DNA from: an uncultured Pelagibacteraceae bacterium
GTDB lineage: Bacteria > Pseudomonadota > Alphaproteobacteria > Pelagibacterales > Pelagibacteraceae
Direction of reading: 5' to 3'
DNA: 64,000 bases
NCBI GenBank assembly: GCA_902589765.1
Contig: CACIUF010000001.1
Coordinates: 62,001-126,000 of the forward strand
Made by a program: the position numbers and the translations under genes. Under the pieces are notes generated by a model. It saw only the letters and a program-made list of their open reading frames with translations, was not told where the DNA came from and searched no databases. This document shows positions 1 to 64,000 of the stretch, piece after piece. Position 1 is the first letter of the stretch. Each line of letters begins with the position of its first letter.

Positions 1-1050
1 CTTTTTAGATTTTAATAATTTAAGAGCATTTGTTTCAAAACCATTTGCAATAATTACCTCTAAAAAAGTTTTGTTTAACTCAACTGCTAAACTTTTATTA
101 ATTTTAAAATTGCAAGAGACAATACCTCCAAATGCGCTTACAGGATCACATTCAAATGCAGATTTATAACTGCTTACTTTGTCCTTTAAAATAGAAACTC
201 CACAAGGGTTAGCATGTTTGATAATTACAGTGCCTATATTTTTTGGTAGACTTTTGGATATCGTTAAAGCAGCAAAAATATCATTGTAATTGTTATAGCT
301 TAATTGTTTTCCATGAATTTTTCTTAATTTGAAATCTTTATTTTTAGAGTAAATAGCAGATATTTGGTGTGGATTTTCTCCATATCTTAATCTCTCAATT
401 AAGTTTCCGTAAATAATTTTTTTCTCTGTAAAATTTTCACTTGTGACTGAATTGAAGTAATCTGAAATTACGGAGTCATAATATGCTGTTTCATTAAAGG
501 CTGATTGAGATAATTTTTTTCTAAATTCTAATTTTGTTGAACCCTTAAATTTTTTTAACTGATCAATCAATGCTGAATATTGATTGGTGGATGTTATTAC
601 TGCAACGTCATTGTAATTTTTTGCAGCACTTCTAACTAAGGCAGGACCACCAATATCAATTTTTTCAATTATTTTATTATGATTTTTTGTTGTGTTTAAA
701 GTTTTTTCAAATGGATAAAAGTTGACTATAACTAAATCAATATTTTGAAAATTATTTTTTTTTATTTCTTTTTTATGAGAATTATTGTCTCTTTTATTTA
801 AGATTCCCGCATGAATTTTTGGATGTAGTGTTTTTACACGTCCATCAAGAATTTCATTAAAACCAGTATAATCAGAAACTTCAAGGCATCGATAGCCTAA
901 TTTTCTAATTGCCTTAAATGTACCCCCTGAACTAATCAGTTTAACATTATACCTGTTTAAAGTTTGTAATAATGGTTTTAAGTTTGATTTATCTGAAACG
1001 GATATTACAGCCGATTTTATTCTTCTTACTATATTTTTTTTATTTGCCAT
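1..1050 (-). CDS. purH: Bifunctional phosphoribosylaminoimidazolecarboxamide formyltransferase/IMP cyclohydrolase, N-terminal part (runs off left edge)
   Basis: Reverse-strand translation from ATG at 1050: MANKKNIVRRIKSAVISVSDKSNLKPLLQTLNRYNVKLISSGGTFKAIRKLGYRCLEVSDYTGFNEILDGRVKTLHPKIHAGIL, typical PurH start; absent from ORF track because truncated. Confidence 0.95.
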   Translation of the reverse strand, partial: MANKKNIVRRIKSAVISVSDKSNLKPLLQTLNRYNVKLISSGGTFKAIRKLGYRCLEVSDYTGFNEILDGRVKTLHPKIHAGILNKRDNNSHKKEIKKNNFQNIDLVIVNFYPFEKTLNTTKNHNKIIEKIDIGGPALVRSAAKNYNDVAVITSTNQYSALIDQLKKFKGSTKLEFRKKLSQSAFNETAYYDSVISDYFNSVTSENFTEKKIIYGNLIERLRYGENPHQISAIYSKNKDFKLRKIHGKQLSYNNYNDIFAALTISKSLPKNIGTVIIKHANPCGVSILKDKVSSYKSAFECDPVSAFGGIVSCNFKINKSLAVELNKTFLEVIIANGFETNALKLLKSKK

Positions 1051-2636
1051 TTAATATCTTCGGTCTGGTTATTTGAAATTCCAGAAATAAATATATTTTG
1101 ATTATCAATATATGAATTTTTATTACCGAAATATAAACCATTATCAATATTTATATCATAATTATCACAAGAAAATTTCCAACCCTCATCTTCCAATTCA
1201 ATTAATATTGATTTACCATCCTGAGTTTTCATTAATTTTACGTCAGGTTCTACATGAAATCGAATATCAAATTTATAATTTTTATTAATCTTTTTTAGAA
1301 TTTTATCACAACCAACGAAAGTTTCTTCTTCAGGATAAAATTCTATATTTCTTTCATGAATAGTATTATATTTTTTTTGGTATCCATCATGAGAAGCATT
1401 TATTTTCCAATAGTTTTTTTCAAAAATAGTCTCTCTTTTTGTAATTTTTAAACCCCTGGTAACAAAAAAAGATTTATCACTGTTTGTAAATTTGCAGGAA
1501 GAATTATCATCGATTACTAAGGTATTCTGAGCCGCAGTTGATCTTGATAAATGATTTAGTTTTATATTTGCTTCACTATGATAGCCACAATTGCTAATTA
1601 ATTTTTTTCCATTAGAAATTATTTCAAAAGATAAAGCCCCAGATTGATAATCTTTAGAAAAAAATGAATTTGGTGAAGGACCAGCGTCCATAGTGAGACA
1701 CATCTTTTTATTTCTCAAAATAATATATCCACCATAATCTTGATTGTCATTTTTGAATTTATAACCTAGTCTTTGAAGATAATTATCAAAATTATTATTA
1801 TCCGAGATGTTATTACCGTTATAAAGAATATCACTTTTTAGATTTTGCCAAACAAAAGCGTAACCTTGTCCAAGATAGTATATTGTTTCATTGATATGTT
1901 CTGGAATATTAATTTGAGATTCTTTAAACCACTCTCTGATTAAAATATAATATTTCAAATAAAATATTAATTGTTTAATACTCCTTGATTTAGGAAAACC
2001 AGAATTATCAAGAGTAATTTTAGATATTTTTTTTAGTAAATTTAAACCATATGACAAATACTTTTTTTCATCCTGATAACAAAGGCCAACTAATATAATA
2101 GATGCACAACCTATCAATTTATCTTCAACAAATTTTGATTTATCAATTTCATTTATGAGGTGATTTGCTTGTTTTTGTACCATAGTGTTGAAATCAATTT
2201 TATATTGTCCGTTACCATCTTCATAAGTAAGATTATGACTAGATAACCAAGCAATAATTCTTTTTGCAGTTAGATCGAAATTCCAACTTTTTGCATCGTA
2301 TTTATGATTTAAAGTCATCCAGTTTTTTATAACTGATTGGGTATTTTTTTTTGAAGACTTAAGATCTAAACTAAAAAGCCAATAAAAATTATTAAGTTTT
2401 CTTAAGTTTTTTTTGGTTATTTCTTTATTATCCCAAATTTCATTAAATGCAAAATCTTCAATCCTAAATTTTTTTTTTTGATATTTAATTAAGGATGAAA
2501 GTAAATGAGGACTAGGCTTATAGATCAAATTTTGATAATAAGTTTTTGAAATTTTTTTATCGTACAGACTAGAATTTAAATATAATTCTCTTATTTTATC
2601 GAAAATATTAAAAAAAAACCGATTTATGTAAATCAT
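1029..2636 (-). CDS. Heparinase II/III family protein
   Basis: 535 aa ORF with heparinase II/III-like C-terminal beta region (SFEIISNGKKLISNCGYHSEANIKLNHLSRSTAAQNTLVIDD); 22 bp overlap with purH start. Confidence 0.8.
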   Translation of the reverse strand: MIYINRFFFNIFDKIRELYLNSSLYDKKISKTYYQNLIYKPSPHLLSSLIKYQKKKFRIEDFAFNEIWDNKEITKKNLRKLNNFYWLFSLDLKSSKKNTQSVIKNWMTLNHKYDAKSWNFDLTAKRIIAWLSSHNLTYEDGNGQYKIDFNTMVQKQANHLINEIDKSKFVEDKLIGCASIILVGLCYQDEKKYLSYGLNLLKKISKITLDNSGFPKSRSIKQLIFYLKYYILIREWFKESQINIPEHINETIYYLGQGYAFVWQNLKSDILYNGNNISDNNNFDNYLQRLGYKFKNDNQDYGGYIILRNKKMCLTMDAGPSPNSFFSKDYQSGALSFEIISNGKKLISNCGYHSEANIKLNHLSRSTAAQNTLVIDDNSSCKFTNSDKSFFVTRGLKITKRETIFEKNYWKINASHDGYQKKYNTIHERNIEFYPEEETFVGCDKILKKINKNYKFDIRFHVEPDVKLMKTQDGKSILIELEDEGWKFSCDNYDINIDNGLYFGNKNSYIDNQNIFISGISNNQTEDIKWQIKKI

Positions 2637-2640
2637 GAAA

Positions 2641-3300
2641 TTATTTTGATTTTAATAATTCAATATTCTTTTTTATATCTCCATTATTACTTTTAAAAAT
2701 TGTTGTTCCAGAAACGAGTATATTTGCTCCTGCTTCTATTGCCTCTTTTGAATTGTCAAAATTGATACCTCCATCAATTTCAATATCAAAATTGAGATTT
2801 TGAGCTTTCTGTATTTCTTTTAGCTCTTTAATTTTTGATAAAACTTCTGGCATAAATTTTTGACCACCAAAACCGGGGTTAACACTCATTATTAAAACTA
2901 AGTCAATTTCGTTCAAGTGTTCTCTAATTACATCAACTTTAGTTTCAGGATTTAAAGATACTCCGACCTTTTTATTTAATTGTTTTATCTTTGAAATAGA
3001 TGAACTTAGATCGTCTGTAGCTTCTGGATGAATAGTAATAATATCTGCACCTGCATCAGAATATGCATCAATATATTTGTGTACTGGAGAAATCATTAAA
3101 TGGACATCAAATATCATTGATGATTGTTTTTTTAATGCTTTTATAACTGGAGGTCCAATGGTTAAATTTGGAACAAAATGCCCATCCATCACATCTACAT
3201 GAATCATATCGGCCCCGGCGTCTTCCAAACGTTTTATTTCGTTTCCTAATTGACTAAAATCAGCAGATAAGATTGACGGTGATATTTGTATTTTTTTCAT
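2641..3300 (-). CDS. rpe: Ribulose-phosphate 3-epimerase
   Basis: ISPSILSADFSQLGNEI...MIHVDVMDGHFVPNLTIGP...MSVNPGFGGQKF...EIDGGIN motifs. Confidence 0.97.
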   Translation of the reverse strand: MKKIQISPSILSADFSQLGNEIKRLEDAGADMIHVDVMDGHFVPNLTIGPPVIKALKKQSSMIFDVHLMISPVHKYIDAYSDAGADIITIHPEATDDLSSSISKIKQLNKKVGVSLNPETKVDVIREHLNEIDLVLIMSVNPGFGGQKFMPEVLSKIKELKEIQKAQNLNFDIEIDGGINFDNSKEAIEAGANILVSGTTIFKSNNGDIKKNIELLKSK

Positions 3301-3327
3301 TGATAACTAAATTACTAGTACCAATTT

Positions 3328-3684
3328 TTAAAATTTAATTGAATTAAAAAATTGATAAATTTGTCTAGAAATTTCACTTTCCAAAGGAAAAGATAACATT
3401 CCCATGACAGAATATCCCAAAATCCATGGCATTAAATAAAATCTTATCATAAAGAAAAACCAAGCAACATATAGTGGAACTATCGGTTGAATAATAAATT
3501 CGGGTGTAATTGGTTTAAAAATACGTAGTAATGGATTTGTAAATTTTACGAATACTTTCATGAAAAAAAATTGAGAGTCTTCTTTTTGGAAAATATTCAT
3601 TGCAACTCTACCAATTAATGTCCACATTATTACCCCAAGTATGTAATCAATAATGTACACCATTGGGTGAAAATTAGCCGACAT
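3328..3684 (-). CDS. YggT-like conserved membrane protein
   Basis: 118 aa, hydrophobic, FTNPLLRIFKPITPEF...IVPLYVAWFFF resembles the YggT repeat. Confidence 0.55.
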   Translation of the reverse strand: MSANFHPMVYIIDYILGVIMWTLIGRVAMNIFQKEDSQFFFMKVFVKFTNPLLRIFKPITPEFIIQPIVPLYVAWFFFMIRFYLMPWILGYSVMGMLSFPLESEISRQIYQFFNSIKF

Positions 3685-3720
3685 TTAAGAATTTATATTG
3701 GAAAAAGACTTGAATTAAAA

Positions 3721-3740
3721 GGGGCGAAATTAATCGCCCC
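3721..3740 (-). terminator. Rho-independent-type terminator for the symporter operon
   Basis: GGGGCGA-AATTAA-TCGCCCC 7 bp stem, followed on the minus strand by TTTTAATT; lies just after the stop at 3754. Confidence 0.75.
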
Positions 3741-3753
3741 TTAAAATAATTAT

Positions 3754-5568
3754 TTAGTGTTGTTTGCCAAGGATCGATTTACCTGATGGTACTCGAACCT
3801 CATCAACCATTTTCTGCGTTGCAGCGTTTGGCGCTGAAGTCATTAGACTTACAACAACCATAGCTACTAAGCTGACAGCTGAACCAAAGATACCAAATGT
3901 TAACTGTGTAATACCTAAGAATCCACTTCCGCCGCTTCTTACCCAAATTAGGTAACCAGCACCAGAAATTAATCCTAAAGCCATACCAGCTATAGCACCT
4001 TCTCTGTTAGCTCTCTTCCACCATACACCAAGTACAAGTGGGAAGAATAATCCAGACATCGCAAAGTCAAAAGCCCAGATTACCGAACCTAAGATACCTT
4101 GGATCTCCATTGCTGCAATAGTTGCTCCAGCAAAACCAATTACTACAAGTAGTACCCTTGCAACAACTAGTCTCTTAGCAGTCTCAGCTTTTGGATCGAT
4201 GATTTTATAATAAACATCGTGTGAGATTGCATTAGCAATTGCTAGAATCAAACCATCAGCTGTTGACATGGCAGCAGCCATACCTCCAGCAGCAACTAGA
4301 CCTGAGATTACGTATGGTAATCCAGCTATTTCTGGAGTTGCTAACACAACGGCTTTACCACCCATGAAAAACTCATTTAATTCAAGAGTTCCATTTCCGT
4401 TAAAGTCGCTTACAAACATTAAGTTTGCTTGGTTCCAGTTTTGATACCAATCTATCGCTTGTACTTCTGAAATTGATTTACCAATAATACCTGTTGGTAA
4501 TGTTGGATCAATCAATGACAACTTAGATAGTGTCGCTAACATTGGAGCAGAAGAATAAAGTAGGAAAATAAAGAATAAAGACCAACCTACTGATTTTCTA
4601 GCTGCTTTTACACTCGGAGTAGTGAAATATCTCATCATCACGTGAGGCAATGAAGCTGTTCCCATCATCATCGCTAGTGCTAATGAAATAAACGCCCAAG
4701 GCGTTGCATTCACCGCTGAGTGAGCTTTAGTTATACCAGCCAAACCTTTTGGCACCTCTTTTAGATTTTCAGCAGAGTTTTTCACAAAACCAAACTGAGC
4801 TTCTAATTCAGCAATTCTTGATACTTCATCAGCTAACATGAAGTGTGGGAAGAAACCCGCACCCATTTTGTTACTGATCCAGAATACTGGTAATAAGTAA
4901 GCTATGATTAGTACAATATATTGTGCAACCTGTGTCCAAGTTACTCCTCTCATACCGCCTAACATTGAACATAGTAAGATACTTACTAATCCAACATAAA
5001 CTGCGTATTGGAATGGAATATCAAGTGCAACAGATGCAATAGTACCTGTAGCGTTAATTTGTGCAGTCACATAAGTAAATGATGCAACAGTTAAAACTAC
5101 CACTGCAAGAAATCTACTTAAATTACCACCATATCTTGTACCAATAAAATCTGGAACTGTGTAACAGCCAAATTTTCTCAAGTATGGTGCTAATAAAGAT
5201 GCGACTAATACATATCCACCAGTCCAACCTACAAGAAGTGCCATATATCCGTAACCCTTGAAGTAAATACCTCCTGCCATTGCAACGAATGATGCACCAG
5301 ACATCCAGTCTGCTGCAGTTGCCATTCCGTTGAATACAGTTGGCACTTGTCTTCCAGCTACGTAATAAGCATCAGCTTGAGCTGTACGTGATAGATAACC
5401 AATTATAGCATAAATGGCTACTGTGAAAGCAACGAAACAAATTCCGATTGTTTTCGCAGTCATACCCATCTGCTCGGCAATTGACATAATGATTATGAAA
5501 GCTAAAAAACCTCCTGTATAGATTCCATAAACCTTAGGTAAATTGTCTATAAAATTACCTTTCATCAT
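3754..5568 (-). CDS. Sodium:solute symporter (SSS) family protein, acetate-permease-like large subunit
   Basis: 604 aa; GRQVPTVFNGMATAADWMSGASFVAMAGGIYFKGYGYMA and LATPEIAGLPYVISGLVAAGGMAAAMSTADGLILAIANAISHD typical of SSS/ActP-like; paired with DUF4212 small subunit. Confidence 0.9.
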   Translation of the reverse strand: MMKGNFIDNLPKVYGIYTGGFLAFIIIMSIAEQMGMTAKTIGICFVAFTVAIYAIIGYLSRTAQADAYYVAGRQVPTVFNGMATAADWMSGASFVAMAGGIYFKGYGYMALLVGWTGGYVLVASLLAPYLRKFGCYTVPDFIGTRYGGNLSRFLAVVVLTVASFTYVTAQINATGTIASVALDIPFQYAVYVGLVSILLCSMLGGMRGVTWTQVAQYIVLIIAYLLPVFWISNKMGAGFFPHFMLADEVSRIAELEAQFGFVKNSAENLKEVPKGLAGITKAHSAVNATPWAFISLALAMMMGTASLPHVMMRYFTTPSVKAARKSVGWSLFFIFLLYSSAPMLATLSKLSLIDPTLPTGIIGKSISEVQAIDWYQNWNQANLMFVSDFNGNGTLELNEFFMGGKAVVLATPEIAGLPYVISGLVAAGGMAAAMSTADGLILAIANAISHDVYYKIIDPKAETAKRLVVARVLLVVIGFAGATIAAMEIQGILGSVIWAFDFAMSGLFFPLVLGVWWKRANREGAIAGMALGLISGAGYLIWVRSGGSGFLGITQLTFGIFGSAVSLVAMVVVSLMTSAPNAATQKMVDEVRVPSGKSILGKQH

Positions 5569-5829
5569 TTAGTCATCCCCTCTTTCTGAGAAGCCGAACT
5601 CTTCATCAATTTTCTCCTGCCTGTTCGCAAACCAGAAAATTAGGATTACGAAAGCACCAAGAGAACCCTGACAAGTGAACCAATAAGTTAACGGATAACC
5701 AAATGGTCCCGTAACTTCATTCATTTCAGCTCCGAATAAGAAGATGCCAATTGAGAATACAAACCAGATTGCTAGTGTCATGAATAGCAAACCTCTGGAT
5801 TTTTCCCAGTGTTGTTCTTGTTTTGACAT
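5569..5829 (-). CDS. DUF4212 domain protein, symporter small subunit
   Basis: 86 aa; two TM segments with FGYPLTYWFTCQGSLGAFVILIFWFANRQEKID; directly upstream of the SSS gene. Confidence 0.85.
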   Translation of the reverse strand: MSKQEQHWEKSRGLLFMTLAIWFVFSIGIFLFGAEMNEVTGPFGYPLTYWFTCQGSLGAFVILIFWFANRQEKIDEEFGFSERGDD

Positions 5830-5847
5830 TTATACCTCTCTCTTTTT

Positions 5848-5935
5848 AGTTATAACTGGCAAAAACCATAACCATTATCGAAGAGATTTAAAGTGTTAAA
5901 ATTGCTCAAATTAGTCCAATTTATGGGTTATAACT
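5848..5935. promoter_or_regulatory. Pair of near-identical palindromic sites in the divergent intergenic region
   Basis: AGTTATAACT (5848-5857, perfect palindrome) and GGTTATAACT (5926-5935), each followed by a similar NNCAAAAA tract. Confidence 0.4.
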
Positions 5936-5954
5936 ATCAAAAATAGCTTATTTT

Positions 5955-6578
5955 ATGGGAAAATATAAACTTACTTGGAAAGATCTTACCTTGAGGGACT
6001 TCAAGATCTATCTATTTGCCCTTTTTAAAGCATTTATCCCTAAAAAAAAAATAAAGTCATTAGATGAATTAGAGCATTTTATTCAAACAAAATCAGCTTG
6101 GGTTTCGCAAGTTACTTTGTATGGTTATTTAAAGACTAGGATGGGCACTAGGTATGTGCTTCATTTTGAAAATGATGAATTTATGAAGTCAGTTAATTTA
6201 GCTAAATGGAATATCTATGCTGTAGCTTTACAAGATCTTACGTTTTTTACTTTCTCTTATTTAAAAGCAACTACAAACTATGAAGATACCAATAAGGCTA
6301 AAGAAATTTTTTTTAAAATTCTAGATGATGAAATTTCAAACAAAATGCCTTTAGATATTATCGAAAACACCAAAAAAAATTTTGATGAAAGATTTGAGAA
6401 AATGAATTGGGATACTTATCATAGTGATCTCCCTTTTAATCCAAGCGCATTATCTTTATATAAGTGGGCTCCAATTGCAGAGGAGCTAAAAACTTTAGAT
6501 CGTAAAATAGTTTTGAATTCAGTCATTCTCAAATGGGATGTCGTTAAGAAAGAATTTCAAGAAAGATTAGGTTTCTAA
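5955..6578 (+). CDS. Conserved hypothetical protein
   Basis: 207 aa ORF, no family recognised; fills space between divergent and convergent neighbours. Confidence 0.75.
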
Positions 6579-8653
6579 GTATTTTTTCTATTGTCAACTA
6601 AACTATCAACAACACTTGGATCAGCTAAAGTAGTGGTATCGCCTAATTGACCATGTTCATTTGCTGCAATCTTTCTAAGAATTCTTCTCATTATTTTTCC
6701 AGATCTTGTTTTTGGAAGCCCTGGAGTGAAGTGAATCAAGTCAGGAGTTGCTAATGGACCTATTTGTTTTCTAACCCATAATTTTAGTTCTCTTTCAAGA
6801 TCTCCTGTCTCAGTCTCGCCTGCATTAAGAGTTACGTAACAATAAAGTCCATTTCCTTTAATGTCATGTGGATAACCAACCACGGCAGCTTCAGCAACTT
6901 TAGGATGAGCAACAAAAGCACTTTCAATTTCAGCAGTACCCAAGTTATGTCCTGATACAATAATTACATCATCTACTCGTCCAGTGATCCAGTAATATCC
7001 ATCTTTGTCTCGTCTGCACCCATCCCCAGTAAAGTATTTTCCATCAAATTGAGAAAAGTAAGTATCAATAAATCTCTGATGATCGCCATAAACAGTTCTC
7101 ATTTGGCCTGGCCAAGACTGAGCTATACAAAGTCTTCCTTCTCCTGCACCTTTAATTTCTTTTCCATCTTTATCGACAAGAACAGGTTTAATTCCATAAA
7201 AAGGTTTTGTTGCTGAACCAGGTTTTAAAGGTATAGCACCTGTTTGAGGTGCAATTAAAATTCCACCCGTCTCAGTTTGCCACCACGTATCTACGATTGG
7301 ACACTTTGAGTTTCCAACTGTTTTATAATACCACATCCAAGCCTCTGGATTTATAGGCTCTCCTACTGTACCTAATAATTTAAGAGATTTGCGAGATGTT
7401 TTATTTACTGGATCATCGCCCTCTCGCATAAGGGCTCTGATAGCTGTTGGAGCAGTGTAAAAAGTATTTACTTTATATTTATCAACAATCTGCCACCATC
7501 TTGAGCTGTCTGGATAATTTGGTACTCCCTCAAACATAATTGTAGTAGCTCCATTAGATAAAGGTCCATAAATTATATAACTATGACCTGTTACCCAACC
7601 TATATCTGCAGTGCACCAATAAATATCTTTAGGCTTATAGTTAAATATGTATTGATGAGTCATGGATGCATAGACCATGTATCCACCCGTTGTGTGTAAC
7701 ACACCTTTCGGTTTACCAGTAGATCCAGAAGTATAAAGAATAAATAAAGGATCTTCCGCATTCATTTCCTCAGGTTCACAATGACTTGGGACATCTTTAA
7801 TTAGATCATGATACCAAACATCTCTGCTCTCATCCCAATAAACATAGTTTCCTGTTCTTTTGACAACAATACATTTTTTAACATCAGGACAATTACTTAA
7901 TGCTTCATCGGTTGTTGCTTTTAATGGAATTGTTTTTCCACCTCTAACACCCTCATCAGCTGTTATAATGTATTCTGATTTACAATCATTTACTCTTCCA
8001 GAAATAGACTCTGCTGAAAAACCACCAAATATTATAGAATGTATGGCTCCTATCCTTGCACAAGCTAACATCAAAACAGCCAGCTCAGGTATCATCGTTA
8101 AATATATTGTTACTCTGTCTCCTTTTTGTATCCCTAATTTTTTTAAACCATTAGCTGCTTTTGAAACTTTTTGATGAAGTTGTTTATAAGAAATTTTTTG
8201 AGTATCCTTAGGATCATCACCTACCCAAATTATAGCTGTTTTATCTTTTTTATCTTTTAAGTGTCGATCAATACAATTAGCAGAGGCATTTAAAGTTCCA
8301 TCTTCAAACCATTTTATTTTAACTTCATCTTTACTATACTTCACATCTTTAATTTTTTTATATGGTTTTATCCATGTAATTCTTTTTCCTTCTTTTTTCC
8401 AAAAAGCATTATTGTTCTTAATAGAGTCAGTATATTTATTCTGATATTGAGATTTATTAATTAAACCACTTTTCACCCACTCTGGTTTTGGTTTAAAAAT
8501 TTGTTCTTGTGTTGAGCCTTCGTTATTAATTTTAACTTTTTTTATCTTACTTCTAATCTTTTTTTTTCTTTTAAGAATTTTTTTTCTTTTTTTAACCTTC
8601 TTTCTTTTTGAGGTTTTTTTTCTAGATTTAGATTTTTTCTTTTTTTTAGGCAT
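6575..8653 (-). CDS. acs: Acetyl-CoA synthetase with Lys/Arg-rich N-terminal extension
   Basis: [73 protein letters not shown]-terminus [25 protein letters not shown]. Confidence 0.96.
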
Positions 8654-8664
8654 AAATATTATTT

Positions 8665-9078
8665 CTAAATCTTACCCATGTTATTTAAAATTTTCCAGCT
8701 TTTAGAATCTATCGGCATTACTGATAGTCTGCTTTGTTTAATAAGTGATAAATGGCTTAATTGCTTGTTTTTCTTAATATCCTCAAGACTTACAGGCTTA
8801 TTTAATTTTTTTAAAAACTTTACTGTAACAGCAACAAATCGACCAGATTTATCTGTCTTGTCTAAATATGCTTCCTTAATAACCTCAACAATACCAACAA
8901 TTTCCTTTCCTATGTTCGAATGATAGAAAAAACATTGATCTCCTTTTCTCATTGATTTTAAATTTTTGGCAGCTTGATAATTTCTTACTCCATCCCAAGG
9001 AGCACCTTTAATACCAGCTTTTTTTTGTTGATCAATTGACCAAACGTCAGGTTCTGACTTAAGTAACCAATATTGCAT
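8665..9078 (-). CDS. EVE domain-containing protein
   Basis: [18 protein letters not shown]...[28 protein letters not shown] is the EVE signature. Confidence 0.92.
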
Positions 9079-10151
9079 TAAAGTTTAACCCCAGCACCTT
9101 TTAAAAATAATGCATTTTCATCTAAGGGCCATCTTGGTTTTGCTGGATGATCTAGTTTATTAAATAGTTTTAATTTATACTTTTCCAAACCTACCATTGC
9201 TATCATTGCAGCATTATCCCCACATATTTCAATTGGTGGAAAAACACCTTGATAATTGTTTTCTTTACACAAGTTTATCAACACAGATCTTATTTTTTTA
9301 TTTGCTGCTACACCACCAGCAACAACAAAAATTTTATCTTGCTTATTTTTTTGTTTTTCAAATTCATTAAAAGCAATTTTGGTTTTTTTTTTCAATATTT
9401 CTTCAATTGTTTTTTGAAAAGAAGCTGCCAAATTAAATTTTTCTTGCTCTGTTTTAATGGTTTTACTTATCTTCAGGATTGCAGTTTTAAGACCAGCAAA
9501 CGACAAATTACAACCACCCTTGTTAATAATAGGTTTTGGTAGATCATAAGAATTTGGATCACCTTTTTCTGCCCAAAGCTCGATTTGGGGTCCTCCAGGA
9601 AATTCTATTCCTAAAAGTTTTGCAGTTTTGTCGAAAGCTTCACCTAGTGCATCGTCAATAGTTGTTCCTAGTCTTTTATATTTTCCAAGACCTTGAACAT
9701 TTAAATATTGTGAATGACCACCCGAAATTAATAGTAGGAGGTAAGGATAATTTAAGTTTGAAACTAATTTTGGACTCAATGCATGTCCTTCTAAATGATT
9801 TACAGCTATAAAAGGCTTATTTATTGAAGAGGCAAAAGCTTTTCCAAAGCTTAAGCCTACTGACAAACAAACTATTAGGCCAGGACCTGCAGTCGAAGCT
9901 ACTGCATCAATATCTTTGATTTTTATTTCACTATCATCCAAAGCTTTCTTCACGATTAAATCTATTTTTTCGATATGTGATCTGGCCGCTAACTCTGGAA
10001 CTACACCTCCAAATTCTTTATGGACATCAGTTTGGCTAGAGACAATGTTTGACAAAATTATAGGTTTCCCTTGGTCATTCTCAGTTATAACCGAGGCAGC
10101 AGTTTCATCACAACTAGTTTCAATTCCAAGAATTAGGGGTTTTTTACTCAT
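9078..10151 (-). CDS. tsaD: tRNA N6-adenosine threonylcarbamoyltransferase
   Basis: LGIETSCDETAASV, NHLEGHALSP, LLISGGHSQ, TIDDALGEAFDKTAKLLG. Confidence 0.97.
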   Translation of the reverse strand: MSKKPLILGIETSCDETAASVITENDQGKPIILSNIVSSQTDVHKEFGGVVPELAARSHIEKIDLIVKKALDDSEIKIKDIDAVASTAGPGLIVCLSVGLSFGKAFASSINKPFIAVNHLEGHALSPKLVSNLNYPYLLLLISGGHSQYLNVQGLGKYKRLGTTIDDALGEAFDKTAKLLGIEFPGGPQIELWAEKGDPNSYDLPKPIINKGGCNLSFAGLKTAILKISKTIKTEQEKFNLAASFQKTIEEILKKKTKIAFNEFEKQKNKQDKIFVVAGGVAANKKIRSVLINLCKENNYQGVFPPIEICGDNAAMIAMVGLEKYKLKLFNKLDHPAKPRWPLDENALFLKGAGVKL

Positions 10152-10207
10152 ACAAATAGTTTTTAATAATTGTACATTTCCAATACAAGAAGGAAATAAA
10201 TTTATTT

Positions 10208-11125
10208 ATGACTAAAAAAATTATCATAGGTTCAAGAGGTAGTAAATTAGCATTGTTGTATGCTAAAAAAGCTAAAGAACAAATTATTAAAAAAACTACT
10301 TTAAATATAAATGAAATTGAAATTAAATCTATTTCAACAAAAGGTGATCAAGTTAAAGACACTAGGTTGTCTGATATAGGTGGCAAAGGATTGTTTTCAA
10401 CTGAAATTGAAAAAGAGTTAGAAAATAAAAGTATCGACATTGCAGTACATGCATTAAAAGATATGCCAGCAACAGAAACTAGCGGACTTAAAACAGACTG
10501 TTTTTTAAAGAGAAATGATCCAAGAGAAATTTTGATAACAAATGATAAGAAAAAATTAAATGATCTTAAGCTGAAATCAATTATAGGAACATCTTCATTT
10601 AGAAGGGAATTTCAAATTAAAAAATTAAGATCTGATCTAACATGCAAAATAATTAGAGGCAATGTAGATACTAGAATTAAAAAACTAAAAGATGGAAATT
10701 ATGATGCAATAATTTTGTCTTATGCTGGAATTAAAAATTTAAATCTAGAAAATGAAATAGCTGAAATTTTCTCAGCACAAGAAATCATACCAAGTGCTGG
10801 GCAAGGAATAATTGCACTTCAATGTCGTGAAGCAGATAAAGAAATTATTTCAATTTTAAAAAAAGTAAATCATGAAGAAACCTATAAAAGAGCTCATGCT
10901 GAGAGAAATGTTCTTAAAGTTTTAGAGGGAGATTGTGAAACAGCAATAGGCGTTTATTCAAAAATAGAAAGTGATACAATTGTAGTTGAGGCAGAACTTT
11001 TTTCAATAGATGGCTCTCAAAGATTTTATGAAAAGAAATCTGGCCAGATTGATAAATTTAAAGAGATAGGTAAACAAATTGGGAAGAATTTAAAAATGCA
11101 ATCAAATAATTCTTACAAAAAATAA
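10208..11125 (+). CDS. hemC: Hydroxymethylbilane synthase
   Basis: IIIGSRGSKLALLYA, IDIAVHALKDMPA, GTSSFRREFQI, RGNVDTRIKKL, LEGDCETAIGVY. Confidence 0.97.
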   Translation: MTKKIIIGSRGSKLALLYAKKAKEQIIKKTTLNINEIEIKSISTKGDQVKDTRLSDIGGKGLFSTEIEKELENKSIDIAVHALKDMPATETSGLKTDCFLKRNDPREILITNDKKKLNDLKLKSIIGTSSFRREFQIKKLRSDLTCKIIRGNVDTRIKKLKDGNYDAIILSYAGIKNLNLENEIAEIFSAQEIIPSAGQGIIALQCREADKEIISILKKVNHEETYKRAHAERNVLKVLEGDCETAIGVYSKIESDTIVVEAELFSIDGSQRFYEKKSGQIDKFKEIGKQIGKNLKMQSNNSYKK

Positions 11126-11126
11126 T

Positions 11127-11825
11127 ATGCATATTTTATTAACAAGACCACTGGAAGATTGTTCAGAAATGATTTTAAAGTTTAAATCATTAGGTCATCA
11201 AGTTTCGCACATCCCACTGATTAATATTGAAAAAGTAAATTATGAGGAAATTAAATTTTCTGAATATGGAGGAATTATTTTTACTAGTGCTAATGCAGTG
11301 AAATATTTAGATCAAAATAACATAAACAAAAATATCAAATGTTTTTGTGTTGGTAATTTAACTGAAAAAAAGGCTAGATCATCAGGATTTCAAAACACAG
11401 TAGCTGCAGAGGGTAATGTCTCTAACTTAAAAGAGTTAATTTTACAAACTTACGAGACAAAAAGTAAAAAGTTACTTTATGTCAGCGGTGAAATTATATC
11501 TGTTGATTTAGACCAACAACTCATGAAAGAGGGCTATGGAATAAAAAGAGTGATTAATTATAAAGTAAAACATAATCAAAAATTCAATGAAAGTTTTGTA
11601 AAAGATTTGAAATTGAACATACCTGATATGGTTTATATTTATTCACAGAATAGTGCTCAAAGTTTTTTGAGTTTTGTCAAAAATCATCAATTTGAAAGCT
11701 TATGGATGAATACTAATTTATCGTGTATTGGGGAGAAAACCTCATCTATATTGAATGAAATTAAATGGAAAAAAATATTTCTTTTTAATCCTGGAGAAGA
11801 AGAGTTTTTGTTATATAAAATTTAA
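11127..11825 (+). CDS. hemD: Uroporphyrinogen-III synthase
   Basis: MHILLTRPLEDCSEM...IIFTSANAVKYL; immediately downstream of hemC. Confidence 0.88.
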   Translation: MHILLTRPLEDCSEMILKFKSLGHQVSHIPLINIEKVNYEEIKFSEYGGIIFTSANAVKYLDQNNINKNIKCFCVGNLTEKKARSSGFQNTVAAEGNVSNLKELILQTYETKSKKLLYVSGEIISVDLDQQLMKEGYGIKRVINYKVKHNQKFNESFVKDLKLNIPDMVYIYSQNSAQSFLSFVKNHQFESLWMNTNLSCIGEKTSSILNEIKWKKIFLFNPGEEEFLLYKI

Positions 11826-11827
11826 TT

Positions 11828-12913
11828 ATGGAATTGTTTAATAATTTTTCTGAAATATTTTTATCTGTATGGAACAAAGGTATTTTAGGTGTTGATATCT
11901 TACAAATATTAATTGGTTTAGGAATTTTTTTAATTTTTTTAATTTTCAGAGGTCTAATTAGTAAACTTGTAATCAAAAAGTTAGAAATTATCTCAAAAAG
12001 AACAACAAATAAATTAGATGATACTTTCGTAAAATCTTTAATTGGTCCTGCAAGATTTTTACCAATTGTTTTAGGTTTTTTTATAGCAAGTTATTACATG
12101 ACATTTTCTATGGAAGGAAGAGAAATTGTCGATACTATAAATAGAACTCTAATAACCATATTAATTTTTTGGGTTATTCATCAAATTATAGAACCAGTCT
12201 CATATATCTTAAGTGGTCTTGATAAATTATTAACAAGAGAACTCATTGGATGGATTATCAAATCTTTAAAGATATTAATATTCATACTAGGGCTTGCAGC
12301 AGTCTTAGAATTATGGGGAATAAAGATTGGACCAATTATTGCTGGTTTAGGTTTGTTTGGAGTAGCAGTTGCATTGGGTGCTCAAGATTTGTTTAAAAAT
12401 TTAATTTCTGGGATTTTGGTATTAGTTGAAAAAAGATTTAAAATCGGTGATTGGATTTCAGTTGATGGAATAATTGAGGGTATTGTTGAAAAAATTGGTT
12501 TTCGATCAACAACAATCAGAAAATTCGATAAATCATTAGCAATAATTCCAAATTTTCAATTTGCAGAAAATGCTGTAGTAAATGTAAGTGAAACTTCAAA
12601 CTGGTTAATTAGTTGGATTATTACTCTCCAATACGACACTTCGGTTGATCAATTAAAAAATATAAGAGATCAAATTGAGGATCACATAAAAAAAAGTGAC
12701 GATTTTGACACTAATATAGGAATTGCAGTTAGGGTCGATAAGTTTTCAGATAGTTCTATAGACATGTATGTGCGTTGTTTCACAAAATCAGATAGTTGGA
12801 ACGAATGGCTTTCAGTAAAAGAAAAACTTGCAATTGCAATAAAACAAATTGTTGAAAATAATAAGGCCTCTTTCGCATTTCCAAGTTCTTCGATTTATAT
12901 TGAAAAAAAATGA
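11828..12913 (+). CDS. Mechanosensitive ion channel (MscS) family protein
   Basis: GPIIAGLGLFGVAVALGAQDLFKNLISGILVLVEKRFKIGDWISVDGIIEGIVEKIGFRSTTIRKFD. Confidence 0.93.
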   Translation: MELFNNFSEIFLSVWNKGILGVDILQILIGLGIFLIFLIFRGLISKLVIKKLEIISKRTTNKLDDTFVKSLIGPARFLPIVLGFFIASYYMTFSMEGREIVDTINRTLITILIFWVIHQIIEPVSYILSGLDKLLTRELIGWIIKSLKILIFILGLAAVLELWGIKIGPIIAGLGLFGVAVALGAQDLFKNLISGILVLVEKRFKIGDWISVDGIIEGIVEKIGFRSTTIRKFDKSLAIIPNFQFAENAVVNVSETSNWLISWIITLQYDTSVDQLKNIRDQIEDHIKKSDDFDTNIGIAVRVDKFSDSSIDMYVRCFTKSDSWNEWLSVKEKLAIAIKQIVENNKASFAFPSSSIYIEKK

Positions 12914-13200
12914 TTGCTATCTTTTATTTAGTTTTACAATTATTAAAACTTTATTCGTATGTAGTGATCGCCAACGTTATCATAAGCTGGTTAATCGCTT
13001 TTAATGTATTGAATACTCAAAATAGATTTGTTTATGCAGTTCTAGATTTTACTTACAGATTGACAGAGCCATTTTTAAGAAGAATAAGACGATTTTTACC
13101 AAATTTGGGAGCGTTAGACATTTCTCCAATTATTTTACTACTATTGATTTGGTTTATAGAAATGTGTATGAAACTCTACATCGCACCAATGATATTCTAG
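12910..13200 (+). CDS. YggT family protein
   Basis: YVVIANVIISWLIAFNV...FTYRLTEPFLRRIRRFLPNLGALDISPIILLLLIWF. Confidence 0.92.
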   Translation: MIAIFYLVLQLLKLYSYVVIANVIISWLIAFNVLNTQNRFVYAVLDFTYRLTEPFLRRIRRFLPNLGALDISPIILLLLIWFIEMCMKLYIAPMIF

Positions 13201-13205
13201 ATTTT

Positions 13206-14051
13206 ATGATTTTAATTGATGGAAAAAAAGAAGCAGCACTATTAAGGGAACAGCTTAAAAAAGAAGTATCTGATCTCAAAGATAAGTATAATAAAGTTCC
13301 AGGTTTAACAGTAATATTGATTGGAGACTTAACTCCTAGTCAGATTTACGTTCGGAACAAAGAAAAATCTGCTACTGAAGTTGGACTTAAATCCGATGTG
13401 ATTAAATATCCAGATAGTGTTGAAGAAAAAGTTATTTTAGAGAAGATAGATGAATTAAATAAAGATAACTCTGTGTCAGGTATTTTGGTTCAATTACCAT
13501 TACCAAAACATATTGATAAACAAAAAATTATTGAGGCGATTGACCCATCAAAAGATGTAGATGGATTTCATCCAATGAATGTTGGAAATCTTTCATCAGG
13601 TTATGAGAGTTCCGTTCCATGCACACCATTAGGATGTTATTTATTAATTAAAAAAATAGAACCTAACTTAAATGGTAAAAAAGCAGTTGTTGTTGGTCGA
13701 TCTAACTTAAATGGTAAACCAATGACTCAACTTTTACTAAAGGAAAATTGCACTGTTACTATAACACACTCTAAAACAAAAGATTTAAAAGCAGAGTGTT
13801 TAGAAGCTGATATTATTATTGCAGCTGTTGGTATTCCTGAGTTAGTTAAAGGTGATTGGGTTAAAAAAGATACAATAGTGATCGATGTTGGAATTAATAA
13901 AACTGAGAAAGGTATCGTTGGTGATGTTGCATTTGATGAAGTTTCAAAAAATGCTAAAGCACTCACGCCCGTTCCTGGTGGAGTTGGTCCAATGACAATC
14001 GCTTGCTTGCTAAAAAATACAATTGACTGTTTCAAAAGATCGCAAGCATAA
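13206..14051 (+). CDS. folD: Bifunctional methylenetetrahydrofolate dehydrogenase/cyclohydrolase
   Basis: GILVQLPLPKHID, KDVDGFHPMNVGNL, VVVGRSNLNGKPM, TPVPGGVGPMTIA; start set at ATG 13206 (MILIDGKK) rather than 13149. Confidence 0.95.
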   Translation: MILIDGKKEAALLREQLKKEVSDLKDKYNKVPGLTVILIGDLTPSQIYVRNKEKSATEVGLKSDVIKYPDSVEEKVILEKIDELNKDNSVSGILVQLPLPKHIDKQKIIEAIDPSKDVDGFHPMNVGNLSSGYESSVPCTPLGCYLLIKKIEPNLNGKKAVVVGRSNLNGKPMTQLLLKENCTVTITHSKTKDLKAECLEADIIIAAVGIPELVKGDWVKKDTIVIDVGINKTEKGIVGDVAFDEVSKNAKALTPVPGGVGPMTIACLLKNTIDCFKRSQA

Positions 14052-14088
14052 TATTGAATTCAATAAATTTTTTTTGATAAGATAGGTT

Positions 14089-14292
14089 ATGAAAAAACCT
14101 AGATACCCCTATAGAATTGCACTTCTTATGCTCATACTGACAGTTCCACCAATTGGCGCGACACAATTAGGTTGGTATTTATATGATAAACAAACTGGAT
14201 TTGATTATGGTATGATAGTTGGAACGTTTTCAGTAATTTATGCTGCATGGTTAATGTATGAAAAGAATTGGAGAGAAGATGATGAGGATTAA
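14089..14292 (+). CDS. Small hypothetical membrane protein
   Basis: 67 aa with two predicted TM segments; good spacing to neighbours. Confidence 0.7.
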   Translation: MKKPRYPYRIALLMLILTVPPIGATQLGWYLYDKQTGFDYGMIVGTFSVIYAAWLMYEKNWREDDED

Positions 14293-14295
14293 ATT

Positions 14296-14562
14296 GTGGA
14301 AAAAATAATTTTCTTTGGATTAGCGATACCAATTTTAGCATTTGTCCTTTACTTGGGTGGAACAGCTATCATGAAAGGCTTTGAGGCCAAAAGAGAAAAT
14401 AAATCCAATGACAGCTTAGAAGATCACGACCTTGAAGACAACTTATCTGATAATAATGATAAGTTAACAGATGAATTGGATAAATTAAATCAACTCCTTA
14501 AAGACGGTGTTTTAACTGAAGAAGAATTTAAAAAAGCTAAAAAAAAAATTTTAGATGATTAA
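14296..14562 (+). CDS. Membrane-anchored SHOCT-like domain protein
   Basis: N-terminal TM; C-terminal DKLNQLLKDGVLTEEEFKKAKKKIL matches the SHOCT motif. Confidence 0.75.
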   Translation: MEKIIFFGLAIPILAFVLYLGGTAIMKGFEAKRENKSNDSLEDHDLEDNLSDNNDKLTDELDKLNQLLKDGVLTEEEFKKAKKKILDD

Positions 14563-15563
14563 TTATAATCAAGTAATTTTTTTAAAGATCCAAATTCACC
14601 TATTTTATAAATAATTGTATCTTCTTTTTTAAATCCATATTTTTCCGCTCCAGCTTTGAATCTTACAGGTGGCTCCATGATTGGTTCAAGAGATAAAACA
14701 AACGTGCCCCAATGCATTCCAATCACTTTTTTGCTCTTTAAATTTTTTGCAACCTCTAAAGCTTCTTCTGGATTAGTGTGATAAACCGACTTATCTTTAT
14801 AAGGCATTATTGGATAAAAATTATAGGCACCAATATTTATAAATGTAAGATCAATTGGACCATACCTATTACCTATATCTTTATAAATATTTCCTACTCC
14901 AGTGTCACAACCAAATAATAACTTTATATCTTTATATTCGATCAAAAAATTTCCCCATAAAGTTTTATTAGTATCTGTGAGACTTCTTTTTGACCAATGC
15001 ACAGCAGGTAAAAAAGTAATCTTTAAATTTTTATTTATTTCAATTTTATCATACCAGTCCATTTCATTCACATCGCTGTAATGATTTCTAGTAAAATATT
15101 TACCAAGTTTTAATGGAAGTAAAACTTTAGAATTTTTAAAAGGAAATCTCCGGATCGTCATCATATCTTGATGATCATAATGATTATGGGTGAGTAAAAA
15201 AATATCTGTTTGTGGAATTTCATTTAATTTTAGCGCTGGTTCGGTAAATCTTTTAGGTCCAAAAATTAACGGCCCTGCATTTTTTGAAAATACTGGATCT
15301 GTAATAATTGTTGTTTCACCAAGCTTAATTAAAAATGTTGCATGGCCAATCCATGCTACATAATCGTCTTTTTGAAATTTTTTTAAGTCTGTTAAAACTT
15401 TCTCTCTCTCAATAACATGTTCTTTGGGAACTGTCATATCAAGCTTTTTTTTCTCTCTATTAAAAATTTTGAAGGACCATTTAATATTAGGATCTGGTTT
15501 TGGTGAACCCTCAGGATTTCTAAAAGTACCGTCTGGTAAATGGTGATAAGGTTTTTTTTCCAC
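14559..15563 (-). CDS. MBL-fold metallo-hydrolase (NAPE-PLD/UlaG-like)
   Basis: VAWIGHATFLIKLGETTIITDPVFS, LLTHNHYDHQD, LPAVHWSKRS, LFGCDTG, IGMHWGTF. Confidence 0.92.
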   Translation of the reverse strand: MEKKPYHHLPDGTFRNPEGSPKPDPNIKWSFKIFNREKKKLDMTVPKEHVIEREKVLTDLKKFQKDDYVAWIGHATFLIKLGETTIITDPVFSKNAGPLIFGPKRFTEPALKLNEIPQTDIFLLTHNHYDHQDMMTIRRFPFKNSKVLLPLKLGKYFTRNHYSDVNEMDWYDKIEINKNLKITFLPAVHWSKRSLTDTNKTLWGNFLIEYKDIKLLFGCDTGVGNIYKDIGNRYGPIDLTFINIGAYNFYPIMPYKDKSVYHTNPEEALEVAKNLKSKKVIGMHWGTFVLSLEPIMEPPVRFKAGAEKYGFKKEDTIIYKIGEFGSLKKLLDYN

Positions 15564-15568
15564 TTAAA

Positions 15569-16189
15569 CTAATTTTTTTTATTGTAAGTTTTTATAATTG
15601 TCTCCTCTAAAGTTCTACTCATTATTATGGTGCCCTCTTCATTTGGATGTATACCATCACTTAGATTAAATTCGGGCTTCATGGCCACTCCCTCAAGTAA
15701 AAAAGGAATAAGCTCTATTTTAAATTTTTTGGCTAAATTAGGAAAAATTTTGTCAAATTTTTTTTTATAAGAAAAACCATGCGAGGTTGGAGCAATCATC
15801 CCAGCTAGGATAATTTCAATATTTTTATCTTGAGCAATTTTTATAATTTTTTCTAAATTGCTTTTTGTTTCTTTTGGCTGGATGCCTCTTAACATGTCAT
15901 TAGCCCCTAAGCATAAAATTATTAGATCTATATCTGGCTCGCTTAAAGTCCAATCAGCTCTATTTAATCCCCCTGACGATGTACTACCAGAAACACTGCC
16001 ATCAACAATCTCAATATTATATCCCTTTGCTTCTAAATTCTCCTCTAAAACGACTGGTAAACTATTGTCATCAGATAAACCATAACCAGCCATCAAACTA
16101 TCACCAAATAATACAATCTTTTCGATTGCATATGCATTTATGGTTAGTAGACAGATAATAATTATTTTAATAATAAAACTTTTGCTCAT
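15569..16189 (-). CDS. tesA: GDSL-family arylesterase / acyl-CoA thioesterase I
   Basis: KIVLFGDSLMAGYGLS, LCLGANDMLRG, DGIHPNEEG; signal peptide MSKSFIIKIIIICLLTINAYA; start set at 16189 rather than 16378. Confidence 0.9.
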   Translation of the reverse strand: MSKSFIIKIIIICLLTINAYAIEKIVLFGDSLMAGYGLSDDNSLPVVLEENLEAKGYNIEIVDGSVSGSTSSGGLNRADWTLSEPDIDLIILCLGANDMLRGIQPKETKSNLEKIIKIAQDKNIEIILAGMIAPTSHGFSYKKKFDKIFPNLAKKFKIELIPFLLEGVAMKPEFNLSDGIHPNEEGTIIMSRTLEETIIKTYNKKN

Positions 16190-16853
16190 GAGTACTCTTC
16201 TTAAATTAAAAAAGATAAATCTTAAATACCAAACTGGTAAAGACAATATTAGTGTTTTAAAAGATATAAATTTGGCCACAAAAAAAAAAGAAACTATTTC
16301 AATAGTAGGTGAAAGTGGTTCAGGAAAAACAAGTTTAATCATGTTGATTGGCGGTTTAGAGCGTCCAACTTCAGGCAAGATATACTTTCAAAACCACGAA
16401 ATTACAAAATTAAGTGAGGATGAGGTATCAAAAATCAGAAAAAAAAATATTGGTATAATTTTTCAGTCTTTTTATCTAATCCCAAATTATACAGCCCTAG
16501 AGAATGTAACTTTAATTCTTGAATTAAATAAATTTAAAAATCCTGAAAAAGAAGCAAAATCTCTTTTAGATAGATTTGGCTTAAAACATCGACTAAATAA
16601 TTTACCCAGTCAGTTATCTGGAGGAGAACAACAGCGTGTCGCTATCGCAAGAGCTATTGCCATGAAGCCAGAGCTAATTCTAGCTGATGAACCTACAGGA
16701 AATTTAGATACAGAAAATTCCGATATGATTTCTAAAATTTTATTTAGGTATGTTAAAGAGGAAGGTTCCTCATTAATTATGGTAACACACGACCCAAAAC
16801 TTGCTAACCGCGCAAGCAGAAAAATTAAAATTAAAGATGGAAAAATTAAATAA
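16188..16853 (+). CDS. ABC transporter ATP-binding protein (YbbA-like)
   Basis: VGESGSGKTSLIMLIGGLERPTSG, LSGGEQQRVAIARAI, LADEPTGNLD; start set at ATG 16188. Confidence 0.94.
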   Translation: MSTLLKLKKINLKYQTGKDNISVLKDINLATKKKETISIVGESGSGKTSLIMLIGGLERPTSGKIYFQNHEITKLSEDEVSKIRKKNIGIIFQSFYLIPNYTALENVTLILELNKFKNPEKEAKSLLDRFGLKHRLNNLPSQLSGGEQQRVAIARAIAMKPELILADEPTGNLDTENSDMISKILFRYVKEEGSSLIMVTHDPKLANRASRKIKIKDGKIK

Positions 16854-19374
16854 TTTTTATCAATACAAGTTTATCTTAATATATGCTCTGCGAGATTTAA
16901 AAAGGAACTATAAAAAAATTTCTAGTATAATCATCACTTTGTTCATCAGTCTTTTTATATTAAGCGCAATATTTACTATTGAGGATAGTTTAAAAAAGGA
17001 ACTCAAAGAAAATGCTAAAGAGCTTTTAGGTGGAGACTTAGAAATTGATTATAACAGAAATCAAGGAAATATAGATTTATTAAATAAAGTTGAAGAATTT
17101 ACAACTATATCGGAGATGGTTGAATTCAGCACAATGCTTTCGACAACAAATCGAAAGAAAAATAAATCTTTATTTACTAGAATAAAAACAGTTGACCAAA
17201 AATATCCTTTATATGGTGAAGTAACTTATGAACCTGCTGATGCTTATGAAAGAATGCAAACTGAACCCTATACAATTTTAATTAATGAGAGTTTATCAAA
17301 AACCTTAAATATCAAAACAAATGAAATTGTAAAAATTCAAGATCAAGAATTTCTTGTTATTGGTAAGGTAAGCTCTGTTCCAGATGTAAGTGGATTTGTG
17401 ACTTTTGGAGATTGGGTTTTAACAGGTAAACAAACTTTAGATATCTTAAAACTTAATGGAATAGGAAATTTTTTAAATTATGAATATAAAGTAAAATTTA
17501 ATACCAATGATAATCCAGAAATAATCATAAAAAAAATCGAAAGTATTTTTAAAGATGATCAAAAGGTAAAAATTAGATATCCAGAAAATGCAGCAAGCGG
17601 ATTAAAAAGAGTAATTGGTAACTTTTCACAATTTTTATCCCTTGTCTCAATAAGTGCGATGCTTATTGCTGGTATTGGTATTGCTAATACTCTTTTGTCT
17701 TTTATAAATCAAAATAACTTGTCTATAGCAGTAAGAAAAGCCTTAGGTTTCTATTCCGGTAATATTAAAAAACTTTATTATCTTCAATTGGTTATATTAT
17801 TATTTATAATTACAATTTCAGCATATTTAAGTAGTTTATTAATTGTGCCATTAGCAGACAAATATTTGTCAAGTAGCTTTGGACTTAAGATAAATTTATT
17901 TTTTTCTTTTTTTAATTTTTTAAAAATATTTTTAATAGGTTTATTGGTTTTGATAATTTTTTCGATTCCTACAATTAGTTCTATCGATCAAGTCAAAGCT
18001 TCAAGTCTATTTAGAAATGTATTCCAAAACTTACAATTTTATTATTCAAAAAAATTAATTGGAATGAGTATTATAATGTTATTGATTTTGATTTTAATAT
18101 TTACTTATAGATCAGAAAATCTTGTTTATAGTCTTGGTTATTTTGGGGCATTTTTTATTTGTTTGATTATCTTTTTTCTACTTTCAAAGTTAATCATATT
18201 TTCTCTTAAAAAGTTTAAATTTAATTCGAGCACTCCTTTGAAGGTATCTATTAAAAATATTACACAATCAAAAAGTATTACACCTATTACAATTATGTCT
18301 TTAGGCCTTGGTGTTACATTACTTTTGACTTTGGCATTAGTTGGAACTAATTTTAAAAGAGAGATAGCAAAATCAATACCTGACATCGCTCCTGATTATT
18401 TTTTTGTGGGCATTCAAAATGGAGAGCGTGAAAAGTTTGAACAAAGAATTTTATCAATGGATCCTGGTGCAAATATTGAAATTGTGCCAATGGTTTCTTC
18501 AGGAATAGTAAAAATTAATGGTATAAATCCTAACACATATATTACACCTGAAAATGATAGTTATTGGGTTATTGGCAGTGAACGGAGATCATCTTGGACA
18601 AAAGAAGTTCCTGAGGATAATCTAATTATTGATGGTAAGTGGTGGGATTTGTCTAAACCAAATCAACTTCAGATATCATTAGACGCTAAGGTCGCAAAAG
18701 ATTTTAATATTAAATTAGGGGATATATTTACTTTAAATATCTATGGTAGAGAAATTGATGGTGAAATAGTCAATTTTAGACAAGTTGATTATAGAGATCT
18801 AAATATAAATTTTGCAATGCTTTTTAACCCTGACTTTGCAAAAAATATTCCTCACGAATATTTAGCAACCACAAAGTTCTATAATTTAAATAAATTTGAA
18901 GAAACAAAAATGCTTGAAATTTTCCCTAGTTTATCAATGATTAAAATTGCTGATTATTTAAATAAAGTAACTAATGTTTTAAATAAAGTTTTCATAGCAG
19001 TTATTGTCATTTCAACAGTCACTATCGTCATTGGTTTAATTGTAATATCAAGTGCAATAATGGTCCAAGGAAAAGTAAGAGAATACCAAAATTTGGTTTT
19101 TAAAATTTTAGGTTTTTCAAGAAAAGAGATTGTTTTTTCTTCGCTGATTGAATTTATGATTATTTTTATATCTGTAATAATGATTGCAGTTTTGTTTGCT
19201 GTAGTTGGTTCAAAATTTATTATTGAAAATATATTTGAGTTATTCTGGAAGTTTGATCTTAAAGTTTTGATTTATCTTGGTTTATCCATTGGTTTAGTAA
19301 CGTTGGTATTAATATTATTAACTAATATTAAATATTTAAATCCAAAGGTTTATCCTCTTATAAGAAATCAATAA
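16837..19374 (+). CDS. FtsX-like ABC transporter permease (YbbP-like)
   Basis: IRKALGFYSGNIKKLYYLQ and VFKILGFSRKEIVFSSLIEF FtsX-type segments; follows the ATPase gene. Confidence 0.9.
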   Translation: MEKLNNFYQYKFILIYALRDLKRNYKKISSIIITLFISLFILSAIFTIEDSLKKELKENAKELLGGDLEIDYNRNQGNIDLLNKVEEFTTISEMVEFSTMLSTTNRKKNKSLFTRIKTVDQKYPLYGEVTYEPADAYERMQTEPYTILINESLSKTLNIKTNEIVKIQDQEFLVIGKVSSVPDVSGFVTFGDWVLTGKQTLDILKLNGIGNFLNYEYKVKFNTNDNPEIIIKKIESIFKDDQKVKIRYPENAASGLKRVIGNFSQFLSLVSISAMLIAGIGIANTLLSFINQNNLSIAVRKALGFYSGNIKKLYYLQLVILLFIITISAYLSSLLIVPLADKYLSSSFGLKINLFFSFFNFLKIFLIGLLVLIIFSIPTISSIDQVKASSLFRNVFQNLQFYYSKKLIGMSIIMLLILILIFTYRSENLVYSLGYFGAFFICLIIFFLLSKLIIFSLKKFKFNSSTPLKVSIKNITQSKSITPITIMSLGLGVTLLLTLALVGTNFKREIAKSIPDIAPDYFFVGIQNGEREKFEQRILSMDPGANIEIVPMVSSGIVKINGINPNTYITPENDSYWVIGSERRSSWTKEVPEDNLIIDGKWWDLSKPNQLQISLDAKVAKDFNIKLGDIFTLNIYGREIDGEIVNFRQVDYRDLNINFAMLFNPDFAKNIPHEYLATTKFYNLNKFEETKMLEIFPSLSMIKIADYLNKVTNVLNKVFIAVIVISTVTIVIGLIVISSAIMVQGKVREYQNLVFKILGFSRKEIVFSSLIEFMIIFISVIMIAVLFAVVGSKFIIENIFELFWKFDLKVLIYLGLSIGLVTLVLILLTNIKYLNPKVYPLIRNQ

Positions 19375-19384
19375 TCACTAAGAT

Positions 19385-20452
19385 CTATTTAGCCTTCTCC
19401 ATCAGCCAAAGGTTATCACTCGCCAAAAAGTAAATTTTTCCATTTTTTGGATGAACCTGGATATCTCTAATTCGTCCTATCTCATCTTTAAAAATTACAT
19501 CTTCTTTTATGTTGGATAAATCATTGAAGATTAGTTTTCTTAAGGATTGATCTTTTAATGATGTAATTAATGCATGACCATTCCATTCATTAAATTCGTT
19601 TCCTTTATAAATTGTAATTGCACTTGTTGCAATTGAAGGCACCCAATATTGTATTGCTTTTGTAAAGCCAGGTTTCCATTTTGGACCAATAGGAAACCCA
19701 GAATAATTTTTTCCTCCCCAGCCTAATATTTTCCAACCATAATTTTCACCTTTTTTTACTTCACCAAACCAATCACCACCTTTGGCACCATGGTTACTCA
19801 TATAAATTTTACCATCGTATGATGATAAAGTTAAACCTTGAGGATTTCTGATACCAATTTGATAAATTTCAGGTAGCCAATCTGGCTTATCTACAAATTT
19901 AGGATTGTCATTTGGAATACTTCCATCAAGTTTAATTCTTATAATACTCCCGGGATGTTTTGAGGGGTCTTGGGCAATCATGCCTTTACCTCTTTCACCA
20001 GCAGAGGCAAATAAGTGATTATCTTTGATAGCTAACCTTGAACCAAAATGATAACCAGAATCAATAGGAGGTTCAGCTTGAAAAATATTTTTAAAATTTA
20101 ATTTTTTTTTATCAAAAATAGCTTTAGCGATAGAGGTACTTGTTTTCCCATTACCTCTGTTTTCAGAATATGAAACATAAATAAAATTATCTTTATATAA
20201 GATATCTAAAAGACCACCCTGTCCGTGTTCTAGAAAATTTAGGTTATGATCAATTTCAACAGCTTTTTTTTGGCGTATATCTATGATCTTAATTTTTCCA
20301 CCTTTTTCAGTAATAATTAGTTCTTTATTATTTAAAAAAGACGAACCCCATGGGTCGTTAAGAACAACTAGTTTTTTAAATTTTAAATTTTGAGCAAATA
20401 AATTTGTTGAAAAAAATATAAAAAATATAATTACAAAAAAAAGATTTTTCAC
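19385..20452 (-). CDS. PQQ-dependent sugar dehydrogenase family protein (glucose/sorbosone dehydrogenase-like, exported)
   Basis: GQGGLLDI, GSIIRIKLDGSIPNDNP, YQIGIRNPQGLTL...SNHGAKGGDWFGEVKKGENYGW; likely GTG start at 20452 (signal peptide VKNLFFVIIFFIFFSTNLFAQ); ORF extends to 20479. Confidence 0.88.
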   Translation of the reverse strand: MKNLFFVIIFFIFFSTNLFAQNLKFKKLVVLNDPWGSSFLNNKELIITEKGGKIKIIDIRQKKAVEIDHNLNFLEHGQGGLLDILYKDNFIYVSYSENRGNGKTSTSIAKAIFDKKKLNFKNIFQAEPPIDSGYHFGSRLAIKDNHLFASAGERGKGMIAQDPSKHPGSIIRIKLDGSIPNDNPKFVDKPDWLPEIYQIGIRNPQGLTLSSYDGKIYMSNHGAKGGDWFGEVKKGENYGWKILGWGGKNYSGFPIGPKWKPGFTKAIQYWVPSIATSAITIYKGNEFNEWNGHALITSLKDQSLRKLIFNDLSNIKEDVIFKDEIGRIRDIQVHPKNGKIYFLASDNLWLMEKAK

Positions 20453-20453
20453 C

Positions 20454-21164
20454 TTATGAAAGTTTAGATCTTCCACCATCTACTGCAATAATTTGACCTG
20501 TTATCCAAGAGCTATCTTCAGTTATTAAAAATCTAGCTAAAGAGGCAGAGTCTTTTCCCTCTCCCAATCTTTTTAAAGGATGGGCCTTTGCAATACCATC
20601 TGCTAGGGCTTTATTCTTTAACATGGGCTCAGCAATTTTTGAATTAGTCAAGCTTGGCGCAATACAATTCACTCTTATGTTTGGAGCAAATTCAGCTGCA
20701 AGTGAGACTGTTAAACCCTCAACAGCTGCTTTTGTTGATGCAATAATTGCGTGATTTGTAAATCCTCTTTGAGCAGCAACAGTTGAAAATAAAACTATTG
20801 AGCCCTTATTTTTTTTCAAACTCTCTTGATAACCCTTAATAACTTCAACCGCAGAATAAAGATTTAATTTCATACATTTTACAAAATCTTGTTCTGTTAC
20901 CATTCTCACAGGTTTTAAGTCAATTGACCCAACACAATAAGCAACACCTTTTACATCAGAAATATCATTTTTAACTTTTTCTATAAATCCCTCTTCCAAA
21001 ACATCTGCGATAGTAAAAGGACACCCTAATCTCTCTGAAATATTTTTAACCTCGTTTTCATCTCTACCTACTAAATGTACACTATTTCCAGAATTTACTA
21101 ATTGTTCAGCCAAGCTTGATCCGATTGAACCTGTCGCACCAAAAATAAGATATTTTTCTGACAT
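20454..21164 (-). CDS. SDR family oxidoreductase
   Basis: LIFGATGSIGSSLAEQL, STKAAVEGLTVSLAAEFAPNIRVNCIAPSLT, WITGQIIAVDGGRS. Confidence 0.93.
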   Translation of the reverse strand: MSEKYLIFGATGSIGSSLAEQLVNSGNSVHLVGRDENEVKNISERLGCPFTIADVLEEGFIEKVKNDISDVKGVAYCVGSIDLKPVRMVTEQDFVKCMKLNLYSAVEVIKGYQESLKKNKGSIVLFSTVAAQRGFTNHAIIASTKAAVEGLTVSLAAEFAPNIRVNCIAPSLTNSKIAEPMLKNKALADGIAKAHPLKRLGEGKDSASLARFLITEDSSWITGQIIAVDGGRSKLS

Positions 21165-21191
21165 AAAAAATTTAATTAGTTATATTTAATT

Positions 21192-22682
21192 ATGAAGTTA
21201 TTTTTTATACTGGGCAATCAATTATTTCCATCAAAATACCTAGACCGCTTCAAAAAAGACCACCTTTTTTTCATGGCTGAAGATTACGAGCTTTGTACTT
21301 ATGAAAAACATCATAAACAAAAAATTCTTCTATTTTTATCATCAATGCGATCTCACGCAGATGTACTTAAAAAAGATAAGTTTAAAATAGAATACTCAGA
21401 AATAGAGGATAAAGAATTTAAGGAAAGTTATTTTAAAAAGCTTAAAAAATTAATTAGCACAAAAAAGATTAAGGAAATATCCAGTTTTGAAGTTGAGGAT
21501 AAGTTTTTTGAAAAAAAAATTAATCAATTTGTTAATAAAGAAAAAATAAAATGGAATATTATCCAGACGCCAATGTTTTTAAATTCAAGAGAGGATTTTA
21601 AAAAATATTTATCTAAATCCAAAAAACCATTTATGGCAACTTTCTACAAAGATGTCAGAAAAAAATCTGGAATATTAATGGGTGCTGATGGGAATCCTAC
21701 AGGAGGTAAGTGGAGTTTTGATGAGGATAATAGAAATAAATTACCAAAAAATATTTCAATCCCAAAATTTCCAAAAATAAATGAAACTTCTCATACTAAA
21801 AAGCTAAAACCTATTGTTGAAAAGCTATTTAAGGATCATCCTGGCAGTACCAAAAATTTCTGGTTTGCTACAGAACACAATGATGTCTTGAAGCTTTTAA
21901 ATTTTTTCATTAAAGAAAAATCAAATTTATTTGGTGATTACGAGGATGCAGTTGATCAAAAAGATAATATTTTGTTTCATAGTGCACTAAGTCCATATGT
22001 AAATTTAGGTCTTATAACTCCAGAATTTATAATTAAAAAAATTTTAGAATTTCATAAAAGTAAAAAAATAAGACTAAATTCTTTAGAGGGATACGTTCGT
22101 CAAATAATTGGTTGGAGAGAATTTATGAGAGGAATTTATCAAAGTTATTCTAGTGAAATGGAGACAGGAAATTTTTTCAAACAAAATCGTAAGATGAAAA
22201 AATCCTGGTATGACGGCACTACTGGATTACCACCATTGGATTATGCAATAAAGAACGCATTAAATCATGGATGGTCTCATCATATTGAAAGACTTATGAT
22301 TTTATCCAACATAATGAACCTTTGTGAGATCAAACCCACTATTGTTTACAAGTGGTTTATGGAAATGTTTGTGGACTCCTCAGATTGGGTGATGGTTCCA
22401 AATGTTTATGGAATGGGATTGTTTAGTGATGGCGGAATATTTGCAACTAAACCATACATTTGTGGATCAAGTTATTTTATGAAGATGATGGATTTTAAGA
22501 GGGGTGATTGGTGCAACATAATGGATGGGCTTTATTGGAGATTTATAGATCGAAATAGAAAGTTTTTTTTAAAAAATCCAAGGCTTTCAATGATGGTGAG
22601 AATTTTCGATAAGATGAAAACTGATAGAAAAAAATTGATTTTGTCAGCTGCAGATAAATTCATTAAAGAAAATACAATTTAG
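21192..22682 (+). CDS. Cryptochrome/photolyase family protein (FeS-BCP / deoxyribodipyrimidine-photolyase-related)
   Basis: [121 protein letters not shown]. Confidence 0.94.
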
Positions 22683-22810
22683 TGAAAAAAGAAAATTTAC
22701 CAATTAAAGTTTGTCCAATATGTCAAAGGCCATTTAAATGGAGAAAAAAATGGAGACTTAATTGGGAAAAAGTTAAGTATTGTTCAAAAAAATGTTCATC
22801 AAAAAAATAA
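22682..22810 (+). CDS. DUF2256-like small zinc-ribbon protein
   Basis: GTG start; translation [42 protein letters not shown], CPxCxRPFxWRKKW...VKYCSxKC; 42 aa, too short for ORF track; starts at photolyase stop. Confidence 0.88.
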
Positions 22811-24237
22811 AAAATTTTTATAAATATTCAATTTTATTTTTATTAATAATTCTTACAAACAACGCTCGTGCAGAATTTTTCGAGGATCTATCAAAAATTA
22901 TTGAGAATAATGAAAAAAGACTGAGCTATGGTATTTCAGTGACAGATTTTAATATGGATGGAAATAATGAGTTTTTAGTCACAGGTTTTGGTTTTCCGAA
23001 TTTAGCGTTATCTTTTCAAGATGGAAAATTGAAGAATATAAACCAACAAAAAATTTTTTCAGATATTTCAAAGAAAACCATTGGAGTTGCTGCATGTGAT
23101 ATTGATAAAGATGGCTTTGAAGAAATCTACTTTTTAAATACCGATACATATAGTGGAGTTAAAAAATATTCAGACAGATTATTGGATATAAAAGATAATA
23201 ATTATTTTGATTTATTTGAATTAGAAAAAAATAAAGAAAATCTAAATTTAACAGCAGGAAGATCTGTTGTTTGTGTAGATAGAAAGGGAGATGGTGAATA
23301 TGGAATTTATGTTGCAAACTACGGAGGACCAACAAGGTTTTATGAGATTGAAGATGAACTTATCAAAGATAAAGCTGAGAATTTAAATCTGGATAATATT
23401 ACCGGTGGAAGAGCAGTTATATCTGGGCATATTTTGACAGAAAGAGCCGATATCTTTGCGGCTAATGAGAGAGGAGCAAATTTTCTTTTTAAAAATAATA
23501 ATGGAAATTTTGATGATGTTGCATTTGATTATAGATTAGATGATGCAATCCAAAATGGACGTGGTACTGCTTTATCAGACATATATTACCGTGGTAGATT
23601 AGATATTTTAAGTGGTAATTGGCTTGGATATCACAGAGCTTGGGTCCTGGAAAATAATGAATTTAAAGACATTGGAAATAAAGATTTTGATGAACCCTCT
23701 AGAATAAGAACAATTATTTCTGCAGATTTTGATAATGATGGTTTTGATGAAGTTTTCATGAACAATATAGCAGAACCAAATAAGTTATTTCGTATTAAAG
23801 ATAATGGAAAATTTGAACAGATAAATTTTCAGGTAGGACTCGAAGCTAATGGATATGGAACTGGTGCTGCAGTCGCGGATATAGATAATGATGGAATTTT
23901 AGAATTATTAGTTTCTCGTGGTGAAAGTAAAGCACAAACATTAACTTTGTATAAAGCAAAAGTTGATAAAGGAAGTAAATACTTAAGGATTAAAGCATTA
24001 AATAAGTATGGTGCGCCAGCAAGAGGAGCCACTGTTACCTTAATAACTAATCAAAGAAAACATTCAAAAACAATTGATGCAGGATCTGGTTACTTATGCC
24101 AAATGGAACCTGTGGCACATTATGGAATTAGAAAAAAAGAAAAAAATTTTAAAGTAGAAATTAGATGGACAAATGGAAGTAAAGAAATGATTGATATAAA
24201 GAAACTTAACCAAACAATTATTGTAAGACAGAAATGA
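22792..24237 (+). CDS. Exported FG-GAP/VCBS repeat protein with C-terminal ASPIC/UnbV (CRTAC1-like) domain
   Basis: Repeated DxDxDG-type motifs ([44 protein letters not shown]) and C-term [12 protein letters not shown]...[15 protein letters not shown] start at 22792. Confidence 0.87.
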
Positions 24238-24923
24238 AAAAAATATTCAATATATTTTTAATTGTATTTTTAATATCATTTCAACTCAAGTCGTTTGCTG
24301 GAGAAAAAAATTATCACAAAGAGCTTATTACTGATTGGTCTAGAATATTCCCTGATAAAAATAGAAATGCCGCGGGACCAAAATTTTTTAAATATATCAT
24401 AGATAAAAAAATTACTTACAAAGACTTTGTTGAATTTAACAAATTATATTGTGCAGTTTCTGGGTCTTTAATTGACCCAAATAGTGACTCAGAATTCTTA
24501 TTTATTAAAGAAAGTAAAACGAATAAAAAAATTTGTGGAAACTATTATAGGTGTTGTGTTCCATGTTCGTGTGATCTTATGAAGTATTCTGAAGCTCAAA
24601 AGATGAAACATAAATTTGAGGATGGTTTTAAAGAATTCTATGTTTTAACAATAAAAAATCCTTGTTCTAAAAAAGATTTTCCCAATAGAGTAAATAAAGA
24701 TTATTTTTGTAATGGTGAAAAAATCAACAAATCAGAAGTGTATAGTCTTAACGATCGAATAGTAATAGGTTTATTGCACAATGGAAAAAATTGTGCGAAA
24801 GATGAGGTAGACTTTGTTAAAAGTCATCAAGTGACGGGTAGATATTGCGAGTTGAGAAATAATACACCTTTAGAAAATTTAGATGCTGGAATGGGTGATA
24901 TTTTTATAAAACTTGCGAGATAA
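24234..24923 (+). CDS. Exported cysteine-rich hypothetical protein
   Basis: Signal peptide [40 protein letters not shown] motif; 4 bp overlap with upstream gene. Confidence 0.8.
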   Translation: MKKIFNIFLIVFLISFQLKSFAGEKNYHKELITDWSRIFPDKNRNAAGPKFFKYIIDKKITYKDFVEFNKLYCAVSGSLIDPNSDSEFLFIKESKTNKKICGNYYRCCVPCSCDLMKYSEAQKMKHKFEDGFKEFYVLTIKNPCSKKDFPNRVNKDYFCNGEKINKSEVYSLNDRIVIGLLHNGKNCAKDEVDFVKSHQVTGRYCELRNNTPLENLDAGMGDIFIKLAR

Positions 24924-24929
24924 ATAAAT

Positions 24930-25151
24930 ATGAATAATAAAATTTTTGAGTGGGCAGGTGTTATCACTGCAATATTGTACTCATTATTTGTAGCTATGAA
25001 TATTGGTATAGAGTTTTTTGGTTTTTGTTTACTACTAATATCTGCAATTCTAATTGGAATTTGGGCTTATCGAGGCGGTCATAGAGGAATATTATTTTTA
25101 CAATTCTTTTATGCTACAGCCGGGATTATTGGAATGTTTAGATGGTTTTAG
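24930..25151 (+). CDS. Small hypothetical membrane protein
   Basis: 73 aa with about 2-3 TM segments, tightly spaced after upstream gene. Confidence 0.7.
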   Translation: MNNKIFEWAGVITAILYSLFVAMNIGIEFFGFCLLLISAILIGIWAYRGGHRGILFLQFFYATAGIIGMFRWF

Positions 25152-26287
25152 TTAAGTGTTGAAATAATTTTTGGAATATAATTTTTAAAGTTAAAGAAAC
25201 CTTTATTACAATATTGCCAAGAGTTTTGATCAAGTTCTCTATAAAGGAAATTAATTTTAAAAGTATTTGAATTCAAATAATCTAAATTTTCTCCAATAGT
25301 TGGATACAACCCTACTGCTTTTTCTATCTTTTTAATTTCGCTAATATCTATAACTTCACAATCAATAGATTGATTTTTAAATCTTTGTTCCTGGTCTTGA
25401 ATAAGTGATGACTTAAATTTAAGAACTTTTTCACTTAGTTTGATACATCTATTTTCATTTTTATTCGAAATTATATAAAATTTTTTAAATTTATTATTTT
25501 GAAAATCACTTGTTTCAAAACAGAGGTTATTCTCGAATATTATCAAATTATTTTGATCAATATTTTCAGGATTAGTAAAATCCTGTTTTAAAATTGAGTA
25601 TTTTTTTTCAGAAATCTTGGGTGGAGCGTTTTCATTTAATTTAATATTGCTAAATCTATTATTTGTAAATTTTTTGATATTCCACTCACTTGCTAAATAA
25701 TGTTTTCCCTGTGTTTGAACACCTGCAACCCATCTCCACCCAAGAGTGTTTGATGCAGCGTCTCCATCATAAAGATGTTGCATAAAAAATTCCGCACCCA
25801 ATTGCCATGGCAAATTTAGTGTAAAAATCCAAATACTGGCAAACCACATTCTAGTATGATTATGTAAATAATTATTTTCTTTGAGTTCGTTGACCCAATA
25901 GTTAAAGCACTCAACATTTGTTTTTCCATCAATCGCGTTTTTATAATTTTGATTGTTTTGAAAATCCCCTTTAATCTTTTTTAATTCAATTAAAAAATCT
26001 GTCCAAACACTGGGTCTTAATTCTAACCAACCTTTCCAATATGTACGCCACAATACTTCTTGAATAAATTTTTCATTTTTTGCAAATGAAAATTTATCAA
26101 GAGATTTTTTGATAACTTCTTTTTCATTAATAATACCGTGAGTAATATATGGAGATAAACAAGAAATATTAGACCTGTTATCAGGTCCATAATCAAAGTT
26201 TCTAAGTTTTGAATATTCTGAGAGATTGTTTTCCACAAAATTATTTAGTTTATCTAAGGCCTTAGCCCTTGAAGCATCAAAATTCAT
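25148..26287 (-). CDS. FAD-binding photolyase/cryptochrome-like protein with non-canonical domain order
   Basis: WRTYWKGWLE, NHTRMWFASIWIFTLNLPWQLGAEFFMQHLYDGDAASNTLGWRWVAGVQTQGKHYLASEWNI match the photolyase FAD domain, here at the N-terminus. Confidence 0.88.
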   Translation of the reverse strand: MNFDASRAKALDKLNNFVENNLSEYSKLRNFDYGPDNRSNISCLSPYITHGIINEKEVIKKSLDKFSFAKNEKFIQEVLWRTYWKGWLELRPSVWTDFLIELKKIKGDFQNNQNYKNAIDGKTNVECFNYWVNELKENNYLHNHTRMWFASIWIFTLNLPWQLGAEFFMQHLYDGDAASNTLGWRWVAGVQTQGKHYLASEWNIKKFTNNRFSNIKLNENAPPKISEKKYSILKQDFTNPENIDQNNLIIFENNLCFETSDFQNNKFKKFYIISNKNENRCIKLSEKVLKFKSSLIQDQEQRFKNQSIDCEVIDISEIKKIEKAVGLYPTIGENLDYLNSNTFKINFLYRELDQNSWQYCNKGFFNFKNYIPKIISTLN

Positions 26288-26293
26288 TTTTAA

Positions 26294-26674
26294 TTATTTC
26301 GATTTTTTTTTCTTTAGACCTAATTTATCGCTATGTCTTAATCTCAAGATTACAATAGCACCTGCAATTAAAACTATTGCTACCGCTTCATATACTAATG
26401 CACTTGGATCCATTTCTTTTCCTTGTAAAATAATAAATCGTGCTAATGCTGTAATAGCTATAAGTAGTGGTAATGTAATACTTATGGATTGCTGGTTCCA
26501 AAAAACTCTTACCATCGCTAGCACTTCTAAGTAAAGAAACATTAGCAGTAAATCAGCTAAGGTAACCGATCGATTTTCAAACATTTTATAAATCTCTATT
26601 CCAACTGCAATTACAGTGCTTACCAGAATGATACACATTAGAAGAAGTTGCAGGTTTTTAGCTATCTTTTCCAT
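26294..26674 (-). CDS. PsiE-family (phosphate-starvation-inducible) membrane protein
   Basis: LADLLLMFLYLEVLAMVRVFW...LPLLIAITALARFIIL. Confidence 0.82.
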   Translation of the reverse strand: MEKIAKNLQLLLMCIILVSTVIAVGIEIYKMFENRSVTLADLLLMFLYLEVLAMVRVFWNQQSISITLPLLIAITALARFIILQGKEMDPSALVYEAVAIVLIAGAIVILRLRHSDKLGLKKKKSK

Positions 26675-27132
26675 TATTTATCTTTACTAAATGGTAACCA
26701 TTTTTCAAATACTGATTTTGAGGAACCATCATACGGAATTGAATAAGAATATGGATTTGGACTTGTCAACACTTCGATTCCTTTTGAAAACACGAATATA
26801 AAAACAATTACAAAAACGAGCACCATTATCTTAAAGGGGTCAAAATTTTTTGTTTTAAAAACGCTGGCAGAATTTTCCTCAGCTCTATGAAAATGTTTAA
26901 ATGTCAAATATACCGCAAATATTAATCCAATGTGGGCTAAAAAAAGTCCAGTCCACCCAAATACAAAAGTTGTATATGAGAATACGTACAAACTAAAAAC
27001 AGTAGTCCAGATAAAACTTAACACCAATAAAATTTGCAATCTTACTGTTTTAGGTAATGATCTAAGATCATTTTTGCTATCATCAAACAAAATGTTTGCT
27101 GTATCTTTCATCCAATTTTTAAACGATTCCAT
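26674..27132 (-). CDS. Hypothetical membrane protein
   Basis: 152 aa with about 3 TM segments; overlaps the PsiE start by one base. Confidence 0.7.
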   Translation of the reverse strand: MESFKNWMKDTANILFDDSKNDLRSLPKTVRLQILLVLSFIWTTVFSLYVFSYTTFVFGWTGLFLAHIGLIFAVYLTFKHFHRAEENSASVFKTKNFDPFKIMVLVFVIVFIFVFSKGIEVLTSPNPYSYSIPYDGSSKSVFEKWLPFSKDK

Positions 27133-27192
27133 AAATTTAAATTAAGTTTTTTTCAAAAATAAACAATCCCCAATTTGTCACCGAATAATTAG

Positions 27193-28380
27193 CTAGTTTC
27201 TTAACTTTTTTTTGTGAAAATTTATAAATTTCTCAACATTAGATTTAATAAATGATTTATTTTCCTCAAACGAAACTTTTTTCATTGAGTAAGCATTGCT
27301 TTTTGTCATTCTTGATTGAATTGTAACATTGCCTTTATAAAGTTTAAGTTTAACAGATCCATTTATTTTGTTTTTTTTCAAATCAATAATTTTTTGAAGT
27401 TTAAACCTTTCTTTTGAAAACCAATATCCATTATAGATCAATTCTGCGTACCTTGACATTATGGCATCTTTTTTGTGCATTGTTTCTTTATCAAGTGTAA
27501 CTGACTCAATCGCTCTATGTGCATGGATTAACAATGTACCACCTGGAGTTTCATAAACTCCTCTAGACTTGATGCCTAAAAATCTATTTTCAACAAGATC
27601 AACTCTTCCTATTCCATTTTTTCCTGCCAATTGATTAAGTTTAAATAATAATTTTGCTGGTCCAAATTTTTTTCCATTAAGACCAATGGGGTCACCATTT
27701 TTAAAATTAATTGTTACATGAGTAGCTTTGTTAGGAGCTTTTTCTGGAGAAACAGTTCTTTGAAAAATAAATTCTGGTGCAGAATTTTTTGGATTTTCTA
27801 GCAACTTACCTTCAGTTGATGTATGAAATAAATTATCATCCACTGAAAAAGGAGATGCACCTTTTTTGTCTTTTGGGATAGGAATATTGCGTTTCTTAGC
27901 GTAACTAATTAAATCTGATCGAGATTTTAAATTCCATATTCTCCATGGTGCAATAATTTTTATTTTGGGACCAAAATAATGATAACCAAGCTCAAATCTT
28001 ATTTGGTCGTTTCCTTTTCCAGTAGCCCCATGAGATACTGCATATGCTTTGAATTTTTTTGCAACCTTTATTTGATCCTTTGCTATCAGAGGTCTGGCGA
28101 TTGAGGTTCCTAATAGATAAACACCCTCATAAATTGCATGACCACGGATCATTGGAAATACATAGTCCTTTACAAAAATATCTTTTAAATCATTTATAAT
28201 TATTTTTGTAACACCAAATTTTCTTGCATTGTAAATAATCTTTTTTCTATTTATTTCTTGTCCGATATCTGCGGTGTAACAAATTACTTCTGCATCATAA
28301 TTTTCTTGAAGCCATTTAAGAATAATGGATGTGTCCAAACCGCCTGAGTAAGCTAATACAATTCTTTTTTTTGATTTCAT
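27193..28380 (-). CDS. argG: Argininosuccinate synthase
   Basis: VLAYSGGLDTSIILKWL, GTSIARPLIAK, SHGATGKGNDQIRFELGYH. Confidence 0.98.
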   Translation of the reverse strand: MKSKKRIVLAYSGGLDTSIILKWLQENYDAEVICYTADIGQEINRKKIIYNARKFGVTKIIINDLKDIFVKDYVFPMIRGHAIYEGVYLLGTSIARPLIAKDQIKVAKKFKAYAVSHGATGKGNDQIRFELGYHYFGPKIKIIAPWRIWNLKSRSDLISYAKKRNIPIPKDKKGASPFSVDDNLFHTSTEGKLLENPKNSAPEFIFQRTVSPEKAPNKATHVTINFKNGDPIGLNGKKFGPAKLLFKLNQLAGKNGIGRVDLVENRFLGIKSRGVYETPGGTLLIHAHRAIESVTLDKETMHKKDAIMSRYAELIYNGYWFSKERFKLQKIIDLKKNKINGSVKLKLYKGNVTIQSRMTKSNAYSMKKVSFEENKSFIKSNVEKFINFHKKKLRN

Positions 28381-28383
28381 TAA

Positions 28384-28896
28384 CTAGCTACAAGCTTTTT
28401 TTGCAGTGTTATATGCTTTAGTGAATCCCAATAATGAATAATGGTCGATTGTTTGAGAGCCTTTTTCATTGTATCCAGTTACCATTATTCTTGAACCTTT
28501 TTTCATAATCTTGACCATAATCTTTTCTTTTTTATTACTAGTCATCCATGCAAAACCTTGTTGCTTAATATCAAATTTAAATTTGTTATTTCCAGAGGTT
28601 GCCAATACAGTATTATTTTTATTAAATTCATAACCAGCAGTAGTACTGATTTCATTTGCAATTTTTTCACTAGGTCTAAATGTTACAAATAATCTAGCAT
28701 CTCTTTTATTTGTTTTAGGAGATTGCAGAATTGGAGAAGACTGAGCGAAACATACTTTACCAGATGCTTCCGCTAAAACCATTGTTTCCCAGTCTTTATA
28801 TTTACCAATTTTTTTTAGATCTTCTCCAAAAGATTTTGAAGTGAATAAAAAAGTAAAAAGTATAAATATGAATAAAATCTTTTTAATCATGGACAT
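28384..28896 (-). CDS. Invasion-associated locus B (IalB)-like exported protein
   Basis: Signal peptide, YKDWETMVLAEASGKVCFAQSSP...RDARLFVTFRP; alphaproteobacterial IalB-like pattern. Confidence 0.65.
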   Translation of the reverse strand: MSMIKKILFIFILFTFLFTSKSFGEDLKKIGKYKDWETMVLAEASGKVCFAQSSPILQSPKTNKRDARLFVTFRPSEKIANEISTTAGYEFNKNNTVLATSGNNKFKFDIKQQGFAWMTSNKKEKIMVKIMKKGSRIMVTGYNEKGSQTIDHYSLLGFTKAYNTAKKACS

Positions 28897-29927
28897 GGGT
28901 TTGGGAACATTTTTTGAATTTTATTAATCTCATTTAAAATTTCGCTTGTTAAACTTACATTTACACTTTCTATGTTTGTTTTCAACTGCTCGATTGTCGT
29001 CGCTCCTATTATCACACTTGTCATAAATGGCTGAATTTCACAAAACTTCAATGACATTTGAGTAAAATCAATATTGAATTTTTGCGATAACTTATAATAC
29101 TCTTCGATAGCTTTTTGACCATTTTCATTTTTATATCTTGTGAAATCTTTAAATAGTTTCATTCTTGATTTTTCTGGTAAATTATTATTTCTATATTTCC
29201 CTGTTAAGTATCCGAATGCTAAAGGAGAGTAGGCTAATAAACCACTTTTCTCCCTAACAGAAATTTCTGCAAGTCCAACTTCATAAGTTCTATTAAGTAA
29301 ATTGTATGGATTTTGCACCGACATCATTTTTGGTAAATCTTTTAATTTTGATATTTCAAGGAATTTTGACAAACCCCATGCAGTTTCATTAGATAGACCA
29401 ATGTATCTAATTTTACCTTGTTCAATAAATTTTTTTAAACTTTCAAGTATTTCTTCAAATGGTGTCCAATCTTTATCGTTTTCGTCATGTTCATAACCAT
29501 GTTTCCCAAAAAAATTTGTATTTCTCTCTGGCCAATGAAGTTGATAGAGATCTATATAGTCTGTTTTCAATCTTTTGAGACTCTCCTCTAAAGCTTCAGA
29601 AATTTTTTTTTTTCCAAAATTATAACCACCACCCCTAATATATTTGTTTGAAGTATTACCACAAACTTTTGTTGCTATAACAACCTTGTCTCTTTTTTTA
29701 GTTTTTTGAAACCAGTTACCGATTATTCTCTCTGTTTCCCCATATGTTTCTTCTCTCATCGGTATGGAATAGATTTCTGCAGTGTCCCAAAAGTTTACAC
29801 CATGATCTAAAGCATAATCCATTTGCTGAAATCCCTCTTCTTGAGTATTTTGTTCGCCCCAGGTCATAGTACCGAGACAAATTGTACTCACATCAAGATC
29901 CGTATTGCCTAATTTTTTATAATTCAT
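28887..29927 (-). CDS. Aldo/keto reductase (Tas-like)
   Basis: MNYKKLGNTDLDVSTICLGTMTWGEQNTQEEG...NFWDTAEIYSIP...DYIDLYQLHWPERNTNFFG. Confidence 0.94.
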   Translation of the reverse strand: MNYKKLGNTDLDVSTICLGTMTWGEQNTQEEGFQQMDYALDHGVNFWDTAEIYSIPMREETYGETERIIGNWFQKTKKRDKVVIATKVCGNTSNKYIRGGGYNFGKKKISEALEESLKRLKTDYIDLYQLHWPERNTNFFGKHGYEHDENDKDWTPFEEILESLKKFIEQGKIRYIGLSNETAWGLSKFLEISKLKDLPKMMSVQNPYNLLNRTYEVGLAEISVREKSGLLAYSPLAFGYLTGKYRNNNLPEKSRMKLFKDFTRYKNENGQKAIEEYYKLSQKFNIDFTQMSLKFCEIQPFMTSVIIGATTIEQLKTNIESVNVSLTSEILNEINKIQKMFPNPCP

Positions 29928-30009
29928 AGTGATTTTTAAAGTATAATTTTTTATTAATCTTTTAAGGTATCTTGAATATTTAGTAAAAGACTATATATCT
30001 ATAGAAATT

Positions 30010-30774
30010 ATGGCAACAGACAAAAAAGGTATTCTAGCAAGAGCAAGAGCAGCAGCACGTGAAACCACTGCGGTTACTGATGAGGGCTTAAGAGCCTACA
30101 TGTTAAAAGTTTATAACTACATGGCGACTGGAATACTACTTACAGGAATTATAGCGTTGATAACATTTAAGATGTCAGTTGTTACTGATGCAAGTGGTTC
30201 TATTGTGGCTTTAACTGAAGTTGGAAATGCCGTTTATTTATCAGGACTTAAGTGGATAGTTATGTTAGCTCCTTTGGGTGTCGTATTTTATATGAGTTTT
30301 GGGATCAACAAAATGAGTGCATCAAAAGCTCAGACAACTTTTTGGATTTTTGCTGCTTTAATGGGTTTATCACTATCTTCAATTTTATTAGTTTACACAG
30401 GTTTAAGTGTAACAAGAGTATTTTTTATTTGTTCAGCTACTTTTGGTGCTATGAGCATTTATGGTTATACAACAAAGAGAGATTTAACTAAGTTTGGATC
30501 ATTTTTGATGATGGGACTAATAGGAATTATTATTGCATCATTAGTTAATATTTTTCTAAAATCTTCAATGATGTATTTCGTGATTTCAATTTTAGGAGTT
30601 TTAATTTTTGTAGGCCTTACTGCTTATGATACTCAAAAAATAAAAAACATGTACTCTGCTAGTGATACTGGCGAGTTAATGGGCAAAAAAGCTGTAATGG
30701 GTGCTCTGACTCTTTATTTAGATTTCATTAACCTATTTATTATGCTCTTAAGACTTTTCGGTCAAAGAAGATAA
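30010..30774 (+). CDS. Bax inhibitor-1/YccA family protein
   Basis: Seven-TM protein; GLTAYDTQKIKNMY...GALTLYLDFINLFIMLLRLFGQRR. Confidence 0.95.
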   Translation: MATDKKGILARARAAARETTAVTDEGLRAYMLKVYNYMATGILLTGIIALITFKMSVVTDASGSIVALTEVGNAVYLSGLKWIVMLAPLGVVFYMSFGINKMSASKAQTTFWIFAALMGLSLSSILLVYTGLSVTRVFFICSATFGAMSIYGYTTKRDLTKFGSFLMMGLIGIIIASLVNIFLKSSMMYFVISILGVLIFVGLTAYDTQKIKNMYSASDTGELMGKKAVMGALTLYLDFINLFIMLLRLFGQRR

Positions 30775-30781
30775 TTTTATT

Positions 30782-31123
30782 TTAAAGTTTTTTCCAATTA
30801 GTATTTTTTAACAACAAATTAAGTTCTGAGGAATTTTTTAGTATTTTACCATTGGTATCCGTAATTAAATATTTTAAATTTTTATTTTTTGGCTTAAAGT
30901 TTTTGCAAATTTTATAAATAGCATTTTCAGCTGCATTTTTAAAAACACTAAATCCTACCTGTTTGCTTGAAATATTAAGACCATAATCTTTCCAAGAACC
31001 CTCTGAAACCATTTTTGCATATAAATCTAATATTATTTTAAGCTCATTTTTTTCAAAAAAATGATTTTCATTAAATTTTTTTTTATCAAGATTATTAACA
31101 ACCAGTCTTAAATTATTCTTCAT
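30782..31123 (-). CDS. DUF2794 domain protein
   Basis: F...ELKIILDLYAKMVSEGSWKDYGLNISSKQVGFSVFKNAAENAIYKICK alphaproteobacterial DUF2794 pattern. Confidence 0.75.
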   Translation of the reverse strand: MKNNLRLVVNNLDKKKFNENHFFEKNELKIILDLYAKMVSEGSWKDYGLNISSKQVGFSVFKNAAENAIYKICKNFKPKNKNLKYLITDTNGKILKNSSELNLLLKNTNWKKL

Positions 31124-31667
31124 GAGTTTTATATTTATTTATTAAACCGATTTGAAAGGCTGTAAAAATGAAAGTTATTGGAAGTAAACCCCAAACTTTA
31201 AAGTTGACCCAAAATTCCTCAGATTGTGTTCTCCAAACTAATTCATTTAAAATAGCAAGTCCAAAGAAAAAGTATATCCATCTTTTACTTAACAATTCCC
31301 AACCTTCGTTTGTAAGTGGTATTGATTTTCCCATTAATTTTTTTAACACAGGTTCATTTGTAAAATACCTTCCAAATATTAAAGCCAGACCAAATAAAAT
31401 ATTAATGATTGTTGGCTTGATGTAAATAAAAACTGGGTTATCAAAATAAATTGTAAGGCCACCAAAAAAAGTAATTAATATTCCACTCAACAAAGGAACT
31501 TTGGGTATTTTTTTTTCTAAAAACCAAACAATCGCTAATGCTATAATTGTCGCAATTATAAATGGTGGAATGGCTACTCTTAAATCTTTTCCACTATCGT
31601 AATAGTAGTAAAAAAAAATTACTAAAGGTCCAAAATCAGTAAGAAACTTTAAAAAAGATTTATTCAC
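31113..31667 (-). CDS. yciB: Septation protein A / intracellular septation protein YciB
   Basis: FLTDFGPLVIFFYYY...KWIYFFFGLAILNELVWR-like segment (SKRWIYFFFGLAILNELVWRTQSEEFWVNFKVWGLLPITFIF). Confidence 0.92.
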   Translation of the reverse strand: MNKSFLKFLTDFGPLVIFFYYYYDSGKDLRVAIPPFIIATIIALAIVWFLEKKIPKVPLLSGILITFFGGLTIYFDNPVFIYIKPTIINILFGLALIFGRYFTNEPVLKKLMGKSIPLTNEGWELLSKRWIYFFFGLAILNELVWRTQSEEFWVNFKVWGLLPITFIFTAFQIGLINKYKTHEE

Positions 31668-31755
31668 TGGAAGAATATTAACATAAATAATATTTTCACA
31701 AAAACTATAAATTTTTCTTATTGATTTTTATTTTTAAATACCCATACTAATCTAA

Positions 31756-32076
31756 ATGGCAATTCAAAAAGCTAAATTTTCAATAGGCGATATTGTAAAA
31801 CACAAACACTTTGAGTTTAGAGGTGTGATTTATGATGTAGATTTTGAGTTCAATAATTCTGAGGAATGGTATCAATCTATCCCTAAGAATGTTAGACCAA
31901 GAAAAGATCAACCATTTTATCATCTGTTAGCTGAAAATGATGAAATAACTTATGAAGCCTACGTGTCAGAGCAAAATTTATTGACCGATGACTCTGATGA
32001 GCCAATCAAACATCCATTAATAGAGGAAATTTTCTCTGGTAAAAAAGGTTCAAGCTATTTTAAGCCGTCAAATTAA
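31756..32076 (+). CDS. hspQ: Heat shock protein HspQ
   Basis: AKFSIGDIVKHKHFEFRGVIYDVDFEFNNSEEWYQSIPKNVRPRKDQPFYHLLAEND. Confidence 0.93.
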   Translation: MAIQKAKFSIGDIVKHKHFEFRGVIYDVDFEFNNSEEWYQSIPKNVRPRKDQPFYHLLAENDEITYEAYVSEQNLLTDDSDEPIKHPLIEEIFSGKKGSSYFKPSN

Positions 32077-32143
32077 GTAAATTCACTTTTTAAACACATT
32101 TAGCTCAAATCTTTGTCACAGGGCATTGTTAAATTTAATTAAT

Positions 32144-32204
32144 TCTGATCAAGAGTGTTAAATTTTACCCTTCGTTATTATCTCCCTCTACATTCTTGAT
32201 CAGA
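32144..32204. promoter_or_regulatory. Long imperfect inverted repeat / stem-loop candidate
   Basis: TCTGATCAAGAGTGT (32144-32158) pairs with ACATTCTTGATCAGA (32190-32204): 15 bp with one G-U; 31-nt loop. Confidence 0.55.
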
Positions 32205-32255
32205 TAATTATTTCGTACTAAATAACCCTAATATTTATTTTAAAAATAAAATTTT

Positions 32256-32963
32256 ATGTTTCAATTACTAGAACCTAATAGAATTTTTTCTATAACTTCT
32301 AAAGCACCAAAATACGTTTTATTATTATTTATTTTGGTAGTCTCTATAGGTTTAACTGAGGCTCTAATTCTCTCACCAGAAGATTACAAACAAAGTCACT
32401 CTGTAAGAATAATGTATGTTCATGTTCCCGCGGCATGGATCTCACTAGGTATCTTTTCCACTATTACTATTCTTTCTATCGTTGGCTATATATTTAAAAT
32501 TAAAAATTTCTTTTTAATTTCAAAGAGTTTGGCTCCGTCAGGATTTGTTTTTAATGTAATTGCTCTTGTAACAGGTTCTATTTGGGGAAAGCCCACGTGG
32601 GGAACATGGTGGGCGTGGGATGCCAGAATTACATCTATGTTAATATTGGCATTATTTTATTTGATGTATTTAATTGCTTGGAGAATTTATGAAGATAAAG
32701 AACAAGTTTTTAAGGTAACCTCAATTATTACAATTTTAGGAATAATAAATGTTCCTATAATTAAATATTCTGTAGACTGGTGGAACACACTTCATCAGCC
32801 AGCATCAATTAATATATTATCAAAATCTACTATTCATTCTTCGATGCTCGTTCCTTTACTAATTATGACTGCGGCATTTGCCCTATTCTCATTGCTAATT
32901 TTTTTAATGAAATATAATACAGAACTGATAAAAATTAAAAATAAGGGTTTAGACAGATTATGA
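32256..32963 (+). CDS. ccmC: Heme exporter protein CcmC
   Basis: RIMYVHVPAAWIS, GSIWGKPTWGTWWAWDARITSMLIL, NTLHQPASI. Confidence 0.96.
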   Translation: MFQLLEPNRIFSITSKAPKYVLLLFILVVSIGLTEALILSPEDYKQSHSVRIMYVHVPAAWISLGIFSTITILSIVGYIFKIKNFFLISKSLAPSGFVFNVIALVTGSIWGKPTWGTWWAWDARITSMLILALFYLMYLIAWRIYEDKEQVFKVTSIITILGIINVPIIKYSVDWWNTLHQPASINILSKSTIHSSMLVPLLIMTAAFALFSLLIFLMKYNTELIKIKNKGLDRL

Positions 32964-33187
32964 TAAGTGAAATTTTTTACATGGACGGATACGGAATTTA
33001 TGTTTGGGGTTCATTTGCTTTTACTTTTTTAAGTTTTATTTCATTGTATCTGGTAATTAAAAATCAATATGAAAGAGAAAAAAATAAGTTTATTGTTAAA
33101 TTTGGAAACCTAAACTCTGAAAGAGCTGCCTCTGCTAGACTACAAAGAATTAATAGAGAGATTCTATCCAACACTTCAACTATTTAA
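32960..33187 (+). CDS. ccmD: Heme exporter protein CcmD
   Basis: Small TM protein MDGYGIYVWGSFAFTFLSF between ccmC and ccmE. Confidence 0.88.
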   Translation: MISEIFYMDGYGIYVWGSFAFTFLSFISLYLVIKNQYEREKNKFIVKFGNLNSERAASARLQRINREILSNTSTI

Positions 33188-33197
33188 CTTTTAAACC

Positions 33198-33617
33198 ATG
33201 TATGGTCGTAAAGTTAAACTAAGATTTTTTTTTATATTCTTAATCGCTGTTACATTAAGTTTAACGATATTCTTTATTCTAAAATCATTAGAGGAAAATG
33301 TTGTATATTTTAAATCTCCATCTGAAATAAAAACTTTATCTGAAATGCAGCAGAAAAAGATTAGAATTGGAGGAATGGTAAAAACTGACTCAATTTCTAT
33401 TGTAAATAAAGAATTAAGTTTTGTTATTACAGACTTTAAAAGTGAAATTAATGTTGTTTACTCAGGATTAATACCCAATCTTTTTGAAGAAGGTAAAGGT
33501 GTTGTTGCAGAGGGATTTTTAAAAGATGAGAATTTTTTCTCAGCAACGAAAATCTTAGCTAAACATGATGAAAATTATATGCCTCCAGAAGTAAAGGCTG
33601 CTTTAGAGGAGAAATAA
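33198..33617 (+). CDS. ccmE: Cytochrome c maturation protein CcmE
   Basis: [12 protein letters not shown]...[32 protein letters not shown]...[14 protein letters not shown]. Confidence 0.96.
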
Positions 33618-33618
33618 A

Positions 33619-35496
33619 TTGTCGAGTTTAATTGGATATTATTCTTTAATCTTTGGTGTCGGTGTTTCAATTTTAGTTATATTTTTTTCAATTAAAAATT
33701 TTAATGATACTCAGAAGTTAGATACTAAAGTAATATCCTTAGTATTCTTACAACTTTTATTTGTAATAATAAGCTTCTCAGGCTTAATTTTATCTTTTGT
33801 TAACTCAGATTTTAGTAATGAGACAGTTTTTAATCATTCCCACACAACTAAGCCGCTGTTTTATAAAATCTCTGGGACCTGGGGCAATCATGAGGGTAGT
33901 CTATTATTATGGTTGTTAGTTTTAACATTATTTATATTTGTCTTTTTACTGAGGTCAAAAAATCAACCAAAACAATATAAAATTTTAACTTTATTATTCC
34001 AGCAGATAATAATAGTTGGTTTTTTTATTTTTCTAATACAAACCTCCAATCCTTTTAATCATGTTTTTCCAGTTCCAAAAGAGGGATTAGGTTTAAATCC
34101 TATATTGCAAGATCCTGCATTAGCAATTCACCCACCGATTTTATATTTAGGCTATGTTGGAACTTCCATAATTTTTTCCTCAGCACTAGCAGCAGTTTGC
34201 TCCAATAATATTACAAAAATATGGGCATCACATATCAAAAAATGGGTTTTAGTTTCTTGGATTTTTTTAACTTTAGGAATTTTACTTGGATCCATTTGGG
34301 CTTACTACGAGTTAGGATGGGGAGGTTTTTGGTTTTGGGATCCAGTTGAAAATGTATCTTTAATGCCATGGTTTGCATTAACAACACTATTACATTGTGT
34401 ATTAGTTTTAGAAAAAAAGCTTATTCTTACCTCGTGGGTTGTTGTGTTATCAATTGCAACTTTTACCCTAAGTATGTGTGGTACTTTTTTGGTTCGATCA
34501 GGTATTTTAAATTCTGTCCATACATTTGCTAATGATCCAGAGAGAGGTTTGTATATTCTAATATTTTTATTTATTTTGATATTCTTATCTTTTTTTATAT
34601 TTTTAATTTTTCATAAAAGTGAAAACAACAACTCCAAAACTTTCTACTTATTAAGTAAGGAAACATCAATTCTAGTTAATAATTGGTTTATGATGTATTT
34701 TTTATCTGTTGTTTTAATTGGAACAATTTATCCAATATTTTTAGAGGTTATTTCATCTCAAAAAATATCTGTAGGTCCACCATTTTTTAACAAATTGATC
34801 CTACCATTTTTAATCCCATTTATGTTAGCGATGGCAATAGGACCTAAATTAAAGTGGATTAAATCAGATATTGAAGACAAAATTTATTTAATTTCATTTT
34901 TTGTAATTTCTTTAATTTTATCAGTATTGATAATTAGAAATTTAGATATTAATTTTCTTTACAATACTATTCTAATTACAGCAGCTTTTTATTTATTTTT
35001 TATAACTCTTAGAGATTTTTTTCACAGAAAATATAGAAACCTGTCGCAAATTACTGCTCATTTTAGTTTTAGCATTTTGATACTTAGTATTTTATTTAAT
35101 AATATTTTTTCATCTGAAGTTATTACAAATTTAAAAATTAATGAAACTTACCAAGCTCAAAATTTGAAGATTAATTTTGAGAGCATTGAGCAAGAAAATA
35201 AACAAAATTTTAAAGCAATTAAAGGTAAGTTTATTGTAGAGGATCAAAGTGGATTAATTGAGGTTATGCAACCTGAACTAAGAATATATAATCAACCAAA
35301 TATTGTTACAAGTGAAGCAGACATCAAAACTAATATATTCACTGATAAATTTATGACAATGAATTACGTCCAAAATCAAGATTATTTTAATATTCGTTAT
35401 CAAGTAAAGCCATTCATGATTTGGATTTGGATTTCCACAATTCTATTGTGTCTTAGTGGCTGTTTATCTTTAATTAGAAAAAAATATGAAAACTAA
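33619..35496 (+). CDS. ccmF: Heme lyase CcmF
   Basis: GTWGNHEGSLLLWLL, NPILQDPALAIHPPILYLGYVG, WAYYELGWGGFWFWDPVENVSLMPW. Confidence 0.97.
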   Translation: MSSLIGYYSLIFGVGVSILVIFFSIKNFNDTQKLDTKVISLVFLQLLFVIISFSGLILSFVNSDFSNETVFNHSHTTKPLFYKISGTWGNHEGSLLLWLLVLTLFIFVFLLRSKNQPKQYKILTLLFQQIIIVGFFIFLIQTSNPFNHVFPVPKEGLGLNPILQDPALAIHPPILYLGYVGTSIIFSSALAAVCSNNITKIWASHIKKWVLVSWIFLTLGILLGSIWAYYELGWGGFWFWDPVENVSLMPWFALTTLLHCVLVLEKKLILTSWVVVLSIATFTLSMCGTFLVRSGILNSVHTFANDPERGLYILIFLFILIFLSFFIFLIFHKSENNNSKTFYLLSKETSILVNNWFMMYFLSVVLIGTIYPIFLEVISSQKISVGPPFFNKLILPFLIPFMLAMAIGPKLKWIKSDIEDKIYLISFFVISLILSVLIIRNLDINFLYNTILITAAFYLFFITLRDFFHRKYRNLSQITAHFSFSILILSILFNNIFSSEVITNLKINETYQAQNLKINFESIEQENKQNFKAIKGKFIVEDQSGLIEVMQPELRIYNQPNIVTSEADIKTNIFTDKFMTMNYVQNQDYFNIRYQVKPFMIWIWISTILLCLSGCLSLIRKKYEN

Positions 35497-36004
35497 AATT
35501 TTTCCAATATTTTTAATTTTTATATTCTCAATAATTTTCTTTGTTTTTTACAAAGGTTTACAAAATACAAATGTTTATACACCTACAATAAAATCAGAAA
35601 TTAAAATTCCAAATTTTGACGCAAAAGAGTTTTTTTCAAAAGACAAAATAAATTCAGATCAGATATTTATAGGAAGTGATTATTATTTATTAAACATTTG
35701 GGCTTCGTGGTGTGTTCCTTGCAAAGAGGAACATAAGTATTTAATGGATTTAAGTAAAAAAGAGAATATCAAAATTATTGGTCAAAACTATAAAGATAAT
35801 TTTGAGAATGCAAAAAATTTTTTGATAAATTTAGATAATCCATACGACTTAATTTTTTTAGATAATGATGGTACAATAGCAATTGAATGGGGTGCATATG
35901 GGGTACCTGAAACCTTTTTAATTCAAAACAATAAAATAATAAAAAAAATAATTGGTCCATTGAATGAAAAATTACTTTTTGAGATAAAAGAATTGACGCA
36001 ATGA
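35486..36004 (+). CDS. ccmG: Thiol:disulfide interchange protein CcmG/DsbE
   Basis: NIWASWCVPCKEEHKYL, WGAYGVPETFLI. Confidence 0.94.
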   Translation: MKTKIFPIFLIFIFSIIFFVFYKGLQNTNVYTPTIKSEIKIPNFDAKEFFSKDKINSDQIFIGSDYYLLNIWASWCVPCKEEHKYLMDLSKKENIKIIGQNYKDNFENAKNFLINLDNPYDLIFLDNDGTIAIEWGAYGVPETFLIQNNKIIKKIIGPLNEKLLFEIKELTQ

Positions 36005-36372
36005 ATATTTTAAAATTTTTAGTTTCTGTGATTTTTTTGATTTATTGTTTTTCTTCTGATTTAAAAGCTAAAAACTTAGAAATTGAAATAACAAAAAATT
36101 TAAGATGTTTAATTTGTCAAGGACAATCAGTGTACGATTCAGATTCTGAATTTGCTAATAGTTTAAAAATTTTAGTAGAAAAAAAATTAAATGAAGGCTT
36201 GGACGAAAAACAAATTTATGCTTATCTTAAAAATAAATATGGAGATTGGATTCTGTATGATCCAGGATTCAGTAAAAATACCTATTTTCTTTGGTTATTA
36301 CCTATATTGATGTTTATATTTGGTGGTGCAATAATACTCAGGAAAGTTATATTAAAAAAAAAAAAATTATGA
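36001..36372 (+). CDS. ccmH: Cytochrome c maturation protein CcmH
   Basis: LRCLICQGQSVYDSDSEFANSLK...LKNKYGDWILYDPGF. Confidence 0.95.
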   Translation: MNILKFLVSVIFLIYCFSSDLKAKNLEIEITKNLRCLICQGQSVYDSDSEFANSLKILVEKKLNEGLDEKQIYAYLKNKYGDWILYDPGFSKNTYFLWLLPILMFIFGGAIILRKVILKKKKL

Positions 36373-36884
36373 ATTATCTAAGAATTTGTTATTTAGTATT
36401 ATTGCCTTTTTTAATTTCTTCATCAATCTTTGCTGAAGAAACTAAAGTTAGTAATGATAATACAAAGTTTAATATTTATTCAGGCATGTTTGACTTTAGT
36501 GATAATGGAAAGAGGTCAACTCTAATCGGATTTCAACATCAAAATACAGATCTAAATAGAGATACTTTTCTCGGTAATCTTTCTCCTATAACAGGATTTA
36601 TGTTTACTGCTGATAGCGCAGCTTATCTGTATACTGGTGTGCAGGCTCAATATTCCTTAGGAGCATTAAATATTATACCAAGTTTTACCCCAGGACTTTA
36701 TAGTCAGGGAGATGGTAAAGATCTTGGACATTTGTTAGAATTTAAAAGCGAAGTTCAGATTTCTTTAGATTTATTCCAAAATACACAACTAGGCTTATCA
36801 TATAATCATTTGTCCAATGCAAGTTTGGGAGATAAAAATCCTGGGGCAAATAGTTATATGTTTAATTTTCTCAAAACCTTTTAA
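36369..36884 (+). CDS. Lipid A 3-O-deacylase (PagL)-like outer membrane protein
   Basis: LLEFKSEVQISLDLFQNTQLGLSYNHLSNASLGDKNPGANSYMFNF PagL-like motif; ATG at 36369 overlaps ccmH stop (ATGA). Confidence 0.8.
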   Translation: MNYLRICYLVLLPFLISSSIFAEETKVSNDNTKFNIYSGMFDFSDNGKRSTLIGFQHQNTDLNRDTFLGNLSPITGFMFTADSAAYLYTGVQAQYSLGALNIIPSFTPGLYSQGDGKDLGHLLEFKSEVQISLDLFQNTQLGLSYNHLSNASLGDKNPGANSYMFNFLKTF

Positions 36885-36895
36885 ACAAACATTAT

Positions 36896-38053
36896 ATGAT
36901 AATGAGATTGAAAGATTGTCACAATTTTGGTGATTTTAGAAAACTTGCTAAGCTCAAACTTCCATCACCTATTTTTCATTATATTGATGGTGCAGCTGAC
37001 GATGAAATTACATATGCTAGGAATACTAGTGCCTTTGACGATGTAGATTTAGTTCCAAATGTTTTAAGAGGCGTTGAGAATGTAGACTTATCCACAACAA
37101 TTTTTGGTAAAAAGTTAGATTTACCATTTTATCTTTCACCAACAGCATTACAAAGACTTTTTCATTATGATGGTGAAAGAGCAGTTGGAAAAGCAGCTAA
37201 AAAATTTAATACAATGTTTGGTGTTTCTGCATTAGCGACTGTTAGCGTTGAGGAAATATCCTCGTTGATTGATACACCTAAAATGTTTCAGTTTTATTTT
37301 CACAAAGATAGAGGTTTAAATGATTCTTGTTTAGAGCGAGCTAAGGCTGCTAAATTTGATGTAATGGCTCTTACAGTCGATACCATTACAGGAGGAAATC
37401 GTGAAAGAGATTTAAGAACTGGTTTTACTTCTCCACCAAAATTGACTCTTTCAAGCTTATTTAGTTTTGCGACTAAACCAATGTGGGGAATAAATTATTT
37501 AACAAAAGGTAAATTTGAATTACCTCACCTCCAAGATTTTGTAAAAGAGGGTACAAGCACAAATTCTTCTATAGGAAATTATTTTTCAACAATGTTAGAT
37601 CAATCCATGAATTGGAAAGATGCTGAAAAACTTTGTTCTCAATGGGGAGGTCATTTTGCACTTAAAGGAATAATGAGTGTAGAAGATGCTAAAAAAGCAG
37701 TGGATATAGGATGTACTGGTATAATGGTTTCAAATCATGGCGGCAGACAACTTGATGGATCGAGATCACCATTTGATCAGCTCGCAGAAATTGTTGATGC
37801 AGTTGGAGATAAACTTGATGTTATATGTGAAGGAGGAATTCATAGAGGAACACATATGCTTAAAGCATTATCTCTAGGTGCAAAAGCATGTTCTGGTGGA
37901 AGACTTTATCTTTATGCGCTTGCAGCAGCGGGCCAACCAGGCGTCGAAAGAGCTCTAGAGTTGTATAAATCTGAGTTAGTTAGAGATATGAAGCTCATGG
38001 GATGTACAAAAATTTCAGATCTTAATAGAAATAATCTTAGATTTAGAAAATAG
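36896..38053 (+). CDS. FMN-dependent alpha-hydroxy-acid oxidase/dehydrogenase (LldD-like), copy 1
   Basis: FHYIDGAADDEITYARN, LTVDTITGGNRERDLRTGF, LKGIMSVEDAKKAVDIGCTGIMVSNHGGRQLDGSRSPFDQL. Confidence 0.94.
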   Translation: MIMRLKDCHNFGDFRKLAKLKLPSPIFHYIDGAADDEITYARNTSAFDDVDLVPNVLRGVENVDLSTTIFGKKLDLPFYLSPTALQRLFHYDGERAVGKAAKKFNTMFGVSALATVSVEEISSLIDTPKMFQFYFHKDRGLNDSCLERAKAAKFDVMALTVDTITGGNRERDLRTGFTSPPKLTLSSLFSFATKPMWGINYLTKGKFELPHLQDFVKEGTSTNSSIGNYFSTMLDQSMNWKDAEKLCSQWGGHFALKGIMSVEDAKKAVDIGCTGIMVSNHGGRQLDGSRSPFDQLAEIVDAVGDKLDVICEGGIHRGTHMLKALSLGAKACSGGRLYLYALAAAGQPGVERALELYKSELVRDMKLMGCTKISDLNRNNLRFRK

Positions 38054-39216
38054 TGAGTTTACAAAATTGTTATAATTTTGACGATTTTAGAAAACTTGCG
38101 AAAAAAAAATTACCTTCACCAATATTTCATTATATTGATGGTGGTGCAGATGATGAAATAACACTCAAACGAAATACAAAATCTTTTGATGATTGCGATT
38201 TAGTTCCTAATATTTTAGCAAGTGTAGGAAAACCAGATCTCTCAACAACTATTTTTGGAAAAAAAATCGATATGCCACTCTTTTTATCGCCATGTGCCAT
38301 GCAAAGACTTTATCATCATGACGGTGACAAAGCATCTGCTAGAGCAGCTGATAAGTTTGGAACATTTTATAGTATGTCTACGATGGCAAATAATACTATA
38401 GAAGAAATTTCAAATATTTCAGGTGGACCAAAGTTATTTCAACTCTATGTTCATAAAGATCAATCAATCACTGATGATTTAATTGATCGTTGTAGAAGAT
38501 CAGGATTTGATGGAATGTGTTTAACAGTAGATACTTTAGTAGCAGGTAATAGAGAAAGAGATCATAGAACAGGTTTTACAACCCCACCAAAGTTAACTTT
38601 ACAAAGTTTAATGAGTTTTGCTCTTCATCCAAGTTGGGTATTTAATTATCTTACTCACGGGAAATTTAAATTAGCAAATGTGGCTACAAAAACAGAGAAG
38701 GGCACCAATATTGCAAAATCAGTTATAGAATACATTAATGAACAATACGATCCAGCAATGAACTGGAAGGATGCTGAATATTGTGTGAAGAAATGGAATG
38801 GACCTTTTGCACTTAAAGGAGTTATGTCCGTTGAAGATGCAAAAAGAGCAATAGATATTGGTTGTACGGCAATCATGATTTCAAATCATGGTGGAAGACA
38901 ACTTGATGGATCAAGATCGCCATTCGATCAAGTCAAAGCAATCTCAGATGCAGTTGGAGATAAATTGGAAATCATATTAGACGGGGGAGTTAGAAGAGGA
39001 ACTCATGTATTAAAAGCAATCGCTGCAGGTGCAAAAGCCTGTAGTTTTGGTAAAATGTTTTTGTTCTCTTTAGCCGCAGGGGGACAACAAGGTGTTGAGC
39101 ATTTACTTAAAAATATGCACGAGGAAATCAATAGAAATATGGTTTTAATGGGATGTAAGAACCTAAAAGAGTTGAATAGTTCAAAATTAATTTATAGAAC
39201 TTCTAATAAAATATAA
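38053..39216 (+). CDS. FMN-dependent alpha-hydroxy-acid oxidase/dehydrogenase (LldD-like), copy 2
   Basis: Strongly similar along its length to the adjacent upstream ORF (FHYIDGGADDEITLKRN...MISNHGGRQLDGSRSPFDQV). Confidence 0.94.
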   Translation: MSLQNCYNFDDFRKLAKKKLPSPIFHYIDGGADDEITLKRNTKSFDDCDLVPNILASVGKPDLSTTIFGKKIDMPLFLSPCAMQRLYHHDGDKASARAADKFGTFYSMSTMANNTIEEISNISGGPKLFQLYVHKDQSITDDLIDRCRRSGFDGMCLTVDTLVAGNRERDHRTGFTTPPKLTLQSLMSFALHPSWVFNYLTHGKFKLANVATKTEKGTNIAKSVIEYINEQYDPAMNWKDAEYCVKKWNGPFALKGVMSVEDAKRAIDIGCTAIMISNHGGRQLDGSRSPFDQVKAISDAVGDKLEIILDGGVRRGTHVLKAIAAGAKACSFGKMFLFSLAAGGQQGVEHLLKNMHEEINRNMVLMGCKNLKELNSSKLIYRTSNKI

Positions 39217-39221
39217 AAGTT

Positions 39222-40388
39222 ATGGAACTAGCAAAGAGTTTAGATAGATTAGGAACAGAGTCTGCTTTTTCGGTATTAGCAGAGGCAAAGAAATTAGAGG
39301 CCCAAGGTAAGCCAATGATCCATTTAGGTCTAGGACAACCAGATTTTAAAACACCTAAACATGTTGTTGAAGCGGCAAAAAAAGCTTTGGATGATGGTCA
39401 TCATGGATACGTGATGTCAAATGGAATACCTGAGTGTCGACAAGCTGTAACAAGATGGATTAAGAAACGTTATAAAGCTGAGATAGATCCTGAAAGAATT
39501 TTAATCATGCCAGGTGGTAAACCTACAATGAGTTACGCAATACAATGTTACGGAGAACCGGGAGTAGAAATAATCCATCCTACACCTGCATTTCCAATAT
39601 ATGAGTCTATGATTAATTATACAGGTTCAACGCCTGTGCCTTATGATTTAACTGAAGATAAAGATCTTAAATTTGATCCGGATAAAATTTTATCTCTTAT
39701 AACTAAAAAAACAAGATTACTGATTTTAATTAATCCAAATAATCCAACAGGAAGTTTTGTCGAGAAACCTGTAATTGACTATTTTGCAAAGGAGTTAGAA
39801 AAACATCCTCATGTTACTATTTTAAGTGATGAAATTTATAGTAGACAAATTTTTGACTACAAAGAAATGCCTTCCTTTTTCCATTATCCAAATTTAAAAG
39901 ATAGGTTAATTGTATTAGAGGGTTGGAGCAAAGCTTATTCGATGACGGGATGGAGATTAGGCTGGAGTTATTGGCCTAAAGAACTTATTGAGCACGTAAA
40001 CAAATTATTAATTAATAGCGTGTCATGTGTAAATGCTGCTGCACAATATGCTGGTATTGCTGCACTAGATGGCCCCGATGACTCTATCAAAGATATGTTA
40101 GACAAGTTTACTTTAAGAAGAAATTTAATTCATCAGGGGTTAAATGATCTTCCAGGAGTGGAGTGTAGTTTACCTGGAGGAGCCTTTTATGCATTCCCAA
40201 AAGTAATTGGTACAGGAATGAATGGTTCTGAATTCTGTAAAAAAGCAATGCATGAGGCTGGAGTAGCAATAGTGCCAGGAACTGCTTTTGGTAAAACTTG
40301 TAATGATTATGTAAGATTTAGTTTTGCAGCATCAAGAGATAACATTTTACAGGCCTTAGAAAACATAAAGAAAATGCTTACTAAATAA
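39222..40388 (+). CDS. PLP-dependent aminotransferase class I/II
   Basis: INPNNPTGSFV, ILSDEIYSRQIFD, EGWSKAYSMTGWRLGW, VRFSFAAS. Confidence 0.94.
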   Translation: MELAKSLDRLGTESAFSVLAEAKKLEAQGKPMIHLGLGQPDFKTPKHVVEAAKKALDDGHHGYVMSNGIPECRQAVTRWIKKRYKAEIDPERILIMPGGKPTMSYAIQCYGEPGVEIIHPTPAFPIYESMINYTGSTPVPYDLTEDKDLKFDPDKILSLITKKTRLLILINPNNPTGSFVEKPVIDYFAKELEKHPHVTILSDEIYSRQIFDYKEMPSFFHYPNLKDRLIVLEGWSKAYSMTGWRLGWSYWPKELIEHVNKLLINSVSCVNAAAQYAGIAALDGPDDSIKDMLDKFTLRRNLIHQGLNDLPGVECSLPGGAFYAFPKVIGTGMNGSEFCKKAMHEAGVAIVPGTAFGKTCNDYVRFSFAASRDNILQALENIKKMLTK

Positions 40389-40426
40389 GCTGTATTTTTG
40401 ATAAAATTTTTACTAATATTCATTAA

Positions 40427-41800
40427 ATGAACGAGCAAGTCCAAGCAGAGTTTAAAAAAATTTTTAATGGAAGATTTTCCACCTCTGAGTCAACGAGAGC
40501 AAATTATGCTAGAGGTGAGGATACTTATGATCCTGTTTTGTCTAAAGCTGTAGTTTTTCCTGAAACAAATGAAGAAGTCTCTAAAGTGCTCCGTTTGTGT
40601 AATGAGCACAAAATTCCCGTTGTACCTTTTGGAACAGGAACATCTTTAGAAGGTAATGTTGTTGGTAATGAAAAAGGCATAACCATATGTCTTGAAAAAA
40701 TGAATAAAATTTTAAGTGTGAATGTCGAGGACTTTGATTGTCGAGTTCAGGCATGTGTAACTAAAGAGCAATTAAATGATTATTTGAGAGAAGATGGAGT
40801 TTTTTTCCCGATTGATCCAGGTGCTAATGCAGCAATTGGAGGTATGGCTTCAACATCAGCTTCAGGGACAATGGCTGTAAAATATGGAACAATGAAAACT
40901 GTAATCAGTGGACTCACAGTTGTTTTGCCTAATGGAGATATTGTAAATACTGGTAGCAGAACTAAAAAAACATCAGCAGGTTATAATTTAACCAATTTAT
41001 TTATAGGTTCAGAGGGAACGTTAGGCATAATTACAGAAGTTCAATTGAGATTATCACCAATACCAGAAAGCATTATGTCTGCAGTTTGTCATTTCCCAAC
41101 TTTAGAAAATGCAGTTCAAACTGCCCAACAAGTTATTCAATATGGAGTTCCTATCGCTAGAATTGAAATGCTGAACAAAGATCAAATGGGTATTAGTATT
41201 AATTACTCTAAATTGAAAGATATCGAAGCAGTGCCAACTTTATTTTTTGAGTTTCATGGATCTGAGGCATCTAATAATGAAAATATTAAAATTGTTGAGG
41301 AAATATCGAAAGATAATACTGGAAGTTCTTTTAAATGGGCAAAGGATTTAGAAGAGAGAAATAAGCTTTGGAAAGCCCGATGGGATGTTTATTATTCAGT
41401 AAAAGCATTGATAAATAATGGAAGAGTTTATTCGACTGACGTGTGTTTACCAATTTCAAATATAACTGAATGTGTAAATTACGCAGAAGAGCAGGCAAAA
41501 AAATTTGGATTAAGAGCTCCGATGGTAGGTCATTTAGGAGATGGAAACTTTCATGTGCTTTTGCCTTTTGACCCTGAAAACAAAGAGACATACAAAAAAA
41601 TAAGAGAATTTAACGACTTATTAATAAATAAAGCACTTGAATTGAAAGGTACAATCACCGGAGAACATGGAGTTGGGTTACATAAAAAAGAATATCTTTT
41701 AAAAGAACATGCTGACAACATTCCATTAATGAAATTGATTAAGAGGAGCATTGATCAAAATAATATAATGAATCCTGGCAAGATATTCGATCTAAATTAG
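40427..41800 (+). CDS. FAD-binding oxidase, GlcD / D-lactate dehydrogenase type
   Basis: VPFGTGTSLEGNVVG, FPIDPGANAAIGGMASTSASGTMAVKYGTM, MVGHLGDGNFHVLLPFDP, GTITGEHGVGLHKKEYL. Confidence 0.94.
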   Translation: MNEQVQAEFKKIFNGRFSTSESTRANYARGEDTYDPVLSKAVVFPETNEEVSKVLRLCNEHKIPVVPFGTGTSLEGNVVGNEKGITICLEKMNKILSVNVEDFDCRVQACVTKEQLNDYLREDGVFFPIDPGANAAIGGMASTSASGTMAVKYGTMKTVISGLTVVLPNGDIVNTGSRTKKTSAGYNLTNLFIGSEGTLGIITEVQLRLSPIPESIMSAVCHFPTLENAVQTAQQVIQYGVPIARIEMLNKDQMGISINYSKLKDIEAVPTLFFEFHGSEASNNENIKIVEEISKDNTGSSFKWAKDLEERNKLWKARWDVYYSVKALINNGRVYSTDVCLPISNITECVNYAEEQAKKFGLRAPMVGHLGDGNFHVLLPFDPENKETYKKIREFNDLLINKALELKGTITGEHGVGLHKKEYLLKEHADNIPLMKLIKRSIDQNNIMNPGKIFDLN

Positions 41801-41816
41801 TTAATTCTATATTTTA

Positions 41817-42770
41817 ATGAAAAAAATTTTAATCACTAGAAAATTAATTAAGGAAAGTGAGGATAAAGCCACTAAAACTTTTGATCCAATATTCAATAAT
41901 AATGATGAGCTATATTCTCAGTCAAAAGTAATAGAAATGAGTAAAGGATGTGATGGAATTTTATCTTCTCTCACAGATAAAATGGATAAAGAAACAATCA
42001 ACAAATTGCCAGACACGATAAAAATTATTTCAAATTTTGCAGTTGGATTTGGAAATATTGATTTAGATGCTGCAAAAAAAAGAGGCATTGCAGTTACCAA
42101 TACTCCTGAGGTTTTATCTGATGCGACAGCTGAAATTGGGATACTTTTAATTTTAGGCGCATGCAGAAGAGCCTCTGAAGGAATAGTATCTGCTCAAGAA
42201 GGTGGATGGAAGTGGTCAGCAGACTATTTAATAGGTAAGCAATTGACAGGCTCCAGACTTGGTATTCTAGGCATGGGAAGAATAGGACAAAAAATTGCAA
42301 AGATTGCAAAGTCGTTAGGCATGATAATTCATTATCACAATAGATCAAAGTTAAGTGATGAAAAAGAGCAGGGAGCGATTTATCATGATAATATTAAAAG
42401 TCTTTTTTCAGTTTCTGATGTCCTGTCAATTTGTTGTCCTGCTACTAAAGAAACAGAAAACATGATTAACAAAGAAACAGTTGAATATTTCCCTAAAGGA
42501 GCAGTAATCACTAATGTCGCTAGAGGAGATATAGTCGATGATGAAGCCTTAATTGATGCATTGAATCGAAGAAAAATATATGCAGCTGGATTAGATGTTT
42601 ATAAAAATGAGCCAAACTTAAATCCTGGTTATAATAAAATTAAGTCAGCATTTATTCTTCCACACCTAGGAAGCGCAACAAAGGATACAAGAATTGCAAT
42701 GGCAAACTTAGCAATTGATAACATTGATGAGTTTTTTAAAACTGGAAATTGTAAAAATAAAGTAAATTAA
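41817..42770 (+). CDS. D-2-hydroxyacid dehydrogenase (glyoxylate/hydroxypyruvate reductase-like)
   Basis: VGFGNIDLDAAKKRGIAVTNTPEVLSDATAEIGILLIL, LGILGMGRIGQKIAK, NVARGDIVDDEALIDAL, LPHLGSATKDTR. Confidence 0.94.
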   Translation: MKKILITRKLIKESEDKATKTFDPIFNNNDELYSQSKVIEMSKGCDGILSSLTDKMDKETINKLPDTIKIISNFAVGFGNIDLDAAKKRGIAVTNTPEVLSDATAEIGILLILGACRRASEGIVSAQEGGWKWSADYLIGKQLTGSRLGILGMGRIGQKIAKIAKSLGMIIHYHNRSKLSDEKEQGAIYHDNIKSLFSVSDVLSICCPATKETENMINKETVEYFPKGAVITNVARGDIVDDEALIDALNRRKIYAAGLDVYKNEPNLNPGYNKIKSAFILPHLGSATKDTRIAMANLAIDNIDEFFKTGNCKNKVN

Positions 42771-42888
42771 TTCTACTCTGGATTGAATCTAATTCAACTA
42801 TTGCGACATCTACGCCTTTTTTTAGAAAGACTCTAATCTGATTCTATGTTTTAATTAATCAAGTTAATTAACTTTAATAGGAGTAATA

Positions 42889-44043
42889 ATGACTAAAGAA
42901 AATAAATCATTGAAGGTGAAAACATCTTCAAGACGTAAGTTCTTTAAAACTGCTGCTAAGACTGGTGCTATAGCTGCAGCCGCTGTTGCAATGCCATATG
43001 TGAAGGCAAATGCAGCAACAACTTTAAAGATGCAAGCTGCATGGCCAAGTGGAGCTAATATCTTTTTCGAAATGGCTGGAGACTATTGTAACATGGTTAA
43101 AGAAATGTCTGGAGGATCTCTTCAGATTGATCTTCAACCGGTTGGAGCAGTTGTAAAGACTTCAGAAATCGGACAAGCGGTTAGTTCCGGTGTAGTAGAT
43201 ATGGGTCACTGGGTGACTGCATATTGGTATGGTAAAAACCCTGCTGCATCATTATTTGGAACTGGTCCTTCATACGGAATGTCATCTCAAGAAGTTATGG
43301 GATGGATGGAGTATGGTGGAGGAAGAAAATTATATGACGAAACACTTGCAAAAGTTGGTTTCGATTATGTTGGTTTTTTCCATATGCCTATGCCAGCTCA
43401 GCCTTTTGGTTGGTTCAAAAAGAACGTAACTAAAGTGTCTGATGTTAAAGGTATGAAGTATAGAACTGTTGGTTTAGCGACTAACGTTTTAACTGCAATG
43501 GGAATGGTAGTTAGACAATTACCAGGTGGTGAAATTCAGCCAGCGATGAAAACTGGTTTGATTGAAGCTGCTGAGTTTAACAACCCTACTTCAGACTCTC
43601 AGTTTGGTATGCAAGATGTTTCTAAGCACTATCACTTAGGAAGCTTCCACCAATCTCAAGAGATGTTTGAAATACCAGTTAACAAAAAAACATATAATAG
43701 TTTATCACCTGCACACCAAGCAATATTGAAAAATGCTGCTTATGCTGCAAATAGTGATAACTACTTTAAAGCTTTAGTAAGATACTCAGCTGACTTAGCT
43801 AAGTTAATGAATGAGCATAAAGTAAATGTTTACCAAACTTCTGATGAAATCTTAGCTCAACAATTAAAAGGTTGGGATAAGGTAATCGGTGATTTCAATA
43901 AGAAAGATCCTTTCTTTAAGAAAATTGTAGATTCTCAGAAAGCGTATGCGAAGAGAGTAATGAAATACTTGCTGATGAATCAGCCGAATTACAAACTTGC
44001 GTATGAAAATGAGTTTGGTCCAATAGCAAAAGTTAAGTTATAA
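42889..44043 (+). CDS. dctP: TRAP transporter substrate-binding protein (DctP family) with Tat signal
   Basis: N-terminal SSRRKFFKTAAKTGAIAAAAVAMPYVKANA; YRTVGLATNVLTAMGMVVRQLPGGEIQPAMKTGLIEAAEFNNPTSD; followed by DctQ/DctM genes. Confidence 0.92.
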   Translation: MTKENKSLKVKTSSRRKFFKTAAKTGAIAAAAVAMPYVKANAATTLKMQAAWPSGANIFFEMAGDYCNMVKEMSGGSLQIDLQPVGAVVKTSEIGQAVSSGVVDMGHWVTAYWYGKNPAASLFGTGPSYGMSSQEVMGWMEYGGGRKLYDETLAKVGFDYVGFFHMPMPAQPFGWFKKNVTKVSDVKGMKYRTVGLATNVLTAMGMVVRQLPGGEIQPAMKTGLIEAAEFNNPTSDSQFGMQDVSKHYHLGSFHQSQEMFEIPVNKKTYNSLSPAHQAILKNAAYAANSDNYFKALVRYSADLAKLMNEHKVNVYQTSDEILAQQLKGWDKVIGDFNKKDPFFKKIVDSQKAYAKRVMKYLLMNQPNYKLAYENEFGPIAKVKL

Positions 44044-44067
44044 TTAACTTTTCATAAATTTTAATGA

Positions 44068-44088
44068 GGGGGCCTCGGCCCCCTTTTT
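44068..44088 (+). terminator. Intrinsic-type terminator/stabilising hairpin between dctP and dctQM
   Basis: GGGGGC-CTCG-GCCCCC, 6 bp all-GC stem, followed by TTTTT. Confidence 0.82.
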
Positions 44089-44128
44089 ATTTGATTAATT
44101 CAAAACAATTCAATAAGAGTCTATATCT

Positions 44129-44722
44129 ATGATGAGATCTTATATAAAATTTGCCGACCGATTAAGCGTCTCAATGGGTAAAGCATTTTCCTGGTGTATT
44201 GTAATTTTAATGGGTGGAACGTGCTATGAAGTTTTTATGGCATATGCTTTAAATGCACCAACTTTATGGAATTTCGATTTTAGTCTCCAAATGTATGGTG
44301 CGATTTTTATGATGGCTGGTGCATATACTTTGTGTACCGAGGCACATGTAAGAGGAGACGTCATTTACAGATTATTTTCTCAAAGAGTACAAGCTTGGAT
44401 AGATATAGTTTTATATTTTATTTTCTTTTTCCCTGGTGTAATTGCATTAGCCTTTTATGGTTACGAGTATGCTGCGCTAGCTTGGAAAATAAAAGAAACA
44501 AGTTGGAATAGTCCAGCTCAAATTCAAATTTATATGGCGAAATCTTTAATACCTTTATCTGGAAGTCTGTTAACCCTTCAAGGAATAGGTGAAGTGTTCA
44601 GATGTATTATATGTATTAAAACTGGTAGTTGGCCAGAAAGAGGAACAGAGCGTGATGCCGAAGAAACTGAAAAAGTATTAATGAGAACTTCACAAGAAGG
44701 AAATAAAGAAGATGTTATTTAG
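44129..44722 (+). CDS. dctQ: TRAP transporter small permease (DctQ)
   Basis: TM protein between dctP and dctM; YTLCTEAHVRGDVIYRLFSQRVQAWIDI. Confidence 0.88.
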   Translation: MMRSYIKFADRLSVSMGKAFSWCIVILMGGTCYEVFMAYALNAPTLWNFDFSLQMYGAIFMMAGAYTLCTEAHVRGDVIYRLFSQRVQAWIDIVLYFIFFFPGVIALAFYGYEYAALAWKIKETSWNSPAQIQIYMAKSLIPLSGSLLTLQGIGEVFRCIICIKTGSWPERGTERDAEETEKVLMRTSQEGNKEDVI

Positions 44723-46073
44723 TCTGACAAATCCTGAAGTGGCAATTATGATGATGGGTATATTTTTATTTGCCGTACTATTAGGTTTTCCGATTGCCTT
44801 TACTTTAATGGCGATGGGACTAGGTTTTGGATATTATGCTTACTTTGATCCAACTAAGATGGAACATCTTTTTGATAATAGGATATTCCAACTTTTTGTT
44901 CAAAACACCTACACTGTTATGGATAATAATGTCCTTACTGCTGTCCCGCTCTTTTTATTCATGGGATATTTAGTTGAAAGAGCAGGTATTGTAGCAAAAC
45001 TATTTTTTGCAATTAGATTAGCATCTCATAAGCTTCCTGCATCAATGGCAGTTGCAGCACTGATTACTTGTGCCCTATTTTCAACAGCAACAGGTATTAT
45101 AGGTGCAGTTGTTACTTTAATGGGATTACTAGCATGGCCTGCTATGATTAAAGCTGGTTATGATAAAAAATTTGCATCTGGAATAATTTGTTCAGGTGGA
45201 TGTTTAGGAATTTTAATTCCACCTAGTATTATGTTGATCGTTTACTCTGTAATTGCTCAACTTTCACCACTAAGGTTATTTGCAGCTGCTATTTTTCCAG
45301 GACTTATGTTAGCGGGACTTTACATTGCATACGCAGTGTTCAGAGCTTGGTTAAATCCATCAATAGCGCCAAAACCTGCAGCTGAGGAAATACCTCCTAC
45401 TGCAGTAATTCTTAAAGAAGTTCTTGTCTCCTTCTTACCTTTATTTTCATTGATAATTTTAGTTCTAGGTACAATTTTAGCTGGAATAGCAACACCTGCT
45501 GAAGCTGCAGCCGTCGGTGCATTTGGATCGTTGGTGCTTTCATATTTTTATAAAACCCTTAAGTGGAAAAATTTTAAAGAGTCTGTATTTTTGACAGCTA
45601 AAACAACTGCAATGATCATGTGGCTTTTCATAGGATCGTGGACATTTGCTTCTGTATTTTCTTATCTTGGAGGCCACGAGGTTTTCGAACATTTCTTTAA
45701 ATCTCTAAATTTACAGCCTTGGCAATTTTTAGTAATTACACAATTGATTATATTTTTATTAGGTTGGCCATTGGAGTGGACGGAGATATTAATTATTTTT
45801 GTACCAATATTTTTACCATTAGTCGAATTTTTTGGAGTAAATCCGTATTTCTTTGCAATGTTGATTGCTCTAAATTTACAAACCTCATTTTTGACACCCC
45901 CCATGGCAATGTCTGCTTACTACCTAAAGGGAGTTCAATCAAAGAATGTTGAATTGATGCAGATCTTTGGAGGAATAATGCCATTTTTAGGTATTGTGAT
46001 TTTAGCTATGGTTCTAATGTATTTATTTCCAGGTATAGCACTTTGGTTACCAGAGACATTATTTGCAAATTAA
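44712..46073 (+). CDS. dctM: TRAP transporter large permease (DctM)
   Basis: LLGFPIAFTLMAMGL, VPLFLFMGYLVERAG, ICSGGCLGILIPPSIMLIVYSVIAQLSPLRLFAAAIFPG, ATPAEAAAVGAFGSL. Confidence 0.96.
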   Translation: MLFSLTNPEVAIMMMGIFLFAVLLGFPIAFTLMAMGLGFGYYAYFDPTKMEHLFDNRIFQLFVQNTYTVMDNNVLTAVPLFLFMGYLVERAGIVAKLFFAIRLASHKLPASMAVAALITCALFSTATGIIGAVVTLMGLLAWPAMIKAGYDKKFASGIICSGGCLGILIPPSIMLIVYSVIAQLSPLRLFAAAIFPGLMLAGLYIAYAVFRAWLNPSIAPKPAAEEIPPTAVILKEVLVSFLPLFSLIILVLGTILAGIATPAEAAAVGAFGSLVLSYFYKTLKWKNFKESVFLTAKTTAMIMWLFIGSWTFASVFSYLGGHEVFEHFFKSLNLQPWQFLVITQLIIFLLGWPLEWTEILIIFVPIFLPLVEFFGVNPYFFAMLIALNLQTSFLTPPMAMSAYYLKGVQSKNVELMQIFGGIMPFLGIVILAMVLMYLFPGIALWLPETLFAN

Positions 46074-46079
46074 TTTTAG

Positions 46080-47408
46080 ATGACAGATATATTTTCTTTA
46101 AGTCTTGAAGAACTTGCTACAAAGATTAAAGATGCTCAACTCACTTCTGTTGATGTTTGTGAAAAGTATATCGAGAGAATCAATAAATTTGACAAAGATA
46201 TAAAGGCTTGGGCCCATTTTGACAAAAAAGTTTTATTAGAAAAAGCTGCAGAAGCTGACGATCATAGAAGATCTGGTAAACCAATTGGTCCACTTCATGG
46301 AGTGCCTATTGCGGTTAAAGACATTATTGGGACAGTTGATATGCCAACCGAATGTGGAACAGTTATTAGAAAAGGTAAATCATATTCACAAAATGCTGAA
46401 ATAATTGATCTGCTTCATGCATCCGGAGCGATTGTAATGGGTAAAACAGCAACCTCAGAACTTGCTTATTTAGGACCTCCGGCAACCACAAATCCACATG
46501 ATAAAACAAGAACACCAGGTGGTTCTTCAAGCGGATCAGCTGCTTCAGTGGCTTCGTTTATGGCACCTGCATCAATTGGATCACAAACTGGAGGATCCAT
46601 TATTAGACCAGCATCCTATTGTGGAGTTGTGGGTTATAAACCTAGTTATGGTTTGATATCTAGAAATGGAGTTTTAAGAACTTCTTACAATCTAGATCAT
46701 ATAGGAATCTTTGGCCGAAAAGTTGAGGATGTGGCTATGTTGGCAAAAGTATTGATAAAAAAAGATAAATTTGATCCAGCAACTATACATTACTCAACGG
46801 AAAATATTTTATCTGAGACAAAAAAAGGACCTTTATTTGATCCTAAATTTATTTTTTATAAAACTGAACATTGGAAATTAATAGATAAAAAGTCTAGAGA
46901 GTCATTTGAATATTTTATTAATTCATTCAAAAAAAATATCGAGATTTTTGATACACCTTCTTATTTTAAGGATATTCACAAGTATCACCAAATTATTCAT
47001 GAGACTGATTTAGCCAATAATTTTTCAGTGTATTTTAAAAAATTTAAAAAGAAATTATCGAAGTATATGCAAGATGCAATTACAAAAGGCAATAAACATT
47101 CCGCGAAAGAATACGCAGAAGCAATTGATTTTATGAAAAGAGGCTATGAGTCTTACGAGGAAGTTTTTGAGGATTATCATGGAGTTTTGTCACCAGCTAG
47201 CCCGGGTGTTGCACCAAAGGGTTTAAAAAGTACAGGAACAGCAGAATTTAATAAAGTTTGGTCTTATCTTGGCACACCATGTATTTCGTTACCTTTACTT
47301 GAAGGAGAAAATAATTTACCATTAGGCGTTCAATTAATTGGCAATAAATATGATGATCATAGATTTCTAGGAGTTGCTAATTGGTTAGAAAAAGAATGTC
47401 AGGAATAA
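46080..47408 (+). CDS. Amidase family protein
   Basis: GPLHGVPIAVKDIIGT, TTNPHDKTRTPGGSSSGSAASVASFMAPASIGSQTGGSIIRPASYCGVVGYKPSYG. Confidence 0.95.
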   Translation: MTDIFSLSLEELATKIKDAQLTSVDVCEKYIERINKFDKDIKAWAHFDKKVLLEKAAEADDHRRSGKPIGPLHGVPIAVKDIIGTVDMPTECGTVIRKGKSYSQNAEIIDLLHASGAIVMGKTATSELAYLGPPATTNPHDKTRTPGGSSSGSAASVASFMAPASIGSQTGGSIIRPASYCGVVGYKPSYGLISRNGVLRTSYNLDHIGIFGRKVEDVAMLAKVLIKKDKFDPATIHYSTENILSETKKGPLFDPKFIFYKTEHWKLIDKKSRESFEYFINSFKKNIEIFDTPSYFKDIHKYHQIIHETDLANNFSVYFKKFKKKLSKYMQDAITKGNKHSAKEYAEAIDFMKRGYESYEEVFEDYHGVLSPASPGVAPKGLKSTGTAEFNKVWSYLGTPCISLPLLEGENNLPLGVQLIGNKYDDHRFLGVANWLEKECQE

Positions 47409-47409
47409 A

Positions 47410-47586
47410 ATGAATAAAATTACTACAATCATAGGATTATCTTTTGCAGTTTTCTTTTTAATTGGTTTAGCTACAACTTTGACAAGATCAATGATGATAG
47501 GCTTCTTGGATGTTATTCCAGTTTATCTCTTAATGGGCGCAGCTATCATCATGATGATATACGAAGCCTTTTTTGATAAAGATTAA
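47410..47586 (+). CDS. Small two-TM hypothetical membrane protein
   Basis: ATG at 47410, 58 aa MNKITTIIGLSFAVFFLIGLATTLTRSMMIGFLDVIPVYLLMGAAIIMMIYEAFFDKD*; abuts amidase stop; below ORF-track length. Confidence 0.6.
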   Translation: MNKITTIIGLSFAVFFLIGLATTLTRSMMIGFLDVIPVYLLMGAAIIMMIYEAFFDKD

Positions 47587-47597
47587 TATCAATTAAA

Positions 47598-48503
47598 TTG
47601 AAAAATATTAAGACAGATATATTTCCATTATCATTACTATTTATACAACCAATCTTTATGGCTAGTAACTTAGTTGTTGCTAGAGGTGGTGTTGAATTTG
47701 TCCCGCCTATTTCACTTGCATTTTGGCGTTGGACAGTAGTTTTTTTGATTTTATTACCATTTACTTATTTAACTTTAAAAAATAATTTTCATATAATTAA
47801 AAAGGAATATAAAAAATTATTTTTTTTAGGGTCAATGGGATGTGGTGTATGTGGCGCTTTCCCTTTTTTAGCTGGTGAGACAACAACTGTAACTAATATG
47901 GGAATAATTTATACATCCTCTCCAGTTTTTATTATTTTGATTTCATATTTCTTTTTTCAAGAAAAAATAAATTTGACAAAGGTAATTGGTTTAATTGCTT
48001 GTTTGATTGGTGTTTTTGTTATTATTATTAAAGGTGATATTGATTTATTAATTAATCTTAGATTTACAATTGGTGATTTATGGATGTTAGCTGCTGCAGT
48101 TGGTTGGGCTTTATATTCTATTTATTTATTTTATTGGAAATCAAAATTAAAAATTTTCGATAGATTTGCTATGATTTCCTTTTTTGGTGCTTTAAGTTTG
48201 CTACCCTTTTATGTTGGTGAGGAATTATTTTATAAAGAGACTATTTTTGTAACAGAATTTTATTTATGGGTGATTTTTGCTGCTATATCGCCAGGGATAA
48301 TTGCCTTTACACTTTATACTATAGCTCAAAAAAAATTAGGTGCATCTTTAACTGGCTTTACGCTTTATGTTTTCACAGTTTACGGTGCAATTTATGGATA
48401 CTTTTTATTTGACGAAAAATTTGAAAATTACCATATTATTGGGACTGTTCTGGTATTTTTTGGCGTATATTTAGCAAAGAAAAATAATGTTAAAAAGGTT
48501 TAG
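47598..48503 (+). CDS. DMT/EamA family transporter
   Basis: ~10 TM protein; FWRWTVVFLILLPFTY, GLIACLIGVFVIIIKG, VGWALYSIYL. Confidence 0.88.
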   Translation: MKNIKTDIFPLSLLFIQPIFMASNLVVARGGVEFVPPISLAFWRWTVVFLILLPFTYLTLKNNFHIIKKEYKKLFFLGSMGCGVCGAFPFLAGETTTVTNMGIIYTSSPVFIILISYFFFQEKINLTKVIGLIACLIGVFVIIIKGDIDLLINLRFTIGDLWMLAAAVGWALYSIYLFYWKSKLKIFDRFAMISFFGALSLLPFYVGEELFYKETIFVTEFYLWVIFAAISPGIIAFTLYTIAQKKLGASLTGFTLYVFTVYGAIYGYFLFDEKFENYHIIGTVLVFFGVYLAKKNNVKKV

Positions 48504-49305
48504 GAATAGTTTGTTATTATTTTTACAACTAACAATTTTAGTTTACCTATTTCTCTTAGTATTTCTTTATTTTTATCAAAGGAACTTAATGTATCATCCT
48601 GATGAAAATAATTATTTTGATGACAAACTCTCAGTTTATATTGAAAAAGTAAAAGTCCCAACCCAAGATGGATTAGATTTATTGGGTTGGTATCATGAAA
48701 AAGATATAAAAAAAAATAAAACAATTCTATTTTTTCATGGAAATGCTGGATCTTTAGAAAATAGAATTCATAAATTAAATCATTTTAGAGACATGAGTGT
48801 TAATTTTTTGATAATTGCTTGGAGAGGTTTTAGTGGTAACAAGGGTAAACCATCAGAGTCTGGGTTATATGAGGATGGTGAAAGTGCAATTAAATGGTTG
48901 GTAAAAAAAGGTGTAGATGAAAAAAATATAGTAATTTATGGAGAATCATTAGGAACAGGAGTTGCAACACATTTATCCCAGAACAAAGAGTTTGCAGGTG
49001 TTATTTTAGAAACTCCATTCACATCAATGATTGATGCGGCTAAAAAATTTTATCCATATATACCCGTTGGCCTTTTACTCAAAGATAAATTTGAAAATAA
49101 AAACAAAATTAAAAATATTAAATCTCCTATTTTGATAATGCATGGCGAAAAAGATCAAATAGTTCCTTTTGAAATGGGTAAAAAGATGTTTGAAATAGCT
49201 AATGAACCCAAATATTCGTATTTTACCAAATATGACAATCATATGATGGAGTATGACGACAGTCTTGTAAAAGCACTAAACTCTTTTTTGATTAATTTAA
49301 ATTAA
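48487..49305 (+). CDS. Alpha/beta hydrolase (BEM46/YfhR-like)
   Basis: MYHPDENNYF, GWYHEKDIKKNKTILFFHGNAGSLENR, WRGFSGNKGKPSESGLYEDGESAIKWL, IYGESLGTGVATHLS, MHGEKDQIVPFEMG. Confidence 0.9.
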   Translation: MLKRFRNSLLLFLQLTILVYLFLLVFLYFYQRNLMYHPDENNYFDDKLSVYIEKVKVPTQDGLDLLGWYHEKDIKKNKTILFFHGNAGSLENRIHKLNHFRDMSVNFLIIAWRGFSGNKGKPSESGLYEDGESAIKWLVKKGVDEKNIVIYGESLGTGVATHLSQNKEFAGVILETPFTSMIDAAKKFYPYIPVGLLLKDKFENKNKIKNIKSPILIMHGEKDQIVPFEMGKKMFEIANEPKYSYFTKYDNHMMEYDDSLVKALNSFLINLN

Positions 49306-49354
49306 GCCATATTCTAAACAAATATTTTTCAAGATTTAAGATTAAGTTTAAAAA

Positions 49355-49918
49355 GTGAAAAATGTTTTTATTATTATAATTTTATTCATAACTTTAAAAA
49401 GCTTTGCTTTTTCAAAAGATAATTCATTTTATCCTGATGATTTATTTCACATAGATCATATGGATTCTCACAACAAAAAATTTGCGCTATATTTTAAAGG
49501 GCGAGAGAAATCGATTTTAGCTAGAGGTGAAGAAAGTAATTATATAAATGATTATCCAAAAGATCTTTATATCTATAATTATTCAACAAAGTCTTCTTCA
49601 CCATTGATCTCTTATGATTGGTTTCCCTCTCAAGCCAAGTTTCATTTAGAGGAATATGACTTTCCTGTATTTCCAGACGACTTTGCTTATTATCTTTTAA
49701 AAGATGATAAAACACTGGTGATGATTAGTGCAGTTAAAAGTTTAAACGCAAACTTTAAGTATGATATTTTTAATAAGAAACTTGAACTTTACCCCACTAC
49801 AGGAAAATTTGATTTTATTATTTCGTCTTTTTCTAAGGATTGTGGGCATTATAAATTTAAAGATAATTATAAGTGTAGTATTTATAAACCTTTAATCTCG
49901 AGTAATTTAATCAATTAA
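49355..49918 (+). CDS. Exported hypothetical protein
   Basis: Signal peptide MKNVFIIIILFITLKSFAFS (GTG start), 187 aa; converges on ftsY with 8 bp overlap. Confidence 0.65.
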   Translation: MKNVFIIIILFITLKSFAFSKDNSFYPDDLFHIDHMDSHNKKFALYFKGREKSILARGEESNYINDYPKDLYIYNYSTKSSSPLISYDWFPSQAKFHLEEYDFPVFPDDFAYYLLKDDKTLVMISAVKSLNANFKYDIFNKKLELYPTTGKFDFIISSFSKDCGHYKFKDNYKCSIYKPLISSNLIN

Positions 49919-50828
49919 TCTGCGTAAAAGCTTCAGCAAATTTTTCTGCATTAAATAATTGTAAGTCGTCTTCTTTTTCGCCCAAGCCTAAAGCAATAAT
50001 AGGTAATTGATATTTTTTTGCTATCGCCAATAGAATACCGCCTTTGGCAGTTCCATCTAATTTGGTCATGATTAAACCAGTTAATGGAATAATTTTGTTA
50101 AATTCTTCTACTTGATTAATTACATTCTGTCCCGATGTTGCGTCTAAAACTAAAATAATGTTGTGAGGGGCATCCTGGTCAATTTTTTTTGTAACATTGG
50201 CTATCTTTTTATATTCCTCCATTAAATTTTTTTTATTTTGTAGTCTTCCAGCAGTATCGATTAGTACTTGGTGAAAATTATTTTTGATTGCTTCTTCAAC
50301 TGCTTTATATGCGACTGATGCTGGATCAGAACCTTGAGATGATTTAGTTATTTTAACGTCAATTTTATTTGCCCAGTTTTCTAATTGTTCAATAGCTGCT
50401 GCTCGAAAAGTATCAGAAGCGGCAAACATAACTTTGTTCCCGTTAGTTTTTAAAATTTTACCTATTTTACCAATAGTTGTTGTTTTGCCAACACCATTCA
50501 CACCTGAGATTAATGTTGCATTGAGTTTATCTTTTTTTTCGAAAAAAGAATTATTCTCTAAAGGTTTCATTAGATTAATAATATATTCTTTTAAAATAAG
50601 ATTTATCTCGGTTGATAAATCTTTATTTGGATCGATTTTTTTTCTTGAAATGATTTCCTTGATCTCAGACGCAGCCTCGACACCTACATCTGACTCAATT
50701 AAAAATTCTTCAATTTTATTTAAATTTTTATCGTCAATCTCTTTTTTTATAATTATTTCTTTTAGTCCAGATGTCAGTGCAGATGCACTTTTTTTAAAGC
50801 CTATCTTAAATTTATCAAAAATTCCCAT
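49911..50828 (-). CDS. ftsY: Signal recognition particle receptor FtsY
   Basis: LISGVNGVGKTTTIGKIG, AASDTFRAAAIEQLENWA, IDTAGRLQNKKNLMEEY, MTKLDGTAKGG. Confidence 0.97.
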   Translation of the reverse strand: MGIFDKFKIGFKKSASALTSGLKEIIIKKEIDDKNLNKIEEFLIESDVGVEAASEIKEIISRKKIDPNKDLSTEINLILKEYIINLMKPLENNSFFEKKDKLNATLISGVNGVGKTTTIGKIGKILKTNGNKVMFAASDTFRAAAIEQLENWANKIDVKITKSSQGSDPASVAYKAVEEAIKNNFHQVLIDTAGRLQNKKNLMEEYKKIANVTKKIDQDAPHNIILVLDATSGQNVINQVEEFNKIIPLTGLIMTKLDGTAKGGILLAIAKKYQLPIIALGLGEKEDDLQLFNAEKFAEAFTQIN

Positions 50829-51652
50829 TATAGTTTGAACTCAATTTCTTTTATTTCTGAAACGGGTCCTTTCATGTGGATTGAATTTTTATTATCTATA
50901 AGAATTGATAATTTACCTGTTTGAAATTCTATGTCTGTTTTATTTTCAGTAAGATCATTTAATTTACCAGCAAATGCTGTTGCACATGCAGCTGTTCCAC
51001 ATGCTTTGGTCAGCCCCGCTCCTCTCTCCCATACTTTCACTCTAATTAAATTTTTATTAATTATTGTAGCAATTGTAACATTACATTTTTCTGGAAAAAT
51101 TTTATGATTTTCAATTTCGGGTCCAATTTTTTCAATATTAAAATTTTCAATTTCGTTTACAAAAAAAACAATATGTGGATTTCCAACATTAACTGCCGTC
51201 CCACCTGAATGTTCTTTGTTATTTGAGTCAATAATCTTAATATTTAAATTTTTTGTATCTAGTTTTTCTGATAAAGGAATTTCGTTCCATTGTAATTTAG
51301 CTTTACCAATTTCAGTCGTAACAATGTTTTTATCTAATATTTTTGACTCTAAATTTCCATTTGAAGTTGACAAAATGATGTTTTCAGATTTTGTCTCCTC
51401 GGAGATTAATTTTGCAACACATCTAGTACCATTTCCACACGCACCAGACTCTCCTCCATCAGAATTAAAAAATTTTAAATTTGCATCACTTGATTTGCTA
51501 GATTCAATAAATATTAATTGATCACAGCCAATAAAATTTCTATCACAAATTTTTATGATTTGATCTTTAGTCAAATTGGTAATCTTTTGTCTATTATCAA
51601 TTATTACAAAATCATTACCTAATCCATCCATTTTAAAAGCCCTAATATCCAT
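50828..51652 (-). CDS. dapF: Diaminopimelate epimerase
   Basis: FKMDGLGNDFVIID, FNSDGGESGACGNGTRCVA, NVGNPHIVFFV, WERGAGLTKACGTAACAT. Confidence 0.97.
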   Translation of the reverse strand: MDIRAFKMDGLGNDFVIIDNRQKITNLTKDQIIKICDRNFIGCDQLIFIESSKSSDANLKFFNSDGGESGACGNGTRCVAKLISEETKSENIILSTSNGNLESKILDKNIVTTEIGKAKLQWNEIPLSEKLDTKNLNIKIIDSNNKEHSGGTAVNVGNPHIVFFVNEIENFNIEKIGPEIENHKIFPEKCNVTIATIINKNLIRVKVWERGAGLTKACGTAACATAFAGKLNDLTENKTDIEFQTGKLSILIDNKNSIHMKGPVSEIKEIEFKL

Positions 51653-51701
51653 ATATAGTTATTTAACTTATTTATTGACTTTTTGAACCTCTATTATAGT
51701 T

Positions 51702-51803
51702 TGTAGCAGTTTCCGCAAAAACGTTAAATTTGCGGTGTCTTTGGAAACAAAGAGATCGACACTAGTCAGCGAGGGTTCGCCCACTAGTGCGATTACTGCT
51801 GTG
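51702..51803 (+). ncRNA. Candidate structured RNA / ffh 5' leader: closing stem enclosing three hairpins
   Basis: P1 AGCAGT(51705-51710)/ACTGCT(51795-51800), extendable by wobble pairs; P2 CCGCAAA(51713-51719)/TTTGCGG(51729-51735); P3 TTTG-GAAA-CAAA(51740-51751) with outer TGTC/GACA; P4 CACTAGT(51760-51766)/ACTAGTG(51783-51789) capped by GGG-TTCG-CCC; ffh ATG at 51814. Confidence 0.7.
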
Positions 51804-51813
51804 TGAAATAAAT

Positions 51814-53172
51814 ATGTTTGAAAATTTAACAAATAAATTTGAGGAAGTTTTTTCCTCTCTAAAAAAAGCCCCTTCGCTTGATGAGAGTCAAGTTGATGAA
51901 GGCCTTAGAGCCATTAGACAAGCCTTACTAGAGGCTGATGTATCGCTTGAGGTCGCAAAAGATTTTATTGAAAAAGTTAAACCTAAAGCTTTAGGTCAAG
52001 AAATTATCAGATCTACATCTCCTGGTGATATGGTTGTAAAAATCGTTTATGACGAATTAGTTAATTTATTAGGTGAAAAAAACATTGATGTAAATTTAAA
52101 CGCCGTTCCTCCCGTACCAATGATGTTAGTTGGTCTACAAGGTTCAGGTAAAACTACCACTACTGCAAAACTTGCAAGATATTTAGAAAATACAAAGAAA
52201 AAGAAGGTAATGATGGTCAGCTTAGATATTTATAGACCAGCTGCACAAGAACAATTGAAATCTTTAGGTGAGCACAATGATATCTTAACTTTACCAATTA
52301 TAGAGGGTCAACAACCAGCAGATATTTGTCAGAGAGCAATAAGTGCTGCAAATTTAAATGGTGCCGACATTATCTTATTTGATACAGCTGGCAGAACACA
52401 AATAGATCTTCAAATGATGAGTGAAATAAAGCAGATTGAAAATATAATCAATCCCGCTGAAACTTTTTTAGTTGCAGATTCTTTAACAGGTCAAGTAGCA
52501 GCATCAGTTGCAAAAGAATTTAAAAATACTGTAGGTTTATCAGGAATTATTTTAACAAGAGCTGATGGTGATGCCAGAGGTGGGGCCGCGGTAAGTATGA
52601 AATTTGTATCAGAGGTTCCAATTAAGTTTTTAGGGGTAGGAGAAAAAATTGAAAATTTTGAGGTGTTTCATCCTGATAGGATTGCTAACCGAATTCTTGG
52701 AATGGGAGATATTGTATCTCTAGTTGAAAAAGCAGCACAAGATTTAGGTGAAGAAAATATTAAAAAGACAGAAGAGAATTTAAAAAAGGGACAATTTTCA
52801 ATGCAAGATTATTTAACTCAACTAAGACAGATGAAAAAAATGGGTGGAATAGAGGGAATAATGTCTTTTATGCCAGGTATTTCTAAAGTTAAATCACAAA
52901 TGGATTCTGCTGGTATTGACGAGAGTGTTATCACTAAGAACGAGGCTATAATTTTATCGATGACAAAAAAAGAAAGAGAGAACCCAAAAATAATCGATGG
53001 TTCTAGAAAAAAAAGAATTGCTAATGGTTCTGGAACTGATCCAGCCACTATCAATAAATTGTTAAAACAATTTAAAATGATGTCTGAAATGATGAGAAAG
53101 ATGTCTAAAGGAAATCTGAAAGGTATGTCTGACAAAGGAATACCACCAGAATTATTTAATCAATTAAAATAA
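51814..53172 (+). CDS. ffh: Signal recognition particle protein Ffh
   Basis: MLVGLQGSGKTTTTAKLARYL, LDIYRPAAQEQL, FDTAGRTQIDLQMMSE, LTRADGDARGGAA; Met-rich M domain; start set at 51814. Confidence 0.98.
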   Translation: MFENLTNKFEEVFSSLKKAPSLDESQVDEGLRAIRQALLEADVSLEVAKDFIEKVKPKALGQEIIRSTSPGDMVVKIVYDELVNLLGEKNIDVNLNAVPPVPMMLVGLQGSGKTTTTAKLARYLENTKKKKVMMVSLDIYRPAAQEQLKSLGEHNDILTLPIIEGQQPADICQRAISAANLNGADIILFDTAGRTQIDLQMMSEIKQIENIINPAETFLVADSLTGQVAASVAKEFKNTVGLSGIILTRADGDARGGAAVSMKFVSEVPIKFLGVGEKIENFEVFHPDRIANRILGMGDIVSLVEKAAQDLGEENIKKTEENLKKGQFSMQDYLTQLRQMKKMGGIEGIMSFMPGISKVKSQMDSAGIDESVITKNEAIILSMTKKERENPKIIDGSRKKRIANGSGTDPATINKLLKQFKMMSEMMRKMSKGNLKGMSDKGIPPELFNQLK

Positions 53173-53185
53173 AAAAGGAGAGTAA

Positions 53186-53683
53186 ATGTTAAAACTTAGA
53201 TTATCAAGAGGTGGAACAAAGAAAAGACCAGTTTACAAAGTTGTTGTAGCTGATAGTCGTTTTGCAAGAGATGGACGTTTCATAGAAAAAGTTGGTTTTT
53301 TTAATCCTCTATTACCTAAAGAAAAAAAAGAGAGAATAGGATTAGAGGCTGAAAGAATTAAATATTGGTTAGGCCAAGGTGCACAACCAACTACAAGAGT
53401 AGCAAGAATCTTAGGTGAAAATGAGTTAATGCCAATGCCTGCTAATGGTAATAATCCTCAAAAAGCTATTCCAAAAAAAGATAGAAAAAAAGAAGGGTCT
53501 GATGATGCTAAAAAGGAAGAGGCAGCAAAAGCAGACGCAGCACCGACAGATGGAGCAAAAAAAGAAGAAGCTCCAAAAGCAGAAGCTAAAAAAGAGGAGG
53601 CTCCAAAAGCAGAAGCTCAAAAAGCAGAAGCTAAAAAAGAGGAGGCTCCAAAAGTAGAAGCTCCAAAAGAGGAAAAAAAGTAA
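53186..53683 (+). CDS. rpsP: 30S ribosomal protein bS16 with long K/A/E/P-rich C-terminal extension
   Basis: [41 protein letters not shown]; extension of [10 protein letters not shown]-type repeats. Confidence 0.97.
53500..53682 (+). repeat. In-frame degenerate repeats encoding [10 protein letters not shown] in rpsP tail
   Basis: Repeated gctccaaaagcagaagctaaaaaagaggag-like units. Confidence 0.8.
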
Positions 53684-53697
53684 TTTAAGGTTTACTT

Positions 53698-54384
53698 ATG
53701 TTAAAGACACAAGTGTTAACACTTTATCCAGAAATTTTCCCTGGTCCGTTAAACAAAGGATTATATGGAAAAGCAATGGCTAAAAAGATATGGAGTCTTA
53801 ATGTAGTAGACATAAGAGATGCAGCAACAGATAAACACAAAACTGTTGATGACACTCCATATGGTGGTGGATCAGGTATGCTGTTAAAAGCAGACATACT
53901 AGCAAAATCAATTGATAAAAATATCCAGAAGGGGGAAAGAATTTTTTATCTTTCGCCAAAAGGAAAAAAATTTGATCAAAGACTTGCACAAGATTTATCA
54001 AAAGAAAAATCATTCAGTTTAATTTGTGGACATTTCGAAGGTGTTGATGAAAGAGTACTATCCACAAGAAATATTGAGGAAATAAGTATAGGAGATTATG
54101 TGCTTTCTGGAGGGGAAACAGCTGCTCTTGTAGTTCTTGATAGTGTGTTAAGACTTTTGCCTGGAGTTTTAGGTAATGATAAATCATCTTCGGAGGAAAC
54201 TTTTGAAAATGGTCTTTTAGAGTATCCTCAATATACAAAACCTCAAATTTGGGAGGAAAAATCAGTACCAGATGTCTTATTATCAGGGGATCATAGCAAA
54301 ATTAAAGACTGGCGTTTATCTCAATCTGAGGCTATAACACGCGTCCGAAGACCAGATTTGTGGCAAAAATATAAGAAGGATTAA
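53698..54384 (+). CDS. trmD: tRNA (guanine-N1)-methyltransferase
   Basis: [66 protein letters not shown]. Confidence 0.97.
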
Positions 54385-54400
54385 CTTGATAAATATTGAA

Positions 54401-54979
54401 ATGAAAACGATTGAAGAAATAAATCAACATAATGTAAAAAAAATTCTTTCGGAAAAAAAGATTCCAGAATTCTTTCCAGGTGATGTTGTAAAAGTTGGTG
54501 TAAGAATTACAGAGGGAAAAAAAGAGAGAATTCAGTATTTTGAAGGAGTATGTATTGCCAAAAAAAGCAGAGATTTAAATTCTTCTTTTACAGTTAGAAA
54601 GATTTCTTTTGGTGAAGGTGTTGAGAGAACATTCCCACTATTTGGTACAGTAATTGACTCAATTAAAGTTATTCGTTCAGGAAAAGTTAGAAGAGCTAAA
54701 CTATATTACTTAAGAGATAGAACTGGGAAATCAGCTAGAATTGCCGAAAAAATAAGAAAGAAGATTGGTATTGATATAGATGTAAAACCAGAAACAGTAA
54801 CTGAAGAAAATTTAGCTCCTGTTTCAACAGAAGCATCTGATAATAAAGAAGATTTAACTAAGGCAGAGGCTAAGAAAGAAGAAACTCCTAAGGAAGAGCC
54901 AAAAAAAGAAGAAACAGCCAAAATTGAAACAAAACCTAAAACTGAAGAAAAACTTGAAACTTCTCCAGAAAAAAAATAA
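54401..54979 (+). CDS. rplS: 50S ribosomal protein bL19 with K/E/P/T-rich C-terminal extension
   Basis: [58 protein letters not shown]...[23 protein letters not shown]; alternative TTG start at 54386. Confidence 0.97.
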
Positions 54980-54990
54980 TTTTTTTTTCA

Positions 54991-56394
54991 ATGCCTAATA
55001 CTCTTTACGACAAAATTTGGAAAGAACACTTAGTTGATCAGCAAGATGATGGAACAGCTTTATTATTTGTTGATAGGCATCTCGTTCATGAAGTGACCAG
55101 TCCACAAGCATTTGAAGGTTTACGAAATTCTAAAAGAAAAGTAAGACACCCAAAGCTTACATTGGCCGTTGCAGATCACAACGTCCCAACTACTGATAGA
55201 ACAAATGGTATTTCAGATAAAGAATCTAAAATTCAAGTTGATACATTAGAAAAGAATTGTAAGGAATTTGATATCCAACTCTTTGGAATGGAGGATAAGC
55301 GTCAAGGCATAGTTCATATAATTGGTCCTGAACAAGGATTTACTCAACCTGGAACAGTTATAGTTTGTGGAGATAGTCATACAGCTACACATGGAGCGTT
55401 TGGTGCTTTAGCATTTGGTATAGGCACCTCAGAGGTTGAACACGTACTAGCAACGCAAACTTTAGTGCAAAAAAAAGCAAAAAATTTCAGAATTAATGTT
55501 AATGGAAAACTTCCGTTAGGGGTTACTTCAAAAGATGTAATTTTACAAATAATTGGAAAAATAGGAACAGCAGGTGGAACAGGATCTGTTATTGAGTATG
55601 CTGGTGATTTAATCAGATCATTAAGTGTTGAGCAAAGAATGACTATATGCAACATGACTATAGAGGGTGGAGCAAGAGCAGGTTTGATTGCACCAGACGA
55701 AAAAATTTTCAAGTATTTGGAGGGAAAACCTATGTCACCCAAAGGTGAAAAATGGGATAAAGCTTTAGCGTACTGGAGAAGTTTAAAATCTGATGATGGT
55801 GCAAATTTTGATAAAGAAATAAGTCTTCAAGCTAATGAAATTTCACCGATGATTACCTGGGGTACTTCACCTCAAGATGTCATTACTATTGAGGATAAAG
55901 TACCAAACCCAGACAATGAAAAGGATGAGGATAGAAAAAATTCTATTGAAAGAGCTCTAAAATATATGGGTTTAAAACCTGATATGGCCGCTAAAGATAT
56001 TAAGATAGATAAGGTTTTTATAGGTAGTTGTACAAATGGAAGAATTGAGGATTTACGAGAAGCAGCAAAGATTTTAAAAGATAAAAAAATTGCCTCTCAT
56101 GTGCATGCAATGGTTGTTCCAGGATCTGGTCTAGTGAAAGAACAAGCAGAGCAAGAAGGTTTACATAAAATATTTGAAGAGTCTGGTTTTGAATGGAGAG
56201 AACCAGGATGTTCTATGTGTTTAGCAATGAATGCTGATAAATTAAAACCAGAGCAAAGATGTGCATCTACATCAAACAGAAACTTTGAGGGAAGACAAGG
56301 TAGAGGTGGAAGAACACACCTTGTGAGCCCAGGAATGGCAGCTGCAGCAGCAATTTCTGGAAATTTGGATGATGTAAGAAAGTATCAAAATTAA
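54991..56394 (+). CDS. leuC: 3-isopropylmalate dehydratase large subunit
   Basis: [74 protein letters not shown]. Confidence 0.98.
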
Positions 56395-56999
56395 TGCAAA
56401 AATTTTCTACATTAAAAAGTATTCCAGCATATTTACCAATAGTAAATATCGATACTGATATGATTATCCCAAAGCAGTTTTTAAAAACAATTAAAAGAAC
56501 TGGACTTGGAAAAAATTTGTTTTTTGAAATGAGGTATGATGATAATGGAAATAAAATAGGGGATTTTATATTAAATAAAGATCCATTTACAAATTCAAAA
56601 ATTCTGATAGCGGGAAAAAACTTTGGTTGTGGATCCTCAAGAGAACACGCTCCTTGGGCATTATTAGATTTTGGTATTACATGTGTAATTAGCTCCAGTT
56701 TTGCTGATATTTTTTATAACAATTGTTTTAAAAATGGAATTTTACCAATTATTGTTGACGAGGAAAAAATAAAAGAGTTGTCTGAATATGCTAATAGAAA
56801 AGAAGAAATTTCAGTAAACCTTAAAGAAGAAAAAATAGTTTATGGTAATAATGAAATTAAATTTGAAATAGACTCCTTTAAAAAGAAATGTCTTCTCGAA
56901 GGTTTAGATGATATTGCGCTATCTTTAAATAAGTCTGATAAGATAAAAAGTTTTGAGCAAAAATTAAAAAGCTCTAAGCCATGGATTATAAGTGATTAA
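56394..56999 (+). CDS. leuD: 3-isopropylmalate dehydratase small subunit
   Basis: [62 protein letters not shown]. Confidence 0.98.
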
Positions 57000-58098
57000 G
57001 GTAAAAAAGAGAAAGATACTATTACTTCCCGGAGATGGCATTGGTCCCGAAGTTATTGGTGAGGTAAAAAAAATTATCAGTTGGTTCAATGATAAAAAGT
57101 CTCTAGATTTTGAGATGGATGAGGATTTAGCGGGAGGATGTTCTTACGATAAGCATGGTACACCGATTACAGATGAGGTTTTCTATAAAGCATTAGAAAG
57201 TGCAGTTGTTATGTTAGGCGCTGTAGGTGGACCAAAGTGGGATAATGTTGAGTTTTCTAAAAAACCTGAGAGAGCACTTTTAAAACTAAGAAAAGAATTA
57301 AAACTATTTGCTAATTTGAGACCAGCGATATGTTTTAAACAATTAGTTGATGCCTCAACATTAAAACCTGAAATTGTTTCAGGTTTAGATATTATGATTG
57401 TAAGAGAGTTAACTGGAGGAATATATTTTGGTGAGCCTAGAGGAATTAAACCAATAGAAAACGGGGAAAGAAAAGGGATTAATACTCACACTTACACAAG
57501 CAATGAGATTATAAGAGTTGCTAGAGTTGCCTTTGATTTAGCAAAAAAAAGATCAAACAAAGTAACCTCTTGTGAAAAATCAAATGTTATGGAGGCAGGC
57601 CAACTTTGGAAAGAAGAGGTTCAGACATTACACGATAAAGAATTTAAAGACGTTGAACTAAGTCATATGCTTGCAGATAATTGTGCTATGCAGTTGTTGA
57701 GAAATCCAAAGCAATTTGATGTAATTGTAACAGATAATTTGTTTGGAGATATGTTATCTGACCAAGCCTCAATGTTGACTGGATCATTAGGTCTTTTACC
57801 TTCTGCATCTTTAGGTGCAAAAAATAAAGATGGAGAGATGAGGGCTATGTATGAACCTATTCATGGTTCGGCTCCAGATATAGCTGGTAAAAGTATTGCT
57901 AATCCAATAGCTACAATTTTAAGTTTTGCTATGGCTTTGAGATATTCATTAGATTTAGATAAAGAGGCAGAAGCTCTGGAAAAAGCTGTACAGGATGTAT
58001 TAAATGATGGTTTAAGAACTAAAGACATTTTATCAAAAGGTACAAAAGAGGTGACCACATCGCAAATGGGTGATGCGATCATTTCAAAATTGCAATAA
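56992..58098 (+). CDS. leuB: 3-isopropylmalate dehydrogenase
   Basis: [75 protein letters not shown] start overlapping leuD. Confidence 0.97.
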
Positions 58099-58124
58099 TT
58101 AATTAATTATTTTAGAATCAAATT

Positions 58125-59888
58125 ATGCCAACTTATACTGCACCCGTTGAAGATATGATGTTTCTTTTTGAAAAACTAAGAAACAACAAAGAGTATAATG
58201 AATTGGAAAAATATAAAGAAGTTACCCCAGATTTAGTAAAAGACATTCTACAGGAAGCAGCAAAAATAAATCAAAATTTAATTTTACCATTAGCTAAAGT
58301 TGGAGATGAAAATCCTGCAATTTTAGAAAATGGAGTTGTTAGAACGCCTCCGGGTTACAAAGAGGCTTATAAAAAATATATTGAGGATGGTTGGACATCT
58401 TTATCATGTGATCCAAAATATGGGGGTCAAGGTATGCCAAAAACAGTGAGCGCATTTTTTGATGAAATGCTATCTTCTGCTAGCCTTTCTTTTAAACTCT
58501 ATAGTGAACTTAGTATTGGTGCTTATAATTGTATTAATCATCATGCTAGTGATGAAATAAAAAATAAATATTTACCAAAAATTGTAGAGGGTAAGTGGAG
58601 TGGAACAATGTGCTTAACTGAACCAGTATGTGGTACTGATTTAGGGCTACTAAAAACAAAGGCTAAAAAACAATCTGATGGTACATTCAAATTAACTGGA
58701 CAGAAAATTTTTATTACCTCTGGTGATCACGATTTAACTGAAAATATTATTCATTTGGTTTTAGCAAGAGTGGATGATTCTCCGGCTGGCACGAAAGGTA
58801 TCAGTCTGTTTTTAGTTCCAAAGTTTATTGTAAAAGAAGATGGGAATGTTGGTCCAAGAAATGGAATATCAACTGGTTCTATCGAAACAAAAATGGGAAT
58901 TAAAGGATCAGCAACTTGTGTTCTTAATTTTGATGAAGCAACTGGTTACATGATTGGTGATAAGGAAAAAGGTTTGAGTGCAATGTTTACGATGATGAAT
59001 CTTGAGAGGATCGTTGTTGGGATACAGGGTTTGGGTATATCAGAGATTGCTTATCAAAATTCACTTTCATACGCAAAAGAGAGAAAGCAAGGTAAGTCGA
59101 ATAATTCAAAATCTAAAAATGGTGCTGATTTTATAATTGAGCATGCAGATATTAGAAGATCGTTGTTAAATATGAAATCTATTATTGAGGGCGAGAGAGC
59201 CTTATGTTTTTGGTTATCTCAACAAACTGAGGTAAGCCTATATCATCCAGATGAAAAAGCTCGGCAGGAGGCATCTGATTATGTCTCGTTAATGACTCCA
59301 GTAGTTAAATCCTTGTTTACAGATTTAGCAATGGAAATCACTAGTGATGCAATGCAAATTTATGGTGGATATGGTTATACTAAAGATCAAGGAATAGAGC
59401 AGTTGTATCGAGATAATAGAATCACACCAATTTATGAGGGCACGAATTCTGTACAAGCTGCTGATCTAGTTTTTAGAAAATTATCAAATAAGAATGGGAA
59501 TGTAATTTATAAATTTTTAGATCAGGTTAAAAATGAATGTAATTCTAACAACGAAAAAATAAGACCATTCATCTCAGATTTTAATAATTATTTAGATGTA
59601 TTAAAAAAATTTAGTGATTGGATGATTGAGAAATCTAAAACAGATAAAGATGATGTAAGTGCTGCTGCTAATGATTATCTTAAAACTCTCGGATTTGTTT
59701 CGATTGCTTATGCATGGATAAAAGTACTAGAGGTAAGCTTTAAAGATTATAATGAAAATAAAAATTTTTATGATGACAAAATCGATACCGCTAGGTTTTA
59801 TTTTGATAAAGTTCTACCAAGAGCTGAACAACATTACAAATCAGCAATTTCTGGAAGCTCCAATATTATGAATTTTAAATTCAATTAA
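58125..59888 (+). CDS. dmdC: Acyl-CoA dehydrogenase, probable 3-methylmercaptopropionyl-CoA dehydrogenase
   Basis: GTMCLTEPVCGTDLGLLKTKA, LTGQKIFITSGDHDL, QIYGGYGYTKDQGIEQLYRDNRITPIYEGTNSVQ; same-strand neighbour of dmdA. Confidence 0.85.
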   Translation: MPTYTAPVEDMMFLFEKLRNNKEYNELEKYKEVTPDLVKDILQEAAKINQNLILPLAKVGDENPAILENGVVRTPPGYKEAYKKYIEDGWTSLSCDPKYGGQGMPKTVSAFFDEMLSSASLSFKLYSELSIGAYNCINHHASDEIKNKYLPKIVEGKWSGTMCLTEPVCGTDLGLLKTKAKKQSDGTFKLTGQKIFITSGDHDLTENIIHLVLARVDDSPAGTKGISLFLVPKFIVKEDGNVGPRNGISTGSIETKMGIKGSATCVLNFDEATGYMIGDKEKGLSAMFTMMNLERIVVGIQGLGISEIAYQNSLSYAKERKQGKSNNSKSKNGADFIIEHADIRRSLLNMKSIIEGERALCFWLSQQTEVSLYHPDEKARQEASDYVSLMTPVVKSLFTDLAMEITSDAMQIYGGYGYTKDQGIEQLYRDNRITPIYEGTNSVQAADLVFRKLSNKNGNVIYKFLDQVKNECNSNNEKIRPFISDFNNYLDVLKKFSDWMIEKSKTDKDDVSAAANDYLKTLGFVSIAYAWIKVLEVSFKDYNENKNFYDDKIDTARFYFDKVLPRAEQHYKSAISGSSNIMNFKFN

Positions 59889-61505
59889 ATGAGTCATTTC
59901 GATACTAATTTAGATAAGAATAGTGCAAATTATGTTCCTTTAACTCCTTTGACTTTTTTGAAGAGAGCAAACGAGATTTATCCTGATTATGAAGCAATTA
60001 TCTATGAAGATCGTAAATATACCTGGGCTGATGTTTACAAACGTACTATTAAATTTGCAAGCGCCCTTAATAAAATTGGAATTAAAAAAGGAGATACTGT
60101 CTCATTTTTAGCTTTCAACACACCTGAAATTTTTGAGGGACATTACTCTGTTCCTATGTCTGGTGCAGTATTAAATACAATTAACATAAGATTAGATGCT
60201 AAAACTATTGCTTATATTTTAGAACACAGTGATGCTAAAGTTCTTGTTGTTGATAGACAATTACACATAGAAGTTAAAAAAGCGTTAAGCACTTTAAAAA
60301 AGAAAATCACAATTATTGATATAGTTGATAAATTTGCAGACCAATCAAAGTGTGAAAAAATTGGTGATCTAGAATATGAAAGTTTTTTAAATACCGGTGA
60401 TGAAAAATTTGATTGGAAAATGCCAGATGACGAGTGGCAAGCAATATCATTGAGCTATACATCTGGAACTACCGGAAACCCTAAAGGCGTTGTTTACCAT
60501 CATCGGGGATCATATTTAATGTCCACGGGTAGTGCAGTTGCCTGGAACATGCCAAACAGACTTAATTTTTTAACTATCGTCCCAATGTTCCATTGTAATG
60601 GATGGGGTTATCCTTGGACTATACCCATGTTAAATGGAAGAACAATTTGTCTAAGAAATATAGATGTAAAAAAAATATTTGAATTAATAGACAAACATAA
60701 TGTTACTCACTTTGGTGGAGCGCCTATTGTACTAAATATGATAACTGGTGCACCAGAGTCTGATAGAAAAAAATTAAAGCAAAAAGTATACGTCCTTACT
60801 GCAGGAGCCCCACCGCCAAGTATAATTTTCAAAAAAATGAAAGAACTTGGTTTTGAAGTTATGCACGTTTATGGATTAACTGAAACTTATGGACATGTAA
60901 CTCAATGTGCGTGGAATGATGCTTGGAATAACTTCGATGAGGAAAAGCAGAACGAAATTAAAGCCAGACAAGGAGTTAGATATCCAAATACAGAAGGGAT
61001 TGCTGTGATGGATCCAGAAACAATGACTGAAGTTCCAAAAGATGGAAAGACGATTGGTGAAATAATGATTAAAGGAAATGTAGTGATGAAGGGTTATTTT
61101 AAGGACAAGGATGCTACAAATAAAGCGATGGCTGGTGGTTGGTTTCATTCTGGTGACTTAGCTGTCATGCATCCAGATGGATATGTAAAAATCCAGGACA
61201 GGTCTAAAGATATAATAATTTCTGGAGGTGAAAACATATCCTCTATAGAAATAGAAAATACTCTTGCAAAACATCCCTCAGTATCTATTGCAGCCGTTGT
61301 AGCTAAACCAGATGAAAAATGGGGAGAGGTACCTTGTGCATTTATTGAGATGGTAAAGGATAAACCAACAACCGAGAAAGAATTAATTGGTTTTTGTAAA
61401 GAAACCCTCGCAGGTTTCAAAGTGCCAAAACAAGTTGTTTTTTGTGAACTACCTAAAACATCGACAGGAAAAATTCAAAAATTTGAACTGAGAAAAAAAT
61501 TTTAG
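59889..61505 (+). CDS. dmdB: Acyl-CoA synthetase, probable 3-methylmercaptopropionyl-CoA ligase
   Basis: LSYTSGTTGNPKGVVYHHRGSYL, MFHCNGWGYPWTI, VYGLTETYGHVTQCAWND, GGWFHSGDLAVMHPDGYVKIQDRSKDIIISGGENISSIEIE; neighbours dmdC and dmdA. Confidence 0.85.
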   Translation: MSHFDTNLDKNSANYVPLTPLTFLKRANEIYPDYEAIIYEDRKYTWADVYKRTIKFASALNKIGIKKGDTVSFLAFNTPEIFEGHYSVPMSGAVLNTINIRLDAKTIAYILEHSDAKVLVVDRQLHIEVKKALSTLKKKITIIDIVDKFADQSKCEKIGDLEYESFLNTGDEKFDWKMPDDEWQAISLSYTSGTTGNPKGVVYHHRGSYLMSTGSAVAWNMPNRLNFLTIVPMFHCNGWGYPWTIPMLNGRTICLRNIDVKKIFELIDKHNVTHFGGAPIVLNMITGAPESDRKKLKQKVYVLTAGAPPPSIIFKKMKELGFEVMHVYGLTETYGHVTQCAWNDAWNNFDEEKQNEIKARQGVRYPNTEGIAVMDPETMTEVPKDGKTIGEIMIKGNVVMKGYFKDKDATNKAMAGGWFHSGDLAVMHPDGYVKIQDRSKDIIISGGENISSIEIENTLAKHPSVSIAAVVAKPDEKWGEVPCAFIEMVKDKPTTEKELIGFCKETLAGFKVPKQVVFCELPKTSTGKIQKFELRKKF

Positions 61506-61513
61506 GTAATTGA

Positions 61514-62290
61514 TTGATATTTGAAATAGAAAATAAAACTATTCATGCATCTGATGCAGGTCAAGGCATAGATCCAAAAAAACAAACAATAGTATTTCTT
61601 CATGGAAGTGGCCTTTCACACATAGTTTGGTCATTAACTGAACAATTTTTTTCGAATAAGAATTTCAATGTATTGTCTATCGATCTTCCTGGTCATGGAA
61701 ATTCAGATGGACCATGTTTAGATACTATAGAAAAAATTGCTGATTGGTTAGAAAGTGTATTTAAAAAATTGCAATTAAAAAATTTGATTTTAGTTGGTCA
61801 TTCTCAAGGATGCTTAGAAATACTTGAATATGCTTTTAAATATAAAAGCAGGTTAACTAAAATAGTTTTAGTTGGCGGCTCAAATAAAATGCCAGTTCAT
61901 CCTGATTTAATAGAACTTGCAAATAATGGTGAATCTGATGCTGTAAAATTAATGATGAAATGGGGTTATGAAGGCTCAAAAAAATTTATTGGCGGGAATC
62001 CAGTAGAAAAAATAATTCAGTCTCCGAGAGATATTAGTGAAGTTTTAGCAGTCGATTTAAATGCGTGTAATAATTACTCAAATGGGTTAGAGGCAACAAA
62101 AGTTTTAGATCTTCCCACATTACTTATTTTCGGAGAGTTAGATAAAATGATCAATTTAGATGTAGGGAAAAAATTTTCAAATTTAGTAAAAAACTCCTCT
62201 ACTCATGTAATTAAAGGTTGTGGTCATATGATAATGATTGAAAAAGCATTTGAAATGAGAGAAAAGATTTTAGAATTTTTAATTAAATGA
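61514..62290 (+). CDS. Alpha/beta hydrolase inside dmd operon
   Basis: [77 protein letters not shown]. Confidence 0.92.
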
Positions 62291-63396
62291 AAAGTTATCC
62301 GATAGCAAAATCAAGAAGAGTTAGAAGTACACCCTATACTTCTAGAATAGAGAAACAAGGTGTTACCGCTTATACGGTTTATAATCATATGCTTTTACCA
62401 GCAGCTTTCGGTTCCTTGGAAGAGTCTTGTGATCATTTAAAAAAGAATGTTCAAATTTGGGATGTAGCTGCAGAAAGACAGGTTGAAATTTTAGGCAAAG
62501 ATGCTGCAAAACTTGTACAACTCATGACTTGTAGAGATTTATCGAAAGCCAAAGTAGGAAGATGTTATTATTGCCCTTTGATCGATGAAAATGGAAATTT
62601 GGTAAATGATCCTGTTATTTTAAAATTAGCTGAAGATAGATGGTGGATTTCAATTGCTGACTCTGATGTAATTTTTTTTGCAAAAGGTCTTGCTTCAGGA
62701 AATAAATTTGATGTTAAAATTTTTGAACCAATCGTAGATATCTTAGCAGTTCAAGGTCCTAAATCTTTTGATTTAATGGAAAAAGTTTTTGGTGAAAAAA
62801 TAAAAGAGTTAAAATTTTTTGGATTTGATTATTTCACTTTTAATGGGGCAAAACATTTAATAGCTAGATCTGGTTGGTCAAAACAAGGTGGTTTTGAAAT
62901 TTATGTTGAAAAAACTGACTCAGGTTTGAAGTTATACGATCATCTTTTTGAAATTGGTAAAGAATTCAATGTTAGGCCTGGATGTCCAAATTTAATCGAA
63001 AGGATTGAGAGTGGTTTACTTTCTTATGGGAATGATTTTGATAACAATGATAATCCATTTCAATGTGGTTTTGATAAATATATCGATTTAGAGACCGATA
63101 TAAACTTTTTAGGTAAAGATAAACTTAAAAAAATTAAAGAAAAAGGAATTGATAGAAAGCTAATGGGTGTTCAGATAGATTTAACCAAGATTATTTTAAC
63201 TAGTTCTTTAGACATCAAGAATAATGAAGGGAAAATAATTGGAGAACTAAGATCCGCTTGTTACTCGCCACATTTTAAAAAAGTTATCGGTATTGCAATG
63301 ATAAAAGAACCATATTGCAAAGCATCTTCGTCCGGAACAATAGAAATTGATGGAAATTCTTTAGCTCTTAAAGTTTGCGATTTACCTTTCATCTAG
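62287..63396 (+). CDS. dmdA: Dimethylsulfoniopropionate demethylase DmdA (GcvT-like fold)
   Basis: [102 protein letters not shown], closely recalls SAR11 DmdA; operon context. Confidence 0.95.
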
Positions 63397-63411
63397 TATA
63401 AAACTTAGATC

Positions 63412-64000
63412 ATGAATATTGCAATTGTAGGAGCAACAGGAAATGTTGGTAGAAAAACATTGGAAATTTTGGAGAGAAAAGAATTTTCAATAGATAATTT
63501 ATATTTAGTTGCGTCCTCAAAAAGTGTTGGAAAAAAAATTGGTTTTAGAGGTAAGGAAATGGATGTCCTTGATTTAGAAAATTTTGATTTCTCAAAAGTT
63601 AATATTGCTTTTTTTGCAGCCGGTGGAAAAATTTCTGAAAAATTTGCTGAAAGAGCAGCCAAAAATTGCTTGGTAATTGATAACTCTAGTTTTTTTAGAA
63701 TGGATCCAGACGTACCTTTAATAGTTCCACAAGTAAATTCAGATGATCTAAAAAAAATTAAAAAAAATATTGTTGCAAATCCGAATTGTTCAACAGCTCA
63801 ATTAGTGATTGCTCTTAAACCTTTACACGATCTATTTATTATCAAAAGAATTGTCGTGTCTACTTATCAATCAGTTTCTGGAGGTGGAAAAGCTCCCATG
63901 GATGAACTTATTGAGCAAACTAAACTAGTTTTAGATGGTAAAAAAGTATCATCTAAAAATTTTACAAAACAAATAGCTTTTAATGCCATCCCTCATATCG
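63412..64000 (+). CDS. asd: Aspartate-semialdehyde dehydrogenase, N-terminal part (runs off right edge)
   Basis: ATG at 63412: MNIAIVGATGNVGRKTLEILERKEFSIDNLYLVASSKSVGKK...FFAAGGKISEKFAERAAKNCLVIDNSSFFRMDPDVPLIVPQVN...IVANPNCSTAQLVIALKPLHDLF...STYQSVSGGGKAPMDEL; no stop, so absent from ORF track. Confidence 0.96.
   Translation, partial: MNIAIVGATGNVGRKTLEILERKEFSIDNLYLVASSKSVGKKIGFRGKEMDVLDLENFDFSKVNIAFFAAGGKISEKFAERAAKNCLVIDNSSFFRMDPDVPLIVPQVNSDDLKKIKKNIVANPNCSTAQLVIALKPLHDLFIIKRIVVSTYQSVSGGGKAPMDELIEQTKLVLDGKKVSSKNFTKQIAFNAIPHI

Follow-up and report, generated by a model that had tools for sequence, protein, structure and literature searches.

A multi-hairpin RNA upstream of ffh is kept before rpsP in a marine clade without detectable SRP

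The ffh motif and its copy in a SAR11 genome

The ffh motif was first described from 'Cand. Pelagibacter ubique' as a bulged hairpin 5' of ffh, seen in metatranscriptome small-RNA sets and without likeness to the Ffh-binding part of 4.5S RNA, with regulation of ffh as a possible role (Meyer et al. 2009, PMC2704228). Since 2009 the function of this family has been unknown, and it is tied to SRP by name; its Rfam model, RF01793, spans 52 nt and holds the pairs of the last hairpin only, referred to here as P4. The 4.5S RNA (RF00169) shares with the ffh RNA a link to Ffh by name, while sm5 of Sinorhizobium meliloti is a predicted RNA of ~108 nt in the same dapF-ffh gap and on the same strand, put forward as a free-standing sRNA that has an intrinsic terminator, and likened here by locus, not by sequence (PMC2573895). 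RNA-seq in Bartonella lists the RNA as an ffh leader RNA (PMC7717549). The rpsB and rpsL motifs from the Meyer et al. SAR11 study exemplify autogenous ribosomal-protein leaders, which are likewise structured 5' leaders of ribosomal-protein operons. For one such operon, rpsP-rimM-trmD-rplS, a 2024 review reports no regulatory information, a rare situation among ribosomal-protein operons (PMC10931766).

The window analyzed here is a stretch of 64,000 nucleotides from a Pelagibacter-type (SAR11) genome, in which a leader RNA occupies the divergent gap between dapF and ffh. An earlier note, made from the sequence of this window, had proposed a compact multi-hairpin segment at this site, and we place it at 51704-51803 on the plus strand, its 3' end 11 nt 5' of the ffh ATG (51814). 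The segment folds at -41 kcal/mol against -25.2 +/- 3.2 for shuffled sequences (z -4.9; 0 of 200 shuffles as good), and its GC content of 47% exceeds the 30.7% of the window, with just 0.5% of 102-nt windows equally GC-rich; the note had remarked on a GC content clearly above that of most intergenic DNA in the window. The RF01793 covariance model matches at 51745-51798 over its full length (54.4 bits, E 1.4e-7; curated cut-off 35 bits). The hairpins 5' of ffh are an object already known, namely the ffh motif in its SAR11 form, an RNA conserved very widely in alphaproteobacteria; the RNA candidate from SAR11 comparative genomics that the note mentioned is this motif (PMC2704228). Locus, RNA and the single bulged hairpin with a covarying stem and two conserved C in its bulge are the same, and the ffh ATG follows P4 by ~25 nt. 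Our description goes beyond RF01793 in two more hairpins (P2 and P3), in the nucleotides that P2 shares with the P3 base, and in a promoter box and a 3' element; it also covers a wider distribution and includes copies that precede rpsP in PS1, a clade in which no SRP was detected. The note was right that this is a structured RNA, and cis-regulation, one of the two roles that it named, is probable.

The leader heads a plus-strand operon in which the first gene, ffh, encodes the SRP GTPase (51814..53172; Pfam SRP54, SRP_SPB and SRP54_N) and is followed by rpsP for ribosomal protein bS16 (53186..53683; Ribosomal_S16), trmD for the tRNA m1G37 methyltransferase (53698..54384; tRNA_m1G_MT) and rplS for ribosomal protein bL19 (54386..54979; Ribosomal_L19). 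On the minus strand, ftsY and dapF lie back to back with ffh (window 49911-53172), so that in SAR11 both SRP GTPases flank a single divergent promoter region. Ahead of its ATG, ffh has an open frame that reaches back to a GTG within the 3' arm of P4 (window 51787-51813), and automatic annotation could therefore begin ffh inside the RNA. Both bS16 (165 aa) and bL19 (197 aa) carry long K/E/A-rich C-terminal tails coded by tandem repeats (window 53560-53674 and 54858-54961); since many SAR11 contigs stop ~1.7 kb after the RNA, at rpsP, these repeats may break assemblies.

Hairpins, promoter box and a candidate switch

Two alignments were compared, one of 57 distinct SAR11 leaders aligned on sequence alone and one of 70 other alphaproteobacterial leaders. 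Hairpin P2 pairs CCGCAAA (51713-51719) with UUUGCGG (51729-51735); 98% of its cells are paired in the SAR11 set, two of its pairs have changes on both sides, and G-C is replaced by A-U in 10 of the 57 leaders. Hairpin P3 (51738..51753) joins UCUUUG (51738-51743) through a GAAA loop to CAAAGA (51748-51753), with 99% of cells paired and double-sided changes in five of six pairs. Hairpin P4 (51760..51789), the RF01793 core, consists of CACUAGU/ACUAGUG and GCGA/UCGC around a GGGU loop, with an internal loop of C-C and A-C at 51767-51768 / 51781-51782; it is 100% paired in SAR11, where two pairs changed on both sides, and in PS1. The second alignment was fitted to P2-P4 and its counts lean towards that structure: paired cells there, relative to shuffled sequences, amount to 85 versus 53% for P2, 90 versus 56% for P3, 99.6 versus 82% for P4 and 100 versus 92% for the P4 tip. 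By comparison of related genomes, P2, P3 and P4 carry compensatory changes across alphaproteobacteria, as the earlier note had asked of the P2 and P4 stems. The extended model of the whole leader (51704..51803), captured in our models R1 and R2, ends in a conserved element that reads GCUGUG here (51798..51803) and GUUUGG or GUUGG elsewhere, and that column frequencies place 9-14 nt after P4 in alphaproteobacteria, SAR11 and PS1 alike. All of these features lie on the plus strand; R1 and R2 also match the minus strand more weakly (window 51746-51843), because P4 is nearly palindromic.

The hairpins drawn by eye in the note thus survive in part. Its P2 and GAAA-capped P3 agree with the comparison, as does the P4 stem, but the tip GGG-UUCG-CCC is only 79% paired, shows no covariation and is rejected in favor of GCGA-GGGU-UCGC, which is paired in 100% of relatives. 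The proposed UGUC/GACA extension of P3 shows no covariation and gives way to CGGU/AUCG as the supported outer pairs, and an AUCG/CGAU pairing beneath P4 is unsupported outside part of SAR11. The closing helix AGCAGU/ACUGCU (P1) is likewise rejected: it is paired in only 59% of SAR11 cells, is not conserved and hardly exceeds shuffled partners (8/300 in SAR11, 69/300 outside SAR11 and 245/300 in PS1 on comparison with partner-shuffled sequences). A conserved TTGAC (-35-like) box precedes the RNA by 29-30 nt, so that the transcript is expected to start at the 5' arm of P1 or after it. This box, the putative leader promoter (51675..51679, plus strand), is present at that spacing in 37 of 38 leaders from SAR11, and no more than 60 nt away in 67 of 69 leaders from other alphaproteobacteria and in 12 of 12 from PS1, against a background of 0.08 per 65 nt; a generic promoter scan of the region returned no significant promoter.

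RNAalifold chose, unprompted, the basal P3 extension of CGGU (51733-51736) with AUCG (51755-51758) (51733..51758, plus strand), whose 5' strand shares three nucleotides with P2 (51733-51735). The earlier note had envisaged a switch in which the outer pairs of P3 compete with the base of P4 for 51760-51761; helix competition as such has some support, but the supported outer pairs compete with P2, at 51733-51735, and not with P4. At the triple formed by the P2 5' strand, the shared base and the P3 3' strand, 10 of 57 leaders carry A-U-A in place of G-C-G, two G-U intermediates occur, and on the Ffh tree this corresponds to two independent changes on two branches, too few for a significance test. 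The P3 base is paired in 68% of cells in other alphaproteobacteria versus 57.5% after shuffling. In PS1, where it can be read without P2, it shows the compensations CGGU..AUCG to CAAU..AUUG to CAGU..AUUG. The P2 and extended-P3 states differ little in energy across SAR11 (median -0.9 kcal/mol, range -7.9 to +9.4), and in the window's own copy the P2 state is favored by 6.3 kcal/mol. The P2/P3-base overlap is, on these comparative data, a possible switch. A single leader (L236, 3061-3183) has an improved P3 base (G-U to A-U) and a broken last P2 pair, a pattern expected if the extended P3 matters.

Distribution and the PS1 clade

RF01793 was found in 348 of 397 Pelagibacterales genomes, including all 13 genera sampled. 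Across the class, our R2 model (P2+P3+P4) recovered the RNA from 213 of 385 alphaproteobacterial genomes, a higher proportion than the 75 of 289 reached with RF01793, in two class samples that overlap but are not identical and with R2 trained partly on the same loci from an alignment in which five antisense or spurious rows were left. Position provides an independent check, as all 60 further R2 loci examined lie 4-218 nt 5' of ffh; weak R2 matches in Gluconobacter and Neokomagataea are also just 5' of ffh. Wherever enough sequence was available, rpsP and rimM are found downstream of the RNA, with rpsP several kb away in some genomes, and outside SAR11 the gap from RNA to start codon ranges from 4 to 285 nt. 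A plasmid copy from Mesorhizobium huakuii has been reported as RF01793 (PMC5596092); R2 gave no match on the examined stretch of M. huakuii pMHb, for which record versions may differ, and a BLAST search of plasmids with an alphaproteobacterial leader found nothing.

A separation of the RNA from ffh first appeared in three genomes of the PS1 clade that gave no ffh and have the RNA immediately 5' of rpsP. In 18 PS1 genomes, up to 97% complete, we detected neither an SRP54 GTPase domain above the cut-off nor an SRP54_N domain nor 4.5S RNA (each 0 of 18), while both domains were present in 14 of 14 control genomes and YidC was found in 15 of the 18, including six of the six good ones. Homology searches thus indicate an apparent loss of the whole SRP pathway (Ffh, FtsY and 4.5S RNA) in this marine clade. 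The RNA is nevertheless retained in 14 of the 18 genomes, 27-34 nt 5' of rpsP (bS16), at a locus that keeps dapF divergent upstream and rimM, trmD, rplS and leuC downstream. Within PS1, P4 and P3 vary by paired changes, and the RNA is therefore no decaying relic. The PS1 split is one evolutionary event.

A proposed leader of the ribosome-linked operon

The constant association of the RNA with one operon led us to favor a function in cis. We consider, with moderate confidence, that the RNA is a cis-acting 5' leader of the ffh-rpsP-(rimM)-trmD-rplS mRNA and that what it controls is the operon's ribosome-assembly part, because it heads the same operon always, stays with rpsP when ffh goes, and belongs to an operon whose regulation is reported as unknown. 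Tuning of this ribosome-linked operon, rather than sensing of the export particle, is its probable role. What computation contributes to the leader reading is the promoter box, the compensated hairpins, the P2/P3-base overlap, the constant position and survival without detectable SRP; that control is directed at ribosome assembly is inferred. The operon encodes rpsP and rplS, and in PS1 the RNA lies directly before rpsP, as would suit a ribosomal-protein leader. The likeliest effector would then be an operon-encoded ribosomal protein, bS16 or bL19, which may bind near the invariant P4 and shift the P2/P3 balance, so that the first cistron, with its SAR11 start codon ~25 nt after P4, would be translated less. 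Direct blocking of the start site would not be general, given the variable gap outside SAR11, and ffh would be controlled as the first passenger of the operon. Tentatively, the "ffh" RNA may even be the autogenous leader that the bS16/bL19 (trmD) operon has been missing in Alphaproteobacteria, with two states (P2 versus extended P3, read out at P4) that respond to a ribosome-assembly protein instead of SRP; this would explain why the RNA outlived SRP in PS1. It differs from known autogenous ribosomal-protein leaders in that ffh is the first gene outside PS1, the effector protein is a candidate only and rRNA mimicry was not found: R1 found nothing in the E. coli rrn operon that resembles the leader (best E 1.2), and a search there with the C-C loop pattern gave chance-level matches only. 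Visible mimicry of rRNA is not shared by all ribosomal-protein leaders.

Feedback on ffh, in which Ffh or SRP load acts on the leader, was raised as possible by Meyer et al. 2009 (PMC2704228) and fits the position of ffh directly downstream in every lineage examined but PS1. We regard it as improbable, since PS1, without Ffh, FtsY or 4.5S RNA by homology, keeps the RNA under structural selection before rpsP, and since the leader is unlike the Ffh-binding domain of 4.5S RNA. Unless the RNA switched job in PS1, sensing of SRP cannot be its general function, and the note's suggestion of a sensor for SRP or membrane-protein load is not supported in that general form. The note was correct that the core of SRP RNA is missing: the leader lacks the GGAAGCAGCC-type Ffh-binding core that distinguishes 4.5S RNA, no RF00169 match occurs in the window, and the genome has its own 4.5S RNA gene elsewhere (contig C2), so that identity with SRP RNA is rejected.

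An independent small RNA, formed from the ~100-nt leader by termination or processing and acting in trans, is in our view unlikely, although several observations point that way. Rfam classes RF01793 as a small RNA gene, sm5 was predicted in the S. meliloti dapF-ffh gap at 108-258 nt with a terminator and array signals (PMC2573895), the motif appears in metatranscriptome small-RNA sets (PMC2704228), the RNA has its own promoter box, and a run of at least four T follows P4 within 12 nt in 60 of 121 non-SAR11 alphaproteobacteria. Such a run is missing after P4 in 23 of 25 SAR11 and 8 of 10 PS1 leaders, however, synteny with the operon is essentially invariant, and a stand-alone copy was not found. 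The same tail bears on transcription attenuation, in which the P2/P3 switch would decide whether P4 acts as an intrinsic terminator. About half of non-SAR11 alphaproteobacteria have 4-6 U behind a GC-rich P4, and this and the overlap of P2 with the P3 base are what an attenuator would display, but the U tract is missing in the window and in most SAR11 and PS1 copies, for which a universal intrinsic terminator is rejected, and a terminator scan of the window region found none; we give attenuation a small probability. A passive leader that stabilizes the 5' end of the mRNA without an effector has a slighter one still. An mRNA can gain protection from hairpins at its 5' end, and bS16 and bL19 are candidate effectors only, yet the conserved unpaired and loop letters (the C-C loop, GAUC and the 3' GUUGG element) and the conserved competing helices exceed what a simple stabilizer needs.

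As far as we searched, the literature describes neither the extended structure nor the wider distribution nor the separation from SRP, and we found no paper in it that links PS1 and SRP. PS1 represents a natural experiment that separates the RNA from SRP and points to the rpsP-rimM-trmD-rplS operon, and this separation makes both the function of the RNA and the regulation of the trmD operon directly testable.
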